Shown here piece after piece: positions 1 to 64,000 of a stretch of DNA of 64,000 bases. The DNA is taken from positions 1 through 64,000 of the forward strand of contig JAPLFQ010000025.1 of assembly GCA_026390595.1 (NCBI GenBank). Reading direction: 5' to 3'. Every line of letters begins with the position of its first letter. Position 1 is the first letter of the stretch. The stretch comes from Ignavibacteriales bacterium (GTDB lineage: Bacteria > Bacteroidota > Ignavibacteria > UBA10030). Both the position numbers and the translations under genes were made by a program. The notes under the pieces were generated by a model. It had not been told where the DNA came from, did no database searches, and saw nothing but the letters and a program-made list of their open reading frames with translations.

Positions 1-2845
1 GGTCAGAATGATCGGAACAATCATGGACATCACCGACCGCAAACGACTGGATACTGCGCTTCAGAAGAGCCAGAGCCTGCTGGCCAAAGCTGAACTGATG
101 GGAAATGTCGGAGGCTGGGAATTCGATATTGACACCTTGCAGCAGACGTGGACAGAGGGCGTCTACCGCATCCATGAACTGGACCTTTCCTACCTGCCCA
201 CTGTGGACAAGGGCATCAACTTCTATACACAAGCGTCGCGTCCCATCATCGAACAAGCCGTGCAGCGAGCGATCGAGCACGAAAAGCCATTTGATCTGGA
301 ATTGGAGATCATAACTGCCAAAGGAAACCTTCGCCAGGTTCACGCTATGGGATCGGCAGAGCTGGCTCGCCGCAAAGTCTTTGGCTTCTTCCAGGACATC
401 ACCGACCGCAAGCAAGCAGAGAGCTCTTTGCGCACATTGTCGCTGCGCCAGGAAGCAATCCTTGCCGCCGTTCCGGATATCATCATGGAGGTGAACAAGA
501 ACAAGGAGTACATATGGGCGAATCGGCCGGGCATCGAGTTTTTCGGGGACGATGTGATCGGCAAAGAAGCTGCATTTTACTTCGAAGGAGAGCAGGACAC
601 ATACAACAATGTTCAACCCCTTTTTGAGGGCGTTGACAACACCATCTATCTGGAGAGTTGGCAGCGGCGCAAGGACGGTCAGAAGCGCTTTCTTGGATGG
701 TGGTGCAGGGTGTTGAAGGATGAAAACGGAAACGTGACGGGGGCACTCTCAACCGCCCGCGACCTCACAGAAAGAAAACAGGCGGAAACGGCGTTGAGCG
801 AAAGCGAAGAGCGATTCAGGAATGTCTTTGAGAATGCCTCCGTAGGGAAATCGATGACCTCGCTCGATGGCCGGATAAAAGTCAACAGGGCTTTCTGTGA
901 GATGGTGGGCTATTCTCCGGAGGAATTATCGAAACTGAAATGGCAGCAACTAACTCACAGGGATGACATTGATCGGGATCAGCAGATCATCAATTCGCTC
1001 ATCGCGCGAGAGCGTGATTCAGCCCGTTGGGAGAAACGATACATCCACAAAGAGGGAAACATCGTCTGGGCGGATGTCGCCACCGTGTTGCAGCGCGACC
1101 GCGCAGGGAAACCGCTGTACTTCATCACCACAGTTGTTGATATTACGGAGCGCCGGAGCGCGGAGGCGACGCTGCAGAAGAGCGAGAAAAGACTGAGAGA
1201 AGCCCAGGAAATGGCTCATTTGGGTTTCTGGACATGGAACGTGAAAACGGGCGAAGTTGAGTGGTCAGAGGAAGTGTTCAAGATTTTCTGCCTCGATCCG
1301 AAGGAATTCACCCCTCAGATCGATTCAATCCTCGCATTATCGCCGTGGCCCGAAGATCGTCATCGCGATCAGGAGTTGATCAAGAAAGCGATCGAGACTC
1401 ATAGCCCGGGTGCCTATGAGCAAAGATTCCTTCGCCCGGATCAGAGTATCGGGCACTACTACTCTACGTTCCAGGGAGTCTACGATGAAAAAGGCGATCT
1501 CATTTCGATTGTAGGGACTGTGTTGGACATCACGGAGCGCAAATGCGCAGAGGATGCGCTTCGTGCGAGCAAGGACGAATTGCATCGGCTTCTCAAGAGC
1601 ATGACCGCTGCGTTCGTTCTGTTCGAGTCCGTTTTCGCAGATGACGGTCATTTCATCAGCTACCGATTTGTCTACATCAATGAAGCTTATGAGCGCCTCA
1701 CCGGCGTGAAGAACGATGAAGTCAAAGGGAAGACGATACATGAGGTTTGGCCCAACACCGAACCGGAGTGGATCAAGAGGTATGGCGAGGTTGCCGTCAC
1801 CGGCGTTTCACAGACCTTCGACATGTACCATGGCCCCACGGCCCATCACTATCACTGCAACGTCTACCGTCCCGGCGATACGCAGGACCGCTTCTGCGTG
1901 GTCTTTGAGGACATCACCGAACGCAAGCGATTGGAAAAGGAACAATTCCGACTCCTGGATATCCTTGAAAACAGTTTGAACGAGATCTATGTGTTCGATT
2001 CGTCCACGCTAAGATTTGAATATGTTAATCAAGGAGCTTTAAGAAATATCGGGTACAGTCTTTCCGAGATGCAAAGTCTCACGCCGATAGATATCAAACC
2101 CCAATATACCGAAGGGGCTTTCAGAGATTTTATTCGGCCATTAATACAAGAAGAACAAAAGAAACTCGTCTTTGAGACAATGCACAGGAGAAAGAACGGC
2201 ACGACGTATTCAATCGAAGCTCATCTCCAATTGCATAAACAGGAAGGGAAGAGTCTGTTCTTTGCCGTGATAAATGACATCACCGTGCGCAAGATGGCGA
2301 AGGAGGCCTTGCTGGAAAGTGAGAAGAAATACCACGCCGTTGTTGACAAGGCAAACGACGGCATCATGATTGGTCAGGACGGGGTCATGAAATTGTCGAA
2401 TGCCAGCTTTGCGGCCATGCTGGGTTATGAGGTACTCGAAGTGGAAGGGGTCGAATTCAGTAAAATGATTCCGCCGGAGAATATGGGGTTTCTATTGGAA
2501 CGATATCAAAAGAGACTGGCCGGTGAAATAGTTCCTGCAAAGTATGAAACTGCGCTGTTGCACAAAAACGGAGAGAGGATACCTGTCGAAGTCAATGCCA
2601 GCATTGTCCAGTATGAAGGAAAATCTGCCGACTTGGTGGTCATGCGCGACATCACCGAGCGCAAGCATTCGGAAGAGAAAATCCTCAGTCAACTGAAGGA
2701 ATTACGTCGTTGGCAGGAAGTCACACTCGGGCGCGAGGATAGAAACCGGGAACTCAAGCGAGAAGTGAACGAGCTGCTCCTCCGGTTGGGCGAGACGGTG
2801 CGCTATCCCAGCCAGGAAGATGACCGCAAACAAAACGAAGAGTGA
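1..2845 (+). CDS. Multi-PAS sensor protein without kinase domain (5' end outside window)
   Basis: The reading frame is open to the window edge, and the first visible residues (GTIMDITDRK) are the end of a PAS/PAC unit, so the true start lies upstream. About seven further PAS units follow, each closed by a DITERK-like PAC motif. The C-terminus is a charged helix (ELRRWQEVTLGREDRN followed by an LKREVNELL helix), a tail I know from PAS proteins that lack a kinase. No H-box or ATPase motif is present. It probably senses small ligands or redox state in the cytoplasm and passes the signal by protein contact, possibly to the kinase encoded next. Family assignment is firm; ligand and partner are unknown. 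Confidence 0.85.
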   Translation, partial: VRMIGTIMDITDRKRLDTALQKSQSLLAKAELMGNVGGWEFDIDTLQQTWTEGVYRIHELDLSYLPTVDKGINFYTQASRPIIEQAVQRAIEHEKPFDLELEIITAKGNLRQVHAMGSAELARRKVFGFFQDITDRKQAESSLRTLSLRQEAILAAVPDIIMEVNKNKEYIWANRPGIEFFGDDVIGKEAAFYFEGEQDTYNNVQPLFEGVDNTIYLESWQRRKDGQKRFLGWWCRVLKDENGNVTGALSTARDLTERKQAETALSESEERFRNVFENASVGKSMTSLDGRIKVNRAFCEMVGYSPEELSKLKWQQLTHRDDIDRDQQIINSLIARERDSARWEKRYIHKEGNIVWADVATVLQRDRAGKPLYFITTVVDITERRSAEATLQKSEKRLREAQEMAHLGFWTWNVKTGEVEWSEEVFKIFCLDPKEFTPQIDSILALSPWPEDRHRDQELIKKAIETHSPGAYEQRFLRPDQSIGHYYSTFQGVYDEKGDLISIVGTVLDITERKCAEDALRASKDELHRLLKSMTAAFVLFESVFADDGHFISYRFVYINEAYERLTGVKNDEVKGKTIHEVWPNTEPEWIKRYGEVAVTGVSQTFDMYHGPTAHHYHCNVYRPGDTQDRFCVVFEDITERKRLEKEQFRLLDILENSLNEIYVFDSSTLRFEYVNQGALRNIGYSLSEMQSLTPIDIKPQYTEGAFRDFIRPLIQEEQKKLVFETMHRRKNGTTYSIEAHLQLHKQEGKSLFFAVINDITVRKMAKEALLESEKKYHAVVDKANDGIMIGQDGVMKLSNASFAAMLGYEVLEVEGVEFSKMIPPENMGFLLERYQKRLAGEIVPAKYETALLHKNGERIPVEVNASIVQYEGKSADLVVMRDITERKHSEEKILSQLKELRRWQEVTLGREDRNRELKREVNELLLRLGETVRYPSQEDDRKQNEE

Positions 2846-2992
2846 CCGTCGCATCTCAACGCCCTTCTATGTGTGCCGGTCACTTCACCCGGCGTTGGAA
2901 GGTGACCGTCACCATCTGATTGTTCTCGAGAGGTCACGGGCACCCCATGAAGAGGGCGAAGGACGCGAGGGTAGTTGGAAAGGACTGTATCT
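2846..2992. repeat. Intergenic palindromes of the GTGAC-n-GTCAC type
   Basis: The gap holds the 13-bp palindrome GGTGACCGTCACC at 2901-2913 plus degenerate half copies (around 2845, 2878 and 2933). The segment GTCACGGGCACCCC (about 2933-2946) is nearly the reverse complement of 14251-14264. A second group of the same type lies at 14251-14300. They could be REP-like repeats, operators or attenuating hairpins; the sequence does not decide. Confidence 0.5.
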
Positions 2993-5900
2993 ATGAGACC
3001 TCCTGATCACGGAAAGAATCGGACTGGACTCGTTTTCCTGCTGATCTTCATTGCCCTTGCTGGAGGCATACTTGCCGGCGGTTGTTTTGCATACCGGCAC
3101 TACGAGCGAAATTACCGGAGGGAGGTCGAAGAGCAGCTTTCCGCTATCGCCGAACTGAAGGTGAACCAATTGGTCCAGTACCGAAAAGAGAGGTTGGGCG
3201 ACGGATCCGTCCTCTCCGACAATCCGGCGTTTTCCAGGCTGGTATCGGATTTCCTCGCGAAGCCCGGCAATTTTGAGGCGAAACGGCTGCTGCATGTTTG
3301 GCTTGGGCGCGTGCTGTCGGGGTATCATTACGAACGGGTCGTTCTGCTCGATGCCAATGGCGTTGTCCGGATGTCGGTCCCTGATGCACCATTTCAGATC
3401 ACTACATTGACCAGCAAGAATGTTAATGAAGTCCTGCGCAGTGGGAAAACAATGGTCCAGGACTTCTATCGGAATGAGTATGATCAGAAAATCTATCTGG
3501 CGATTCTTGTTCCGATCGTGGATGACTCCAATCGAAAACACCCACTCGGCATCGTGGTACTCCGCATCGATCCCACCGAATATTTGTATCCGCTCATACA
3601 AACATGGCCGGTCCCCAGCCGGACGGCAGAGACTCTAATCATCCGACGCGACGGAGACGACGCTCTTTTTCTGAATGAACTTCGTTTTCAACAAAACTCA
3701 GCGCACAACCTGCGAGTCCCGTTAAGCCGGGATAGCGTCGCATCTGTGAAAGCCGTCCTTGGTGTGCACGGGATCATCGAGAGTATAGACTATCGGGGGG
3801 TGCCGGTAGTTGCCGACGTTCGGTCGGTGCCAGATTCGCCATGGTTCCTGGTCGCCCGCATGGATCGGACGGAAATCCAGGAGCCGCTTGAAGAACAACT
3901 GCGGCTGATGATCATCGCCGTGTGTGCCTTTGTCATGGCCGCCGGTGCCGGCGTCGGCTTGGTGTGGCGCCAACAGAAGAGTCGTTTCTATCGGGAAGAA
4001 TACAAATCGGCAGAAACGTTGCGGGAGAACGAAGCACTGCTGCAGAGCATTATTGACAATTCCACATCGTTGATCTACATCGTTGATACTGAAGGAAGAT
4101 TCCTTCTGGCGAATCGGGCGCTCACAACGTTGCTCTCCGTATCTCGCAGTGAATTAGTCGGGAAGACGAGAGAAGTCGCCATGCAAAAAGAAATTGCTGA
4201 CCTCCACCGAAAGAATGATCTGGAGGTGCTGGATTCCGGGAGTACGAATATCCTCGAAGAGGAGAACCTGGAACAAGATGGAAAGCACACATATCTAAGC
4301 ATCAAATATCCTTTGTTCAATAGCGAGGGGAAGATCTACGCTATCGGCGGAATGTCAACCGATATCACTGCTCGCAAGCGGGCGGAAGAGGAACTGCGGG
4401 CAACGAGCGAGTATTTGGAAAACCTGGTCAACTATGCAAATGCGCCAATCATTGTGTGGGATACGACGTTGGTCATCACCCGGTTCAATCACGCGTTTGA
4501 ACAACTTAGCGGTTACAAAGAAGAAGAAGTCAAGGGGAAAAGCATCGATGTGCTGTTCTCTGAGAGCAACGCTGAACATTCACTCGATCTCATACGCAGG
4601 GCTGTTGGGGGCGAACGGTGGGAAACGGTCGAGATCGAAATCCGGCGGAAGGATGGAGATCCGAGAATCGTCTTGTGGAATTCTGCCAATATCCTTGATA
4701 AGGATGGTAAGATAGTTGTTGCGACAATCGCCCAGGGACACGACATCACAGCCCGCAAGCGAGCCGAACAGGTGTTGGAATCGCAACACGGGTTGCTTTT
4801 AGCTATGATTAACAGTCCAAGCGACATCATTATCTTTTCATTGGACGCAGAATATCGCTACACAACGTTCAATGAAAAGCATCGTGATGAAATGAAGCGC
4901 GTGTGGAATGCTGATATCAATATTGGAATGAAGCTGCTTGATTGCATACGGATACCGGAACTGCGAACGCTGGCAAAACAAAGCATAGATCGTGCGTTGA
5001 GGGGCGAAGTATTCTCGGAAATACAACATCAGCCAGAGCCCGATATTTACTATGAGTTCAATTGGAATCCGATATTTCAACATGACAAAATTGTTGGAGT
5101 TACCGTTTTCATAAGAGACATCACTGAGGGCAAGCGGGCAGAAATGGCATTGCGCGAAAGCGAGGCAAAGTTCCGGAAGCTTCTGGGGAGTGCCCCCCTG
5201 CCGCTTTGCTATGTGAACAAGGACGGAGTGATTGGCTTTAGAAACGAGCGGTTTGTCAAGATTTTCGGCTACACGGTTGATGATGTCCCGACACTCGCCG
5301 AGTGGTGGCTCAATGCGTATCCAGAAGCGCAATACAGGCAGTGGGTGGTCCAGAACTGGGATTCGGCAGTCAGACGTGCGGCTGAAACAGGCGCGGACAT
5401 CGAATCTGAGGTATATCACGTCACGTGCAAGGATGGAAGTTTGCGCGAGATCATCATTTCCGGCATTACAATCAATGACGACTTCCTGGCAACATTTGTT
5501 GATATCACAGAGCAGAAGCGGATGGAAGAAGGATTGCGGGCGACGAACGAATACCTGGAGAACCTGATCAACCATGCAAACGCACCAATCATTGTATGGG
5601 ATACAACGTTGGTGATTACCCGATTCAATCATGCGTTTGAGCAACTCAGTGGCTATAAAGAGGAAGAAGTCAAAGGGAAGAGCATCGACGTACTGTTCTC
5701 CGAAGGAAACGCTGAACATTCGCTCGACCTCATACGCAGAGCAGTCGGCGGCGAGCGATGGGAGACTGTTGAGATCGAAATTCAACGGAACGATGGAGAT
5801 TCGCGAATCGTCTTGTGGAACTCCGCCAACGTGCTTGATAAGGATGGTAAGACAGTTGTCGCGACAATCGCCCAGGGACACGACATCACGGCCCGCAAAC

Positions 5901-7501
5901 GGGCAGAGGAAGCCTTGCGGGAGAGCGAAAAGAAACTCAAAACGATCTTCGATGTGCTACCGGTCGGAGTCTCCGTTCTGGATACGAATCGTCATGTTGC
6001 CGCAACTAATCCGGCCCTGGGAAAGATCCTTGAGATAACCGAAGAAGGGTTGGAAAGAGGAGATTACAGGAACCGAACATACCTCACATCAGATGGAAGG
6101 CGAATGGCCGAAGCGGAGTTTGCCAGCGTCCGGGCACTGAAAGAGCATCGGCCGATCCATGACGTTGAGACCGGTGTTGTGAAGGAAAATGGACAAGTGA
6201 TTTGGACGAATGTGAGCGCTGTCCCGGTTACGCTTCCAGGTTGGGAGGTTGTTGTGGTTACTTCTGACATCACCGAGCGCAATCGGATCGAGGACGAGAT
6301 GCGCAAGCTCTACGATGTTTCTGAGCACTCCCGACTTGACCTGCTAAGCGTTCTCGAAGACCAGAAACGGGTGGAGAGAGCGTTGAGCGATTCGGAAGTC
6401 CAGTATCGGCGGCTCTTTGAAGCGGCGAGGGATGGCATTTTGATCCTCGACGCTGAAACGGGGATGGTCGTCAATGTGAACCCGTTCCTGGTCGAGATGT
6501 TGGGTTTTTCGCGCGAAGAGTTCCTCGGAAAAAAGATATGGGAACTGGGGTTCCTGAAGGATGTCGCTGCAAGCAGGACCAACTTCCTGGAATTACTGCG
6601 GAAGGACTACGTCCGGTATGAAGATTTGCCGCTGGAGACAAGCAAAGGGCGGCTCATCAGTGTGGAATTCACAAGCCACGTCTATCACGTCAATAATAGC
6701 AAAGTGGTCCAGTGCAACGTCCGCGACATCAGCGATCGCAAACGCGCTGAAGAAGAAGTGCGAAAGCTCAATGCCGAATTGGAACTGCGCGTTGTCGAAC
6801 GTACCGCACAACTTGAATCAGCCAACAAGGAACTGGAGGCGTTTTCGTACTCTGTCTCTCACGATCTGCGTGCCCCGCTGCGGGCTATCGACGGCTTCTC
6901 CCGGATCCTTTCCGAGGAATATTCGAATAAGCTCGATGAGGAAGGGAAGAGGCTCGTGAGCGTCGTCTGCGCGAGCACGAAGAAAATGGACGAGCTTATC
7001 ACGGACATGCTTGACCTGTCACGCGTGAGCAGAAACGAGATGAACCTCTCACGAGTCGACATCAAAACGCTGGCCAATTCAATTTTCCACGAAGCGGCAT
7101 CGCCTGAGATCAGACAAATGTTCTCTTTCTCGGTGACTCCTATTCCGGACGCAGACTGCGACCCCAGTCTGATGAGGCAGGTTTGGAGGAATTTGATTTC
7201 CAATGCCATCAAATTCACGATCCCCAAAGAGGTGCGAAGGATCGAAATCGGAGGCCGCACTGAGGAGGGGGTGAACACCTACTTCATAAGAGACTCTGGT
7301 GTCGGATTCGATCCCCGGTACGCCCATAAGCTGTTTGGCGTGTTCCAGCGCCTGCATAAGGCAGAGGAATTCGAGGGAACTGGTGTCGGCCTTGCCATCG
7401 TGCAGCGCATCATTCATCGCCACGGCGGAAAGGTGTGGGCTGAAGGGAAAGTGGGGGAGGGCGCGACATTTTGGTTCTCGATTCCGCGCAGGGAGGATTG
7501 A
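2993..7501 (+). CDS. Membrane sensor histidine kinase with periplasmic sensor and seven PAS domains
   Basis: About 1502 residues. A TM helix near residues 11-33 (VFLLIFIALAGGILAGG) and a second near 305-325 (LMIIAVCAFVMAAGAGVG) bracket a roughly 270-residue periplasmic domain of Cache-like appearance. Seven PAS units follow, then HisKA (H-box YSVSHDLRAPLRAIDGFS) and HATPase_c (N-box RNLISNAIKF, DSGVGFD, GTGVGLAIV). The H-box is of the type found in phytochrome-like kinases, which use small Rcp response regulators; one lies at 8111. I place the start at ATG 2993, because GGAAAGGA at 2977-2984 is well spaced for it; an in-frame TTG at 2975 is less likely. PAS 2 and PAS 5 are near-identical in protein sequence. 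Confidence 0.92.
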   Translation: MRPPDHGKNRTGLVFLLIFIALAGGILAGGCFAYRHYERNYRREVEEQLSAIAELKVNQLVQYRKERLGDGSVLSDNPAFSRLVSDFLAKPGNFEAKRLLHVWLGRVLSGYHYERVVLLDANGVVRMSVPDAPFQITTLTSKNVNEVLRSGKTMVQDFYRNEYDQKIYLAILVPIVDDSNRKHPLGIVVLRIDPTEYLYPLIQTWPVPSRTAETLIIRRDGDDALFLNELRFQQNSAHNLRVPLSRDSVASVKAVLGVHGIIESIDYRGVPVVADVRSVPDSPWFLVARMDRTEIQEPLEEQLRLMIIAVCAFVMAAGAGVGLVWRQQKSRFYREEYKSAETLRENEALLQSIIDNSTSLIYIVDTEGRFLLANRALTTLLSVSRSELVGKTREVAMQKEIADLHRKNDLEVLDSGSTNILEEENLEQDGKHTYLSIKYPLFNSEGKIYAIGGMSTDITARKRAEEELRATSEYLENLVNYANAPIIVWDTTLVITRFNHAFEQLSGYKEEEVKGKSIDVLFSESNAEHSLDLIRRAVGGERWETVEIEIRRKDGDPRIVLWNSANILDKDGKIVVATIAQGHDITARKRAEQVLESQHGLLLAMINSPSDIIIFSLDAEYRYTTFNEKHRDEMKRVWNADINIGMKLLDCIRIPELRTLAKQSIDRALRGEVFSEIQHQPEPDIYYEFNWNPIFQHDKIVGVTVFIRDITEGKRAEMALRESEAKFRKLLGSAPLPLCYVNKDGVIGFRNERFVKIFGYTVDDVPTLAEWWLNAYPEAQYRQWVVQNWDSAVRRAAETGADIESEVYHVTCKDGSLREIIISGITINDDFLATFVDITEQKRMEEGLRATNEYLENLINHANAPIIVWDTTLVITRFNHAFEQLSGYKEEEVKGKSIDVLFSEGNAEHSLDLIRRAVGGERWETVEIEIQRNDGDSRIVLWNSANVLDKDGKTVVATIAQGHDITARKRAEEALRESEKKLKTIFDVLPVGVSVLDTNRHVAATNPALGKILEITEEGLERGDYRNRTYLTSDGRRMAEAEFASVRALKEHRPIHDVETGVVKENGQVIWTNVSAVPVTLPGWEVVVVTSDITERNRIEDEMRKLYDVSEHSRLDLLSVLEDQKRVERALSDSEVQYRRLFEAARDGILILDAETGMVVNVNPFLVEMLGFSREEFLGKKIWELGFLKDVAASRTNFLELLRKDYVRYEDLPLETSKGRLISVEFTSHVYHVNNSKVVQCNVRDISDRKRAEEEVRKLNAELELRVVERTAQLESANKELEAFSYSVSHDLRAPLRAIDGFSRILSEEYSNKLDEEGKRLVSVVCASTKKMDELITDMLDLSRVSRNEMNLSRVDIKTLANSIFHEAASPEIRQMFSFSVTPIPDADCDPSLMRQVWRNLISNAIKFTIPKEVRRIEIGGRTEEGVNTYFIRDSGVGFDPRYAHKLFGVFQRLHKAEEFEGTGVGLAIVQRIIHRHGGKVWAEGKVGEGATFWFSIPRRED
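4402..5900 (+). repeat. Internal duplication of one PAS/PAC module (two ~360-bp copies)
   Basis: The stretches at about 4402-4760 and 5542-5900 encode almost the same PAS/PAC unit. Both contain NAPIIVWDTTLVITRFNHAF and GHDITARKRAE, with only a few residue changes. At DNA level they differ at many third codon positions, so the copies are not fresh. Confidence 0.8.
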
Positions 7502-7509
7502 AATCGTGC

Positions 7510-7571
7510 AGAGTGGAGAGTGGTAAGTGGTAAGCAGACAACTAACCACTCGTCACCAACCACTCACCACT
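7510..7571. repeat. Opposed degenerate 7-bp tandem repeats upstream of the four-helix gene
   Basis: AGAGTGG (twice), then TAAGTGG and TAAGCAG, run from 7510 to 7537. AACCACT, CGTCACC, AACCACT and CACCACT run from 7544 to 7571. The second set reads as the reverse complement of the first (AGTGGTT against AGTGGTA), so the block could fold back on itself. Confidence 0.7.
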
Positions 7572-7612
7572 ATTCCTGATTCACATGTCCCATAACTGGA
7601 AGCTGAATACTC

Positions 7613-7975
7613 ATGAGCAAGATACTCTCCTATCGTGATTTGATTGTTTGGCAAAAGTCGATCGCTTTGACGAAGATGGTCTATCTACGCACGCAGAAAT
7701 TCCCAAAAACTGAACTCTACGGCCTGACATCGCAGATGCGGAGGGCGTCGGTCTCAATTGCCTGTAATATTGCCGAAGGTCAAGCAAGAAATACCACCGG
7801 AGAATTCAAACAGTTCCTGGGCATATCAAAGGGATCTTTGGCCGAATTGGAAACGCTGATTACAATTGCAAAGGAAATGAATTTCTTGGAGGACATGGAA
7901 TCTAAAGATTTGTCTGCCTCGTGTGAGGAAGTAAGTAAGCTGCTCAACGGTCTCTTGAAAGCATTAAACAAATGA
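7613..7975 (+). CDS. Four helix bundle protein (S23 / IVP family)
   Basis: 120 residues with the family pattern YRDLIVWQKSIAL, LTSQMRRASVSIACNIAEG and FLGISKGSLAELETLI, all predicted helical. The family was first described as proteins encoded in intervening sequences of 23S rRNA and is related to the Avd accessory protein of diversity-generating retroelements. Neither an rRNA gene nor a reverse transcriptase is nearby. The gene sits alone between two signalling genes and is bordered on both sides by 7-bp tandem repeats, which suggests it arrived as a small mobile cassette. Its function is not known. Confidence 0.88.
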   Translation: MSKILSYRDLIVWQKSIALTKMVYLRTQKFPKTELYGLTSQMRRASVSIACNIAEGQARNTTGEFKQFLGISKGSLAELETLITIAKEMNFLEDMESKDLSASCEEVSKLLNGLLKALNK

Positions 7976-7980
7976 TACGT

Positions 7981-8036
7981 ATCACTGACCACTATCCACT
8001 TATCACTGTCCACTTATCGCTTTCCACTCATCACTC
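7981..8036. repeat. Eight degenerate 7-bp tandem repeats
   Basis: Strict 7-bp phase directly after the four-helix gene. The units are ATCACTG, ACCACTA, TCCACTT, ATCACTG, TCCACTT, ATCGCTT, TCCACTC and ATCACTC. Confidence 0.85.
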
Positions 8037-8060
8037 ATTCAGACGATGTTTCACGCCCAA

Positions 8061-8095
8061 CTATTGCCTATTCCCTATTCACTATTTCCTCTTGC
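8061..8095. repeat. Five degenerate 7-bp tandem repeats (CTATTCC-like)
   Basis: Units CTATTGC, CTATTCC, CTATTCA, CTATTTC and CTCTTGC lie in 7-bp phase, ending 16 bp before the response regulator start. Confidence 0.8.
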
Positions 8096-8110
8096 TAAAG
8101 GAACCACGCT

Positions 8111-8557
8111 ATGAACAACGTCAACGAAGTCGAAATCCTGCTCGTCGAGGATAATCCAAACGATGCCGAATTGGCCATCAGGGCCCTCAAGAAACACAAC
8201 CTCGCCAATCATGTTGCCACTGTTGCCGATGGCGAAGAAGCGCTTGATTTCATGTTCGCACGTGGCAAGTATAGTCACCGGAGGGTCGAGAACGGTCCAA
8301 GGGTCATACTGCTTGATTTGAAGCTCCCCAAAGTGGACGGACTCGAAGTGCTGAGGGCGATCAAAGGTGACCCGAGGACGAAGATTATTCCTGTCATCGT
8401 TCTGACCTCTTCCAGAGAAGAAAAAGACATCGTGGAGAGTTACAAGCTTGGGGTGAACAGCTATATATTGAAACCTGTCGATTTTGACAAGTTCGTCGAT
8501 GCGGTCAAAGACATTGGTTACTATTGGCTGCTTCTGAACCAATCGCCGATACGATAG
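8111..8557 (+). CDS. Single-domain response regulator (Rcp/CheY-like)
   Basis: 148 residues forming one receiver domain. The acidic pair is in [12 protein letters not shown], the phospho-acceptor Asp in [13 protein letters not shown], the Thr/Ser in VIVLTSS and the Lys in YILKPVDF. A disordered basic stretch ([14 protein letters not shown]) between helix 2 and strand 3, and the absence of an output domain, are typical of the small regulators that pair with phytochrome-type kinases. It is therefore the likely phosphate acceptor of the kinase ending at 7501. The ATG follows a weak AAAGGA at 8098-8103. Confidence 0.9.
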
Positions 8558-8605
8558 ATTTCTACCGGCTGCCGAGCCGATGTCAAGAAAACGAATAGCC
8601 ACCCC

Positions 8606-8638
8606 GCCCGCCTGACAGAGTCAGGCTGTCGGGCGGGC
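8606..8638. terminator. Strong hairpin, possible terminator or dispersed repeat
   Basis: GCCCGCCTGACAG at 8606-8618 pairs with CTGTCGGGCGGGC at 8626-8638 (one G-T pair, 7-nt loop). The inner part can also fold as CCTGAC against GTCAGG. No T-run follows, so this may be a dispersed hairpin repeat that happens to end the transcript of the response regulator. Confidence 0.5.
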
Positions 8639-8770
8639 AAGGCACTAAGGCACGAAGAGGAATTTGAAGTTGACCCAAAAACGCCTTGGTTTCATCATTA
8701 GTTTCAATGTCCCGCTCATAAAAACAGGCATCAAGAGGATCACTCTCTGAAACTTTTGTGCCTTCGTGGC
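8639..8770. repeat. Inverted-repeat element with GGCAC-nAAG ends
   Basis: The left end (GGCACTAAGGCACGAAGAG, 8641-8659) and right end (CTTTTGTGCCTTCGTGGC, 8753-8770) are imperfect inverted repeats about 95 bp apart. Similar but not identical elements lie at 30463-30529 and 53142-53231. Confidence 0.5.
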
Positions 8771-8799
8771 ATGGTAGTTACAATTGGTTGAGGAACACT

Positions 8800-11700
8800 A
8801 TGGAAAACGCAAATCCGTTGCGCATTTTGTTTGTAGAAGACCTGCCGACTGACGCAATACTGGCGGAGCGGGAGATACGCAAGAGCGGACTCGAGTTCAG
8901 CTCACAGAGAGTGGACACGAAGGACGCGTTTCTGAAAGCACTGGAGGAATTTCGTCCCGACGTTATCGTGTCTGACTATTCGATGCCGGAATTCGATGGA
9001 ATGCAGGCGCTGAAGCTTTCATTGCAACGCGACGCCCGGCTTCCCTTCATTCTCCTGACGGGCTCTATGAACGAAGAAACGGCCGTGGCGTGCATGAAAG
9101 CCGGCGCGTCGAATTACGTGATAAAAGAGCACATAAAGCGACTTCCGTTTGCAGTCAAAGAGGCGCTAGAGCAGAAGAAAACCCGGGTCGCCATGGATGA
9201 AGCTGATCGGGCGTTGCGGGAAAGTGAGGAACGGTATCGCACCCTGTTCGAGTCGATGGATGAAGGATTTTGTGTCGTCGAAATGCTCAATGATCCAGAC
9301 GGAAAAGCGTTTGACTACCGCTTTCTGGAAATCAATCCGGGGTTCGAGAAGCATACGGGGCTCCAACAAGCATTGGGAAAAACGATTCGCCAGATGGTTC
9401 CCAATCATGACGCACATTGGTTTGAAATCTACGGGAAAGTGGCCCGAACGGGCAAAGCCATTCGTTTTGAGAAACCAGCCACGGCGATGGAGCGGTATTA
9501 TGACGTGTATGCCTACCGCATTGGCGGGGAGGGAAGCCAGAGGGTTGGGATTCTCTTTAATGACATCAGCGAGCGCAACCGGGCGGAGAGACTTACTGAG
9601 GCGCTCTTTGAAATATCCAGAGCAGTCTATTCAACCGAAAACGTGGACGAGCTGTTTCGGCACATTCATCGTGTCTTGTCAAGCATCCTGCAGGCGAACA
9701 ACTTTTCCATTGCACTTCTTACGGACGATGGAAAAACACTGTACTTTCCCTATAAAAGCGACGAAAAAGACACCAACGATCGGCCGGCTATCGGGGTGGA
9801 TGATCCACACTCGCTCACGGTGGACGTTCTTAAAACGAAGAGCTCAGTCTTGCTTGATGAGACAAAACTCCTCGATCGTTACGCAACCGACACGAGCAAA
9901 GTGTGGGGAACCGCGCCAAAGTGCTGGCTGGGTGTTCCGCTTATGATAAGAGAAACAGTCATCGGCGTGATGTCGGTTCAGGACTACCAGAAGAGTAGTG
10001 CTTATAGCCAGAAGGACCTGAATATCTTTGAATCGGCTGCCGGTCAGATCGCTATTGCCATTGAACGAAAGCGTGCTCAGGATGCGTTGCGGGAAAGCGA
10101 GCATCGGACCCGGACATTTCTTGATTCGACCTCTGACATGGCTTTTCTGAAAGATGACAAGTTTCGACATATCTTGGCAAATCGTGCCTTGTGCAAGTTT
10201 CACGGGAAAACGGAAGATGAAATCAAGCACAAAAAGGACTTTGATCTGATGAGCGAGGAGGCTGCTCTTCGGTGCAGAAAAACAGACGAACAGACGCTTC
10301 TTTCGAATGCTCTGACGGTCAATGAAGAATTAATTGGAGATCGATGCTTTGAGACAGTGAAATTCCCGGTCGCAATCGCAACGGGGAAAGTGGGAATCGG
10401 CGGGTACATACGCGACGTCACCGAGCGCAGGCGGGCAGAGGAGAAAATTCGTTTGAGTGAGCAGCATTTGAAGTCCTACCTTGATAACGCCGGTGATCCA
10501 ATTTACGTCCTGGAGGCGGCTACGGGGCGGATTCGGAACTGCAACGTGCGCGCGTGCCAGGACCTTGGCTATAGCATGGATGAACTCCTGAAGCTTTCTG
10601 CGTCGGATATTGAGGTCAACCTTTCGTCTGATAAAATCGATGCGATCCATCATGAAGCTATATCAGCAAAGGTGAGAACGGTTGAAGGGGCGCATAAGCG
10701 CAAGGATGGAACGATGTTTCCAGTTGAAATTCGTCTCAGTTCCATGTCTCCGGCTCAACCGGAACTGATAATTGCGGTAGTGCGTGACGTCACCGAGCGA
10801 AGGCGTTCAGAGAAGGCGCTGCGAATGCAGAGCGCCGCCCTGGAAGCGGCAGCAAACGCCATCGTTATCACCGACTGTGACGGTGTCGTAGAGTGGGTCA
10901 ACCAGGCTTTTGTAACACTGACTGGATACACTTTGGAAGAATCAGTTGGCAGGAACCCGCGCGAGCTCGTCAAGTCTGGTAAGCATGATCAGCAGTTTTA
11001 CAAAGACCTCTGGGACACAATACTTGCAGGAGGAACCTGGCGGGGGCAAATCATCAATCGGCGCAAGAATGGGTCTCTCTACAGCGAGGAGCAAACCATC
11101 ACCCCTCTGTGCGATGTCGATGGCAAGGTCAGTCACTTCATCGCCATCAAGGAAGACATCACCGAGCGGCAACGGACGGAAGATCTGTTAGCTGAATCGG
11201 AAAGGAAGTTCAAGTGGCTTTTTGATTACGCACCGGTGGCATACCATGTTCTGACGCCGGAAGGCACGATCTGGAACGTGAATGTCCGATGGTGCGAGAG
11301 CCTCGGCTATTCCAAAGACGAGGCTCTCGGGAAGTCGGTTTTTGATTTCATTACGGAAAGTGAGCGGTCCATAGCCAGGGCGTCATTCGAGACGAAGAAG
11401 AAGGACATATCATCCATCCGGACAAGAAACGAGCGTAGGTACGTTTCAAAAGATGGTGTGGTGAAGACGTTCCTGGTGGGTGATTTCGTGACAGTGGATA
11501 GTCAGGGGAAAATAACATCTGTCCAGACCACGATGGAAGATATCACCGAGCGCAAGAAAATCGAACACGATCTTCGATTATCGGAAGAGCGTTTCCGCTC
11601 GGTGTGGGACAATTCGGCGGACGGAATGAGGCTGACGAATAGGGAAGGCCGGATTATCGACGCCAACGCATCATTCTGCAAACTAGTGAGAATACCTCGT

Positions 11701-13125
11701 GAGGAATTGCTGGGAAATGTCCTCTCGGCGGCCTACCAAAGGGAAGGACCGGATGATGATCTCAGGTTGTACCATCAACGCTTTGATGCGAGTGAGACCA
11801 TCTCCAATCTTTTCGGCTCGGCGACACTGCGGGATGGCGAATCCATCGACCTTGACATTTCCAGTTCGTTCATCGAATCCGCGGGTCAGGAAAAGCTGCT
11901 CCTCAGCTTGTTCCGCGATGTGACGGAAAAACGAAAGTCAGAGAAACGCCTGGAGGATGAGCGCAATCTCCTGCGCACGATCATCGATGCGATTCCGGAC
12001 GAGATTGCGGTCAAAGACACCGAGAGAAGGTTCATTGTGGTGAATTCGGGGACAGTGAAGGCCTTCATCCGGAATTCTGCAGATGAAATCATCGGGATGA
12101 AGGATGAAGACCTGATTCCCGAGCATCTCGTGAAAGATTGGAGCGAGGAGGAGAACACTGTTCTGGCGGGTGGTAAGAGTTCCATGAACAGGGTCGCAAA
12201 CAAGATCGATTCTGAGACCGGAGCGATTGAGCGAAGCCTGATGGTTTCAAAAGTTCCGCTGAAGGACCGCGAAGGCAAGATCATCGGCCTCGTGGGCATC
12301 AATCGGGATATCACAGCGCTCAAGCAAGCAGAAGAAATGCTGGAAAAAGAGCGTACGTTGCTGCTCACTCTCATCGAAAACATACCCGACGAGGTCTGTC
12401 TGAAAGATTTGAGGCATCGATACCTCACGGCCAACCGTGCGGCGATGAAGGCCCTGGGGGTGAAGTCGCTCGAGGCCCTGATCGGAAAAACCGATCAGGA
12501 TTTTGCCCCACAAGGCCTGGCCCAAGAACATGTTGAAGAGGAGGAAGCCATACTGGAATCGGGGAAACCACTGATCAACCGTGAACGAATCAAGATTGAT
12601 CCCAAAACAGGTCAGGTTGTGAAGTGCCTCCTGACGACCAAAGTCCCTGTCAAGGACAACACCGGTGCAGCGATTGGCATCCTGGTTGTCAATCGACATA
12701 TTACCGAGCGCAAACAAATGGAAGAATTACTCCGCGCTTCTGAGCAGAAATTCAGAGCGCTGTTTGAGGAGTCCAAGGATCTGGTCTATTTTAGTACAGT
12801 AGGAGGAAAGCTCCTCGACATCAACCCTGCCGGGATCGAGTTGCTCGGGTATGCATCCAAGCAAGAAACCCTATCGATTGACATGGCAAATGAAGGATAT
12901 GCTGACAGCGAAGACAAGGGGCGATTCGATCGGCAAATGGCCCAGCATGGATTTGTGAAGGACTATGAGGTCGTGCTGAGACGCAAAGATGGGGAAAGGA
13001 TCACGGTACTCGAAACAGCAACGGCAGTGATGAATAACAAGGGGAACGTTGTCCAATACCGTGGCGTCATGCGCGATGTCACGAAACAGAGGCAGCTTGA
13101 ACGCCAGTTCCTCCAATCCCAGTAG
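8800..13125 (+). CDS. REC-PAS-GAF-PAS(8) sensor protein, severed from its kinase by an in-frame TAG
   Basis: About 1441 residues. The N-terminal receiver has its phospho-acceptor Asp in VIVSDYSMPEFDG. One PAS unit follows, then a GAF domain (about residues 265-415) and eight further PAS/PAC units. The protein ends ...LERQFLQSQ at TAG 13123-13125, exactly where relatives run on into the kinase H-box (LAGGIAHDFNN). The kinase is encoded in the same frame from GTG 13138. I choose ATG 8800, with TGAGGA at 8789-8794, over the in-frame GTG at 8758. As written it has no output domain and would have to act on the downstream kinase by contact. A sequencing error at the TAG cannot be excluded. Confidence 0.9.
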   Translation: MENANPLRILFVEDLPTDAILAEREIRKSGLEFSSQRVDTKDAFLKALEEFRPDVIVSDYSMPEFDGMQALKLSLQRDARLPFILLTGSMNEETAVACMKAGASNYVIKEHIKRLPFAVKEALEQKKTRVAMDEADRALRESEERYRTLFESMDEGFCVVEMLNDPDGKAFDYRFLEINPGFEKHTGLQQALGKTIRQMVPNHDAHWFEIYGKVARTGKAIRFEKPATAMERYYDVYAYRIGGEGSQRVGILFNDISERNRAERLTEALFEISRAVYSTENVDELFRHIHRVLSSILQANNFSIALLTDDGKTLYFPYKSDEKDTNDRPAIGVDDPHSLTVDVLKTKSSVLLDETKLLDRYATDTSKVWGTAPKCWLGVPLMIRETVIGVMSVQDYQKSSAYSQKDLNIFESAAGQIAIAIERKRAQDALRESEHRTRTFLDSTSDMAFLKDDKFRHILANRALCKFHGKTEDEIKHKKDFDLMSEEAALRCRKTDEQTLLSNALTVNEELIGDRCFETVKFPVAIATGKVGIGGYIRDVTERRRAEEKIRLSEQHLKSYLDNAGDPIYVLEAATGRIRNCNVRACQDLGYSMDELLKLSASDIEVNLSSDKIDAIHHEAISAKVRTVEGAHKRKDGTMFPVEIRLSSMSPAQPELIIAVVRDVTERRRSEKALRMQSAALEAAANAIVITDCDGVVEWVNQAFVTLTGYTLEESVGRNPRELVKSGKHDQQFYKDLWDTILAGGTWRGQIINRRKNGSLYSEEQTITPLCDVDGKVSHFIAIKEDITERQRTEDLLAESERKFKWLFDYAPVAYHVLTPEGTIWNVNVRWCESLGYSKDEALGKSVFDFITESERSIARASFETKKKDISSIRTRNERRYVSKDGVVKTFLVGDFVTVDSQGKITSVQTTMEDITERKKIEHDLRLSEERFRSVWDNSADGMRLTNREGRIIDANASFCKLVRIPREELLGNVLSAAYQREGPDDDLRLYHQRFDASETISNLFGSATLRDGESIDLDISSSFIESAGQEKLLLSLFRDVTEKRKSEKRLEDERNLLRTIIDAIPDEIAVKDTERRFIVVNSGTVKAFIRNSADEIIGMKDEDLIPEHLVKDWSEEENTVLAGGKSSMNRVANKIDSETGAIERSLMVSKVPLKDREGKIIGLVGINRDITALKQAEEMLEKERTLLLTLIENIPDEVCLKDLRHRYLTANRAAMKALGVKSLEALIGKTDQDFAPQGLAQEHVEEEEAILESGKPLINRERIKIDPKTGQVVKCLLTTKVPVKDNTGAAIGILVVNRHITERKQMEELLRASEQKFRALFEESKDLVYFSTVGGKLLDINPAGIELLGYASKQETLSIDMANEGYADSEDKGRFDRQMAQHGFVKDYEVVLRRKDGERITVLETATAVMNNKGNVVQYRGVMRDVTKQRQLERQFLQSQ

Positions 13126-13130
13126 AAGGA
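13126..13130 (+). promoter_or_regulatory. Ribosome binding site created at the gene split (AAGGA)
   Basis: AAGGA starts at the base after the TAG stop and lies 7 nt before the GTG at 13138. It fits translation re-initiation of the kinase half after the sensor half has been read. Confidence 0.6.
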
Positions 13131-13137
13131 CAGCATT

Positions 13138-14250
13138 GTGACGCTCGCGGGCGGTATCGCGCACGATTTCAACAATAATTTGGGGATGATTCTTGGCCAA
13201 CTGGCGTTACTGGAGCGGACAAGAGAGAACACAGTCCAATTCGAAGAGAGCGTTTTTTCAATCAACAAGGCAGTGGAGCGCGGCGCTTCGCTGGTACGCC
13301 AGATTCTTACCTTCGCACGAAAAACTGAGGCAGCCCTCGAGCCGGTGAACATCAACTCGGCAGCCAAGGAATTGGCCAAGATGATTGAAGAGACGTTCCC
13401 CAAAATGATCACGGTGACGCTCCGGCTCGACAAAACGATTCCCGTGGTCTCCATGGATCCGACCCAGCTTCATCAGGCACTGCTCAACCTCTGTGTGAAC
13501 GCCCGCGATGCAATGAACGGCAAAGGAACCCTTATCATCGCGACGCATCTGGCCCTGGGACGTGATGTATCGTCGCGCTTCCCGAAAGCGGGTTCGAGTC
13601 ACTATGTACAAGTGAGTGTATCTGATACCGGTACCGGGATGGATGAGGCGACCAGGCTGCGAATATTCGAGCCGTTCTTCACAACAAAGGAAAAGGGAAA
13701 GGGGACGGGATTGGGCTTGGCGGTTGTGTACGGCGTCATCCAGGCGCACAATGGATTCATCGATGTAGAGAGCACGCCGGGCGCAGGGACGAAGTTCCAC
13801 CTGTTCTTTCCTGTTGCCGAAGGTATTATCCTGAAAACCGCGGAAGCCGCGGATAAGAATCAGGACCTGCCGGGGGGCACGGAGACTATCCTTGTCGTTG
13901 AAGATGAGGACGTTCTCCGCGACCTTCTCACCAAGCTCCTGGAGCTGCATGGATACACGGTCATCGCGGCGTCAGATGGTGTGGAGGCGGTCAACCGGTT
14001 CAGCGAACACGAGAATCAGATTGACCTGTTGCTTTCGGACATGGGCTTGCCGAAAAGGAACGGCTGGGACGCATTCAAGCTGATGCAAAAAACGAAACCG
14101 GGCGTTCGGGCTCTTATGGCCAGCGGGTACATCGAGCCGGGGCAGAAATCGGAAATCCTCAAGTCGGGTGTGAGGCGGTTCATTTCCAAACCCTATCGGA
14201 TGGAAGAAGTCCTGAAAGCCATTCGGGAAACGCTGGACGAAAAGGAGTAG
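13138..14250 (+). CDS. Hybrid histidine kinase half: HisKA, HATPase and receiver domain
   Basis: 370 residues starting at GTG. The phospho-acceptor His is only about residue 9 (TLAGGIAHDFNNNLGMILG), so the helix that normally leads into HisKA belongs to the preceding ORF. The ATPase motifs are intact (NLCVNARDAM, VSDTGTGMD, GTGLGLAVVYG). The C-terminal receiver (about 243-368) has its Asp in LLLSDMGLP and Lys in FISKPYRMEE. The H-box variety is the one usual in PAS-rich hybrid kinases. It has no sensor of its own, so control presumably comes from the protein ending at 13125. Confidence 0.9.
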   Translation: MTLAGGIAHDFNNNLGMILGQLALLERTRENTVQFEESVFSINKAVERGASLVRQILTFARKTEAALEPVNINSAAKELAKMIEETFPKMITVTLRLDKTIPVVSMDPTQLHQALLNLCVNARDAMNGKGTLIIATHLALGRDVSSRFPKAGSSHYVQVSVSDTGTGMDEATRLRIFEPFFTTKEKGKGTGLGLAVVYGVIQAHNGFIDVESTPGAGTKFHLFFPVAEGIILKTAEAADKNQDLPGGTETILVVEDEDVLRDLLTKLLELHGYTVIAASDGVEAVNRFSEHENQIDLLLSDMGLPKRNGWDAFKLMQKTKPGVRALMASGYIEPGQKSEILKSGVRRFISKPYRMEEVLKAIRETLDEKE

Positions 14251-14300
14251 GGGGTGCCCGTCACCTATTGTCGGTGATCATTGGGGTGACGGTCACTTCT
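14251..14300. repeat. GTGAC-n-GTCAC palindrome pair
   Basis: GGGGTGCCCGTCAC at 14251-14264 and the palindrome GTGACGGTCAC at 14286-14296 belong to the same type as 2846-2992. Together they border the sensor cluster on both sides. Confidence 0.5.
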
Positions 14301-14364
14301 CCACCGAGATGGCTTCTGGGACGATAATTATACATTAACTGATTCATTATTGAAAAGGTGCGCG

Positions 14365-15747
14365 TTGGAAAAACCCTCGATTTCCATCCTTGCCGTCGAT
14401 GACGAAGAGACCATCCTACAGCCTTTGAAAAAAGTCCTTGAGATTGAAGGCTACTACGTGAATACGGCTGCGGATGGCCGCATCGCGATTACCATGCTGC
14501 AAACCCTTCCGTTTGACCTAGTGCTTCTCGATGTCATGATGCCCAATCTCGGAGGCGTTGAGGTGCTGAAGTTCATCAAGGACCAGCATCTTGATACAGA
14601 GGTAATCATGCTCACCGCCGTTCATGAAGTCAAGACTGCGGTGGAATGCATGAAGCTCGGTGCGTACTACTACATTACGAAACCATACAATACCGACGAC
14701 CTTCTTGCTCTGATCGAAAGAGCAATTGAGCGGAAGCGGCTGGTGATACAGAACAAAGGGTTGAAGCGGCAGATTGCTCTCAGTGTGTTACCCACAAGCA
14801 TGGTGGGACAAAACAAGTCCTTTCTCAAGATGATGCATCTCGCTTCTCGTGTCGCATCGACTGATTCCACTGTTCTCATTCAGGGAGCAAGTGGCACAGG
14901 CAAAGAACTCGTTGCTGAGTTCATCCACGTCAACAGTCCGCGAAAAGACCAGGCATTTCTTGCGGTCAACTGTTCTTCAATTCCCGAGTCATTGCTCGAG
15001 AGTGAGCTCTTCGGTCACGAAAAAGGGTCATTTACCGATGCATCAAACAAGAAACAGGGATTGGTCGAGATAGCCGATGGAGGGACTCTCTTTCTGGATG
15101 AGGTTGCGGAGATGCCGCTGTCGATTCAACCGAAGCTTCTCCGCTTCCTGCAGACAGGCGAGTTTCGACGTGTGGGAGGGAACGTGAATTTGAAATCGGA
15201 CGTCCGGCTCGTTTCGGCAACCAATCGCGACCTTCGCCAGGAGGCCACGGAACGAAGGTTTCGGGAAGACCTGCTCTTCCGCCTGAATGTCATTACTCTG
15301 CAGGTGCCGTCGCTCTGTGAGCGTAAGGATGACATTCCCGCGTTAGTCGATCATTTCCTCGGATTTCATGCGGGAGCCCGGCAGCCGAAGCGAGTCGAAG
15401 AACGAGCGCTGGAAATCTTGATGAAATATGATTGGCCGGGCAACGTGCGTGAGCTGGGAAACGTGATCGAGCGTGCCGTGATACTATCGCAGGATGACGT
15501 AATTTGTTTTGACGATCTGGCCATGCCGCTGCGTTCTGCCTCAGCAGGGGAGCCGGTTCCGAGTCTCAGTTCGACGGGACCGCGAGCGGGATCAGCGATC
15601 TCTCTGCTCGATATTCAGAAAGTGCACGTGGAGGCTGTGCTGGTTTCGGTGAACTGGGACAAGGAACTTGCCGCTAAGATCCTGGGTATTCGTATCAATA
15701 CGCTCTATGGCAAAATACGGTCCTACCGCCTCAAGAAGCCGAAGTAG
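14365..15747 (+). CDS. NtrC-family sigma-54-dependent response regulator
   Basis: About 460 residues. The receiver (Asp in LVLLDVMMPN) is followed by an AAA+ core with Walker A GASGTGKE and Walker B GGTLFLDEVAE, and a Fis-type HTH (AAKILGIRINTLYGKIR). The sigma-54 contact loop reads GSFTDA instead of GAFTGA. TTG 14365 with AAAAGG at 14353-14358 is the likelier start; an in-frame TTG lies at 14350. It probably receives phosphate from one of the nearby kinases and activates sigma-54 promoters such as the two at 18992-19006 and 19332-19347. Its stop codon TAG is the second to fourth base of the REP array that follows. Confidence 0.93.
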   Translation: MEKPSISILAVDDEETILQPLKKVLEIEGYYVNTAADGRIAITMLQTLPFDLVLLDVMMPNLGGVEVLKFIKDQHLDTEVIMLTAVHEVKTAVECMKLGAYYYITKPYNTDDLLALIERAIERKRLVIQNKGLKRQIALSVLPTSMVGQNKSFLKMMHLASRVASTDSTVLIQGASGTGKELVAEFIHVNSPRKDQAFLAVNCSSIPESLLESELFGHEKGSFTDASNKKQGLVEIADGGTLFLDEVAEMPLSIQPKLLRFLQTGEFRRVGGNVNLKSDVRLVSATNRDLRQEATERRFREDLLFRLNVITLQVPSLCERKDDIPALVDHFLGFHAGARQPKRVEERALEILMKYDWPGNVRELGNVIERAVILSQDDVICFDDLAMPLRSASAGEPVPSLSSTGPRAGSAISLLDIQKVHVEAVLVSVNWDKELAAKILGIRINTLYGKIRSYRLKKPK

Positions 15748-15837
15748 AAGTCTGTCCCACATGTAAGAAGTCCGTCTTCTCGCCGAGTTTAACCTCAGCA
15801 AGAAGACGGACTTCTACACGGGACGGACTTCTCCCCG
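15744..15837. repeat. REP-like hairpin array, left of the RAYT gene
   Basis: It begins GTAGAAGTCTGTCCCAC. A perfect 15-bp inverted repeat follows, AGAAGTCCGTCTTCT at 15766-15780 and AGAAGACGGACTTCT at 15801-15815, and then a half copy GGACGGACTTCT at 15821-15832. A GTAG tetranucleotide at the foot of a hairpin is the classic signal of REP elements processed by RAYTs. It also gives the stop codon of the upstream regulator and may terminate its transcript. Confidence 0.85.
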
Positions 15838-15898
15838 TCTTTTTCTGCCAACTCTTTTCCGAGCAGAAAGCGCTGCTTATTCCTACCTTCTGGCAGCG

Positions 15899-16474
15899 AT
15901 GAAGTACCTTCCCGACAACTACTACCATATCTACAATCGTGGAAACGACGGTCATCGGATATTCCTCGAACCGGAGAACTACGCGTTCTTCCTTCGGCGC
16001 TTACGCAAGTATTGTGACCGACCTCCCGCACAACTTGTTGCCTACGCTCTCATGCCCAATCACTACCATGCAATCGTATTACTCGATGGTACTTCAGACT
16101 TTTCGAATGTCTTGAGAGCGTTCACCACATCATATGTCCGGGCATTCAACACGTGGCATGGTCGAGTCGGGTATCTCTACCAGGGCAATACAAAGGCGAA
16201 GTTGATTGATAGCGATGAGTATCTGATTCATCTTTGTCGCTATATCCACCTCAACCCTGTCAGGGCTCACCTGGCGGATTGTCCTGAGCAATGGAAATAT
16301 TCGGATTATCGTGAGTGGATCTCAGACTCTACTCCTAGCAAGAAGAGATGTGTGAAGGTGAGATCGATGAATTTTGAATCTGGCCCGCAGTATCAGGCCT
16401 TTGTGATGGACTATGCAGCTGAGGAGAGGATGAGGGCCGAAATCGAGGGGAGGCTGTTTGACGAGTCCAGGTAG
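15899..16474 (+). CDS. REP-associated tyrosine transposase (RAYT, Y1 family)
   Basis: 191 residues. The HUH motif is PNHYHAIVL, and the block YIHLNPVRA with nearby tyrosines (DEYLIHLCRYIHL) is the family signature. YHIYNRGNDGHRIF and GYLYQGNTKAKL are also typical. RAYTs are single-strand DNA transposases, usually single-copy per genome, that move short REP hairpins in trans. Near-identical hairpin arrays lie immediately on both sides, and the gene's own TAG stop is part of the right array. The ORF is full length with no lost motif, so it may be active. Confidence 0.93.
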   Translation: MKYLPDNYYHIYNRGNDGHRIFLEPENYAFFLRRLRKYCDRPPAQLVAYALMPNHYHAIVLLDGTSDFSNVLRAFTTSYVRAFNTWHGRVGYLYQGNTKAKLIDSDEYLIHLCRYIHLNPVRAHLADCPEQWKYSDYREWISDSTPSKKRCVKVRSMNFESGPQYQAFVMDYAAEERMRAEIEGRLFDESR

Positions 16475-16577
16475 AAGTCCGTCCCACAAGTAAGAAGTCC
16501 GTCTTCTCACCGAGTTTGTGCGTAGTAAGAAGACGGACTTCTACATCTGACGGACTTCTACATTTGACGGACTTCTC
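16471..16577. repeat. REP-like hairpin array, right of the RAYT gene
   Basis: It repeats the left array: GTAGAAGTCCGTCCCAC, then the inverted pair AGAAGTCCGTCTTCT (16493-16507) and AGAAGACGGACTTCT (16528-16542). Two extra half copies, TGACGGACTTCT, lie at 16548-16559 and 16565-16576. It sits between two convergent genes and could terminate both. Confidence 0.85.
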
Positions 16578-16586
16578 TCAGGCGAT

Positions 16587-18956
16587 TCACAACTTATCAG
16601 CCATAACCTTCTCGATTGCCTCCTGAAGTTCCAGCCGCGAGACGGGTTTCGTGAGCACGGCCGCAGCGCCGCTGAGAGTCATCGCTTCCTTGCTGGCAGT
16701 CGAATCCTTACCTGTGATCACAAATACGGGGATGTCTTTTGTTGTCTCATCTTGTCTCAAGAGGTTCAGGAATTCGAACCCGTTCATTTCAGGCATGGAG
16801 TAATCGGTGAGAATGATACGCGGATGGCACCGCTTCGCGAGTTCAAGGGCTTCCTTTCCGTCGCACGCCTGGAGGATTTGCGATCCGGGGAATTGGCGTT
16901 TGAGATACCGTGAATGCAGCGCGCGTATCCCTTCGTCGTCATCAACAACTAATACGCTTTGCACGACATTCTCAATCATTTTTGGAAATCGAACGAGAAA
17001 TGTTGTGCCTGTACCGACTTCGCTTTCCACTGTGATCGAGCCTGAGTGTTTCTTCACGATCTCATGGACAACGGACAGGCCGAGCCCGGTTCCCTCTTCG
17101 CCAGCCAATCCCTTCCGTGTGTATTTCTCTTCGATCTTGAACAACTTCTTGAAATCGTCCTTTGGGATGCCCGCTCCCGTATCTTTTACGGCGAGCAGCC
17201 ACTGGTCATCGCTCGATTCATTCAAATCGATGCTGATAACGCCCCCCGCGGGTGTGAACTTCAGTGCGTTGCTGATCAGATTGCTGAACACCTGCATGAT
17301 CATCATTTCGTCCCCTCTCGTCTTCATCTGAGGTGGAAGTGTCGATCGCAGGGTAATATCTTTCTTCTTTGCCGTTCCCAGATGGGAAGTGACGCTGATG
17401 GCGACGACGGCGGAAAGGTCGACATCTTTGGCTTCGAATTTGATCCGCCCGGTTTCGAGGCGTGACCAGTCGAGCAGCTTATTCAACAGCTCCAGCTGTT
17501 TCTTCGCGGAGTTTTCTATGTGGCCGAGAAATTCCTTGCGTTCGACATCGGACAGGAACTCGCCTTCGTTTTGCAGAATCTCGCAGAAGCCGAGAATGCT
17601 CGTAAACGGCGACCGTAGATCGTGCGAGAGGATCGAGAACAAGCGATCTTTCTGAGCGTTCAACTCCGCAAGAGTCTCCTGTGATGTCTTGAGAGCGGCG
17701 AGGTGCTCCTGCACCCGGGTTTCGAGGGCTCTTCGTTCCGTGATGTCCTCAAGAATGCCTTCAAACGCCACGACAACTCCCGCTGAGTCCTTGACGGCGC
17801 GTGAATGTTCCAACACAATCATAACAGTGCCGTCCCTTCGCTTGAGAGTGAGCTCAACGTTTGAACAGGACCCTTGCTCGGTAAGCTTCGCAGAATGGGC
17901 GTTTCGCAAGTCGGGATTGACATACAAATCAGCGAGGTTCAACGAGGCAAGTTCTTCGAGAGTGTCATACCCCAACATCATGAGAAGGGCTGAGTTTGCC
18001 GAGATGAGTTTGCCATCGACGGTACTCTGGAATATCCCCTGCACTGCATTGTTAAAGAGGTCGTGATATTTCCGCTCGCTTTCCTCAAGTGCCTTTTCCG
18101 CTTCTTTGCGATCGGTGATATCCCGGCTGATACCCACGAGGCCGATGACATTACCGTGAGCGTCTCTCATCGGCACCTTGGTGACCGAAAAGCAGGTCGG
18201 ACGTCCTGACCGATCAACCAGGCGTTCTTCCTTCTCGAGGAAAGCGTTTCCAGAGCGGATCACCATCTGATCGTCCTCGAACATCCGTTCCGCCACATCG
18301 CGTGTGCGAAAATCAAAATCTGACTTGCCGACTACATCTGATTGTGAATGTGTGCCAAGGCCCTTGATATGTGCTTGATTGTTGATGATGAATCGGCTTT
18401 CGGAATCTTTCGCGAAGATGCGGTCAGGTAAGTTATCAATGACTGTGCGCAGCAATCCACGTTCGCGTTCCAGTTCCTGTTCCATCTGCTTTCGCTCTGT
18501 AATGTCATGAAAGATGCTGAGGTTATACGCTTCACCGTCGTGTCCTTCGATGAAAGAATTCGAGGTCTCGACATCTACGGTCGCTCCGCTAGCCAGGTTG
18601 ACCTGACGGTTCATCAATGGCTCCACGCTTCTCTCATTGAATCTCTTGCAATAGCTCTCGAGTGAGCGCGAGCGGTCGGTCAACTGGTTGTACACGACCG
18701 TAAACAGCTTCCCGACGAGTTCGCCACGCTGCATCCCTACGAATCGGCAGTATGCATCGTTTACCGCCACGATCACGCCTTCCGAGTCTGTGACCCTCAT
18801 GGCATCGGAGAAGTTTGTCCAGATTGATTCCATGAGCATCTGGAAATTGGGTCCGCTATGCAGATCCAAAGCCACTTGCTTCTCTTCTGGATTGGAGCGC
18901 CCCGATTGAGGTCGGAGGTAGGGAAGAACGTTGGAAGCGTAGATTGCCGTTGTCAT
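16587..18956 (-). CDS. PAS sensor histidine kinase with C-terminal receiver
   Basis: About 789 residues and no TM helix, so cytoplasmic. Three PAS units (the second with FAKDSESRFIINN) are followed by HisKA with H-box FSILSHDLRSPFTSILGF, HATPase_c (NLISNALKFTPAGG, DTGAGIP, GTGLGLSVV) and a receiver with Asp in IILTDYSMPEMNG. The start is ATG 18954-18956, preceded by GAGGAG; longer in-frame starts lack a site. A sigma-54 promoter lies about 36 bp upstream, so this kinase is itself probably under control of a sigma-54 activator such as that at 14365. Confidence 0.93.
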   Translation of the reverse strand: MTTAIYASNVLPYLRPQSGRSNPEEKQVALDLHSGPNFQMLMESIWTNFSDAMRVTDSEGVIVAVNDAYCRFVGMQRGELVGKLFTVVYNQLTDRSRSLESYCKRFNERSVEPLMNRQVNLASGATVDVETSNSFIEGHDGEAYNLSIFHDITERKQMEQELERERGLLRTVIDNLPDRIFAKDSESRFIINNQAHIKGLGTHSQSDVVGKSDFDFRTRDVAERMFEDDQMVIRSGNAFLEKEERLVDRSGRPTCFSVTKVPMRDAHGNVIGLVGISRDITDRKEAEKALEESERKYHDLFNNAVQGIFQSTVDGKLISANSALLMMLGYDTLEELASLNLADLYVNPDLRNAHSAKLTEQGSCSNVELTLKRRDGTVMIVLEHSRAVKDSAGVVVAFEGILEDITERRALETRVQEHLAALKTSQETLAELNAQKDRLFSILSHDLRSPFTSILGFCEILQNEGEFLSDVERKEFLGHIENSAKKQLELLNKLLDWSRLETGRIKFEAKDVDLSAVVAISVTSHLGTAKKKDITLRSTLPPQMKTRGDEMMIMQVFSNLISNALKFTPAGGVISIDLNESSDDQWLLAVKDTGAGIPKDDFKKLFKIEEKYTRKGLAGEEGTGLGLSVVHEIVKKHSGSITVESEVGTGTTFLVRFPKMIENVVQSVLVVDDDEGIRALHSRYLKRQFPGSQILQACDGKEALELAKRCHPRIILTDYSMPEMNGFEFLNLLRQDETTKDIPVFVITGKDSTASKEAMTLSGAAAVLTKPVSRLELQEAIEKVMADKL

Positions 18957-18991
18957 GATCGTGCTCCTCTGTGTGGTCAGGCACAGAGAGC

Positions 18992-19006
18992 GCAAATGAA
19001 GTACCA
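18992..19006 (-). promoter_or_regulatory. Sigma-54 (-24/-12) promoter for the PAS kinase
   Basis: On the minus strand the sequence is TGGTACTTCATTTGC, matching TGGCAC-N5-TTGC with correct GG-to-GC spacing and one mismatch. Transcription would start around 18980, about 25 bp before the ATG at 18956. Confidence 0.65.
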
Positions 19007-19331
19007 AGAGAAACCGGCATATTTCAAGCGAAATGAGGCATGACGGCCCATCTGAAGATGTAGAAGTTACAATATCGAACTCCTCGGTTGTTTCAAACAG
19101 AGCAATGAGTCAAGGAAGATTCTCAGAAGCTTTGGCGCTCCAAAATCCATGCCGCTGACACGTGTACACGGCCTCTCACCCCCACCTCGTCATCGATTGT
19201 GCGATTGTAAATATTTCAGCGATTTGACTTCCCCGTTGTTCTTCTGCCTCGCGTCATGATTGTCTGCTTACCCGCTGTCATCCCGCCACTTGCAGAGGCC
19301 GGGCTTCTCCGCAGTTGCGGCCAGATGAGTC
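19007..19331. other. Intergenic control region between two divergent sigma-54 promoters
   Basis: No credible gene. The 8-bp palindrome ACACGTGT lies near 19159 and could be part of an activator site, but this is a guess. An enhancer for an NtrC-type protein would be expected in this interval. Confidence 0.4.
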
Positions 19332-19347
19332 TGGCACTCACAATGCA
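19332..19347 (+). promoter_or_regulatory. Sigma-54 (-24/-12) promoter for the cohesin-like secreted protein
   Basis: TGGCACTCACAATGCA has the full TGGCAC -24 box and a TGCA -12 box at the exact GG-N10-GC spacing. Start of transcription near 19358, start codon at 19389. Confidence 0.7.
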
Positions 19348-19388
19348 CTTCTCGCTGCAGCAAATCAAACAGCAAGATGGAGAAGACA

Positions 19389-20159
19389 ATGTTCGGACGC
19401 TCAAGACATGGAAATCGATTCACAGCGGTGATTGCTCTATTACTGGCCCTCCAGATTCATGCTGCTCTCGCAGGCAACACACTGATCCCGAAAAGAACTT
19501 CGAACAATGTCATCTCGGTTGAGCTTACAAGCACCGATGCCATTGCGGGTTTCCAATTCTCGATCAATACCCGAGGTGGTGCCATGCTGCAGGCATACGA
19601 AGGAACTGACCGGTCCATCGCGGCAGGAATGGAATTCTATCAATACCTCAAGAACGATTCGACACTCAATGTTGTGATTCTGGCTCCGTATCGTTCGTCG
19701 TTGCCGACAGGTGAAGGCGCCGTCGGAAAAGTGTCTTTCACGCTCAGGACATTTTCAACGGCGGACACGGTTCGAGTGTTCTTGACTGGAGTGGTAATCT
19801 GCGATGCAAATGCCAAATATCTTGAGGTCTCTGCCGGGATGCTGGCCTGGAATAGGCAGGAAAGCAACGAAGTGAAACTCGCGACATTCGCACTCGAACA
19901 GAACTATCCGAACCCCTTCAATCCATCTACAACGATTTCCTACAAACTGGACACACCAGCAAATGTGCGACTGGTAATCTACGATGTCGCCGGGCGTTTG
20001 ATCAACACACTTGTAAGCGAATACCAAACTGAGGGCCGGTATGCCGTGCAGTGGAATGCCGGCGCTGTCCGCGGCCCAATGCTTGCTTCGGGAATGTATT
20101 TTGCCCGATTGCAGGTCGATGGCCTGGTTGCGACGAAGAAGATGATTCTGGCCAAGTGA
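19389..20159 (+). CDS. Secreted cohesin-like protein with T9SS sorting domain
   Basis: About 256 residues. A signal peptide (VIALLLALQIHAALAG) is followed by a domain of about 130 residues whose pattern (NVISVELTSTDAIAGFQFSI, GEGAVGKVSFTLRTF, FLTGVVICDA) resembles cohesin-type beta-sandwiches. The tail EQNYPNPFNPSTTISYKL ... MYFARLQVDG ... TKKMILAK is a type A T9SS sorting domain. The start ATG 19389 has GGAGAAG in front; ATG 19377 does not. It should be carried over the outer membrane by T9SS and anchored or released. A sigma-54 promoter precedes it. Binding partner unknown; the cohesin call is by pattern only. Confidence 0.8.
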   Translation: MFGRSRHGNRFTAVIALLLALQIHAALAGNTLIPKRTSNNVISVELTSTDAIAGFQFSINTRGGAMLQAYEGTDRSIAAGMEFYQYLKNDSTLNVVILAPYRSSLPTGEGAVGKVSFTLRTFSTADTVRVFLTGVVICDANAKYLEVSAGMLAWNRQESNEVKLATFALEQNYPNPFNPSTTISYKLDTPANVRLVIYDVAGRLINTLVSEYQTEGRYAVQWNAGAVRGPMLASGMYFARLQVDGLVATKKMILAK

Positions 20160-20178
20160 ATTTGGAAGGATACCCCCT

Positions 20179-20916
20179 ATGTCTATCCCGTGGAAACAAA
20201 TTCGGTCGATTGTTCCTGATCATCCAACACCGGTGGCACTCGAAAGCATCTGTTCGGAATTGTCGCACACCGGACGGTTGTATCTGAGCAGAATAGCATC
20301 TGTGATTGATCAGGTCGCGCCGTCACCCGGACGGATTGTCCACCTGCACACGACGAAGCTGGCCATGCGGCTGAGCGGACTGCAGCCCGTGGTTTTCTCG
20401 GCCATTGACGCCACCACGTATTTGCAGGTTGCACAGGTGAATTTGGCGATGACGTCTGCGGCAGCGCTGTCCTTTGTAGAATATGTGGCACACAGCTTCC
20501 CATTCACGATTTCGGAAATCAGAACGCGGAAAGGGATGCCATTCCACAATCCCAATGATCATCGGCCGCATCGTGACTTCCCCGCATTGATAGGAGAGCA
20601 GGGCTATGCGCATTCGTTCGTCGAGAACCACTCGAGCGACGCCCTCTTCTCGATCACTTCAAAAATGCAATTCAGGGGCTCGTCCGCAGATCAGAACTTT
20701 CCTGCCTCGGCGTACGAGTTACAGAGAGATCTCAACCAATTTCTTTTCTTCCACAATAACTTCAGATTTGTGCCGTGGTTGGAAGGAAAGACACCTATAC
20801 AGAAGCTCAAGACATTCAGGAACTTCCAGAACGTTCATTCATTCGGTCCGCCGGATGGATCTGCGGGCAAGCTGGCCCCTATCGCCATGAGATCGTCCGA
20901 ATTCGTGGATGGTTGA
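20179..20916 (+). CDS. Transposase/integrase-core-like protein lacking catalytic aspartates
   Basis: 245 residues, lying 19 bp after the previous gene. The order of motifs follows the rve core of IS481/IS3-type transposases: PGRIVHLHTTKL (first Asp expected where HLHT has His), VVFSAIDATTYLQVAQV, IRTRKGMPFHN (expected TDNGSEF, so the second Asp is lost), HSFVENHSSDALFS (Glu present) and FLFFHNNFRFVPWLEGKTPIQKL. The N-terminal HTH part is short or missing. The frame is intact although the active site is gone, which suggests a kept, non-transposing protein rather than a fresh relic. Role unknown. Confidence 0.65.
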   Translation: MSIPWKQIRSIVPDHPTPVALESICSELSHTGRLYLSRIASVIDQVAPSPGRIVHLHTTKLAMRLSGLQPVVFSAIDATTYLQVAQVNLAMTSAAALSFVEYVAHSFPFTISEIRTRKGMPFHNPNDHRPHRDFPALIGEQGYAHSFVENHSSDALFSITSKMQFRGSSADQNFPASAYELQRDLNQFLFFHNNFRFVPWLEGKTPIQKLKTFRNFQNVHSFGPPDGSAGKLAPIAMRSSEFVDG

Positions 20917-20976
20917 TACTGTCCTGATATTAACTCTAGAAAAGGCTACATTGAGACTGTTACCAAGGAGAATCAC

Positions 20977-22077
20977 ATGAATCCCATTCTTGTCATCGAC
21001 GACGAAGAAATGTACCGAAGCATGATCAGCAGCGTTTTGCGCCAGTCCGGATATACTGTTTTGGAGGCGGGCGATGGTGAAAAGGGGCTCGAGATCGTGC
21101 AAAATCAACCGGTCGAACTCATTATTTCCGATGTGATGATGGACAATCTCGACGGATTCGGGTTCATCGAAAGAGTCCGGATGGATCCCGCCAACGCTAC
21201 GATCCCCTTTATCTTCGTGACGGGACTTTCCGACAAGCAGACGATGCGAAAAGGTATGTCTCTCGGTGCTGATGACTTTCTTGTGAAGCCCTTCACGGGT
21301 GATGAGCTTCTGGCCGCTGTCGATTCGCGCTTGTCGAAGCGTAAGGAAAATACAGACGAGGCCGAGAGGAAGCTCTCGCAACTCCGGTCGAGCATCAGGC
21401 TTGCAATGCCTCACGAAATTCGGACTCCGCTCGCGAGCATCATCGGTTTCGCAGAGATCATTCGTGATGACGGGGACAAGCTCTCAGGAACCGAAATCGT
21501 TGAGTGTGGCAAGTTGCTGTACAAGTCGGGAAAAAGGCTGCAGAGGTTGCTGGAGAATTTCGTGATGTTTACGCAGATCGAAGTCATCGGCGCTGACGAG
21601 GAGAAGTTGGCATTCTTGAAATCCTCGCAGCTCCAGGAGACCGCGATGCTCATCCGTTGTACCAGTCGGAAAAAGGCAGAGCAGAACTGGCGCGTGGATG
21701 ATCTTGAGCTCGACTTGTCGGAGAGCCAGGTGGCCGTCTCAGGAATGCACTTTGAGAAGATATTCGACGAACTGGTCGACAACGCTTTCAAATTTTCGCC
21801 TGCCGGGAGCAAAGTATCGGTCACGACGTCTGTCAAAGGGGACGATTTTGTTCTGAAAGTGAAGGACCGTGGACGTGGAATGACCGCCGACCAAATCACG
21901 AACCTGGGCGCGTATGTTCAATTTGACAGACCGGCGTACGAGCAGCAAGGATCCGGGTTGGGTCTCACAATCGCCAAGCGCCTTGTTGAGCTTTATGGGG
22001 GTCGGATGGAATTTGAAAATACATCTGGACAGGGGCTGAGCGTTGAAGTGCATCTGCCGGTTGCCGGTTCGCAGTAG
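20977..22077 (+). CDS. Receiver-histidine kinase (REC-HisKA-HATPase)
   Basis: 366 residues; ATG with AAGGAG 6 nt upstream. The receiver (residues 3-120) has Asp in LIISDVMMDNLDG and Lys in FLVKPFTGDE. HisKA has H-box AMPHEIRTPLASIIGFAE, and the ATPase motifs are DELVDNAFKFSPAGS, VKDRGRGM and GSGLGLTIAKRL. A receiver in front of a kinase is the layout of relay kinases that are switched by phosphorylation from another protein. No TM segments, hence cytoplasmic. A candidate upstream donor is one of the PAS kinases in this window. Confidence 0.92.
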   Translation: MNPILVIDDEEMYRSMISSVLRQSGYTVLEAGDGEKGLEIVQNQPVELIISDVMMDNLDGFGFIERVRMDPANATIPFIFVTGLSDKQTMRKGMSLGADDFLVKPFTGDELLAAVDSRLSKRKENTDEAERKLSQLRSSIRLAMPHEIRTPLASIIGFAEIIRDDGDKLSGTEIVECGKLLYKSGKRLQRLLENFVMFTQIEVIGADEEKLAFLKSSQLQETAMLIRCTSRKKAEQNWRVDDLELDLSESQVAVSGMHFEKIFDELVDNAFKFSPAGSKVSVTTSVKGDDFVLKVKDRGRGMTADQITNLGAYVQFDRPAYEQQGSGLGLTIAKRLVELYGGRMEFENTSGQGLSVEVHLPVAGSQ

Positions 22078-22162
22078 TGGAGAAGACGAAGTTGCACAGC
22101 AGTGAGAGGCGAGGATCCTTAACCTGAGGCAGCTGGAAACAAGACAGACTCAACTCAGCACT

Positions 22163-22441
22163 ATGCATGAAGTTGTAAAAGGATTCCAGCACAGAATTAA
22201 CAATCCGTTGGCAACTATTTCTCTCACTCTCTGTGGCGCGAAGCGGTCCTTAGCTGGCAATCCCTCCATCCTCGGGCAATTAAGCTGTATTGAGATGTCA
22301 GCGAAGCGTATCGAGCAGGCCATGATGGATTTCTCTGAGGCAGAGAACTATGAGGTTGAGCGCGTTGGGCACGTTATTGGAAACGTTGCCAGTCCTCTTT
22401 CTCTTGAGCATTCCGCCCGATGGAACTGCACGAATGGATAA
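22163..22441 (+). CDS. Orphan HisKA-like (DHp) domain, probably a kinase remnant
   Basis: 92 residues. GFQHRINNPLATISLTL looks like an H-box (His-x-Ile-Asn-Asn-Pro-Leu) and AKRIEQAMMDFSE like the second DHp helix. No ATPase domain follows and the tail is composition-poor. It may be a decayed kinase or a small phosphotransfer module. Start and reality are uncertain. Confidence 0.45.
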   Translation: MHEVVKGFQHRINNPLATISLTLCGAKRSLAGNPSILGQLSCIEMSAKRIEQAMMDFSEAENYEVERVGHVIGNVASPLSLEHSARWNCTNG

Positions 22442-22862
22442 TGTGAAGGCGAGAAAGTGAGTTTTAGTCGGGCTCTGGTTCTTCGGCACTGCTATCGAGA
22501 CCGAGATGCTTTCTCGCTGAGACTGCCCGTCGAAAGCCAACCAAATGCTACGGATATTCTGCCCGCGAGTACTTTCGGAGTTGTTTGTCCTTGAGAAATC
22601 CCGCGTAGCCAACCGTATCCTTCCCTGGTTTTGCAGAATTGCTCCGATCCGTCTCGACGTGATGATTAGGGCAGACGATGCCGTTATCATCAGCTGCTGG
22701 AATGAAGGGATTGCGAGTCGAGAAAAATGTCCTTACCATTTACTAACACGAGCCTATACCAGCGGATACGAGCTGGTATAAAATCTTACCATGCATCGAG
22801 GTTTTTTGGATTCTTGGTGAGATGGGGGAGATTAGAATCGTGGAAAATGAAGTAATTTGAAC
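22442..22862. other. Intergenic stretch without a credible gene
   Basis: Short open frames occur but none has a recognisable domain, a good ribosome site or plausible codon use. Confidence 0.5.
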
Positions 22863-22897
22863 GACCCCGTAGCTCAGTTGGATAGAGCAACAGCCTT
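22863..22897 (+). pseudogene. 5' half of tRNA-Arg, duplicated and broken in the anticodon loop
   Basis: 35 bases identical to 22998-23032 of the intact tRNA (acceptor 5' strand, D arm, anticodon stem 5' strand and first three loop bases). Identity stops exactly at the anticodon. The 100 bp up to the real tRNA hold two hairpins: 22901-22913 with 22929-22943, and TCCCGAC (22948-22954) with GTCGGGA (22962-22968). Confidence 0.85.
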
Positions 22898-22997
22898 TTC
22901 GAAAATGGCCCACGAACGCTGTTTGTGAGTGGCTGCCATTTTCAGAATCCCGACGATTTGAGTCGGGACTAAGCGTCGAAGAAGATAGGCGGTAGTT

Positions 22998-23071
22998 GAC
23001 CCCGTAGCTCAGTTGGATAGAGCAACAGCCTTCTAAGCTGTAGGTCGCGCGTTTGAGTCGCGCCGGGGTCG
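22998..23071 (+). tRNA. tRNA-Arg (anticodon TCT)
   Basis: The cloverleaf closes fully: acceptor GACCCCG with CGGGGTC, D stem GCTC/GAGC, anticodon stem ACAGC/GCTGT around loop CTTCTAA (anticodon TCT), a 5-nt variable loop, and T stem GCGCG/CGCGC. The T loop is TTTGAGT, so position 56 is T instead of the usual C. CCA is not encoded. Discriminator base G. Confidence 0.93.
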
Positions 23072-23077
23072 CAAGGA

Positions 23078-23161
23078 ATTGTCGATTGCCGATTTTCGAT
23101 TGTCGATTGAGAAACGGCACGGTTTGTATGAGCACTGTCGAATGCCGATTGTCGATTGTGG
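23078..23161. repeat. Degenerate 7-bp repeats (ATTGTCG type) after the tRNA
   Basis: Units ATTGTCG, ATTGCCG, ATTTTCG and ATTGTCG run from 23078 to 23105. AATGCCG, ATTGTCG and ATTGTGG run from 23141 to 23161. They start 7 bp after the tRNA end. Confidence 0.75.
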
Positions 23162-23194
23162 TTTCGTCGCGGTCGGCATGACTATTGATAGGCA

Positions 23195-24712
23195 GTGGCC
23201 ATCGCGCTGCTTGCTGTGTTTCTCTGTGGACACTCGAGCGCCGGACTGCACACGGGCTCCAGGAGCTCCATCGGCGCCCCCCAGAAGCATGAAGTGTTGG
23301 CAAGCCGCGTCGTCCGACCGGGAGTCACATACTACTACCTTGCTCCCGCAAGCGGTCCCTGGAGAATCTATGTTCTCGAGATCGACCTCAAACACGCCGA
23401 GCTTGAAATTACAGCGTCGAGGGCATTCGACCGGCTTTTTGGCCGAGAAAAAACCACGTCGATCGCGCGTCGGCACGAAACGCCGGACCGGACAGTGGTT
23501 GCTGCGCTGAATGCTGATTTCTTCAGTCTGACAACCGGCGAGAACGAGAACAACTGTGTCATCGAGAAAGAGTTCGTCAAAGGGACGAAGATGACCGGGT
23601 CTCCGAACGATATCTTCGACAACATCCATTCTCAGTTCGCTCTTACCGTCGACCGCAAGCCACTGCTTGAGAGGTTCCAATTTTCCGGCAAAGCATTCAT
23701 CGGGCAGAAAGCTGCCATCGATTTGTTCGGTGTCAATGACGCGCCGAAATCAAACACGGTTGTGCTCTTCAACCGCTATTTTGGACCCTCGACGCCAACC
23801 GACACCGTGAAAATGGCTATCAACGAGGTAAGCCTGCACGCCTTCAAGAGAAGGATGGATACTGTCTATGCGTTCGTGACAGGAAAGTCGACCTCAGGAA
23901 GTTCTGCTCTCGGGACTGAGACGCTCGTGCTTTCCGGATATAACCTCTCTCCCCAACATGGGATGACAACCGCAAGCGTCGGTGATACAGTGAAACTCTG
24001 GCTGGGCACCAACCTGAACACCGGTATTCCGGGAACGCTTGTCGGCGGCTGGCCGAGAATCGTCCTCAACGGGAAAAACATCGGGGGGATGACCGATTCC
24101 ATCGAAGGTACTTTTCCTTCCTTCTCATCCCAAAGAAACCCGCGAAGCGGCGTTGGCTTTTCAAGGGACAGCACAACCGTCTATTTCTTTGCCGTGGACG
24201 GCCGACAAACAACAAGCGTAGGCATGACGCTGTACGAATTTGCCGATATCATGATTGCGCAGGGGGTTTATCAGGGCTTGAATCTTGATGGCGGAGGATC
24301 GACGACCTTCGTCCTTGAAGGGGCGATAATGAACGTCCCCTCCGATGCGACCGGCGAACGCCCTGTTGGCAACTGTCTTCTTCTTACCGCGCCAGGACAG
24401 GTGACCTCAGCTATCAGGAACCAGGACTTGCCGGCAGCGTTTTCGCTCTCGCAGAACTTCCCAAACCCGTTCAATCCCGCCACAGCTATCAGCTATCAGC
24501 TATTAGCTATTAGCTCTGTAACGCTTGAAGTGTATGACGTTTTGGGGAGAGAAGTCATTACCCTGGTCGATGGGGTTCAGGCACCTGGAAGCCACTCGGT
24601 GAGGTGGGATGGCCGAGACGGCAGGGGTGAGGCGGTTTCGACGGGAGTTTATCTTTACCAGCTCCGTGCCGGAGGTTCGGCGATGACCAAGAAGATGGTC
24701 TTGTTGCAATAG
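23195..24712 (+). CDS. Secreted phosphodiester glycosidase (NAGPA/DUF2233 family) with T9SS tail
   Basis: 505 residues. A signal-like N-terminus (MAIALLAVFLCGHSSAG) precedes a core with the family signposts VVAALNADFFSL, RSGVGFSRDS and GLNLDGGGSTTFV. Members include the human uncovering enzyme that removes N-acetylglucosamine from phosphodiesters; bacterial ones act on cell-surface or biofilm glycans. A type A T9SS sorting domain ends the protein (SQNFPNPFNPATAISYQL ... GVYLYQLRAG ... TKKMVLLQ). The GTG start at 23195 has a poor ribosome site, so the start is uncertain. A 7-bp repeat array lies inside the sorting domain at 24484-24518. Confidence 0.85.
   Translation: MAIALLAVFLCGHSSAGLHTGSRSSIGAPQKHEVLASRVVRPGVTYYYLAPASGPWRIYVLEIDLKHAELEITASRAFDRLFGREKTTSIARRHETPDRTVVAALNADFFSLTTGENENNCVIEKEFVKGTKMTGSPNDIFDNIHSQFALTVDRKPLLERFQFSGKAFIGQKAAIDLFGVNDAPKSNTVVLFNRYFGPSTPTDTVKMAINEVSLHAFKRRMDTVYAFVTGKSTSGSSALGTETLVLSGYNLSPQHGMTTASVGDTVKLWLGTNLNTGIPGTLVGGWPRIVLNGKNIGGMTDSIEGTFPSFSSQRNPRSGVGFSRDSTTVYFFAVDGRQTTSVGMTLYEFADIMIAQGVYQGLNLDGGGSTTFVLEGAIMNVPSDATGERPVGNCLLLTAPGQVTSAIRNQDLPAAFSLSQNFPNPFNPATAISYQLLAISSVTLEVYDVLGREVITLVDGVQAPGSHSVRWDGRDGRGEAVSTGVYLYQLRAGGSAMTKKMVLLQ
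24484..24518. repeat. 7-bp tandem array inside a T9SS sorting domain
   Basis: AGCTATC (twice), AGCTATT (twice) and AGCTCTG lie in exact 7-bp phase. They encode the stretch SYQLLAISS between the NPFNP motif and the VTLEVYD strand. Confidence 0.85.
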
Positions 24713-24805
24713 GTGCTTGATCTTCGTTCCGGCCGGTACGATGTTGGAACAAATGCAGGCAACCTGCCAAATAGTTGTTCTTCGGTTTGAGAGTAGGGAT
24801 GGGGT

Positions 24806-25981
24806 ATGAAAAAAGACATCGACAATTCAGAGAACTTCTACGCTTCACTCCCGCCGGTCGAACACTTCGATGAACTCACCGATTCCAGGAACTATCGGCC
24901 GTTACCGGACAACTGGTGCCTTGCCATAGCGGACGTCGTGAATTCTACCGGTGCCATCGCTGCCGGCGAATACAAGGCGGTGAACACAGTCGGCGTCTCT
25001 GTCATCGCAGCCATCACGAACGCTCTGAAACCTCTCGACCTCCCCTATGTGTTCGGAGGGGACGGTGCACTCGTTTGCCTGCCGCTCTCAGCCTCCGGGA
25101 CAGCCGCGAAAGCCCTCGCAGCGACGGCGGCAATGGCCCTACAGAGTTTCGCACTCGAGCTTCGCGCCGCTCTTGTCCCAGCCTCGTTTCTACGCGAGCA
25201 TGGTCAGCAGCTCCTCGTTGCCCGTCAACGGGTTTCGGCGCATTATGACCAGTGCGCATTCTTTGGGGGCGGTGCCCACTATGCTGAAGAACTACTGAAA
25301 CTCGGGGAACTTCCTGATGAGTACGTCGTCAGTCCCGACGCAAATGCTGAGGCGGATTTCTCCGGTCTTGAGTGCCGCTGGAACGAGATCAAGAGTCCTG
25401 AAGAGGAAACTATAGCTGTCATCGTGCGGGCGAATGCCCCACTCGAACAAACCCTGCGTGTCTACAAGCGAGCGCTCATGAAAATCACCGAAATCTATGG
25501 AGATGCCAACGCCTGCAGACCCATCACGAAAGACCGCCTGAATGTTTCGCTTTCGGCTTTCATACTCAGACACGAAGCGCGTGTCAGGACGTGGAACCTG
25601 GACGTCACGCAAAAATTCCGTTACGGGATTCGTCAGCGACTACAGGTTGTTTTTGGATGGTTGTTCTTCTTGGCAGGCGTACGAACCGGCCGGACGCAGT
25701 GGATCAGGTACAAAGAGGATCTGGTCTGGAACACAGATTTCAGAAAATTCGATGGATATCTTCGTCTGGTTCTTGCAGGGAACAGTGCGAAACGGAAAGC
25801 GTTGGAGGAGTATCTCGATGGGCTCAGGCGGGCCGGCGAAGTGTCGTACGGTATCCACGTGTCGACGTCGGCCATCATGACATGTCTTGTGAGACAACGG
25901 CAGTATTCACACGTTCATTTCGTGGATGCCTCGGGGGGCGGATACGCGACCGCAGCCAAATGGATGAAAGAGAACGGATGA
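24806..25981 (+). CDS. DUF3095 family protein (adenylate-cyclase-like fold)
   Basis: 391 residues with the family pattern FYASLPPVEHFDELTD, YRPLPDNWCLAIADVVNST, AIAAGEYKAVNTVG and YVFGGDGALVCLP. The AIADVVNST and FGGDGA blocks resemble the metal- and nucleotide-binding parts of class III cyclases, and the family is annotated as cyclase-like; activity has not been shown to my knowledge. No signal peptide, so cytoplasmic. A purine-rich GGATGGGG precedes the ATG. It stands alone between a secreted enzyme and a small protein read from the other strand. Confidence 0.85.
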   Translation: MKKDIDNSENFYASLPPVEHFDELTDSRNYRPLPDNWCLAIADVVNSTGAIAAGEYKAVNTVGVSVIAAITNALKPLDLPYVFGGDGALVCLPLSASGTAAKALAATAAMALQSFALELRAALVPASFLREHGQQLLVARQRVSAHYDQCAFFGGGAHYAEELLKLGELPDEYVVSPDANAEADFSGLECRWNEIKSPEEETIAVIVRANAPLEQTLRVYKRALMKITEIYGDANACRPITKDRLNVSLSAFILRHEARVRTWNLDVTQKFRYGIRQRLQVVFGWLFFLAGVRTGRTQWIRYKEDLVWNTDFRKFDGYLRLVLAGNSAKRKALEEYLDGLRRAGEVSYGIHVSTSAIMTCLVRQRQYSHVHFVDASGGGYATAAKWMKENG

Positions 25982-26045
25982 AGCTTCAGAGTTCGTGAAC
26001 ATGCCCAGGTTTCAATTGACTCCCTGGCCCTGATTGACTGGTGAC

Positions 26046-26258
26046 CTATGCAGCGAAATTGGTCGCAGGCAGTTTCGCTGTCGAGAATTGAAAAACGAAG
26101 CCATCTTCCTCGACCTCCATTTCCTGATCAAGGGAGAAATACCGGCAGTCGTTGTAGTGGCACTCAGCGTCGTCCGTCCAAACATGCCGGCAATCAGGAC
26201 ACCGGTCAATTTCATTTCCAAAGACCAGCGTATGCGGTTTGAGTGTGTTATTGTTCAT
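26046..26258 (-). CDS. Small cysteine-rich (zinc-ribbon-like) protein
   Basis: About 70 residues. Four Cys are arranged CPDC ... C ... C (RCPDCRHVW and ECHYNDCRYF), a likely zinc site. ATG 26256-26258 is preceded by GGAAGGA. I do not recognise the family. Confidence 0.55.
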   Translation of the reverse strand: MNNNTLKPHTLVFGNEIDRCPDCRHVWTDDAECHYNDCRYFSLDQEMEVEEDGFVFQFSTAKLPATNFAA

Positions 26259-26322
26259 GATTCCTTCCTCCAGAATGAGCACTCTGGCTTGGCGGTGCTT
26301 CCGATGTAGACACTCCCTGTTT

Positions 26323-26730
26323 CTATTGACCCACAACCGCGAACGCGAGCTTTGCCGTCAAATTGGAAATCTGAAGCCGGCAAAGCCTTGGCTTCGTCGT
26401 CTTGAGATGTGCGATGGCAATCGTTTTGTTCGATCTGACCGTATCGGAGAAGATCGTGGCATTTGACACATCACTGACAGAAATAATCGCCTGCCCGGAC
26501 GAATAGCTGGTGGATGAAAGAGTGACAACCAGTGAATCTGAAAGAAAGCTAAGATTACTATTACTGTTGTCGGAATACCCTCTGGCATCGATACTGAAAG
26601 TGAAGCTATTCGTAGTATTCGTGATCACTGGTGAATGGAGGATATCAATCGCGATCGATGAACCCGATTGGTCCGTACACGAGCTCAGGCATAGAATCAA
26701 AACGAAAGCTAAAGAGAAGTAACCTTTCAT
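26323..26730 (-). CDS. Small putative lipoprotein
   Basis: About 135 residues. MKGYFSLAFVLILCLSSC is a lipoprotein signal with Cys in the lipobox. The rest looks like one beta-sandwich rich in Ser and Thr. The start ATG 26728-26730 has GAGGGAG upstream. No family recognised. Confidence 0.65.
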   Translation of the reverse strand: MKGYFSLAFVLILCLSSCTDQSGSSIAIDILHSPVITNTTNSFTFSIDARGYSDNSNSNLSFLSDSLVVTLSSTSYSSGQAIISVSDVSNATIFSDTVRSNKTIAIAHLKTTKPRLCRLQISNLTAKLAFAVVGQ

Positions 26731-26862
26731 CGTCCGCTCCCTCTGTTGCACCGCTGGTGATTCCAGCTCACATCTGACGTAACCGCCAACGAAACCGTGT
26801 ACAGATCCCCTCCGCAGACCGTTGATGTCCACGCGAGCGAAAGGGACCAGCAAGATCCCGCT

Positions 26863-27150
26863 TCACCGGATGAAGCAATACCACATGGCGGTTGTCATGA
26901 CCCCCTCAACAACTCCCTGGATTGCCTTCTTCACGACCGATAGTGAAGCGACCCTCTTGTCGGACGCATCGTAGATATCCGAGCCGCGCACACTCATCAT
27001 TTTCCTGTCTTGAAGGTCGAAGAGAGTATCCCCCCGGAGCGTACCAACTCGTTGATTGGCATTGTCAAAGAGACTTTCCCCCATTGACTTTGCAATGAGA
27101 TGAAAGTTTGAATCGTAAAGTCCTGAACCAGACATTTGATAGTGACTCAT
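26863..27150 (-). CDS. 4-fold beta flower-like small protein
   Basis: 95 residues. Four consecutive repeats of about 16 residues can be lined up: GLYDSNFHLIAKSMG, ESLFDNANQRVGTLRG, DTLFDLQDRKMMSVRG and SDIYDASDKRVASLSV. The (L/I)(Y/F)D ... G spacing matches the proteins called 4-fold beta flower. A hydrophobic C-terminal segment follows. Function unknown. Confidence 0.55.
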   Translation of the reverse strand: MSHYQMSGSGLYDSNFHLIAKSMGESLFDNANQRVGTLRGDTLFDLQDRKMMSVRGSDIYDASDKRVASLSVVKKAIQGVVEGVMTTAMWYCFIR

Positions 27151-27248
27151 TTGAAGTCCTGTATCCTTTCGGTGTATTCAAGCATGATATACCCGCCAAA
27201 GCCGACAAGGTTGTGAGGATTGCCTTGATCTGCGTGCTGAAGAGCAAA

Positions 27249-27725
27249 TCAATGATTCTGTTGTTTTTCCCCGTTGTCACGGTCGGGACGTTCCTTTTTC
27301 CCGGAATACTTGGGATCGCGGCTGTCGCGAATCACCGGTTGATCCTTTTTCCCCTTGTATGCTTTGTATTCTGCTCTATGACTCTCATTGTATCGATAAG
27401 GCTTGTCTTCGTTGATTACCACTTTATATGAGCGGTATGGATCATAGGTTGCGTAGCCGGGCGGCAGCGACGCGCCATATCTCCAATAAGACCCGTCCCA
27501 ATAGATATACTGTCGTTCGGCAACAGAGTAGTAGCAGTCTATATCCGGAAAGTAATAGTAATCCGCGCGATCGTACCCTGTCGGTCCCCAAAGAGGCTGG
27601 TCGATGATGTTGACGCTGACAGTTCCATACATGAGTCCCATGCCAGCACAACCCAGGGTGGAGATCGCAATTCCCGCAAATATCGCAGCACAAAGCAAAA
27701 AGAAACCGAGCTTAGATTTGTTCAT
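27249..27725 (-). CDS. Putative lipoprotein with aromatic YYYFPDID region
   Basis: About 158 residues. The N-terminal signal (LLCAAIFAGIAISTLGC) ends in a lipobox-like Cys. A Tyr-rich middle (YYYFPDIDCYYSVAERQYIY and WDGSYWRYGASLPPGY) resembles small envelope proteins seen across Bacteroidota. The tail is very basic and acidic (KGKKDQPVIRDSRDPKYSGK). A start at 27743 is also possible. Confidence 0.6.
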   Translation of the reverse strand: MNKSKLGFFLLCAAIFAGIAISTLGCAGMGLMYGTVSVNIIDQPLWGPTGYDRADYYYFPDIDCYYSVAERQYIYWDGSYWRYGASLPPGYATYDPYRSYKVVINEDKPYRYNESHRAEYKAYKGKKDQPVIRDSRDPKYSGKKERPDRDNGEKQQNH

Positions 27726-27767
27726 ACCAGAATGTCCTTTCATGACGCCTGACGAACTCATGTCCAA

Positions 27768-28113
27768 CTGTGGTGCTTTCTTTTCCAGCCGGGATCTGTA
27801 GAGACAACCGGAGGGAAAAGAGAGGGCTGGGTCATCGTCTGTCTTGAACTGTACCCTCTATGAGTTACCAAAGAGATTAGTGAAACGTAATAGCACAAAG
27901 GGATGGAAAGGGGATTAATCCCGAACGCGGGCATGATCGCAGGCCTTCATCAGTTTAGGCCCCGGAGTGCTGCGGAACGCTGGTCACTGTTCCTTAAAAG
28001 GGGACGGACCGTCGAATTCCCGGCAGGAACGGAAGGAATCTGACGGATGAAGGGAGCCTAACGCGTTGAACGAAGAAGAGAAATCTGGGGAGTTCGGATG
28101 GGCAGCCCGAAAC
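27768..28113. other. Intergenic stretch without a credible gene
   Basis: No ORF with domain support, tRNA or clear terminator seen. Confidence 0.5.
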
Positions 28114-28755
28114 TCAGGCTTTTGTATGGTGTTTGAACTTGGGGCCTTTGAAATAGTAGTGGAGAAATATCCCCAGATAAGCAACGCCGAAGAGGTAGCC
28201 GCCGATAACATCTGTGGCCCAATGAGCGCCAAGATAAATCCGGGAGATTGAGACACTGAGGACTAAGAAGGCGGAAAAGAGGCCAACGCAAATTCTCCAA
28301 AACGAAGTAATGGTCTTGTCGACGATCATTACCGCTATGAGAAAACCAAACAGCACGACATAATGAACAACATGTCCACTGGGGAAACCGCTCTCGGTAA
28401 AAGGCGCAAGCACCCTGGCAACTTCCAATGATGGCCGCGGGCGATCGATCACTATCTTCACCAACACATTGCATAGATCCGGGATGATGACAGAGAGAGT
28501 GAACGCAGCCTCTCGCTTCCGATTGGTGAGAAAGAAGAGCAATGCAGGTACAAAGATCGAAAGAAATACACCGGCAGCATCGCCAAAAATGCTGATGAAT
28601 CTCATCAAGAGCGTCGGATCCCAGCTCCTTCGTTTCTGTATCGCCCGTGTAATCTCGAGATCGAATGATGAAGCCGGATTCAGTACAACAAAAACCGTCA
28701 GCCCAATGATACTGATCACGATGAAGGCATACAGAGCCAGCAAACGCTTATTCAA
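28114..28755 (-). CDS. PAP2-family membrane phosphatase
   Basis: 213 residues with about six TM helices. All three phosphatase motifs are present: KIVIDRPRP, SGFPSGH and SRIYLGAHWATDV. It likely dephosphorylates phosphatidate, PGP or undecaprenyl diphosphate at the membrane. The start overlaps the end of the lipid kinase gene by 8 bp, so the two are translated from one mRNA and may act on the same lipids. Confidence 0.9.
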   Translation of the reverse strand: MNKRLLALYAFIVISIIGLTVFVVLNPASSFDLEITRAIQKRRSWDPTLLMRFISIFGDAAGVFLSIFVPALLFFLTNRKREAAFTLSVIIPDLCNVLVKIVIDRPRPSLEVARVLAPFTESGFPSGHVVHYVVLFGFLIAVMIVDKTITSFWRICVGLFSAFLVLSVSISRIYLGAHWATDVIGGYLFGVAYLGIFLHYYFKGPKFKHHTKA

Positions 28756-29665
28756 CAGAGTTCCCCTTCTTGTTGGGAACTAACACATTGATCGCCCCTG
28801 GAATGACAGTAATATGAAAAGAACTCTGGTTCAACATCTCGCCATCGCATTGGACTGTCTGTTTTGGGCTTGAGGAAACCCTGATATCTCTCCCTTGCCA
28901 GTGCGCTACCAACTCCACATTGTGCGGACGTTCCCGCTTGAGCAGCGTTACTGCCATCAGCTTCAACAGACCTAGATTTGCTTTGCGGACAACAACGACA
29001 TCCAGAAATCCATCACTGACATCAATATGCTTGTCGTACGATATCCTGCTGAATCCAAGATTTCCCGTGTTCGATATCAAGCATGTGAAGCCCTTCACTT
29101 TGTGTTCTTGTCCGTCGATTACCAGGTGATAGATGGCTCTCTTGGACTTTCTAAAAGCCGCTGCTGCTGACAGAAAATAGGAGAAGATGCCCATCCTGTT
29201 CTTGCTCTCACGGTTCGCCCCCTTGACCAGGTCCGCCCCAAATCCAAAGCTCATTGCTGTGATAAAATAGCGCGTATCGAACTGTCCAACATCAATAGCT
29301 CTCATTGTCTGCGGAACCTGACTGATGAGGGCGCAGGCTTCTCTAAGATCAGCGGGTATGCCAAGTTCCGTGGCCATGACATTGGCAGACCCGCCGGGCA
29401 GAATAATCAACGGAATTTCTGATCCAATGAGGCCGCTAACCGCTTCCATCAGCGTGCCGTCACCGCCGTACACGGCGAGGGCATCCATTCGTTCGCTGAT
29501 GGCAGCCTTCGCAAACCGGATCGCATCCCCCGCTTCGTGGGTAATTGATGCATGCCACTTGATACCAGCCTCTTTCATGGACGCATTGATGGTAGGCAAC
29601 ATGGACTCGTCTTTTCCGGCGGCTGGATTGATGATGACGCGGATGTTTCTTATTGTTTTTTCCAT
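28748..29665 (-). CDS. Diacylglycerol kinase-like lipid kinase (DAGK catalytic family)
   Basis: 305 residues. IINPAAGKDES, AVYGGDGTLMEAVSGL and LPGGSANVMATELGIP are the nucleotide- and lipid-binding motifs of the DagK/YegS/sphingosine-kinase group. Cytosolic, acting at the inner leaflet. It overlaps the phosphatase genes on both sides (16 bp and 8 bp). With the PAP2 enzyme it would form a phosphorylation/dephosphorylation pair on diacylglycerol-type lipids; the true substrate cannot be read from sequence. Confidence 0.9.
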   Translation of the reverse strand: MEKTIRNIRVIINPAAGKDESMLPTINASMKEAGIKWHASITHEAGDAIRFAKAAISERMDALAVYGGDGTLMEAVSGLIGSEIPLIILPGGSANVMATELGIPADLREACALISQVPQTMRAIDVGQFDTRYFITAMSFGFGADLVKGANRESKNRMGIFSYFLSAAAAFRKSKRAIYHLVIDGQEHKVKGFTCLISNTGNLGFSRISYDKHIDVSDGFLDVVVVRKANLGLLKLMAVTLLKRERPHNVELVAHWQGRDIRVSSSPKQTVQCDGEMLNQSSFHITVIPGAINVLVPNKKGNSVE

Positions 29666-30120
29666 CGCGATTCTCGTTTCTGCCAGTATCGTTCAAAGGC
29701 TTTGATCTGCCTTCGGATATACCAGCGTCTTGGATCGGCTATCTTTCGGGCGGTGGTCAACAGGTCGGTCGCCTGTTCGACGGTATGCCCCATGCTGATA
29801 AGGATGGCGGCTGCCATTGCAACGCTTCGCCGTTTCCCCTCCATGCAGAATACCAGCACCTTGCCCTTGTCCTGGATGATTGGCAATGCGGCCTCGACTC
29901 CCACGAGCAGTTTTTTGACCGTGATGGGAGTAAGAAACGTATCATAGGTTTTGACCCACAAAGTCTTGAAGGGGGGACGTGTATAAATCTCGTCAGGCGG
30001 CAGTTGACCAATCATGGAGATGATCAGGTTGAAACTGAGCACCTTCAATTCGTCGGCATGTTCCTTCCCGACTCTGGAACCCACGTAGAGATAGTCGGTA
30101 ATCCTCGATATGTCTATCAT
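29650..30120 (-). CDS. Dual-specificity phosphatase-like protein
   Basis: 156 residues. The N-terminus (ISRITDYLYVGSRVGKEHAD) and P-loop VFCMEGKRRSVAMAA (Cys-x5-Arg) mark the DSP/PTP fold. The His that usually precedes the catalytic Cys is Phe here. It is the first gene of the three-gene operon running to 28114. DSP-like enzymes can act on PGP or phosphoinositide-like lipids as well as on proteins, which would fit its neighbours. Confidence 0.82.
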   Translation of the reverse strand: MIDISRITDYLYVGSRVGKEHADELKVLSFNLIISMIGQLPPDEIYTRPPFKTLWVKTYDTFLTPITVKKLLVGVEAALPIIQDKGKVLVFCMEGKRRSVAMAAAILISMGHTVEQATDLLTTARKIADPRRWYIRRQIKAFERYWQKRESRWKKQ

Positions 30121-30928
30121 CTTGTTTGAATGTTATTTTACTGCCGCTACAGGGGACGTTTTTTCTTCGGATTGTCACTGTAATTGCTCTTTCTCAAAGC
30201 TGGAACAGTCCCCTCTGTGCGGTTGCTTGTGTGAGTGGGAGAGGGGATGGAAGGGGTGTGTGCCTTACTTTTTGCAGCTTGCCGGTCAAGAGCACACACC
30301 CCTCTCTCGCCCCACGAGCCAACGCTCGAGAGGGGACGCTAAACTCGTTGGATAGTAATTGCCAATGATCGTTCTCAAAGTGTGGGCAACCCCGCTGTAG
30401 CACTTATTTCGAATACCTCCTCGCGCCCCTTCAAGTATAGAATGCAACCGCGAGAGCGCAAAGAACCGCAAAGAAAACATCTCGATAGAAATCATTTCAA
30501 AAACTCTCTTGTCGTCTCTTTGCGGTCTTGCCTGCCCCGAAGCTCTTTTTCGGGGGCGGTTAGATACAACCGCGACGGGCGCAAAGCAAAATGGGGAGAA
30601 CCGGTTGGATTAATTCCCCGAATGTTGTCCGTGAAGATGGATGCGTTACATGAACAAGGTAACGAGATCGATGACCAAATGACAACGAACAGCGGGGGAG
30701 ATCCTCTCTATTAAGGATTAACCCTCTTTTCGTCCTTTCGGGCGATTACGATTCAAAGCAATCATCGGTATGTTCTAATACATTGTGCTGTGTGTTTTGT
30801 CCATAGTTGTGTTGTTGCCTTTGCTCCTCCGTGATCAGACAGAATGACAAATGATCGCGAAGACCTTTATTTTGAAGCCAGCAAGACATAGAACGGATCC
30901 GCCGCACGATCGTGATACATAGGAATGT
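30121..30928. other. Long intergenic region with nested inverted repeats
   Basis: No credible gene. GGGGTGTGTGC (30253-30263) pairs perfectly with GCACACACCCC (30292-30302). CCGCAAAG-type inverted repeats lie at 30463-30529, and a GC-rich hairpin GCCCCGAA/TTCGGGGGC at 30534-30557. The region looks like a pile-up of small repeat elements. Confidence 0.6.
30463..30529. repeat. Inverted-repeat element with ACCGCAAAG ends
   Basis: GAACCGCAAAGAA at the left and CTCTTTGCGGTCTT at the right are imperfect inverted repeats. A further CAACCGCGA ... GCGCAAAG copy lies near 30567-30586. Confidence 0.5.
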
Positions 30929-32200
30929 ATGAACCTGGAACGTGGCAGCAGAAAGCATCTGTGTACCGGTAGGTTACGAAACCTTCGCGGGCCGCCCCGT
31001 CTGATCCGTGTGGAATGGATCGCAGGGGCTATTCTCTTCCTGTTCTTTAGCCGTGCGCCGGGCGCTTTGGCTCAGGTGGACACCATGCACGCCTTCTACC
31101 CGCTCGGGAAGGGAAACGCCTGGGTATACCGTGACTTTTCGTACTTCGCGAGCGAAGCAGCAGACACTATATCCGCTTCGATCCTCGGTGATACAACGTT
31201 CCAGGGAAGATCGTATGCGGTCACGCACAGGCTTTCGCACCGCTATCAGAGTTCGGCACTGACCTTCGAACGAATTGACTCAAGCGGTGATGTCTATAGG
31301 TTCGATACCTACTATGGGACTCCGCAGCTCTGGTATCGATTGAGTGATATTTCGCGAACAGTCTGGCAGCGTGGAACCATGAACGTGCGATTCGATTCAT
31401 CAACATACCGGATGGTGCTTGGCAGGCGAGCCCATGTCCTCTTTGTCAATTTCTACAGTCCAGTAGACAGTGCATTTGCGCATTCAACGATTCAGGAACA
31501 ACTGGCCGAGGGCATTGGACTTATTGGTGCCTTGTGGCCTGAGGGGTCCTCGCGGAGTCTTCTCGGCGCCAAAATAAATGGCATCAGTTATCCAGGAGAA
31601 CCGCCGGCACTCATCTCCCCGGCTGACAGTGCAATCAACGTCTCTGCTAGTCCGATGCTCCGATGGATTCCAACTGTGGGAGCAACTTACTATGTCGTCC
31701 AGGTCTCCCCATACACTTCGTCGTTTATGACGTTTGTATTCGATGACACAACCTCGGCCAGCTCTCAAGTCGTAGGCCCTTTGAATTACGGGACCAAATA
31801 TTACTGGCATGTTTCCGCAGTCTCCAACGGCGTTCGGGGGGCGTGGTCGCAGGCGAGGCAATTTACGGTGGGTCAAACAAGTTCGGTTGAACCAGCAGAC
31901 AATTCGATACCAGCACAATTCGGATTGGGTCAGAATTACCCCAACCCCTTTAATCCAACGACGGCGATCAGCTATCGGCTGTCAGCCGTCGGATTGGTGA
32001 CACTGAAAGTATTTGACGTTCTCGGCAAAGAGGTTTCCACACTCGTGAATGAAATAGGCCAACCGGGTGTCTACAAAGTGCAGTGGGATGGTTCTGGGAT
32101 GCCCAGCGGAATCTACTTCTACCGACTGCAAGCTGGAGATGCCTCGACAGGCTCAGCACGAGGGTTGTTGGAGGCGAAGAAAATGATCTTGCTCAGGTGA
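30929..32200 (+). CDS. Secreted protein with FN3-like domain and T9SS tail
   Basis: 423 residues. A long basic n-region leads to a signal helix (WIAGAILFLFFSRAPGALAQ). A region of about 180 residues that I do not recognise follows, then an FN3-like fold (PALISPADSAINVSASPMLR ... KYYWHVSAV). The type A T9SS sorting domain has GQNYPNPFNPTTAISYRL and AKKMILLR. The sorting domain carries an in-frame insertion DASTGSARG from a dispersed repeat (32138-32164) and 7-bp repeats at 31967-31994. The ATG has AGGA 5 nt upstream; GTG 31010 would give a tighter signal peptide. Confidence 0.8.
   Translation: MNLERGSRKHLCTGRLRNLRGPPRLIRVEWIAGAILFLFFSRAPGALAQVDTMHAFYPLGKGNAWVYRDFSYFASEAADTISASILGDTTFQGRSYAVTHRLSHRYQSSALTFERIDSSGDVYRFDTYYGTPQLWYRLSDISRTVWQRGTMNVRFDSSTYRMVLGRRAHVLFVNFYSPVDSAFAHSTIQEQLAEGIGLIGALWPEGSSRSLLGAKINGISYPGEPPALISPADSAINVSASPMLRWIPTVGATYYVVQVSPYTSSFMTFVFDDTTSASSQVVGPLNYGTKYYWHVSAVSNGVRGAWSQARQFTVGQTSSVEPADNSIPAQFGLGQNYPNPFNPTTAISYRLSAVGLVTLKVFDVLGKEVSTLVNEIGQPGVYKVQWDGSGMPSGIYFYRLQAGDASTGSARGLLEAKKMILLR
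31967..31994. repeat. 7-bp tandem array inside a T9SS sorting domain
   Basis: ATCAGCT, ATCGGCT, GTCAGCC and GTCGGAT, at the same place in the sorting domain as the array at 24484. Confidence 0.7.
32138..32164. repeat. Dispersed repeat CTCGACAGGCTCAGCACGAG inserted in frame
   Basis: A 27-bp insert relative to other sorting domains. It encodes DASTGSARG and is nearly the same as 39937-39963. Confidence 0.75.
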
Positions 32201-32266
32201 GTTTGCCACGCCATGCTGAATAAACGTAGGCTGTCACCGCTTTCGCAGCAACACAGGTGTTATCAT

Positions 32267-32905
32267 ATGAAACTGTCGATATCAATCGTAACTCTCTTTA
32301 CGATCTGTGTTCTGATCAGCGCACAAACGCAGGCGCAGGTTAATCACAAACCCGTCTTCGTTTCTCATCGTCCGGTATTCGCAGACACAAGATTCCTACC
32401 GATCAGATTCTCTGTCAGCGCCTATGACCCTGACGGTGATGGTCTTACCTTCACTTGGAAGCAAAACAGCTCTATCGTTCAGTCTGGAAGTGACAGCTCT
32501 TATCTTCTCTTGTCCGCCCCAGACCCACACGGCTCGGCAGTTACCATCATCTGTGTCTTTTCAGATCCCGGTGGCTTAAGTGATTCGACGTACTGGAGGC
32601 TCCTCCCACCCGACTTAGTCTCTGACCAGCACGTCATACCGAGTCAACTTGAGCTTGCTCAGAACTACCCCAATCCATTCAACCCGAGCACAACAATCAG
32701 CTACTCGGTTCCAAGGAGCACGATGGTTTTAGTCAGGATATTCAACGCCCTTGGCCAAGAAGTTGCGCTGCTCGTCAATGACCTGAAGGAAGCTGGCACT
32801 TATCAACTGCGGTGGAATGCTTCCAACGTCCGAAGCGGCACATACTTCTATCGACTGCAGGTCGAGGAATTCGTGCAAACTAAGAAAATGCTCCTGCTCA
32901 GATAG
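32267..32905 (+). CDS. Small secreted Ig/PKD-like protein with T9SS tail
   Basis: About 212 residues. Signal peptide LSISIVTLFTICVLISAQTQ; one domain with SAYDPDGDGLTFTWKQN, typical of PKD/cadherin-like beta-sandwiches; then the type A sorting domain AQNYPNPFNPSTTISYSV ... TYFYRLQVEEF ... TKKMLLLR. ATG 32267 is preferred to ATG 32213 because the signal peptide starts there and AGGTG lies upstream. Its sorting-domain DNA is almost the same as that of the gene at 35449. Confidence 0.82.
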   Translation: MKLSISIVTLFTICVLISAQTQAQVNHKPVFVSHRPVFADTRFLPIRFSVSAYDPDGDGLTFTWKQNSSIVQSGSDSSYLLLSAPDPHGSAVTIICVFSDPGGLSDSTYWRLLPPDLVSDQHVIPSQLELAQNYPNPFNPSTTISYSVPRSTMVLVRIFNALGQEVALLVNDLKEAGTYQLRWNASNVRSGTYFYRLQVEEFVQTKKMLLLR

Positions 32906-33063
32906 AAGTTCTGACCAGGCTTGGCTAGATGTCATTCGTGACCGTTTTCGATTCAGCGATCATCATTAGTTCTCATCGGCTCAAACTTGTTTGTGGATAT
33001 TTATTCTGTGGAGGTCTTCCCTTAAACGAACGGCTGATATACAGAGAGGATGTTGGTTATAAA

Positions 33064-35220
33064 ATGAGTAGACGAATCGTCCTGCTTGTCGCTAGTTGCT
33101 TCTTGTGGCAAGGTCCAAGAGCCGTTTCTCAGATTCAGTGGACATGGCTGAATCCATCCGTGCCCACGCTGACCTATGCCGGCGTTGCGTGTATCGACTC
33201 ATCGACAATCATTGTTGTGGGTGCTGCCGGGACTATTCTCCGGTCAACAGATTCGGGAGAATCCTGGAAGACGACAAACACATCGACGTTGTACGGTCTC
33301 TCGTCGGTCTCGTTCTCTGATTCCCGACATGGAGCGGCAGTTGGGAGTTCGGGGACCATTTTGCTCACTACAAACGGAGGAATTGATTGGACTCTGCGGG
33401 CAAGCGGCACCACCCTACTGCTACGCAGTGTGGCTTTCGCGGACTCCCTTAATGGCCTTATCGTCGGCGGATCATTGTTTGAGGGGGTGATCCTGAGGAC
33501 AACTGACGGCGGTGTGAGCTGGGCGAAGACCACCGGGCGCGCTCCAGGTGATCAAATTAACGCTGTCAGTTTCACTAGCCCAGGGGTTGCTCTCCTTGTG
33601 ACGCAGACAGGATTAGTTTACCGGTCGACCGATGGTGGGAACAGTTGGCAAATTCTTGTTATGAACGAGCGGGGGCAACCCCTCTTTGCGATCTCTTGTC
33701 TAAGGAACGGACACGCCGTGGCAGCAGGGTATGGTGTCATGTGTACTGCTGATTCCGGAAATACATGGAAACTTCAGACCTTGAACGCGGGCTTGCCAAG
33801 GTCAGGAGTTTGCATTACAAACTCGGGCTTCGGATTTGTTGTTGGCTCAGGAGTCAGGGCTGGCCTGGTCCAGAGGACGACCGACTTTGGGGCAACATGG
33901 ACAGATAGTCCACTCGCGTTGGACCGGACTTTTGCTTCGGTGTCCATTTGGGGGACGAATATTGCATTCATCGTAGGTGAGGCCGGAATAATTGTCCGAA
34001 CGACGGATGGTGGAACGACATGGAAGAACCTCCAGATAAACCTCACATCTCAAAATTTTACGTGTGTCAACGCCTTTGATTCAGACTCCGCGGTGGCCTT
34101 GGGAATGGGTGGAGGGATTCTCAGAACCAACGACGGTGGAAAAACCTGGAAGTCCTGCGTGAGTGGTACGTCGAAAGCAATTCGATCTGTCTCTTTTTGG
34201 GGGAAGAGACTCGGAACGGCTGTGGGGGATGGAGGAACGATTCTGCAAACCTTGGACGCTGGTCAATCCTGGTATGCTCAATCGAGTAACACCACTGCGA
34301 CGCTCGTCGATGTTTGCCGAACCAGTGACCGCAGAGCCTACGCTGTCGGATCGGGCGGCACGATCATATGCACGACTGATAGCGGGACCACTTGGTTGCC
34401 GCAATCGAGCGGCATCACCGATTTCCTCAACGCTGTTTCCTTTTTCGATGACTCGCACGGCATTGCCGTCGGCGGAAATGGCCCCCTCGGCGGGGGCGCT
34501 ATTGTCCTGCGAACTACGAATGGCGGCGCCGTCTGGACTCGAGCTCCCGGGTCCCCGGGAGTAGTGCATGTGTTAGTAGATGTTGTTTTCGTGGACTCAA
34601 ACACAGTCGTTGCTGTAGGATACTACAATGCAACGATGTACTCTTCGGACATCCTTCGCTCTTCAGACGGGGGCTATAGCTGGCAATTCGTCGCAGGTTT
34701 CTCGTTTAGTCAGACGTTTGAACGTTTGTCTTTTCCTGACCACACCACTGGCTATGCCGTAGCAACAGGGGGAGTGCTGAGCACCAGTGATGGAGGAAGG
34801 AGCTGGACCAAATCACTTGACGGCATTGGGCAGAGTCCGCATGCGATCTCCTTCTATGATGCGCAAAACGGGCTCCTCGTTGGAAGTGGTGGATTGATTA
34901 TTCGGGCATCGAACGGAAGTATCACCAATATTGATGCTCCCCGTCTCTCTCTTCCAAAGGAGTTCGTTCTCTATCAGAACTATCCAAACCCGTTCAACCC
35001 GTCAACAGCAGTAAGCTTTCAGGTGTCAGCGATCAGTCATGTGACTCTCAGGCTGTTCGATATTGTCGGGAGAGAAGTTGCGACCCTGGTGAATGAAACG
35101 CTGAGCGCGGGATCATACAAAACAACATGGAATGCGTCGCCATATCCGAGCGGCATCTACTTCTATCGATTGCAATCAGGAGATTGTGTGGAGACGAAGA
35201 AGATGATTTTGCTCAGGTGA
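33064..35220 (+). CDS. Secreted YCF48/BNR-like beta-propeller with T9SS tail
   Basis: About 718 residues. Signal peptide RRIVLLVASCFLWQGPRAVS. About a dozen repeats of the form SVSFxDSxxGxAVGxxGTIL followed by RTTDGGxSW (Asp-box) make a photosystem-assembly-factor-like (YCF48/HCF136) propeller. The type A sorting domain is YQNYPNPFNPSTAVSFQV ... TKKMILLR. Start ATG 33064 gives a clean signal peptide; the longer frame to 32929 lacks one. Such proteins are common T9SS cargo; the ligand is unknown. Confidence 0.88.
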   Translation: MSRRIVLLVASCFLWQGPRAVSQIQWTWLNPSVPTLTYAGVACIDSSTIIVVGAAGTILRSTDSGESWKTTNTSTLYGLSSVSFSDSRHGAAVGSSGTILLTTNGGIDWTLRASGTTLLLRSVAFADSLNGLIVGGSLFEGVILRTTDGGVSWAKTTGRAPGDQINAVSFTSPGVALLVTQTGLVYRSTDGGNSWQILVMNERGQPLFAISCLRNGHAVAAGYGVMCTADSGNTWKLQTLNAGLPRSGVCITNSGFGFVVGSGVRAGLVQRTTDFGATWTDSPLALDRTFASVSIWGTNIAFIVGEAGIIVRTTDGGTTWKNLQINLTSQNFTCVNAFDSDSAVALGMGGGILRTNDGGKTWKSCVSGTSKAIRSVSFWGKRLGTAVGDGGTILQTLDAGQSWYAQSSNTTATLVDVCRTSDRRAYAVGSGGTIICTTDSGTTWLPQSSGITDFLNAVSFFDDSHGIAVGGNGPLGGGAIVLRTTNGGAVWTRAPGSPGVVHVLVDVVFVDSNTVVAVGYYNATMYSSDILRSSDGGYSWQFVAGFSFSQTFERLSFPDHTTGYAVATGGVLSTSDGGRSWTKSLDGIGQSPHAISFYDAQNGLLVGSGGLIIRASNGSITNIDAPRLSLPKEFVLYQNYPNPFNPSTAVSFQVSAISHVTLRLFDIVGREVATLVNETLSAGSYKTTWNASPYPSGIYFYRLQSGDCVETKKMILLR

Positions 35221-35448
35221 GTTCGGCGGATGCCGCGGTGTGCCTAAAAGTTGTGTGCCATTGCCGGGCAAAATCTGGAGGATTCACTATGCACAGATAC
35301 GGCGAACCTTCTCGCGGGCCGAAGGCAGAGAATGGAAGGACTTCGGCGAAGAAGCACTACAAACTGCCGCAAACCGTTGCTCAAAGTGCGTCTTAAGAAG
35401 ACCTGATTGTTGTCCATTTGACTTCGCTGATATAGAATGGAGGACAAA
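35221..35448. other. Intergenic gap in the secreted-protein run
   Basis: No gene supported. The strong ribosome site GGAGGA at 35439-35444 serves the next CDS. Confidence 0.5.
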
Positions 35449-37605
35449 GTGAATAAGCTTGTGAAATCAATAGTGGCATTGATCCACCTTCTCAGTGTGG
35501 CAATGTTCCTGTTCCTTATGAATGATCAGGCTCAGGCCCAAGGACAGACCAAGTGGCTGCAGATAGGCTCGCTACACAATTGGTATTCGGAAAAAGGCGG
35601 GGAATCTGAAGATGGAAATGTGCTCGAGCAGCAATACGGCTTGCGCTGGCCGGCGTTGGTCAACCGCACCGACGGTCAGGCGGCAAAAGGTTTCTGGATC
35701 GGTGCCACGAATTTCACCGACAACTCGGGAACCACCTGGAACCCAAAGGTCATTGTGGTCGGACCGCGGTGGAACGGCGACAATGAGTTCTTTCCAAAGA
35801 AGTTTGAGCTGTACGCCCAGTTCGATCCGCCACGAGTGTACGTCAACGGCAACCTTTCGATTGCCAACCCTGAGGTCATGAAGGCGGTGATCGATACACT
35901 CAAGTCCGACCGTATGATTTATAGCAAGGTGACGACGGTTCTCGGCTTGACGGTCGAACGCAGGATCTATGCGTTCAGCCAACAGTTCCATGATAACTAT
36001 CACATTATGGATTACACGTTCACCAACACCGGCAATACTGATCTCACGCCCCCTCTTACGGCGAAGACTCTGACGGGAGTAGCGTTCTATTGGCAGTTTC
36101 GATATGCTCCCGGTGGGCCCGGTCCGGGGTTTGAGGTGAACAACTCGGCCCGCTGGGGGACCAACTCTATGAATGACGCGCGGGGATATCCCCCTGACAC
36201 TGCAAACAATCTGATCCAAGAATCGGAGAATGATGTCAGATGCATGTTTACTTGGCTGGGCCTCCACAATGCAGCCAACAAGCCGCAGGCGGTGAGTTCA
36301 CCAAATGCGGCGACATTTGATAATATTGGCTCACCGATATTCAACACATCGTTCGGTGGAGTTTCGACCTATATCCAGGCAGCAGACACCAACTGGAGAC
36401 TTGGGGCTGCTCAGATCGCCGGCAACGGGCCGATCTATGCCGACAAATCTTCGACAGACCACACGGATGCTGGTCTCAGTCAGCCATCGACCACAAGCTT
36501 CCTGGGCTCGGATGTACCAATGACCTCGAACGCTGACATGCAGTTCGACAAGGCGTCGATGGCAATTCAGTACGCGAAAATGACGGAGGGACACGCTCCA
36601 CGCCAGGCATGGCTTGTTGATTCTCTTGGGAAATTCGACCAACAGACGGTGATGGGCAATATCGGCTCCGGCGCTCCGGGTGGTTGGTCGCACGGAATGG
36701 GATTCGGACCATACACCATTGCACCCGGTCAGAGTGTTAGGGTAGTCTGGGTGGAGGGGGTCAACGGATTGACGTTTGACGAATGCGTGAGCGTTGGTCT
36801 GCAGTACAAACTCGGAAGGATCAATACCAAGGCAAAGAACGATTCCGTTCTCAACGGCCGACTTAGATTGTTTGAAACGATGAGACGAGCCGTCGCCAAC
36901 TTCAACTCCGGATTTAATATCCCGGAGCCTCCTTTTCCACCTGCGACGTTTAACGTGCGCGGCGGCGGAGATCGCATTGCGTTGTCCTGGGATCCCAATC
37001 CGAAAGAATCTGCAAACGGATTTGTGGGGTATAGAGTCTATCGGGCGACGGGTCGGGCAGACAGCACATATCGTATGATTTATCAATGTGGCGGTTCGAA
37101 ACCGACCGGCCCCAACATCAGGTATGATACGACAAAAACATATGCCTTCAGCGACCTCACGGCAATCCGTGGCATTTCATACTACTATTACATCACCTCG
37201 TTCGGAAACGCCTTTGCCGGTGATGCAGCCACCCGAACACCCGCAGCACCCGCTGGACTCGAAAGCAGTCTGTTCTATACAAAGACCAATGACCCGGCGA
37301 CTACTGTCCTTGTTGGGATCAAGAATGAATCTGCAATTCCGACCATGTTCTCGCTTGTCCAGAATTTTCCGAACCCTTTCAATCCAAGCACAACCGTATC
37401 CTACTCACTGCCGAAGAGAGCAATCGTTTCAATCCGGATTTTCAACACACTCGGTCAGGAGGTTGCTTTGCTCGTCAATGAACTGAAGGAAGCTGGCACT
37501 TATCAACTGGCGTGGAATGCTTCCAACGTCCCCAGCGGCATCTATTTCTATCGCCTGCAGGGGGGTGAATACATGGAAACGAAGAAGATGATATTGTTGA
37601 GATAG
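35449..37605 (+). CDS. Large secreted protein with FN3-like domain and T9SS tail
   Basis: About 718 residues. I choose GTG 35449 because GGAGGA (35439-35444) is well placed for it and the signal peptide (IVALIHLLSVAMFLFLMNDQ) starts there. The N-terminal 450 residues (YGLRWPALVNRTDGQAAKGF, FWIGATNFTDNSG, YHIMDYTFTNTGNTDL) resemble large exported proteins of uncharacterised function from Ignavibacteria-like bacteria. An FN3-like unit follows (IALSWDPNPKES ... GYRVYRATG) and then the type A sorting domain. No enzymatic motif recognised. Confidence 0.82.
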   Translation: MNKLVKSIVALIHLLSVAMFLFLMNDQAQAQGQTKWLQIGSLHNWYSEKGGESEDGNVLEQQYGLRWPALVNRTDGQAAKGFWIGATNFTDNSGTTWNPKVIVVGPRWNGDNEFFPKKFELYAQFDPPRVYVNGNLSIANPEVMKAVIDTLKSDRMIYSKVTTVLGLTVERRIYAFSQQFHDNYHIMDYTFTNTGNTDLTPPLTAKTLTGVAFYWQFRYAPGGPGPGFEVNNSARWGTNSMNDARGYPPDTANNLIQESENDVRCMFTWLGLHNAANKPQAVSSPNAATFDNIGSPIFNTSFGGVSTYIQAADTNWRLGAAQIAGNGPIYADKSSTDHTDAGLSQPSTTSFLGSDVPMTSNADMQFDKASMAIQYAKMTEGHAPRQAWLVDSLGKFDQQTVMGNIGSGAPGGWSHGMGFGPYTIAPGQSVRVVWVEGVNGLTFDECVSVGLQYKLGRINTKAKNDSVLNGRLRLFETMRRAVANFNSGFNIPEPPFPPATFNVRGGGDRIALSWDPNPKESANGFVGYRVYRATGRADSTYRMIYQCGGSKPTGPNIRYDTTKTYAFSDLTAIRGISYYYYITSFGNAFAGDAATRTPAAPAGLESSLFYTKTNDPATTVLVGIKNESAIPTMFSLVQNFPNPFNPSTTVSYSLPKRAIVSIRIFNTLGQEVALLVNELKEAGTYQLAWNASNVPSGIYFYRLQGGEYMETKKMILLR

Positions 37606-37740
37606 GTCTTGATGGTGCCTCGGTTTCCCCTCCCGCGGTTATCTGGCACGCGCGGAGGACTTTCGTAAACAAAATGTACTTTTTGTGAAGTAGAAGGCGA
37701 CCTGGTCTCGCCTCATGGCCAATCTAAGAGGATTACTCAC

Positions 37741-39999
37741 TTGAAAAGATTCTCTACAAATTTGACAATCGCGGTTTGTCTCGGAGTATTCAGTTCGCTT
37801 CTTCTAACTCCTTCCCGCCTTGTCTCACAGTGGGCATTGCTCTATCCTGATATTCCTGCTTCCCCGATCAACGACATGTGTTTCCTCAGCGATCGCATCG
37901 GATTTGCGGTGAATGCGGCAGGCAGCATTCTTGCCACAACAGACGGCGGGGAAACATGGAAAGTCAGAGCCCACTACCAGCGGGTCGAGCTCAAAGAGAT
38001 AGCCTTCGTTGACGCACTTCATGGCTTTGTGTTTTCTCCACATAGTTACACCGGCGACAACATCCCATTGGTTTACACGACAGATGGTGGTAGCTCATGG
38101 AATTCCACAAATGTGTCTATGACCGACGCGGTGACATTTCATCCCGTTTCGACAACAACGCTGCTAAAAGGGACAACAACAGGAGCGATTCAAACACTGG
38201 ACAATTTCTATGGGCTCTGGAGGACTACCTACCAGGTGCCTCGATTTTTCGCCGGCGACTACTTCGCACCGTACGGCACTGTGTCGAAATTCTCCGAGCT
38301 GAAGAATGGAGCCATTCTTGCCCTGGGAGCCAGCACCATCGCGCGCGGTTCTCATGTGATATCGGATTCGGTTTCCTTCATCCTTCGAAGTGCGGACAAG
38401 GGGTCATCGTGGGATACACTTTGGTGCGGCCTCCGCTTCATCATGGGAACTATAGCCTTCGCAGATTCGAATGTCGGATGGATCGGTGGGGAAGAAAACA
38501 GAATCTACAAGACGGCTGATGGGGGGCACACGTGGACTTTGCAGTACGCAGAGGCCGACCACGGTTCTATCTCAAGCCTCTTTGCAGTGGATTCAATGAC
38601 TGCGTATGCAATCACATCGAGAGGTGTGCTCATTCAATCGCGCGATGGGGGGAAGTCCTGGAATCAAACTCTGATCGAGGCGACATCTGATCGACCGCGC
38701 AAGGTTTTCTTCCCGACGCCGTGGAAAGGCCTCATTTCAGGTGCACGGCTACGGATCACCTCCGACACCGCGCACACATGGCGGAACGTGAGTCACTCGA
38801 GTACCAATCGCGTGTATAGGCTTGCGTTCGTGGATGATCATCGCGGATGGTGTGTCGATGGAACCAGCGGCGAGGTAATGAAGACCACCGATGGGGGCAA
38901 GTCGTGGTCTTTGGTATTCGCTCTGGGCAATGAGGTTCTCGGGAGCATTCAGATGCTTGATTCGACCAACGGGTGGATCGCGGGCAGGACGACGATATAC
39001 AAGACAATAGACGCTTGGGGACACTGGACTTCGATCCCCTTCGGCCCGGATGCCCAATCACTGCGAGGCGTGTATTTCTACAATCGCCAGATTGGGCTTG
39101 CGTATGAGGTGCGGTACTCACCAAACAACTTGCCGTTTAATCTCGTGACCGTGGATGGCGGAGCAAGTTGGACACGATTCCCTGCGGGCAACGGAACGCT
39201 TCTTTCCTCATTCTTCAAGGTCAAGGCGACAGATCCCGGTCATATTTGGTTTGCCAATTCGCAAGGGCTTTGGCTCTCGCGTGACACTGCAAGAACATGG
39301 ACACTCGTGTCAAATGTTGGGTCGTTTGATTCAGCGTTCGATGTTTCGGACTCACTCCATGGCTGGATTGCGACTAGCGATCAGAAGAAACTGGCCAGGA
39401 CATCTGATGGCGGAATGACGTGGGAATACTTTGACAAGCCTTTCGCGTCCCAATCACTCGATCTCGAAATCCTCGGAGCCGACTATTCCGGACATCAACG
39501 CGTTCTTGTCTCGGGCTATGACGGCTCTCTCCTGCAATACACGGACACCTTCCCCATGCGTTCTTTAAATACATTCACAAATGCCCCGCTGTTTGATATC
39601 ACGACATATCGGACCGGGAACACCGTTCATGAGTGGGTGGGGGGGGATGGATTCATCGTTCTTTATCGGCAGGATTTTGTCACCGCCGTGGCTTCAGATC
39701 CTGGCAAAGGGATATCCGGGTATTCTCTCTCTCAGAACTTTCCAAATCCGTTTAACCCCACAACAGTGATCAGCTTTCAGTTGTCCGTGTCGGGTATGGT
39801 GAGTCTGAGGATCTTCAATCTGCTTGGGCAGGAAGTCGCCATGCTTCTCAACGAACTAAAGTCGCCCGGATTCTATCAAGTAACCTGGAAAGCCGATGTC
39901 CCGAGTGGCATCTATTTCTATCGGCTTCAAGCTGTAGATGCTTCGATAGGCTCAGCACGAGGATTTTTGGAGACGAAGAAAATGATTTTGATCAGGTGA
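37741..39999 (+). CDS. Secreted YCF48-like beta-propeller with T9SS tail
   Basis: 752 residues. The start is TTG, with AGAGGA 9 nt upstream. Signal peptide TIAVCLGVFSSLLLTPSRLV; repeats of the type ILATTDGGETW, IYKTADGGHTW and LIQSRDGGKSW; then the sorting domain SQNFPNPFNPTTVISFQL ... TKKMILIR. It is a paralogue in architecture of the gene at 33064. Its sorting domain contains the in-frame insert DASIGSARG from a dispersed repeat (39937-39963). Confidence 0.88.
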   Translation: MKRFSTNLTIAVCLGVFSSLLLTPSRLVSQWALLYPDIPASPINDMCFLSDRIGFAVNAAGSILATTDGGETWKVRAHYQRVELKEIAFVDALHGFVFSPHSYTGDNIPLVYTTDGGSSWNSTNVSMTDAVTFHPVSTTTLLKGTTTGAIQTLDNFYGLWRTTYQVPRFFAGDYFAPYGTVSKFSELKNGAILALGASTIARGSHVISDSVSFILRSADKGSSWDTLWCGLRFIMGTIAFADSNVGWIGGEENRIYKTADGGHTWTLQYAEADHGSISSLFAVDSMTAYAITSRGVLIQSRDGGKSWNQTLIEATSDRPRKVFFPTPWKGLISGARLRITSDTAHTWRNVSHSSTNRVYRLAFVDDHRGWCVDGTSGEVMKTTDGGKSWSLVFALGNEVLGSIQMLDSTNGWIAGRTTIYKTIDAWGHWTSIPFGPDAQSLRGVYFYNRQIGLAYEVRYSPNNLPFNLVTVDGGASWTRFPAGNGTLLSSFFKVKATDPGHIWFANSQGLWLSRDTARTWTLVSNVGSFDSAFDVSDSLHGWIATSDQKKLARTSDGGMTWEYFDKPFASQSLDLEILGADYSGHQRVLVSGYDGSLLQYTDTFPMRSLNTFTNAPLFDITTYRTGNTVHEWVGGDGFIVLYRQDFVTAVASDPGKGISGYSLSQNFPNPFNPTTVISFQLSVSGMVSLRIFNLLGQEVAMLLNELKSPGFYQVTWKADVPSGIYFYRLQAVDASIGSARGFLETKKMILIR
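39937..39963. repeat. Dispersed repeat CTTCGATAGGCTCAGCACGA inserted in frame
   Basis: Second copy of the insert at 32138-32164, at the same position of the T9SS sorting domain, encoding DASIGSARG. Confidence 0.75.
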
Positions 40000-40089
40000 G
40001 TTTGCCGTGGTACCACCCGCCCATCGACTTTGGCGTAAAAAAGCCGGTTTGCGTAAACGTCAGCTGCAACCGCCTTCGGACCACTGAAT

Positions 40090-40560
40090 ATGAAAAAAGT
40101 CATGAAACAGTGTCGTCGTATTCTCCCAGTGATCCTTATGCTTGGGTCGTCTATGGCAGTCCCAGCCCAAACGTTAATCAATCCTGGGTTGAAGCTCGGC
40201 TATCGCTTTGGTGAGGGGGGAGGCTTTGTTGGCGGCTTTGAGATAAGCATTATGTTTTGGAACGAGAAGGGATATTATGGCTTCGTGCTTGCCGGTGACG
40301 GAACTTCGAAAACCCTGGACTACCACTTCGGCGTTGAATACGGTATCGGCTATTTCGGCATCTGCGTTGGACCGGTGGTATCCCATCGATCTGACACCAC
40401 CACCTACGGATTGAGAGTTACTCCGTACGGAGGATTCATCCTGGTACCATACTACAATTATCAGTTTCTCGTTCGATCAGGGAGCGAGCACGAAGTCGGC
40501 ACATATTTCAAACTCACCATTCCGAATTCCCAGGGAGGAATGGGCAGGATTGGTGGATAG
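40090..40560 (+). CDS. Small outer-membrane beta-barrel-like protein
   Basis: 156 residues. Signal peptide RRILPVILMLGSSMAVPAQ followed by alternating strands with many Gly and aromatic residues (GLKLGYRFGEGGGFVGGFEI, YHFGVEYGIGYFGICVG), as in small 8-strand barrels. It ends in a Gly-rich tail rather than an aromatic residue. No ribosome site is clear. Confidence 0.65.
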   Translation: MKKVMKQCRRILPVILMLGSSMAVPAQTLINPGLKLGYRFGEGGGFVGGFEISIMFWNEKGYYGFVLAGDGTSKTLDYHFGVEYGIGYFGICVGPVVSHRSDTTTYGLRVTPYGGFILVPYYNYQFLVRSGSEHEVGTYFKLTIPNSQGGMGRIGG

Positions 40561-40801
40561 GGCCTTTTCTCTGTCGGTACTCCACGCTACAGGCATGTCG
40601 GTACTTTCCGGACGTTGATGTTGTCCGGATACTTTTCTACTGTCGGGCTATCGGTGTGCAGATCTGAGGTAAATAATCGCAGGTGGATGTTCGCTCAACA
40701 AAACTTCAGAGTCGCAATGCGATTTTGCACTCGCTAGGCCCTGCGCTGCCAAGGCAGGGGTTGGTAATACTGTGCCGTCGATGGAAAGGAGATTGAGCAC
40801 A

Positions 40802-41386
40802 TTGAGATCGATGTCTGTTGCCGTGTTTGTTGCCCTTCTTTGGATCTCAGCCGTCGCACAGCAGGATCCGAAAGTTTTCATTTCAGCAGGCAAGGGACTT
40901 TATTCCGCTGCGGGTGCCGCGCTGTGGAGTCACGAGAGCAATGCAAACATCTCAGCCGGTTACAGTCTCACTTCGAACTTGATGGCAGTCGGAAATTTCG
41001 ACTATGATACATATTCGTTTCACGGGTCTCATTCTTATGACTCCCACAGCGCGGGATACTTCCATATGAGTTCTCTTTTCATCGGCGTGAAATTTAGCAG
41101 GCCGACCCCCAGGAGGATCATCTCACCATACATGGAAGGATATGTTGGAGTATCCAGCGCAAAGCCAGCTCAGGACAGTGTTTTCTACTTACATTGGCCG
41201 GATATTGTGGTTTCTCGCGGAGTCTCGGGAACGACGGCAACAATCGTTGGTGCTGTGGGTGTTGACCTCTTCATCTTCAGGGGATTCTTCGCATTCGCGG
41301 AAGGCCGGATGAGTCAGGGTCTGAACCCAAAGGTTTCCCCCATCGTGCGCATGGTCAGAGCCGGGATCGGAATCGCGTTCTATTAG
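40802..41386 (+). CDS. Outer-membrane beta-barrel-like protein
   Basis: About 194 residues. The signal peptide SVAVFVALLWISAVAQQ is followed by strand-rich sequence ending in GIGIAFY, a C-terminal aromatic as in barrels inserted by BamA. The start is likely TTG 40802, with GGAAAGGAGA at 40783-40792. GTG 40772 or ATG 40781 would place this site inside the gene. Confidence 0.68.
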   Translation: MRSMSVAVFVALLWISAVAQQDPKVFISAGKGLYSAAGAALWSHESNANISAGYSLTSNLMAVGNFDYDTYSFHGSHSYDSHSAGYFHMSSLFIGVKFSRPTPRRIISPYMEGYVGVSSAKPAQDSVFYLHWPDIVVSRGVSGTTATIVGAVGVDLFIFRGFFAFAEGRMSQGLNPKVSPIVRMVRAGIGIAFY

Positions 41387-41483
41387 AACTTACATGAATT
41401 GGAAGCGCAACATACAACGAAGCAGCAAACCCCGCGGAGCGGGGCAAGCCGGTGCACGCAACCATCGTCAGTGAGAAAGTTCA

Positions 41484-42479
41484 ATGATTACTCTTCGGCT
41501 CAGTCCTCTTTGTTCTGTGACAGGTGCTCTTGCCATCGTTGTTTCCAGTGTGCTCGCTTCCTGCGCGATGCCCAACGATGGTCAGGTGATAAATCCTACG
41601 CACTATGCAGCCGAGGTTGTGGAGACTGATGGAAGTGGCCATTGGGTAATCGCGGAAGATGTGGGCGGCGCGCCGATCCCCACGGACGATGGAGTCTTTG
41701 TTGTCAAAGAAGGGGGAGCGCTCTTTCGGGTGAGCTATGATGGATCGGTCACAATGCAACTGTACCCAACCATTCAATGGAATTATACCTCCCTCCTGCC
41801 AAATGGGAAGAAGATCTTACTTGGCACCGCAACCGCTTCCGCATCGGGGTTGTATCTTATGGATGCTGATGGCAGCAATCTGGTTAAGCTCGGTGTGCCA
41901 AACGGATTGTATGTGAACCCAGGAATATCCCCAAATCTCGACGAGATCGTGTTTTACCGTGATCATAGCATCGGGAGGATGAAAATCGATGGCACCAACT
42001 TCCAGTACATCTGGAAGGATACAGGTTCAACGTATGCATGGTTCGCTACGTACGTCGACGAAACCCACATCGTATATGAAGTAAGTGACAGGGGCACCAA
42101 CAAGAACTCGATAAGGGTTTTTAACACGGCGAGTCAGGATGACAAGCTGATGGGAGAACTTTTGTCAGGTTCATTCCCCTTATCTGGCAAGACGGTGGAT
42201 GGTTCGCACTTCCTGATGAGCGGAATTGATGGGATAAGAATCTTTGATGTCGATAATCTCACTGTCCGCACGGTGGGTCAAGGACGCGACCCTTCCTATT
42301 CACCGGACGGTTCACAAATTGTCTTTATTCAGGGGTCAAATGTTGTCACGACGAATGCTGACGGAAGTCACGTGAAGACAATTGCCGTGCTGGACTCAAT
42401 AAAGTCGCTCAAGTATCCTCAGTTCTCACCGGATGGCAAGCACGTCGTTCTGTGGAGCGTATGGAAAGTAATGTACTGA
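41484..42479 (+). CDS. TolB-like beta-propeller lipoprotein
   Basis: 331 residues. VVSSVLASC is a lipobox. Repeats such as LYLMDADGSNLVKLG, IGRMKIDGTNFQYIW, RDPSYSPDGSQIVF and YPQFSPDGKHVVL are WD40-like TolB-type blades. Likely periplasmic or surface-held. No peptidase domain, so probably a binding or scaffold protein. Confidence 0.8.
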   Translation: MITLRLSPLCSVTGALAIVVSSVLASCAMPNDGQVINPTHYAAEVVETDGSGHWVIAEDVGGAPIPTDDGVFVVKEGGALFRVSYDGSVTMQLYPTIQWNYTSLLPNGKKILLGTATASASGLYLMDADGSNLVKLGVPNGLYVNPGISPNLDEIVFYRDHSIGRMKIDGTNFQYIWKDTGSTYAWFATYVDETHIVYEVSDRGTNKNSIRVFNTASQDDKLMGELLSGSFPLSGKTVDGSHFLMSGIDGIRIFDVDNLTVRTVGQGRDPSYSPDGSQIVFIQGSNVVTTNADGSHVKTIAVLDSIKSLKYPQFSPDGKHVVLWSVWKVMY

Positions 42480-42568
42480 GCGGACGCAATGGCCCCGAAT
42501 AACTACTTCGGGGTAAACGTGTTGCCCAAACGCTAGCCGCCGCCAAGTCACAGGAGCACAGAATACCA

Positions 42569-43276
42569 ATGCAGACTAGTCGCTTTCTGACCCTGGCCTT
42601 CCTAGTCTCTCTTTGTACCTCATCCTGCAAACACGCCGTGGATCCAGATCCAGAGCTGGGCAGGATAGTACTCAATCAGGGCGTGGACGGCGTCGTATTC
42701 AAGGATGATTCAGCTACTGTTGTGCGCAAGCTTGGACGACCGAATAGATGGTGGCGTAACGGCCCAACGAACTTGGTACTGATCTACGATCAGGGACCGC
42801 ATGCCATGCTCTACATGGACATCGATCTTACGGAGACACCTCATGCAGGATTCTACAGAATGGATTTGATGCCACCGTACGAAGGTAAGACCTCCAACGG
42901 AATTGGGCTGGGTTCAACGCGTGAGGAAGCGTGGTCCAAGTTAGGCAAACCAACACTCGCGGAGGAGACTTCGTTCGGTTGGCGTGACACTTACTACTCG
43001 GGTGGAGTATTCACCTATTTCGAATATGAAGGTGGCGTAGTTAGCCATGTTAGAATGGATGGGTGGGGGGTTGGCGGCAGCGCCTCACAAACGGCACCAT
43101 GGATTGTTTACCCCGACAGAACGGCCCGATCAAAATCATCGGGACAATTCGGGGTAATCAACTCGGGGCAAGTGATCCCGACAAATGACATCGATATGAA
43201 TTTGGGAAAAACATCAGGCGCCATTGCGCGTGCAATCGTAAACCCCGCCAACGGGACTCAGGACGTCGATATATGA
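42569..43276 (+). CDS. Putative lipoprotein of unknown function
   Basis: 235 residues. Signal LTLAFLVSLCTSSC with a lipobox Cys. A beta-rich body contains SATVVRKLGRPNRWWRNGPT and GIGLGSTREEAWSKLGKPT, two similar segments that look like SmpA/BamE-type repeats (a short helix with a K/R-LG-KP motif). Its last four bases (ATGA) overlap the start of the next gene, so the two are co-translated. Confidence 0.65.
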   Translation: MQTSRFLTLAFLVSLCTSSCKHAVDPDPELGRIVLNQGVDGVVFKDDSATVVRKLGRPNRWWRNGPTNLVLIYDQGPHAMLYMDIDLTETPHAGFYRMDLMPPYEGKTSNGIGLGSTREEAWSKLGKPTLAEETSFGWRDTYYSGGVFTYFEYEGGVVSHVRMDGWGVGGSASQTAPWIVYPDRTARSKSSGQFGVINSGQVIPTNDIDMNLGKTSGAIARAIVNPANGTQDVDI

Positions 43277-46200
43277 TTCTCTCCTCACCCAAAATGTTCC
43301 GACGCCTTTCACGGATCTGCCGATACCGGTGGATTGGTGTTCTCCTTTTGCTCTGCGTGTTTTCTGCGCTGATCACAGTTTCCGGTCAGACTCAAAGCAA
43401 TGCTCCACAGATGCCGCATCAACGACATGGAAGAATCCCGGCGTCGAAATCTCCTGCCGAGGAACTTCTCTCTTCAGATGTTAATCCGGCAAGTGTTCGC
43501 CCGCATATCACCCGGCAAAACAGGATCGCATTGGCTCACACTACGTCTGATAGCGCGCACATTGATTGGTTCCGGCAGTACGGCTCCCAGGACTGCCCGA
43601 GCACCGACAATGCGACTGCCATTGCAGTTGACCGATTCGGAAATGTATTTGTCACCGGATCGAGCAGCTCGATATCCAATGGTTCGGATTACTCAACCAT
43701 CAAGTATAGTCCGGCTGGGACCCGACTCTGGGTCGCGCGGTACGATGGTGGGCGTGACGACGCCGCTTACGCCCTTGGCGCCGATTCTACCGGGAATGTA
43801 TACGTGACGGGAACGAGCCGTTCAACGACCGGCGAATACGATTACGTCACGGTGAAGTATTCAACCGATGGAAATCAGGAATGGGCAGTTCGTACGAAGG
43901 TCTCATTATCGGATCCATATCGCCCGCCTGCGTTGGAAGTGCTCGGGAGCGGGGGGGTCTATTTGGCAGCTGCACAAGACATGCCAAACGAGGGCCTCTC
44001 GAACGCACTGATTGCGAGATATTCCCCGGGTGGAACCCTGGTGTGGTCCGATCAGTATGCCTGGCCGGGAACCAACTCCAATCGCGGGATGAACCTGTGT
44101 CTGGACAACGCAGGAAATGTGTGTGTTGCTGGGATGACGGGTGATGCCACAACCAATACTGATTACCTCGTGCTGAAGTACACCGCAACCGGGACGCGCA
44201 TATGGGAACGACGCTACGACGGGCCGCGTCATGAAGACGACAGGGTCGCGTCAATTGCAGCCGATGCTTCGGGGAATATCTTCGTGACGGGCTCGAGCCA
44301 GTTGGGAGGGACTGATCCGAACTGGTCTGATTTCTCAACTCTCAAATACAGCCCGGGCGGAACATTATTGTGGGCGAAGCAGTATAACGGCCCCGCCAAC
44401 TCCGGGGACATGGCATACGGAATTGCGGTGGACGACGCGGGGAATGCCTGCGTTGTCGGCAGAAGCGATGGACAAAACGGTCGCGGCGATTTCGTGGCAC
44501 TGAAATACGATGCATCGGGGACCATGGTTTGGCTTGACCGGTACAACGGTGCAGTGAATGACTACGACGAGGCTGATGCAGTGACCCTCGATTCTTCGGG
44601 CAATCTGTACGTCACCGGTATGAGCCGCTCGTATGGAACCCGTTACGTGAGTGATGACTATTTCACAATCAAGTACTCGCCTTCCGGAACAAGATTGTGG
44701 ACTGCCCGCTATGACGGAACCGGCAGTGAATATGATGATGCGACAGCCATCACCGTTGATCGCTCCGGCAATGTGTACGTTACCGGAACGAGTGAGGCTC
44801 CGGGTGGGAATGAAGACTACGCGACTCTCAAATACACTTCCGCCGGAACACAAGAATGGGTTGCACGCTACGATGGACCTCGCACCAGCTTCGAACGTCC
44901 AAGGGCATTCACAGTGGATGCTGCCGGCAACATGTACATCACCGGGAGCTCGGGTTCGGCGGAAGCCGCCGACTACCTGACTGTGAAATTCAATTCAGAA
45001 GGAAGCGTGCAATGGTCTGCCCGCTACAACGGGCCCGGAGATTGGTACGATGGGCCATCGGCGATTAAAGTCGATCCGGCGGGAAATGTCTACGTTACCG
45101 GAGAAAGCGATGGCGCCAACTCGGACCGGGACTTCGCCACAATAAAATATGACGCAAGCGGAGCGCAGCAATGGGTTGCGCGGTATGATGGCGGGAGACA
45201 TGGAAGCGACTGGGCGACATCCCTCGACGTGGACGTTTCTGGAAATGTGTTTGTGGCCGGGCTTTCCGCCCAACCCGATGGGGGGATGGCTCTGCTAACG
45301 ATCAAATATGATGCTCAGGGCAGAGAACTCTGGGCGATTCGAGGTCCTTCTAATGCCTCCAATGTCGCCGACCTTTCCATCGATGCCTCTGGCAAGATCT
45401 ATATCATCTCATCGACCACAATGTCGTCCGCCGGAAGGGACTTCCTGGTCGTCAAGTACGATCCAGATGGAACACTTCTGTGGGCGAATTCGTTTGATTG
45501 GGGATCCCAAGCATCCGATGCGGCCAATTTTATGGAACTCGACATCCTGGGAAACTGCTACATCGTAGGGACAAGCAGAACCTCCACTACCATGTCCGAT
45601 GTCGTGACGGCAAAAATAGATCAAGAAGGGCACTTGCTGTGGAGTGCGCGATACGATGGACCATCGACTTCGCCGGGAATTCCATATTCTGACTGGCCCC
45701 GCGGACTCGCCGTGGACAACATGCAAAACGTCTACGTCGCAGTCAGCCCGTTCACCCTCCTCAAGTATGATTTCAGAGGAAGGTTGGTATGGGAAAGGCG
45801 TTACCCTACATCCGATCCATACGATGGAGTCTCTGCCCTTGCGCTCGACGTCGCCGGGAACATCTATATCACCGGAAGCGTCCCGGCGTTCGGGGGCAAC
45901 ACTCCACTGCTCATCAAGTATGCTCCCGATGGAACTCTGCTATGGGCTCTTGAGCTCGAAGCTGTCGCCCCCTTTGGAGTAGCGCTGACTCCGTCAGGTG
46001 GTATCTATCTCGCCGGACAGATTGGAGGCCCCGGTTGGAACATGTACACGTTGATGAAATGCACTCAAACCATGTTCTCATTGAGGATACCTGAAAGCTC
46101 CCTGCTCGCTCAGAACTTTCCAAATCCGGTGTCTGCTTCAGCGAATCACAGCACTGCAATCACATTCCAATTGTCGGAACTCAGCAACGTGAGCCTGAAA

Positions 46201-46392
46201 GTATACGATATACTCGGTAGAGAGATTTCAGAGGTCGTAGGATCGACGCTCTCTCCTGGCAGCTACCTCGCGCAATGGAACGGATCATCGAGACCCAGCG
46301 GAGTCTATTTCTACCGGCTTGTGGTGGAGCCTGTCGGCGGAGCGCCTGCGGATCGCATTATTCAGACGAAAAAACTGATGTTGATTCGATAG
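43273..46392 (+). CDS. Secreted SBBP-repeat beta-propeller with T9SS tail
   Basis: 1039 residues. Signal helix WIGVLLLLCVFSALITVSG. More than a dozen repeats of about 55 residues with the SBBP pattern DxxGNVYVTGxS, TxKYxxxGTxLWxxRYDG. The tail is a divergent type A sorting domain: AQNFPNPVSASANHSTAITF lacks the second NPF, and an insert precedes TKKLMLIR. The ATG at 43273 overlaps the previous stop; ATG 43294 is also possible. The function is likely surface binding or display. Confidence 0.88.
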   Translation: MILSSPKMFRRLSRICRYRWIGVLLLLCVFSALITVSGQTQSNAPQMPHQRHGRIPASKSPAEELLSSDVNPASVRPHITRQNRIALAHTTSDSAHIDWFRQYGSQDCPSTDNATAIAVDRFGNVFVTGSSSSISNGSDYSTIKYSPAGTRLWVARYDGGRDDAAYALGADSTGNVYVTGTSRSTTGEYDYVTVKYSTDGNQEWAVRTKVSLSDPYRPPALEVLGSGGVYLAAAQDMPNEGLSNALIARYSPGGTLVWSDQYAWPGTNSNRGMNLCLDNAGNVCVAGMTGDATTNTDYLVLKYTATGTRIWERRYDGPRHEDDRVASIAADASGNIFVTGSSQLGGTDPNWSDFSTLKYSPGGTLLWAKQYNGPANSGDMAYGIAVDDAGNACVVGRSDGQNGRGDFVALKYDASGTMVWLDRYNGAVNDYDEADAVTLDSSGNLYVTGMSRSYGTRYVSDDYFTIKYSPSGTRLWTARYDGTGSEYDDATAITVDRSGNVYVTGTSEAPGGNEDYATLKYTSAGTQEWVARYDGPRTSFERPRAFTVDAAGNMYITGSSGSAEAADYLTVKFNSEGSVQWSARYNGPGDWYDGPSAIKVDPAGNVYVTGESDGANSDRDFATIKYDASGAQQWVARYDGGRHGSDWATSLDVDVSGNVFVAGLSAQPDGGMALLTIKYDAQGRELWAIRGPSNASNVADLSIDASGKIYIISSTTMSSAGRDFLVVKYDPDGTLLWANSFDWGSQASDAANFMELDILGNCYIVGTSRTSTTMSDVVTAKIDQEGHLLWSARYDGPSTSPGIPYSDWPRGLAVDNMQNVYVAVSPFTLLKYDFRGRLVWERRYPTSDPYDGVSALALDVAGNIYITGSVPAFGGNTPLLIKYAPDGTLLWALELEAVAPFGVALTPSGGIYLAGQIGGPGWNMYTLMKCTQTMFSLRIPESSLLAQNFPNPVSASANHSTAITFQLSELSNVSLKVYDILGREISEVVGSTLSPGSYLAQWNGSSRPSGVYFYRLVVEPVGGAPADRIIQTKKLMLIR

Positions 46393-46525
46393 ACTGCAGC
46401 GCTATCGTTCCGACGGAATGGATCCCGACCAGGAGTTCGGGCCAGGTCTGGGTAAAAGAACGTGCCTATCGTGGTGCACGGTAGTTTCTTCCAAGGCAAC
46501 AACATATAACCGAACTCGAGGAACG

Positions 46526-47458
46526 ATGTACAAGACAATCGGCATTCTCTGTTCAATCCTGCTCCTCTGCAGCTGTTCGATGGATGTCACCCGGCCACCG
46601 AGCGAATCCAAACGGACATTTGCCTACACCGATCAGATTCAGATCAGCTATGAGGTCCACGGCAGAGGGAACTCCACAATTGTGTTTCTCCACGGGTTTG
46701 GCGCATCTGTCGAAACCTGGCGTGACATCCAATCCCGACTGGCCCGGGACAATACATTGTACTTCCTGGACCTGAAAGGATTTGGCCTGTCTTCAAAGCC
46801 TGATGATGGCAAGTACTCCATTGATGACGAGGCTGAGATCGTTCTTGCTTTCCTAAAGTCGCAGAACCTTCACGATGTCACTCTTGTGGGCCATTCCTAC
46901 GGCGGGGCGGTTTGTTTGTTCACGTACTTCAAGGACCGGTCCAGCCATGATGGAGGATCTATCACGCGGCTGGCCTTGATAGATGCCGCTGCGTACGTGC
47001 AGAGTTTTCCGTCTTTCATCGGCATTCTCAGGATACCGGTCATAAACTGGATTGTCATGAATCTTGTGCCGGCTCAGTCGAGGGCGAGCTATGTCCTGCA
47101 TCGTCTCTTTCATGATGACGCCAGACTGTCAGACGAGAAGATCTCAAGACATGCCGCATTCCTCAATCAACCCGGGAGTTTCAACTCCTTTGTTGAGTGC
47201 GCAAAGCAGCTGGTTCCGGCAAACCCGGATTCAATTTCTGCTTTGATCAAGACAATCGAAGTGCCAACTTTGATCTTGTGGGGCGCGGACGATCCGGCAA
47301 TTCCTGTCGAGCAGGCCCGCCGGTTGCATCAGGATATTCGCAGTTCAAGGTTGGTAGTTATTTCTCAATGCGGACACGTTCCGCACGAGGAAGCCCCAGA
47401 AGAAAGCCTGAAGGCAATTCTCGATTTCCTGGCGGCCCGGAGTGCAGAGGAGAACTAG
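46526..47458 (+). CDS. Alpha/beta hydrolase lipoprotein
   Basis: About 310 residues. Lipobox LLLCSC; oxyanion region IVFLHGFGAS; nucleophile elbow GHSYGG; acid in LWGADDPAIP; His in CGHVPHEE. The full catalytic triad is therefore present. ATG 46526 follows GAGGA. It is held in the envelope and probably hydrolyses small esters or lipids; substrate unknown. Confidence 0.88.
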   Translation: MYKTIGILCSILLLCSCSMDVTRPPSESKRTFAYTDQIQISYEVHGRGNSTIVFLHGFGASVETWRDIQSRLARDNTLYFLDLKGFGLSSKPDDGKYSIDDEAEIVLAFLKSQNLHDVTLVGHSYGGAVCLFTYFKDRSSHDGGSITRLALIDAAAYVQSFPSFIGILRIPVINWIVMNLVPAQSRASYVLHRLFHDDARLSDEKISRHAAFLNQPGSFNSFVECAKQLVPANPDSISALIKTIEVPTLILWGADDPAIPVEQARRLHQDIRSSRLVVISQCGHVPHEEAPEESLKAILDFLAARSAEEN

Positions 47459-47492
47459 TGTTGTGTCTCTGAAGTTGTTTGAAAAAGGGCCG

Positions 47493-48353
47493 TCATCTAT
47501 TTGGACTGACCACAATGTCTCCCGGAAGATCCCGGTTCACGTTCTGCTGAACGTCAAATGTGAAAACCTTCTCCGGGTGGGTCAATCGCACGATCTTCAC
47601 GCTCTTCACTTTGGTGAGTGGACACATCGCCACGTCGCCATACCCGTTGGTACTCTTCTGGCTCGACCAGAAGACCATTCCGAGCTGATTGTCCTTCTTG
47701 AACCAGCCAAGAAAAACCACTGAATGACCGAGGCCTGACGTCCATGCGATGTTTGCGAAATCTCCCGGGCGGGCCCGCTCGGGCGTGATCTCCTCGCCCA
47801 TGCCGGAATACTGCACCAACGCATACTGCGTTCCCCAGCCGTCGTCGTTCCACTTTCCCCAGAACTTGATCTCGTCTTCCCGGCGTCCTCCGTCGGGCTC
47901 CTGCATGCGGAGCGATTCGTAGCGGTCATCGGGAATAAGGGACGCGCCGTCGGGGAAGATGAGATTCAATGCCTCGATGAGAACTCCGTAGCTCGAGCCG
48001 CTGCAATAGCTCGTCGTCCGGGGCGGACTCAGCAGCGATTTGCCGAAGAGCTTCAGCTCGTAACCAATCGGAGATTCTGTGGGCTTGGCCTTCATACCCG
48101 TGAAGTAGCCGCCCCCGTCCATTGCGTGCGCCTGGACAATATCGACCGCTTTGAGAACAAGGAGATTATATCCGTCAACGTACTTTCTGAGGATTGCTTC
48201 GTGGTTCGTGTGCTGGTGCAATGAAGGTACATCGGTACTGTCAAGAAACAGCCACGTGCCGTTGTCCGCGGTCGCTCCGCTTTTTGTTTGGCAGAATGAC
48301 AGTGAGAGGAAGAGAATCGGTGCTGCCAGCGACAAAAGGAGTCGGGTTCTCAT
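47493..48353 (-). CDS. Secreted papain-like amidase/peptidase (NlpC/P60- or CHAP-like)
   Basis: 286 residues. Signal LLLSLAAPILFLSLSF. The Cys block TTSYCSGSSYGVLIEAL and the His block RPGDFANIAWTSGLGHSVVF, about 75 residues later, are the pattern of circularly arranged papain-like amidases. These usually cut peptidoglycan peptides or acyl-amide bonds. The exact family is uncertain, since only the Cys and His motifs guide me. Confidence 0.65.
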   Translation of the reverse strand: MRTRLLLSLAAPILFLSLSFCQTKSGATADNGTWLFLDSTDVPSLHQHTNHEAILRKYVDGYNLLVLKAVDIVQAHAMDGGGYFTGMKAKPTESPIGYELKLFGKSLLSPPRTTSYCSGSSYGVLIEALNLIFPDGASLIPDDRYESLRMQEPDGGRREDEIKFWGKWNDDGWGTQYALVQYSGMGEEITPERARPGDFANIAWTSGLGHSVVFLGWFKKDNQLGMVFWSSQKSTNGYGDVAMCPLTKVKSVKIVRLTHPEKVFTFDVQQNVNRDLPGDIVVSPNR

Positions 48354-48421
48354 TTGGGTTCTCGGGATGTTCGTCGGTGATGAAATGTCTGCGTAGTTCG
48401 GTCAATCGTCTTTGAAACAAG

Positions 48422-48539
48422 GGGCTGTCCCAAATGTAGGTCGCAATGCTATTTCGACCACGTTGAGGATCCTGAAATCTCCGAAACTAAAGAAATCTTG
48501 ACTTACTCGAAGAGGTCGAAAGTTCTTTTGGGACAGCTC
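48422..48539. mobile_element. MITE-like element, 118 bp with terminal inverted repeats
   Basis: GGGCTGTCCCAAA at 48422-48434 and TTTTGGGACAGCTC at 48526-48539 are inverted. Inner TTTCGACC and GGTCGAAA are inverted as well. No ORF. GGGCTGTCCCAAA ends are reminiscent of IS ends, so this may be a deletion derivative moved in trans. Target-site duplication not clear. Confidence 0.65.
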
Positions 48540-48592
48540 ATCTCACAAATATCCAATGGAATGGCCACATTGTCAAACGCCCACGTGCATCG

Positions 48593-51553
48593 TCATGGAT
48601 GTGCCCCGATCAGCGTCAGACGAAACGCCCCCTTCACGGAGTCCCCTTTTTTCAACGGGTGATCGTCTGCCGCGTGATGCGGCGCGAAGAATATTTCCCC
48701 TCCGCCGGAATTGAAATCGGCGACGAAAAGGGCGACGCGGTTTCCGTCCAGGAATGACCGGACAGAATGTGTGCCATCCGATTTCAAGCCAACGCCATTG
48801 CCATCGCTGTCGCGTAGCGATGCCTGCACCACGTTCGATTTCGTCGATCGGAAGTCGGCCGTACCAAGGTCCGTCCGGTCGAATCGCCAATCACCGGTCG
48901 GTGCTTCTCTGAACCGGAATTCACCGCCGGTTCGGCGGGCGGATGCAGATCCTTCCGGGCGCCCGATATGATTTTCAGGATACACGGACCACTGTGCGTT
49001 CCGCTTCCATGCAATCTGGTCGAATGTCGTCGGTGCGTAGAAGACCATCCCGTACTGTCGCGGGTTGATGTCTTTCGCACAGGCAAACGCATAGCGAACA
49101 TCAAGCTCGCCGTTGGGGAGGATATGTATCCGATATTCCCCCTCGGCTTCCGCGTACGAACCCTTCACGATCAGCGAAATAGTGTCGAGGTGTTGAGCGA
49201 CGGAGACCGATGTTGTCTTCCAGGCCGTGCATGTCTCGTTCAACGGCTTTGTTTCGAGGCTGAAATTCGGGGCGCACTCGTTGCACCGCTGCTCAAGTAT
49301 CATCAAGGTGGGACCGCCGACGAGGATTGTGCGATTGTCGAATTCCGCACTCGTGAGCGCTCCGGTCGATTTGTCGAAGACCAGCGAGAATCGCTTCCCG
49401 GTAACCGTCATGGTCTGCCCTGCCGTGTCGAGTTTCATCGCGGTTTCATCGTTGCGCGTGACAACGTGAGGCGATGGGAGATCTCCGACCGCGATGGAAT
49501 ATGAATCGATAACGAAACCGCGCGGGCTGGAAACGTCCACAGACAACGTCATTCCCGGTGCGGGTGGAGTGTTCAGGAACACAGGAAGTATGCCGTCATT
49601 GTGCGGCCTGATGTCTGCTGATGCATGCCCCGAATCGGTGCCTATACGCCAGACGATGGATAGCTCGTTGACATTCGTGAAGTCATGACGGTTGCTTACC
49701 TGCAGCAAAAGCGGTTCGCCCGCGGCCGGAACCGGAAGCCGTGTGTTGTTGACGCGGATGGGTGAGTAGGTTTTCTTCACATGCCAATATTCCGGTTTTG
49801 GCCTTCGCCAGCCGTCGATGATTCCCCACGGTCCGTACCCGACTGTCTTTCCGCCCGGGAGGTAGAAGATGTCGTCGATGCCGGCCCAGATGGCGCCGCC
49901 CAGACAGGCGCGCGTGGTGTACATTTTCTCCCACATTCGTGCGAAGCCGATGCCCCAATTGTCCCGGACGCCGGGGTCCGTCAGGACCTCCTGGCGGTTG
50001 TAGGTGTTGAGATGGCAGTACTCGCCAAAGAGAACAGGGCGGTCGAATGCTGAAGCGGTTTCGCTCCCTTTCGGTCCGGGGTAGTGAATGTTCGCAATCG
50101 GCATGCTCGTGCTGCCATAGTTGTTATACTGCCCAACCGCCTGGTCGTGAAACGTCTTGGGGCGCGTTGGATCGAGGCTGTCAGCAAGCCGCTTGGCTTC
50201 GACCCAGTTTGGTCCCCATGCCGATTCGTTGGCGAGAGACCACATCAGGATAGATGGATGGTTGCGATTGAACTCTATAGTTTCCCTGACGGCCTGCAGG
50301 ATCAGCTCCGAAAATCTGTTCGAGTGGGGGTTCTGCTTGCTCCAAGTTTCATTTGCACCGTGGCCGACCCAGCAGAGCGGCGATTCGAGTTCAACGAAGA
50401 GCCCGAGTTCATCGCACTGATCGAGGAATTCCTCGGCCGGCGGATAGTGGGATGTCCGGACGTAATTGATGTTAGCCTCGCGAAAGAGGGCGGCGTCCTG
50501 GCGCCAAAGTTCATTCGTCAGGCTCCGGCCCAGAAGCGGATGCGTCTCGTGCCGGTTGACTCCCCGCAGTTTCACAGGCGAGCCGTTCACGAACACCTGG
50601 CTGCCGACGACTTCAATCTTTCTGATCCCGAACCGCTTCCGGACGACTTCAACGAACCGGTTGTTATGGCTCATCGTCATCGTCAGGAAGTAGAGACGCG
50701 GATGTTCGGGATCCCATTTCTCGGGGTGCTCGATGATCGCGCTGAACTTCTGCCTCGCCAGTCCGCCAGCCCCGATGAGGGGGAGCTTCAGCGTCTTCTG
50801 TTTCAGAAGAAGGTTGTTTCCGCGGCCGTTTTCAACAGCGAAGGATACCTCACCTCCTGAAGCGGAGATCGCCGTTGTGTTGGAGATCGTGAATTCTACT
50901 TCGAGTTGCGCAGTCTCATACCTCCGGTCAAGATCGGTGTTGATGGACAGGGAAGAGCAGTACACGCGCGGCACAGCGAAGAGCGTCACTTTGCGGGAGA
51001 TGCCGCCAAACTGATACGCGGCGTACTGCGTGCCGCTCGCGAGCGTGTCGGCAAGAGATTCGTTCATGACGGACACTGCGAGTGTATTCGATCCATCTGC
51101 TTTGACGAACGGCGTCACGTCGAGTTCGAATGGGGTAAAGCCGCCGAGGTGCGATCCGGCAGGGTGACCGTTCACCCAGACAGTCGCCTCGCTCTGAATG
51201 CCGTCACAGCGAAGTATGATGGTGCGATCCTTCCAACTCCGGGGGACCTCGAATGATCTGATGTACCCCGCCGGTGTTCCCGGAGGCACTGTGAATCCCT
51301 GCATGGTCCAATCGCTTGGGACACGAATAGTTGTCCACCCCTGGAGGCTGATGTCTTTCAACATCCAGAACGCGGAAGGGGGAGACGGATTGAACCGCCA
51401 CGCACCGTTCAGCGAAATCTGTTCAGCTCCCGCTCCCTCGACAATGGAAGGGAGAGGAGTGTAGTGAGCCGGAGTCCGATGGACCGGCTGAGCCATGAGG
51501 CCGGGCGATGCGAGAAGCGCGGTACACAAGACGATCAGTTTGAACAATTTCAT
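48593..51553 (-). CDS. Secreted GH2 beta-galactosidase-like glycoside hydrolase
   Basis: About 986 residues. Signal peptide LFKLIVLCTALLASPGLMAQ; jelly-roll sugar-binding domain (LNGAWRFNP ... VWVNGHPAGSHLGGF); immunoglobulin-like domain; TIM barrel (KLRGVNRHETHPLLGR). Acid/base Glu about 443 is in MWSLANESAWGPN, and the nucleophile Glu about 511 in PVLFGEYCHL. A C-terminal Bgal small-chain-like domain (about 730-985) makes it a large LacZ-type GH2. The leader shows periplasmic or surface location, so it likely works on imported or surface oligosaccharides. Start ATG 51551-51553; the longer frame has no signal peptide. Confidence 0.9.
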   Translation of the reverse strand: MKLFKLIVLCTALLASPGLMAQPVHRTPAHYTPLPSIVEGAGAEQISLNGAWRFNPSPPSAFWMLKDISLQGWTTIRVPSDWTMQGFTVPPGTPAGYIRSFEVPRSWKDRTIILRCDGIQSEATVWVNGHPAGSHLGGFTPFELDVTPFVKADGSNTLAVSVMNESLADTLASGTQYAAYQFGGISRKVTLFAVPRVYCSSLSINTDLDRRYETAQLEVEFTISNTTAISASGGEVSFAVENGRGNNLLLKQKTLKLPLIGAGGLARQKFSAIIEHPEKWDPEHPRLYFLTMTMSHNNRFVEVVRKRFGIRKIEVVGSQVFVNGSPVKLRGVNRHETHPLLGRSLTNELWRQDAALFREANINYVRTSHYPPAEEFLDQCDELGLFVELESPLCWVGHGANETWSKQNPHSNRFSELILQAVRETIEFNRNHPSILMWSLANESAWGPNWVEAKRLADSLDPTRPKTFHDQAVGQYNNYGSTSMPIANIHYPGPKGSETASAFDRPVLFGEYCHLNTYNRQEVLTDPGVRDNWGIGFARMWEKMYTTRACLGGAIWAGIDDIFYLPGGKTVGYGPWGIIDGWRRPKPEYWHVKKTYSPIRVNNTRLPVPAAGEPLLLQVSNRHDFTNVNELSIVWRIGTDSGHASADIRPHNDGILPVFLNTPPAPGMTLSVDVSSPRGFVIDSYSIAVGDLPSPHVVTRNDETAMKLDTAGQTMTVTGKRFSLVFDKSTGALTSAEFDNRTILVGGPTLMILEQRCNECAPNFSLETKPLNETCTAWKTTSVSVAQHLDTISLIVKGSYAEAEGEYRIHILPNGELDVRYAFACAKDINPRQYGMVFYAPTTFDQIAWKRNAQWSVYPENHIGRPEGSASARRTGGEFRFREAPTGDWRFDRTDLGTADFRSTKSNVVQASLRDSDGNGVGLKSDGTHSVRSFLDGNRVALFVADFNSGGGEIFFAPHHAADDHPLKKGDSVKGAFRLTLIGAHP

Positions 51554-51741
51554 TCCGGATTGTCCTTCTGACGGGGTATCGATTGTGTGCAATGTAAGCG
51601 GAACTGGGCTTGGGAACAAGCGCCGCGCCGCAGGTGGCGAATTATTGCCGGAAAACGAGGAGACGGTTGAACCACTGGGACTTTGGTGGTATCTTAAACA
51701 ATGCCGTTCAATTCTGCTCTTATCCACTTTGTCCATCTCCT

Positions 51742-53106
51742 ATGACCTCGAACGTTGACGCGCTGGAACGGGATACCATAGGCAGTCTCATTGCCGGCTA
51801 CTCCATCCCCTCTATTGTCGGCATGCTGGTGTTGGCCTCCTACAATATCGTTGACCGGATATTCGTTGGCAGGGGAGTTGGGACTGACGCCATCTCCGCG
51901 ATCGCGATCACTTTTCCCATCACCATCGTGATCATGGGGTTTGGCCAACTCATCGGCATGGGTGCGATGGCAGTCGTCTCGATCAGTCTGGGACAGAAGA
52001 AAAGAGACGAAGCAGAGAGGGTTCTGGAGAATGCCTTCCTCCTTGTTATTCTCATCAGCCTGACCCTCTCGACACTGATCTATCTGGCTATGGGTCCACT
52101 TCTCTCGTTGTTGGGCGGAGTGGGCGAGGTGCACGATCTCGCACTTCTGTACCTGAGCGTCCTGATCTTCGGCATTCCCTTCCAATTCGTCTCCTTTTCG
52201 ATGAACGGAATCATCAGGGCCGAAGGAAGTCCGAGGATGGCGTTGGTCACGATCCTTATCAGCGGGTTTCTCAACATTATCCTCAACCCCATTTTCATTT
52301 TCCTGCTCCATATGGGGATCCGCGGATCGGCTCTCGCCACAGTCCTGTCACAGATCATCGGAGCGGTTTGGGTGCTCGTGTACTTCAGCGGAACAAGGAG
52401 TTATTTGAAGCTCAGAAGACTCTCGTTTGACCGGAGTATCGTCTGGCGAATTCTGGCGATCGGGATTTCGCCTCTTATCATGCAGGTGGCAGGAAGCTTC
52501 ATCACGTTCATCTTCAACAAAACGCTCTTCTCCTTCGGCGGCAATCTTGCGATCGCGGTCATGGGCATTGGGACGAGCTTCATGATGCTGATCGGGATGC
52601 CTCTCTATGGCCTCAACCAGGGGCTTCAACCCATCATCGGGTACAACTATGGTGCCAGACACTTCACGCGCGTTCGTGAAGCGCTTCGGAAAGGGATCAT
52701 CATCGCGACCTCGGTATGCCTGTTTGGGTTCGTCGTGACGATGCTCTTCAGCACTGAGATCATGAGTGTTTTCAACTCGGACGACGCGGAACTGATTCGC
52801 ATGGGGGCGCGGGCGCTGAAGATCTTCCTCTTCATGCTCCCGCTCGCCGGATTCCAGATCGTCAGTTGGGCCTATTTTCAGGCGGTGGGGAGACCGAAAC
52901 AATCGTTGATCCTGACGACGACGAAGCAGGTACTGTTTGTTATTCCTCTCGTTCTCATCCTCCCGCACTTCCTGGGACTCGATGGCGTATGGGTGGCGGT
53001 GCCCATCGCCGATTTCCTTGCGGCGTGCCTCGCAGCGACCATGCTCTTTCTTGAAGCGCGGCGACTGAGAGATCTCGAGAAAAATCTGATCGTTGAAAGC
53101 ATCTAA
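51742..53106 (+). CDS. MATE family efflux transporter
   Basis: About 454 residues with twelve predicted TM helices. Family motifs: IPSIVGMLVLASYNIVDRIF, GFGQLIGMGAMAVVSISLGQ and GLNQGLQPIIGYNYGA. It exports drugs or cationic metabolites by Na+ or H+ antiport. ATG 51742 (MTSNVDALERD) fits the usual short N-terminus; no ribosome site is evident. Divergent from the GH2 gene with a 188-bp shared control region. Confidence 0.9.
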   Translation: MTSNVDALERDTIGSLIAGYSIPSIVGMLVLASYNIVDRIFVGRGVGTDAISAIAITFPITIVIMGFGQLIGMGAMAVVSISLGQKKRDEAERVLENAFLLVILISLTLSTLIYLAMGPLLSLLGGVGEVHDLALLYLSVLIFGIPFQFVSFSMNGIIRAEGSPRMALVTILISGFLNIILNPIFIFLLHMGIRGSALATVLSQIIGAVWVLVYFSGTRSYLKLRRLSFDRSIVWRILAIGISPLIMQVAGSFITFIFNKTLFSFGGNLAIAVMGIGTSFMMLIGMPLYGLNQGLQPIIGYNYGARHFTRVREALRKGIIIATSVCLFGFVVTMLFSTEIMSVFNSDDAELIRMGARALKIFLFMLPLAGFQIVSWAYFQAVGRPKQSLILTTTKQVLFVIPLVLILPHFLGLDGVWVAVPIADFLAACLAATMLFLEARRLRDLEKNLIVESI

Positions 53107-53141
53107 CGGTTTGCTTAGAATCCAGATGAAGGAAGAAAGAT

Positions 53142-53231
53142 GAACCGCCAAGGCCGCCAAGAGATTGAGGTTTTGGATGAAGAAGAGTGCTTAATATTTT
53201 TTCCGCGTTCCTTTGCGCCCTTTGCGGTTAG
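53142..53231. repeat. Inverted-repeat element with AACCGC-nAAGG ends
   Basis: GAACCGCCAAGGCCGCCAAG at the left and CTTTGCGCCCTTTGCGGTT at the right are imperfect inverted repeats. Related in pattern to 8639-8770 and 30463-30529. Confidence 0.55.
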
Positions 53232-53373
53232 TTGTTCAACATCCGGCCACTGTCGGCATGAGCAACGCGAGGAAGATTTTTCTATTGAATGTCTACGGGC
53301 TCATCATTATCTTGACGAATGACCCGGCAAGACGCGATGAAGGAATGATGGGGAACAAACACTGAGGAGCGAA

Positions 53374-54363
53374 ATGGAGCAACGAACACTAGGAAAGAAC
53401 GGCCCACGGGTTTCTGCGCTGGGCCTTGGCTGCATGGGGATGTCGGAATTCTACGGTGCGAGAGACGATCAGGGATCGATTGCGACGATACACGCAGCCA
53501 TCGAGCTCGGCATAACGTTCTTCGATACGGCCGACATGTACGGCATCGGTCACAATGAACAACTGCTCGGTCAGGCATTCCGGGGGAAGCGGGATGGGCT
53601 CTTCATTGCCTCCAAATTCGGCAACGTGCGCGGACCGGATGGAAGCTTCCTCGGAGTGAACGGCAAGCCGGAGTACGTCCGCGCTTCCTGCGAGGCAAGT
53701 CTGCGGCGGCTCGGCATCGACACGATCGACCTCTATTATCAACACAGGGTCGATCTTGATACCCCCATCGAAGACACGGTGGGCGCCATGGCACAGTTGA
53801 AGAGCGAAGGGAAGATCAGGTTTCTGGGCCTCTCTGAGGCGGGAGCGGCCACGATTCGACGGGCATCAGCGGTCCATACGATTACGGCGCTGCAGACGGA
53901 GTATTCGCTCTGGACTCGCGACGTTGAGGCGGAGATTCTTCCGACGTGCCGTGAGCTCGGTATTGGGTTCGTTCCATACTCACCTCTCGGCCGGGGATTC
54001 CTGACGGGGAGGTTCAAATCAACTGCCGACATGAGCGAGGATGATTTCCGCAAGAAAGCGCATCCTCGTTTTCAGCCTGAGAATATTGTGAAGAATCTCC
54101 AAATCGTGGAAAAAATAGAACAACTGGCCGCTGCCAAGGGGTGTACCCCATCGCAGCTTGCATTGGCTTGGGTCATGGCTCAGGGGAACGACATTGTCCC
54201 GATTCCAGGAACGAAAACAGTTCAGTATCTTCGCGAGAATGTTCAGGCCGTCCAGGTCACGCTCACGCCCGAAGAGAATCGGGCAATCGCCGAGGCCATC
54301 CCCAAGGGGAGCGCCTCCGGAGAACGGTACGCAGCGGCTCAAATGCAGCGGCTTGGCAGGTAG
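53374..54363 (+). CDS. Aldo/keto reductase
   Basis: 329 residues. Cofactor and catalytic motifs are present: [27 protein letters not shown] (catalytic Asp and Tyr), IASKFG (Lys) and LYYQHRVD (His); the NADPH region is [13 protein letters not shown] ... [14 protein letters not shown]. It belongs to the YakC/AKR13-type group that reduces aldehydes and ketones. ATG with GAGGAG upstream. Full length and apparently functional. Confidence 0.93.
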
Positions 54364-54426
54364 TCGTTCTCTGCGCTTCTCGTCCGCATGGTACAGCAGC
54401 ACAATTTCCCATCACAACGCGCCGCA

Positions 54427-57042
54427 ATGTCACGGAAATACATCATAGTAAGCGGAGTGGTCATCCTGGTGCTCCTTCTTCTTCGGATCGCTTCCGGACC
54501 GATGAACAAGCTGGAGCAAGGGCTGCTTGATGTGCAGTATCACATGCGTGGACAGGTTCCCGCCGACACGAATATTGTCATCCTGTATTTCGACAACGAC
54601 GATATTTCATCCCTTGGCGGCTTTCCTCTCAAGCGGAACATCTACGCGCTCCTCATCGATGTTCTCCGGCGGAGCAACGCGAAAGTAATCGCGTTCGACA
54701 TCCTATTCGGCGAGCCTAACCTGGAATATCCAGAACACGACGAGCTCCTCGCAGCGAAGGCCGCTTCATCAGGAAGAGTTGTGTGCTCCTCGTACTTCGG
54801 CCGGGTCGATACAAAGGAGCTTTCCTCACCGACACTGGCGCCCGACCAGTTCCCGGCCCTTGGCAGGATGCCCAGACCCGTTTTCTACGGAGTCCAGCTC
54901 CAGCTGCCGTATCGTGAGCTTCTCCAGGCGGCTGCAGGGATCGGGCACCTGAACACGACTGACGGCTCTCCGTCAGAACTTCCCCTGCTCTTCGATGCAA
55001 ACGGAAGAACAGTGCCGGCATTTGGACTCGAAGTGCTTCGCGTGTTCGCCGCCGTCGACGGTTCGCGCGTCCGTTTGGACGACCACGAGGTCTCATTGCC
55101 GGCGAGCGCCGGCGCAATCACAGTCCCGATGAACGGGGATGGCACGACGTCGTTGAATTTCCCCGGACCACTCAACTCCTTCCGGCATTACAGCTGCGTC
55201 GACGTGCTCCGATCGTTCTCGGGTGATTCCACAAGCCTGTCCGGATTGCAGGGCAAGATTGTTTTCGTCAGCGTCATCGGCGTGGGGAGGGGGAATTTTG
55301 TCGCCACACCGTTCGACACCCAGTTCCCTGCGGTAGGGCTGCACGCGACGCTGATTGACAACGCGCTTCAAGGAAGGTTCCTGAAAAGAGTCTCTCCGAT
55401 CGTGGGGAAGGTTCTTATCCCTCTTCTTCTTTCGTGCATTCTTATCCTGCTGATTCACCGCTTCGGCTATTTCCGGGGAGGAGTGTTCGGAGTCCTTCTT
55501 GCCATACTGTATATCACGTCGGCCCAGCTGGCGTTTGTCGCAGGCCACGTGGTTCTGCCGATCGTATCGCCGGTGATGATGCTGGCTGTCGCGTGGCTGG
55601 GTCCTGTCCTCTATGACTACTTCGTCGTCGGAAAACACGTCGCAAGACTGGAGTCGGAGAAGGTGAAGATCGAGAGCAAGCTCCGCGAAGGAGAGCTGAA
55701 ACTCCAGATGCTGGAGAAGGAGCTGTTCGATCAGAAATCGACGGACAGCTCGCCGCGTTCATCGGAGCTCCTTGATGAAATCAATCGCTACAAGGAGGAG
55801 ATCAAGACGTTGTCGGCCCAGGTGAGCGACATGGTGGAATTCGAGGCGGTGGAACCAGAACCGTCAAGCGGAGCCTCTGTGTTCGGCGGGATTGTGTATG
55901 ACAAATCCGGCAAGATGAAGGATGCGGTAGGACTGATCGAGAAAATTTCGGTCAGTGACGCGAACGTGCTGATACTGGGAGAGAGCGGTACCGGCAAAGA
56001 GCTCGTAGCAAGGGCGGTTCACGACTTAAGCAGCCGGAAGGGGAAAGTGTTCGTTGCGGTCAATTGCGGGGCGTTGACGGAGACGCTCCTCGAGAGCGAG
56101 CTGTTCGGCCATGAGAGGGGTTCGTTCACAGGGGCCGTGAAAGAAAAAATCGGGCGGTTTGAACACGCGAACGGTGGGACGATATTCCTTGATGAGATTG
56201 GAGAAACGAGTGAGGCCTTCCAGGTGAAATTGCTGCGCATAGTCCAGAGCGGCGAATTCGAGCGGGTCGGCTCCACCGTCGCGATGAAAACCGATGCCCG
56301 GATCATTGCTGCAACGAACAAGAACCTGCGCGATCTCGTCGCCGCGAAACGCTTCCGGGAAGATCTCTACTACAGGTTGAATGTGTTTTCGATCGAGCTC
56401 CCGGCGCTCAGGGAACGAAAAGGGGATATCCCGTACCTTGCAGCATATTTTGTGAAGAAGGAAGAAGGTTCGCTGTCGCTTTCCTCAACAGTGATGGACG
56501 CGTTCATCCAGTACAGGTGGCCCGGGAATGTCCGCGAGCTCCAGAGCGCGATTACAAGGGCCGGCATTCTCGCGCGGTCCGAACGGCGCACGCTCATACA
56601 ACTTCGGGATGTGTCGGAAGAGATCGCATCATCCGTAAAGGGACGCGTCGATATCGAAGACCAGATCATCGAGATTCTCAGGTCGAAGAGATTCTCGAGA
56701 AGCTCAATCTCAGAAACCGCCGAAGAATTGGGGGGCCTGAACAGGGGGACCGTGGCGGAGTATTTCCGTGGCATCTGTTTCAAGCACTTCTTCGAAAGCA
56801 GCTGGAGTGAAGAAAAGGCAATCGACGCCATTGTGAGGGAGGGAGATCCTGAATCCCGGGAGAAGGTCCAGAAGAAACTTCGTGAGTACCTTGCCAACGT
56901 GGTTGAAGGAGTTTCGGCGGGGCAGAATTTTGAAGGGCTGCGGCAGTCACTTCGTCCGAAATACAAGAATTTGCCTCAACGGTACCATACAATCCTCGAT
57001 GAAGTGGTCAGATCGTATCTTGATGGGAGGTGGAGACTGTAA
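54427..57042 (+). CDS. Membrane-bound CHASE2 sensor fused to a sigma-54 AAA+ activator
   Basis: About 871 residues. TM1 near 5-22 (IIVSGVVILVLLLL); a CHASE2 extracytoplasmic domain to about residue 325 (VILYFDNDDISSLGGFPLKR, VIAFDILFGEPN, FVSVIGVGRGNFVATPFDT, PAVGLHATLIDNALQGRF); three closing TM helices to about 405; a coiled coil; then an AAA+ core with GESGTGKE, the sigma-54 loop GSFTGA and GGTIFLDEIGE. The C-terminus has a helical region (RSSISETAEELGGLNRGTVA) in place of a standard Fis HTH, plus about 90 extra residues. CHASE2 is normally joined to kinases or nucleotide cyclases, so direct fusion to a sigma-54 activator means one protein could sense and transcribe. ATG 54388 is an alternative start; neither has a ribosome site. 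Confidence 0.88.
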   Translation: MSRKYIIVSGVVILVLLLLRIASGPMNKLEQGLLDVQYHMRGQVPADTNIVILYFDNDDISSLGGFPLKRNIYALLIDVLRRSNAKVIAFDILFGEPNLEYPEHDELLAAKAASSGRVVCSSYFGRVDTKELSSPTLAPDQFPALGRMPRPVFYGVQLQLPYRELLQAAAGIGHLNTTDGSPSELPLLFDANGRTVPAFGLEVLRVFAAVDGSRVRLDDHEVSLPASAGAITVPMNGDGTTSLNFPGPLNSFRHYSCVDVLRSFSGDSTSLSGLQGKIVFVSVIGVGRGNFVATPFDTQFPAVGLHATLIDNALQGRFLKRVSPIVGKVLIPLLLSCILILLIHRFGYFRGGVFGVLLAILYITSAQLAFVAGHVVLPIVSPVMMLAVAWLGPVLYDYFVVGKHVARLESEKVKIESKLREGELKLQMLEKELFDQKSTDSSPRSSELLDEINRYKEEIKTLSAQVSDMVEFEAVEPEPSSGASVFGGIVYDKSGKMKDAVGLIEKISVSDANVLILGESGTGKELVARAVHDLSSRKGKVFVAVNCGALTETLLESELFGHERGSFTGAVKEKIGRFEHANGGTIFLDEIGETSEAFQVKLLRIVQSGEFERVGSTVAMKTDARIIAATNKNLRDLVAAKRFREDLYYRLNVFSIELPALRERKGDIPYLAAYFVKKEEGSLSLSSTVMDAFIQYRWPGNVRELQSAITRAGILARSERRTLIQLRDVSEEIASSVKGRVDIEDQIIEILRSKRFSRSSISETAEELGGLNRGTVAEYFRGICFKHFFESSWSEEKAIDAIVREGDPESREKVQKKLREYLANVVEGVSAGQNFEGLRQSLRPKYKNLPQRYHTILDEVVRSYLDGRWRL

Positions 57043-57280
57043 TCCGAAATTCATTTCGGAGACGTCAAGAACTACCCGGTGAAAGGTGAAGGCGCTGTTG
57101 GTTCCAGGAGGTGAGATGTGAGATGTTCACCCCGGACGAGTCGAAGGGTAATCCGACCTGCACGCCCATTCTGTTCCACCGAGGCAGGCGGGAATTCATT
57201 TCGGGAAGACAGGATCCGGAAGCCAGAATTGTAGTCCGAAATTCATTTCGGGAAGACAAGATCCAGAAGTCAGAATCAAG
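57043..57280. repeat. Palindromic TCCGAAAT-TC-ATTTCGGA repeats with 47-bp tandem period
   Basis: A perfect 18-bp palindrome at 57043-57060 begins at the base after the stop codon. The units at 57191-57234 and 57235-57280 repeat it, each followed by a diverged copy of GGAAGACAAGATCCAGAAG. Confidence 0.75.
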
Positions 57281-57589
57281 AATGGGAAGCAGCGAGGCGC
57301 TTGACGATGCTTTTTTCCATTCAGCCGCAGCAAACCTGTTTCCTTGTAACAATTACACGAATTTCTGCCGGTACGGATATCGTTCCGGCACTTCCTGGGT
57401 CAAATTCCCGCACTTCTCCAGCTTCCGGCAATAACCTCGTAAGCCCCCGCAGTTCTTAACCCCTTGTCAATCAATTCGTTGCGACGATGCACAACTCACG
57501 TCTCCGCCGGGCAGAACTGGCACAAGAGTTGGATAAGCATATCGCAGGTATTGAACAACGAAATTCACTGGAAATCGCCTGATACGGCA
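57281..57589. other. Intergenic stretch without a credible gene
   Basis: The open frame upstream of 57590 is probably non-coding leader. Confidence 0.5.
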
Positions 57590-58441
57590 ATGTTGACCTC
57601 CAAAGACAGAAAATATCTCGAGATGCTGATCGCAAATGATGCGCTGATTGACAGCGACATCATTCCGTTGGATGACGGGGATGCATACTCGTCAGACTAC
57701 TGCGGGGGATCAACGAAGATTAACGATCGTGGGTATCCGTTGCGTTGGGGGAGAATCATACACAGCGTAGAAAAGTCGGTGGGACTTGAGGAAGTGAGCG
57801 CTGACTGTGTGGTTGCGACGGTTACCCGCACGATCGACGGGATCATGAAGATCTCAGCGCCTTATCAGCAAAGCACCCGGATGCGGAATTCGCTTATCTC
57901 CAAGCCGTTCAGGGAACACAGCGTGCGAAAAGCCCGGTTCATGCGGATTGGCGAGACCGGATATCCGGCCAGGAATTGGAAGCTGAACGGTGTTTCGATC
58001 GTTCACGGTGGAACCGAGACTGCGAATGTTTCGATCAGCGAGTTCGAGCTCCGAACGCAATCTGGTGATATGATTTCTTTGAAATCCCCGGACGAGCCAA
58101 CGTGGCCGTTCAGAGTTTCCGGGCTAGGGCACTTTGCGACAGTCGGAGGGGAAACCGACCTCGACGTGAGAGTGATGGTCCAGACGAGTGAAGTCGAGCC
58201 GAACATGGTCGTTCTTCGTTCTGGATACCGGGGTAAATGGGGACAGCGGACGTTGTTGCCGCTGAAGATCGAGAATCGGATTGGCGACAAGTACATTCAC
58301 ACGTATGAGAACACTGTCCGTGCTCAGCCTCGTCCGGGGGTGTTTCATGCAGTGGTTGAGGCGATCTCACGAGAGTCCTTATGTGATATGGAGGCGCCTG
58401 TCTCTACAAGGTTTTGGGGTATCCCGTATACAGTGCAATAA
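57590..58441 (+). CDS. Conserved-looking protein of unknown function
   Basis: About 283 residues, no signal peptide or TM helix, so cytoplasmic unless exported without a leader. The N-terminus (TSKDRKYLEMLIANDALID) is helical; the rest is beta-rich (VVATVTRTIDGIMKISAPYQ, DLDVRVMVQTSEVEPNMVVL). No catalytic motif recognised. I take ATG 57590; the frame extends to 57464 but reads as non-coding there. A strong terminator follows at 58464. Confidence 0.6.
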   Translation: MLTSKDRKYLEMLIANDALIDSDIIPLDDGDAYSSDYCGGSTKINDRGYPLRWGRIIHSVEKSVGLEEVSADCVVATVTRTIDGIMKISAPYQQSTRMRNSLISKPFREHSVRKARFMRIGETGYPARNWKLNGVSIVHGGTETANVSISEFELRTQSGDMISLKSPDEPTWPFRVSGLGHFATVGGETDLDVRVMVQTSEVEPNMVVLRSGYRGKWGQRTLLPLKIENRIGDKYIHTYENTVRAQPRPGVFHAVVEAISRESLCDMEAPVSTRFWGIPYTVQ

Positions 58442-58463
58442 ATGTGGCATAGTGGATCCCCAC

Positions 58464-58506
58464 CTGGCTCTCGCTCCGGGGAACAGCGGGAGCCAGTTTT
58501 ACTTTT
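58464..58506 (+). terminator. Rho-independent terminator
   Basis: CTGGCTCTCGCT at 58464-58475 pairs with AGCGGGAGCCAG at 58485-58496, followed by TTTTACTTTT. Confidence 0.85.
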
Positions 58507-58594
58507 AGACTGGCTTTATTGTCGTTTTTGGCAAGAAATAACGAGTGACGTGGGATATTTCGGAATACGGGGGATTTGAGTATATTGTCAATGG

Positions 58595-59560
58595 ATGGTA
58601 TGGCTTATGCGTAGGTCACGTTTCGTAGTTTTGATTCTTACTGTGCTCTGGTTCGTCGGTTGCCAGGAGAAACTCCCGGTTGAACTGACCACGGATCAGA
58701 GTGCGACCGCGTTGGAAGTGAAAGTGCTTCCGGCCATCGATTCCACGTTGATCGTTGATGCCTCCGTCGATACCTCGGGTGTTCTGCAGACCGAAGAGCA
58801 GTCGTATCCTGCGACCCTTCTGGTTAACGGGGTGAAGACGGATTTCGGATCGTATCGGAGCACATTCTCGTATTCCAGAGTTCTCCTCAACGACAAGAGA
58901 CGCCCGATCACGCAGCAGAGTGATCTGCAACTTGCCCAGAGCAGCCAGGGGCAGGCAAAAGTGATCGGTTATCTCGGTCTCGATGTAGGGAATGCGAAGG
59001 TCAACTCTGTAGACCTTCCAAAGACCTTCAGGCCTTTGAGGACGTGGTCGAGTGTGTCACCTGGCCAGAACGCAGGGAAGACCTACACGCTCGTCGACCA
59101 GGAGAATGTCCCGGTTTCGAACTTCACATACGCACCGGGGCAGCGGTATCGCTTCGCGGCGGATGGAAAGAACCTGGTTTCGTCCTTCAGCAGGGAAATC
59201 GTCAGTCCGGACGAAATTACCGTTCTCGAACCGAGAGCTGGTTCGATACTGTTCCGCAACGAAGATCTTCACATGCGCTGGGATGGGAAACGGGGCGGCG
59301 AATTGCGCTTGTTGATCAGCTCGTTTGACGCAAAATCCAATTCCCCCGTAAAACCGCTCCTTCAAGTCAGCATCGAGGAAGGATCCAATTCCATCGTCAT
59401 TCCGGCGAAAGTCCTGAAAAGCGTTCGCGCGAACAGCGACGGTCGGTACCTCTTTTCGTTCATCTCATCGAACAGGGTCACGACCACGGTCCCGGGATAT
59501 GATGGAGATGTCCTCGTGCAGGCGGCATCCATCCATAACGTCCTTCTCTGGCTGAAGTGA
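58595..59560 (+). CDS. Putative lipoprotein with Ig-like domain
   Basis: 321 residues (or 317 from ATG 58607). VVLILTVLWFVGC is a lipobox signal. The body is beta-rich; ITVLEPRAGSILFRNEDLHM RW-type sequence near the C-terminus looks like an Ig-like/FN3 unit found in Ignavibacteria envelope proteins. First of three same-direction envelope genes (58595, 59666, 61716), set off by terminators on both sides, so probably one operon. Confidence 0.7.
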   Translation: MVWLMRRSRFVVLILTVLWFVGCQEKLPVELTTDQSATALEVKVLPAIDSTLIVDASVDTSGVLQTEEQSYPATLLVNGVKTDFGSYRSTFSYSRVLLNDKRRPITQQSDLQLAQSSQGQAKVIGYLGLDVGNAKVNSVDLPKTFRPLRTWSSVSPGQNAGKTYTLVDQENVPVSNFTYAPGQRYRFAADGKNLVSSFSREIVSPDEITVLEPRAGSILFRNEDLHMRWDGKRGGELRLLISSFDAKSNSPVKPLLQVSIEEGSNSIVIPAKVLKSVRANSDGRYLFSFISSNRVTTTVPGYDGDVLVQAASIHNVLLWLK

Positions 59561-59665
59561 GGATTCGCTCCTCGCTCCGGCTCAACGATCACGATCACAC
59601 GTAGAACACAAAGGAGATAAAGTCAGAGCTTTGATGTTGTTTCATAACGGCGCCTAGATTCTTGC

Positions 59666-61690
59666 GTGTTCCCCACAAAGCAAAGATCTTCCAGACTACG
59701 CCGGGCATTCATACTTTTTCAATTCGTTACCGTCACTGCCTTCGGGCAGCACCTGACGTCCGCGCGCGGTTCCGCGCTCGGCGCGTTTACGGCGCTCTCG
59801 GATGACATAGCGAGTATCGATTGGAATCCTGCCGGCTTGGTGTCTATACGTGATTGGGATCTTACCGCGTCATCGTATGCAGCTTTTCGACGCGATGTTC
59901 CTTTGAAAGGGATTTCTCTGTACACGGCCGGGACTGCGAAACGATTCCTGGATGCTCACGTCGTCGCAGCTTCGTATTCGCCGGGAATGAACCTCGATTT
60001 CATCGAGCCGAGTTCGTTCTCATTTCAGGGAGACAGCGCAAAGATCGATAACGGGAGGCGCATCAGCTACCGGGAGGAATTTGCGCTTGCCTACGGGTAT
60101 CAGGTGACGCCCACGGTGGGACTGGGAATCAGCGCGAGGTACAGGGAACAGTACCTCACTGACACAAGGCTTATCACAGAACTTGGAATTCTCGGGCGTA
60201 TTGAAACCCTCAATTTTTCCGGTAGCGCCTGGAATATTGATGTTGGGTTGAACTGGAAACCAGAGGGAGAGTGGAGTTTCGGCGCGGTTGCGAAGAACCT
60301 GTTTCGATTGACCGAAAGCGAACTCCCGCAGGACGTTCTGAAGTATGCTCTGCGAAATGTGAAAACACTTCGGGTAGGAGCGGCATACCAGGCGTCGCAG
60401 ACCACGGTGTTCGCATTCGATTTCGACACGCAGGCAAGAGGCGGATTCGGTGCGGAGTGGAGGGTGGCGGAACGTTGGGCGCTGCGACAGGGAGTGTTAT
60501 TCGGTGGTACGTCGTCGCAGTTTGTCGCAGGGTTCTCCGGCGGTGTCGGTTTTTCATACGGTCCGGCAAAGCTCAACCTGAGTTATGTTCAGTTCCTGAA
60601 GTCACGGTCACAGCCGTCGGTTCAGGAGTTCGTTGACAGGGGCGTGCAGGACCTGGGCTACAACGCCTTCACGCCGAGCCAGATTCTACTCTCGGCCAAT
60701 ATCTCGCTCGGACGAACGCGCGAAGTCTGGGCGAAGATCGAGTATGTGCAGATACTGAGTGAAGTGTATCCTTCGTCCTACCAGCTGCTCGCGTCCAGGC
60801 CGCTGGGCAAGGCGAGGGTCAAGAATATTTCGTCAAAGCCGATCTCGGCAAAAGTCTCGTTCTTCGTCGATCAGTACATGGACGGCCCGACGGAGACGCC
60901 GCGGCCCGTATACATAGAGCCGAATGCCGAGGCCGATGTTCCTTTCTATGCGATTTTCAACGACGCAATTCGGTTTGTCCCGTCGATGGTCCTGAGAGCG
61001 GCGGAGGTCTTCGTCAAGGCCTCGCCGGCAGAAGACTACGACGACAAGAGCCAGACGCGCGTGATCATCCGGGGTAGGAATGATTGGGACGGAGACGCGC
61101 TGACGCTCCGCTACTTTGTGACGCCCGAAGATCCGGACATCATGCGATTCACGCGGTCCGTGATGAGCCAGAACAAGGACACGATGGCTGCGGCGACCAG
61201 GCAGCTCGAGAAATTCCGATCGGCCAGGTTGCTGTTTAACGAGTTTGCGACGCGTCTGACATACGTGAACGACCCGAAGGCGAGCAAGGACAGGGTCCAG
61301 TTTCCATCGGAAACACTGGTACTGAGGGGCGGCGATTGTGACGACATGACTGTCTGTTTTTCTTCCCTGCTGTCGAGCGTGGGGATCAGCACCGCCTTCA
61401 TCGATGTGGTGCCGCCGCAGCGGATGGATGAAGCGCACATCTTCATGATGTTTGATACCGGGGTCCCTGCTGCGCAGGCGAAGCTCATAAGCGATAACCC
61501 CAAGCGGTATGTGGTCCGGAAGAACGAACGGGGTGAAGAAACTGTCTGGGTGCCCGTTGAGACCACGGCGATCACGGAAGGGTTCCAGCGTGCGTGGGAA
61601 GTGGGGGCGAAAGAGTATTTTGATTCTGTCGAGGTCGGACTCGGAGTTGTCCGGGGTTGGGTCCGGCTGGTTGACCTGATGCTTCAATAA
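59666..61690 (+). CDS. PorV/FadL-like outer-membrane barrel fused to a transglutaminase-like domain
   Basis: 674 residues; GTG start with no clear ribosome site, so the start is uncertain. Residues about 30-370 begin ARGSALGAFTALSDDIASID WN-PAGL in the style of PorV/PorQ barrels and continue as amphipathic strands (YREEFALAYGYQVTPTVGLG). A linker domain follows, then a transglutaminase-like fold with Cys in LRGGDCDDMTVCFSSLLSS and His in DEAHIFMMFD. The fold usually cuts or ligates amide bonds or serves as a peptide-binding pseudo-enzyme. The fusion puts this domain at the outer membrane. Terminal orientation is unknown. Confidence 0.78.
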   Translation: MFPTKQRSSRLRRAFILFQFVTVTAFGQHLTSARGSALGAFTALSDDIASIDWNPAGLVSIRDWDLTASSYAAFRRDVPLKGISLYTAGTAKRFLDAHVVAASYSPGMNLDFIEPSSFSFQGDSAKIDNGRRISYREEFALAYGYQVTPTVGLGISARYREQYLTDTRLITELGILGRIETLNFSGSAWNIDVGLNWKPEGEWSFGAVAKNLFRLTESELPQDVLKYALRNVKTLRVGAAYQASQTTVFAFDFDTQARGGFGAEWRVAERWALRQGVLFGGTSSQFVAGFSGGVGFSYGPAKLNLSYVQFLKSRSQPSVQEFVDRGVQDLGYNAFTPSQILLSANISLGRTREVWAKIEYVQILSEVYPSSYQLLASRPLGKARVKNISSKPISAKVSFFVDQYMDGPTETPRPVYIEPNAEADVPFYAIFNDAIRFVPSMVLRAAEVFVKASPAEDYDDKSQTRVIIRGRNDWDGDALTLRYFVTPEDPDIMRFTRSVMSQNKDTMAAATRQLEKFRSARLLFNEFATRLTYVNDPKASKDRVQFPSETLVLRGGDCDDMTVCFSSLLSSVGISTAFIDVVPPQRMDEAHIFMMFDTGVPAAQAKLISDNPKRYVVRKNERGEETVWVPVETTAITEGFQRAWEVGAKEYFDSVEVGLGVVRGWVRLVDLMLQ

Positions 61691-61715
61691 AGACCTGAAC
61701 TGAAAGGATACAACA

Positions 61716-62405
61716 ATGCGTACTCGGCTACTGTGGATCATGATCGCGGCGCTGATGGCTGTTCCATTGCGTGCAGGCGATTTTGTCGTCAAGGCGATGA
61801 AAGGAAACGTGGAAGTGCGGAAAGGGGTCATGGAAGAGTGGAGGAAACTGAAAGTGGGCGACCTTCTGAAGCCCGAGGATAGCATGAGAACGGGACCCGG
61901 CGCAACAGCGACAATCGAGGCCGACAAGCGCAAGCTGACGGTGCCGGAAATGACCATTCTCGACATCTCGGATGTCCGGCAGCTGAGCCAGGAAGACTTC
62001 CTTCTGAAGCTGGCAATGCAGAACATCCTCGCGGTGCCGCCGCGGGAACGCGATGAACTCGCCATCCCCTCGGCAACTGTGCTCCACGGTGACAACGCGG
62101 CGAAAACAAGCGCGCCGGTATTCACTGATACCAAAGTGGGAGAGATGGAACTCCACGGAGCCCGCGTCCTGTTTGACAACTCTTACTATGCGACTTCCAT
62201 CCTGAAGTCCAAAGAGACGCTGCGGACGCACCCTGAACTGAAAGCGAATTTCGACGCCCGGTTGACCGTGGCGACGGCATTCGAGAAGATGAAGCTCACG
62301 AAAGAGGCGGTCACGGAATACTCTCTGCTCTCGAGGGAGAATCTGCCTTCTGCCCAGGCTAAAAAGGTGCAGGGTGCACTCGACAGGTTGAAGCAGGTAA
62401 AGTAG
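61716..62405 (+). CDS. Periplasmic FecR-like domain protein
   Basis: 229 residues. Signal peptide RLLWIMIAALMAVPLRAGDF; FecR-like core (VVKAMKGNVEVRKG, EEWRKLKVGDLLKPEDSMRT, GATATIEADKRKLTVPEMTI); then a helical region (about 155-229) that may be TPR-like. ATG with GAAAGGA 8 nt upstream, 25 bp after the barrel gene, so same mRNA. FecR domains often occur near CHASE2 sensors, and one lies in this cluster. The terminator at 62430 ends the operon. Confidence 0.8.
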   Translation: MRTRLLWIMIAALMAVPLRAGDFVVKAMKGNVEVRKGVMEEWRKLKVGDLLKPEDSMRTGPGATATIEADKRKLTVPEMTILDISDVRQLSQEDFLLKLAMQNILAVPPRERDELAIPSATVLHGDNAAKTSAPVFTDTKVGEMELHGARVLFDNSYYATSILKSKETLRTHPELKANFDARLTVATAFEKMKLTKEAVTEYSLLSRENLPSAQAKKVQGALDRLKQVK

Positions 62406-62429
62406 CTCAGAGACATATTGTTTTCACTC

Positions 62430-62464
62430 AACGCCGCGGCTCAGTCTGCGGCGTTGCTGTTTTT
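62430..62464 (+). terminator. Rho-independent terminator
   Basis: AACGCCGC (62430-62437) pairs with GCGGCGTT (62448-62455), followed by GCTGTTTTT. Confidence 0.8.
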
Positions 62465-62561
62465 GGGAGCACATTTGGAAATTCGGAGATCGATTGTTCA
62501 TTTTTTGATATTCACAGGCGATTCGTTCTTCTCAGAGACATGATGATCTTGGTGATATCTG

Positions 62562-62622
62562 CGCCGGAGGCGCATCCTCGCCAGCCTCACATGTTCTATG
62601 AGGCGGGCTGGCACCTCCGGCG
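62562..62622. repeat. Large imperfect hairpin
   Basis: CGCCGGAGG (62562-62570) pairs with CCTCCGGCG (62614-62622), and inside it GCCAGCCTCA (62580-62589) with TGAGGCGGGCTGGC (62599-62612). The rest of the 62465-62752 gap shows no gene. Confidence 0.6.
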
Positions 62623-62752
62623 GAGAACGCCGATCAACGAATGACGATTGACGAAGTATGGAGCACCCTTGAAAATACCTCAAATAAGCTCTACATTGCC
62701 CGCACTATTGTCTGACAGAATTCGCGCTCTCTCTTACTATCCCCAGGATCCC

Positions 62753-63688
62753 TTGACGGGCGAGATAATCCTACAAACCAAGAACCTCGGCAAGCAGTAC
62801 AAGAGCCGGTGGGCTGTTCATCATCTCGACCTCGAAGTCCATCGCGGAGATGTGTTCGGGTTCCTTGGTCCCAACGGGGCCGGCAAGAGTACCACCATCC
62901 GCATGCTGCTTTCCCTGATCAGGCCCACAGAAGGCGAGGTGTTTCTCTTCGGCAAGTCTCTTGAGAAGGAACGGGAGAAAGCTCTCTTGTCCATCGGGGG
63001 AATCGTCGAAAAGCCCGACTTCTATAATTATCTTTCCGCCCGCAGAAACCTCGAAATTGTCGGCGCACTGAACGGCGGCGTGAGCAAGACACGAATCGCC
63101 GAAGTACTCGACCTGGTCGGCCTCGCTTCACGTGCTGCCGACAAGGTCAAAACGTACTCCCACGGGATGAAACAGCGCCTTGGGATTGCACAGGCTCTCC
63201 TCGCCAACCCTGAATTTGTCATTCTCGATGAACCGACAAGCGGACTCGATCCGCAGGGAATGAAGGAGATCCGAGATCTTATCCGGCATCTCGCCAGCGA
63301 TCAGAACAAGACGGTCATGCTCTCCTCGCATCTCCTCAATGAGGTGGAACTGGTCGCCAATCGCATGGCGGTCATCAACCGGGGCGAGCTCGTGACGCAG
63401 GGCGACGTGGCCACGCTGCTTGAAAAAGGAGAGAAGGTCGTCACCGTCCAGGGGCGCCCGCTTGAAAAAGTCAGAACAGTGCTGGCCGCGCGTGGTGCCA
63501 GCAAGATCATAGAAAAAGGAGATGCGTTCGAAGTGCCGATGTCCTTCGAGGATGTTCCCGAACTTGCCCGGGCTCTCGTCCGGGAGGGAGTTGACGTCCA
63601 GGCGCTGGTCCCGCGACGGTCGCTCGAAGAGTATTTCCTTTCGATTACCGAGGGGGGCGTTACGGAAGGGAAGGAAGAGAAGCAATGA
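62753..63688 (+). CDS. ABC transporter ATP-binding protein
   Basis: About 311 residues from TTG 62753 (AGGA lies 5-8 nt upstream); the frame is open to TTG 62648, but the extra 35 residues have no counterpart in the family. Walker A GPNGAGKST, signature YSHGMKQRLGIAQ, Walker B FVILDEPTSGLD, H-loop MLSSHLLNEVEL. C-terminal extension of about 90 residues, as in bacitracin/lantibiotic-type and ABC-2 exporters. It overlaps the permease gene by ATGA. Confidence 0.92.
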   Translation: MTGEIILQTKNLGKQYKSRWAVHHLDLEVHRGDVFGFLGPNGAGKSTTIRMLLSLIRPTEGEVFLFGKSLEKEREKALLSIGGIVEKPDFYNYLSARRNLEIVGALNGGVSKTRIAEVLDLVGLASRAADKVKTYSHGMKQRLGIAQALLANPEFVILDEPTSGLDPQGMKEIRDLIRHLASDQNKTVMLSSHLLNEVELVANRMAVINRGELVTQGDVATLLEKGEKVVTVQGRPLEKVRTVLAARGASKIIEKGDAFEVPMSFEDVPELARALVREGVDVQALVPRRSLEEYFLSITEGGVTEGKEEKQ

Positions 63689-64000
63689 TCCGTCTCGTCT
63701 ATTACGAATTGATCAAGACCTTTCTGAAGAAGCGAACCTACATCGGTTTTCTCCTGGTGGGGGTTGTTGTCCCTCTCGTGGAGGTAGCTATGAAGTTCGA
63801 GGGGGGGCGGTTCCTGCAGCACTCTCTTCGTTCGCTGCAACAGGATTTCTTTTTCGTCGGGAATCTGTTCAATGGCTGGTTCGTCGCTCACAACATGATG
63901 AACAGCCTCTGGGTTCACATCCCTTTGCTGATCTCGTTCGTGGCAGGGGACCAGCTTGCGGGTGAAGCCACAGCCGGCACGTACAGACTGATTCTCGTCC
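63685..64000 (+). CDS. ABC-2 type permease (3' end outside window)
   Basis: First 105 residues visible. ATG overlaps the stop of the ATP-binding gene. The N-terminus (IRLVYYELIKTFLKKRTYIG) and first TM helix (FLLVGVVVPLVEVAM) followed by FVAGDQLAGEATAGTYRLIL are typical of ABC-2 membrane subunits. It forms the exporter with the preceding ATPase; substrate unknown. Confidence 0.9.
   Translation, partial: MIRLVYYELIKTFLKKRTYIGFLLVGVVVPLVEVAMKFEGGRFLQHSLRSLQQDFFFVGNLFNGWFVAHNMMNSLWVHIPLLISFVAGDQLAGEATAGTYRLILV

Follow-up and report, generated by a model that had tools for sequence, protein, structure and literature searches.

Does the in-frame TAG that parts the sensory from the catalytic region of a hybrid histidine kinase at this locus mark the division of one gene into two, or only the interruption of one? 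The window (the whole stretch of DNA analysed, 64,000 nucleotides, C25:1-64000) belongs to a genome of 4.77 Mb assembled in 36 contigs. In the original prediction, the TAG was read as coming with its own ribosome-binding site and start codon, and the arrangement was taken for an evolved gene fission with coupled translation. Read directly, positions 13108-13176 are TTC CTC CAA TCC CAG TAG AAG GAC AGC ATT GTG ACG CTC GCG GGC GGT ATC GCG CAC GAT TTC AAC AAT, so that the predicted positions and codons of the TAG, the AAGGA, the 7-nt spacer and the GTG are exact. All these elements share one frame, and the kinase ORF lies in the same frame as the sensor ORF (Table 1).

Table 1. Features of the split kinase locus (positions in the window)
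Feature	Position	Strand	Basis or remark
Sensor ORF, 1455 aa	8758..13125	+	ORF list; GTG 8758 as listed, true start may be downstream
TAG stop	13123..13125	+	Lys/Arg column in 103/103 aligned homologues
12-nt gap: SD-like AAGGA (13126-13130) and 7-nt spacer (13131-13137)	13126..13137	+	Derived from conserved codons; unusual Met/Leu-to-Lys change
GTG, proposed kinase start	13138..13140	+	Column is Gly in 95 and Ala in 8 of 103 homologues
Free-standing hybrid kinase ORF, 370 aa	13138..14250	+	Pfam HisKA, HATPase_c, receiver
NtrC-type response regulator: receiver, sigma-54 AAA+, Fis HTH	14365..15747	+	Pfam; TTG start at 14365

The stop falls between the domains of what would normally be one protein. 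According to Pfam, the sensor ORF carries an N-terminal Response_reg domain, a GAF domain and then multiple PAS domains, ends in ...LERQFLQSQ-TAG, and contains no match to HisKA or HATPase. The 370-aa ORF that follows holds HisKA (32.9 bits), HATPase_c (82.7) and a C-terminal Response_reg (78.2), all of which pass the cut-off, together with intact catalytic motifs and the phospho-acceptor His, which is residue 9 of its own ORF as predicted. The catalytic equipment of a hybrid kinase is therein complete, with the sensor no longer on the same chain, as the TAG parts the PAS repeats from HisKA. DHp helix 1 is incomplete, since 8 residues precede the His if the GTG is the start, and the HisKA match starts only at position 5 of the model. 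From this GTG, the N-terminus is predicted to read fMet-TLAGGIAHDFNNN...; no other standard start retains the His, the next in-frame ones being TTG 13180 and ATG 13186. Neither further stops nor frameshifts are present in the kinase ORF.

The ancestor was fused. The nearest homologue (G002:C179), from the same genus and 68% identical, is a single chain that reads CAG AAG ATG GAG AGC ATC GGT ACG at this place, and it is the syntenic orthologue, given that the same NtrC-type sigma-54 regulator follows in both genomes. The original prediction had proposed the fusion state of homologues as a check, and this orthologue and all others examined are fused at the junction; the TAG position is a sense codon in every homologue recovered from the genus and family. 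In an alignment of 104 sequences, the TAG column is occupied by Lys (77) or Arg (26) in the 103 homologues, and the next column by Met (63), Leu (25), Ile (7), Thr (5), Val (2) or Ser (1), where the window has Lys. The column of the GTG, which is Gly or Ala in the homologues, is Val in the window.

The same picture emerges from the order as a whole. Among its 98 genomes, Gly occupies the start-codon position in 536 H-boxes of the form G-x-L-A-x-G-[IV]-A-H-D-F-N-N, and NTG is found there in two cases, the window and a fused hybrid kinase of another genome (L161; G122:C18:80573-80611, minus strand), which reads QKMDSIVTLAGGIAHDFNN and is the sole other instance of GTG/Val in this column. Val at the start position is rare yet tolerated in a fused protein. 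Among these 98 genomes, the stop itself is seen only in the window. A search for recurrent splits in 395 genomes of the phylum and the 98 of the order found none with exact-motif patterns, which are blind to other codons and to diverged H-boxes, and a scan of genome contigs turned up relatives at no more than about 40% identity. Three other short HisKA ORFs on the same contig, whose open-frame lengths had hinted at recurrent fission, were set aside: the one at C25:21406 has its receiver first and nothing abnormal upstream, and those at C25:67241 and 236710, in each of which a same-strand, receiver-like match immediately precedes HisKA, were grouped with it. Elsewhere in the same genome (G000:C20:92651-93295, L029), an in-frame TAG lies between HATPase and receiver, apparently in ordinary adjacent kinase and regulator genes. 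On the alignments and motif counts, the split is derived, a single event and so far unique.

How remarkable is the start site? The 16S rRNA of the same genome ends in GGATCACCTCCTTTCT, for which the Shine-Dalgarno (SD) sequence is AGAAAGGAGG; AAGGA is therefore a 5-nt anti-SD match at good spacing. GTG and TTG starts with SD-like sites are present elsewhere in the window, and the gene pair at 32200/32212 has a similarly short gap. The junction also shows what is looked for in a coupled pair, namely, two genes on the same strand, a short gap, and an SD and start beside the stop (12-nt gap, AAGGA-7-GTG). The chance level was estimated by treating each codon of 25 window ORFs in turn as if it were a stop and scoring an in-frame ATG, GTG or TTG no more than five codons on, with the SD at 4-10 nt spacing. 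Any in-frame start occurs within that distance for 26% of codons, one with a 4-nt SD match for 3.9%, and one with a 5-nt match for 1.6%. The combination of stop and restart is thus unusual, not prohibitive, as 1.6-3.9% of codons possess it by chance. In addition, a nonsense change in most relatives would create TAG-ATG at once, because 63 of the 103 carry ATG after the Lys. Such an ATG directly after the TAG would be a better restart, and it is absent from the window, where Lys (AAG) at the usual Met position provides AAGGA instead. Both unusual changes suit a start site, with Met-to-Lys yielding AAGGA and Gly-to-Val yielding GTG. Taken together with the Val of the fused L161, these figures show as too strong the earlier argument that no start site would be expected to accompany a random nonsense mutation.

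The kinase half itself is not decaying. Of the constrained columns past the GTG, 0/99 hold a residue unseen in relatives, compared with 2/4 across the gap and the GTG itself, where Lys has replaced Met/Leu and Val has replaced Gly; the difference has Fisher p = 0.0011 in what is a small test, resting on four gap sites and on one of four entropy thresholds tried (p 0.001 to 0.024). Over the last PAS and the kinase, the window deviates at 2 of the 76 columns that are at least 90% conserved, one of them being the start codon. A scan in fixed blocks of 6 residues gave p = 0.0015 when the stop was included and p = 0.22 when it was left out; the Fisher comparison of the gap codons addresses the question more directly. 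A third damaging change, Ile-to-Asn at His+5 (FNNNLG), was considered and dropped, as Asn stands there in 37/103 homologues, a set partly picked by an FNNN-containing pattern. Tajima-type relative-rate counts against the G002 orthologue with four outgroups indicate acceleration in neither half, the kinase half having 26 changes unique to the window and 25 unique to G002. Pairwise dN of the kinase is 0.20, and dS is saturated at about 1.7, so constraint before the split is inseparable from constraint after it, and the stop is undatable. The lost constraint and piled-up lesions of a pseudogene are absent downstream, a result that a very recent pseudogene would share. Given that a half left untranslated for long enough to lose two of four gap codons should also have lost many of the 99, these patterns favour a kinase ORF that is still translated from the GTG.

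Accordingly to be weighed is a reading in which a single-chain hybrid kinase was split in this lineage, and the kinase ORF is still translated from GTG 13138 as a soluble protein of 370 aa; we hold this tentatively, at a probability of roughly 0.47. The event itself, known from a single assembly, is probably a lineage-specific gene fission, with a recent nonsense mutation as the main rival. Of the evolved fission originally proposed, the ancestral fusion, the retained constraint on the kinase and the confinement of changes to the gap and start stand, whereas the elegant device, in which the stop arrives with its restart, is weakened.

According to the main rival, this strain has only just lost the fused kinase and produces little or no active enzyme, so that the locus is an early pseudogene and the start site a coincidence aided by the Lys-Met-Glu-Ser-Ile-Gly codons. 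The genome is rich in similar hybrid kinases (56 HisKA matches, more than a dozen close paralogues), which would make the loss tolerable. The restriction of the event to one genome, the chance frequency of a start with SD and the truncated DHp helix all agree with such a loss, and a very recent stop would look alike apart from the two gap changes. These changes are what it accounts for poorly, as a neighbouring Met codon must also become Lys and a neighbouring Gly codon Val, both of them conserved, while 99 constrained sites downstream remain untouched; nor is either half rate-accelerated. A recent loss is possible, if somewhat doubtful. An error of sequencing or assembly, or a mixture of strains, at 13123-13140, with the real gene fused, would fit a single assembly in 36 contigs and the clustering of several odd base changes. 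It is less likely because it would have to produce three separate substitutions in 18 bp and leave the constrained sites of the next 1.1 kb untouched; the changes are substitutions only, with no frameshift, and close paralogues are intact in the same assembly. We regard such an artefact as unlikely. The stop could also be leaky, with low-level UAG read-through yielding a little full-length hybrid kinase beside much sensor-only protein, given that the halves share a frame with nothing else lost and that the read-through protein aligns with fused relatives over the whole tested length. TAG is an ordinary stop here, however, also ending the kinase ORF at 14248-14250, which rules out reassignment of the codon; no recoding RNA structure was found at the junction (fold z-score +0.87), and read-through leaves unexplained the lost constraint at the Met and Gly codons, both of which lie inside the full-length protein. 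Leakiness is very improbable.

Under the fission reading, the ancestor would have been a single-chain hybrid histidine kinase of the order receiver-GAF-PAS repeats-HisKA-HATPase-receiver, in which a nonsense change, five codons ahead of the conserved H-box Gly, made the cut. After termination of the sensor ORF at the TAG, ribosomes would re-initiate, or initiate locally, at AAGGA-N7-GTG, and the product would be a soluble 370-aa kinase-receiver protein on which purifying selection acts. His9 is most likely still autophosphorylated, and the phosphate would pass to the protein's own receiver and/or to the adjacent sigma-54 regulator, probably the output partner of the kinase. The split, the intact ORFs, the fused ancestor and the lack of decay are observed, and from them we infer that the GTG is used for translation and that the shortened DHp dimerises and is active; continued control of the kinase by the sensor half in trans is speculative. 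More specifically, the C-terminal helix of the sensor (...QRQLERQFLQSQ) and the shortened kinase helix 1 might reassemble as a nicked DHp bundle, with re-initiation setting the ratio of the two proteins and free kinase escaping sensor control, an elaboration to which we give little credence.

In an AlphaFold2 model of the 370-aa kinase (pLDDT 82, pTM 0.49), helix 1 spans residues 2-27 and helix 2 spans 32-63; the His-bearing hairpin is present, with helix 1 short relative to helix 2. The presence of only 8 helix 1 residues before the His counts against the fission reading, as does the Val at the start column in the fused L161.

Between the kinase and the sigma-54 regulator lies a gap of 114 nt (14251-14364) with an inverted repeat, CCGTCACC...GGTGACGG; the corresponding gap is about 5 nt in the fused orthologue of G002, and no second copy of this spacer was found in the genome. 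Beyond the regulator, a Y1 (IS200-like) transposase ORF (15899-16474) sits within 15744-16576 with the same palindromes on both sides, GTAGAAGTCCGTCTTCT at 15764-15817 and 16491-16544 (4 matches against 0.01 expected), and this segment is laid out as a REP-associated tyrosine transposase between its REP hairpins. Further on, ORFs in 19377-20159 and 23195-24712 end in NYPNPFNPSTTISY...- or NFPNPFNPATAISY...-type C-terminal domains, which we take to resemble type IX secretion sorting domains.

Several known systems bear on the fission reading, each in part. Split histidine kinases have been described, including CheA3/CheA4 of Rhodobacter sphaeroides and proteins with HisKA only or HATPase only (PMC3591291). 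As in CheA3/CheA4, the functions of one histidine kinase would reside on two proteins here, but the CheA3/CheA4 cut parts phosphotransfer from ATP binding and places them on different, complexed proteins, whereas HisKA, HATPase and receiver stay together in one ORF at this locus and the sensor alone is detached. Interrupted coding sequences (ICDSs), among them that of the Mycobacterium tuberculosis sensor kinase Rv0601c (PMC2277376), are similar in that a sensor kinase, continuous in its homologues, is broken by an in-frame stop or a frameshift; they are mostly read as decay, in contrast to the fully conserved downstream ORF with its own start site seen here. Termination-reinitiation pairs share the short gap, the common strand and the SD near the stop, and often encode subunits of one complex (PMC10666635). 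In that work, a range of -8 to +10 nt is taken as predictive of coupling and +11 to +20 nt as highly gene-specific; the 12-nt gap falls outside the former and inside the latter, and strict control of the ratio by re-initiation is therefore only a candidate.

PAS hybrid kinases of the CckA type belong to the same DHp family (QAQKM..IGQLAGGVAHDFNN) and have the same PAS-HisKA-HATPase-receiver order. A CckA construct without both PAS domains retains kinase activity in solution (PMC4853435), which by analogy makes activity of a sensor-less kinase plausible in this CckA-like family. CckA is naturally one chain, however, and in the closest solved core (5idj), the His is chain residue 19, with 18 residues before it compared with 8 here. 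A brief search of the open-licence literature found no natural case in which DHp helix 1 is cut and an entire kinase-receiver ORF remains with a start of its own. At present, the case consists of a single lineage-specific event in one assembly. Should the two proteins both be produced and work together, a single-chain sensor kinase would have been caught in the act of becoming a sensor and a separate kinase, and it would be simple to test whether a nicked DHp remains able to signal and how conserved coding sequence gives rise to a restart site. If true, the cut would lie inside the first DHp helix, unlike those of the described split kinases, which fall between kinase domains.
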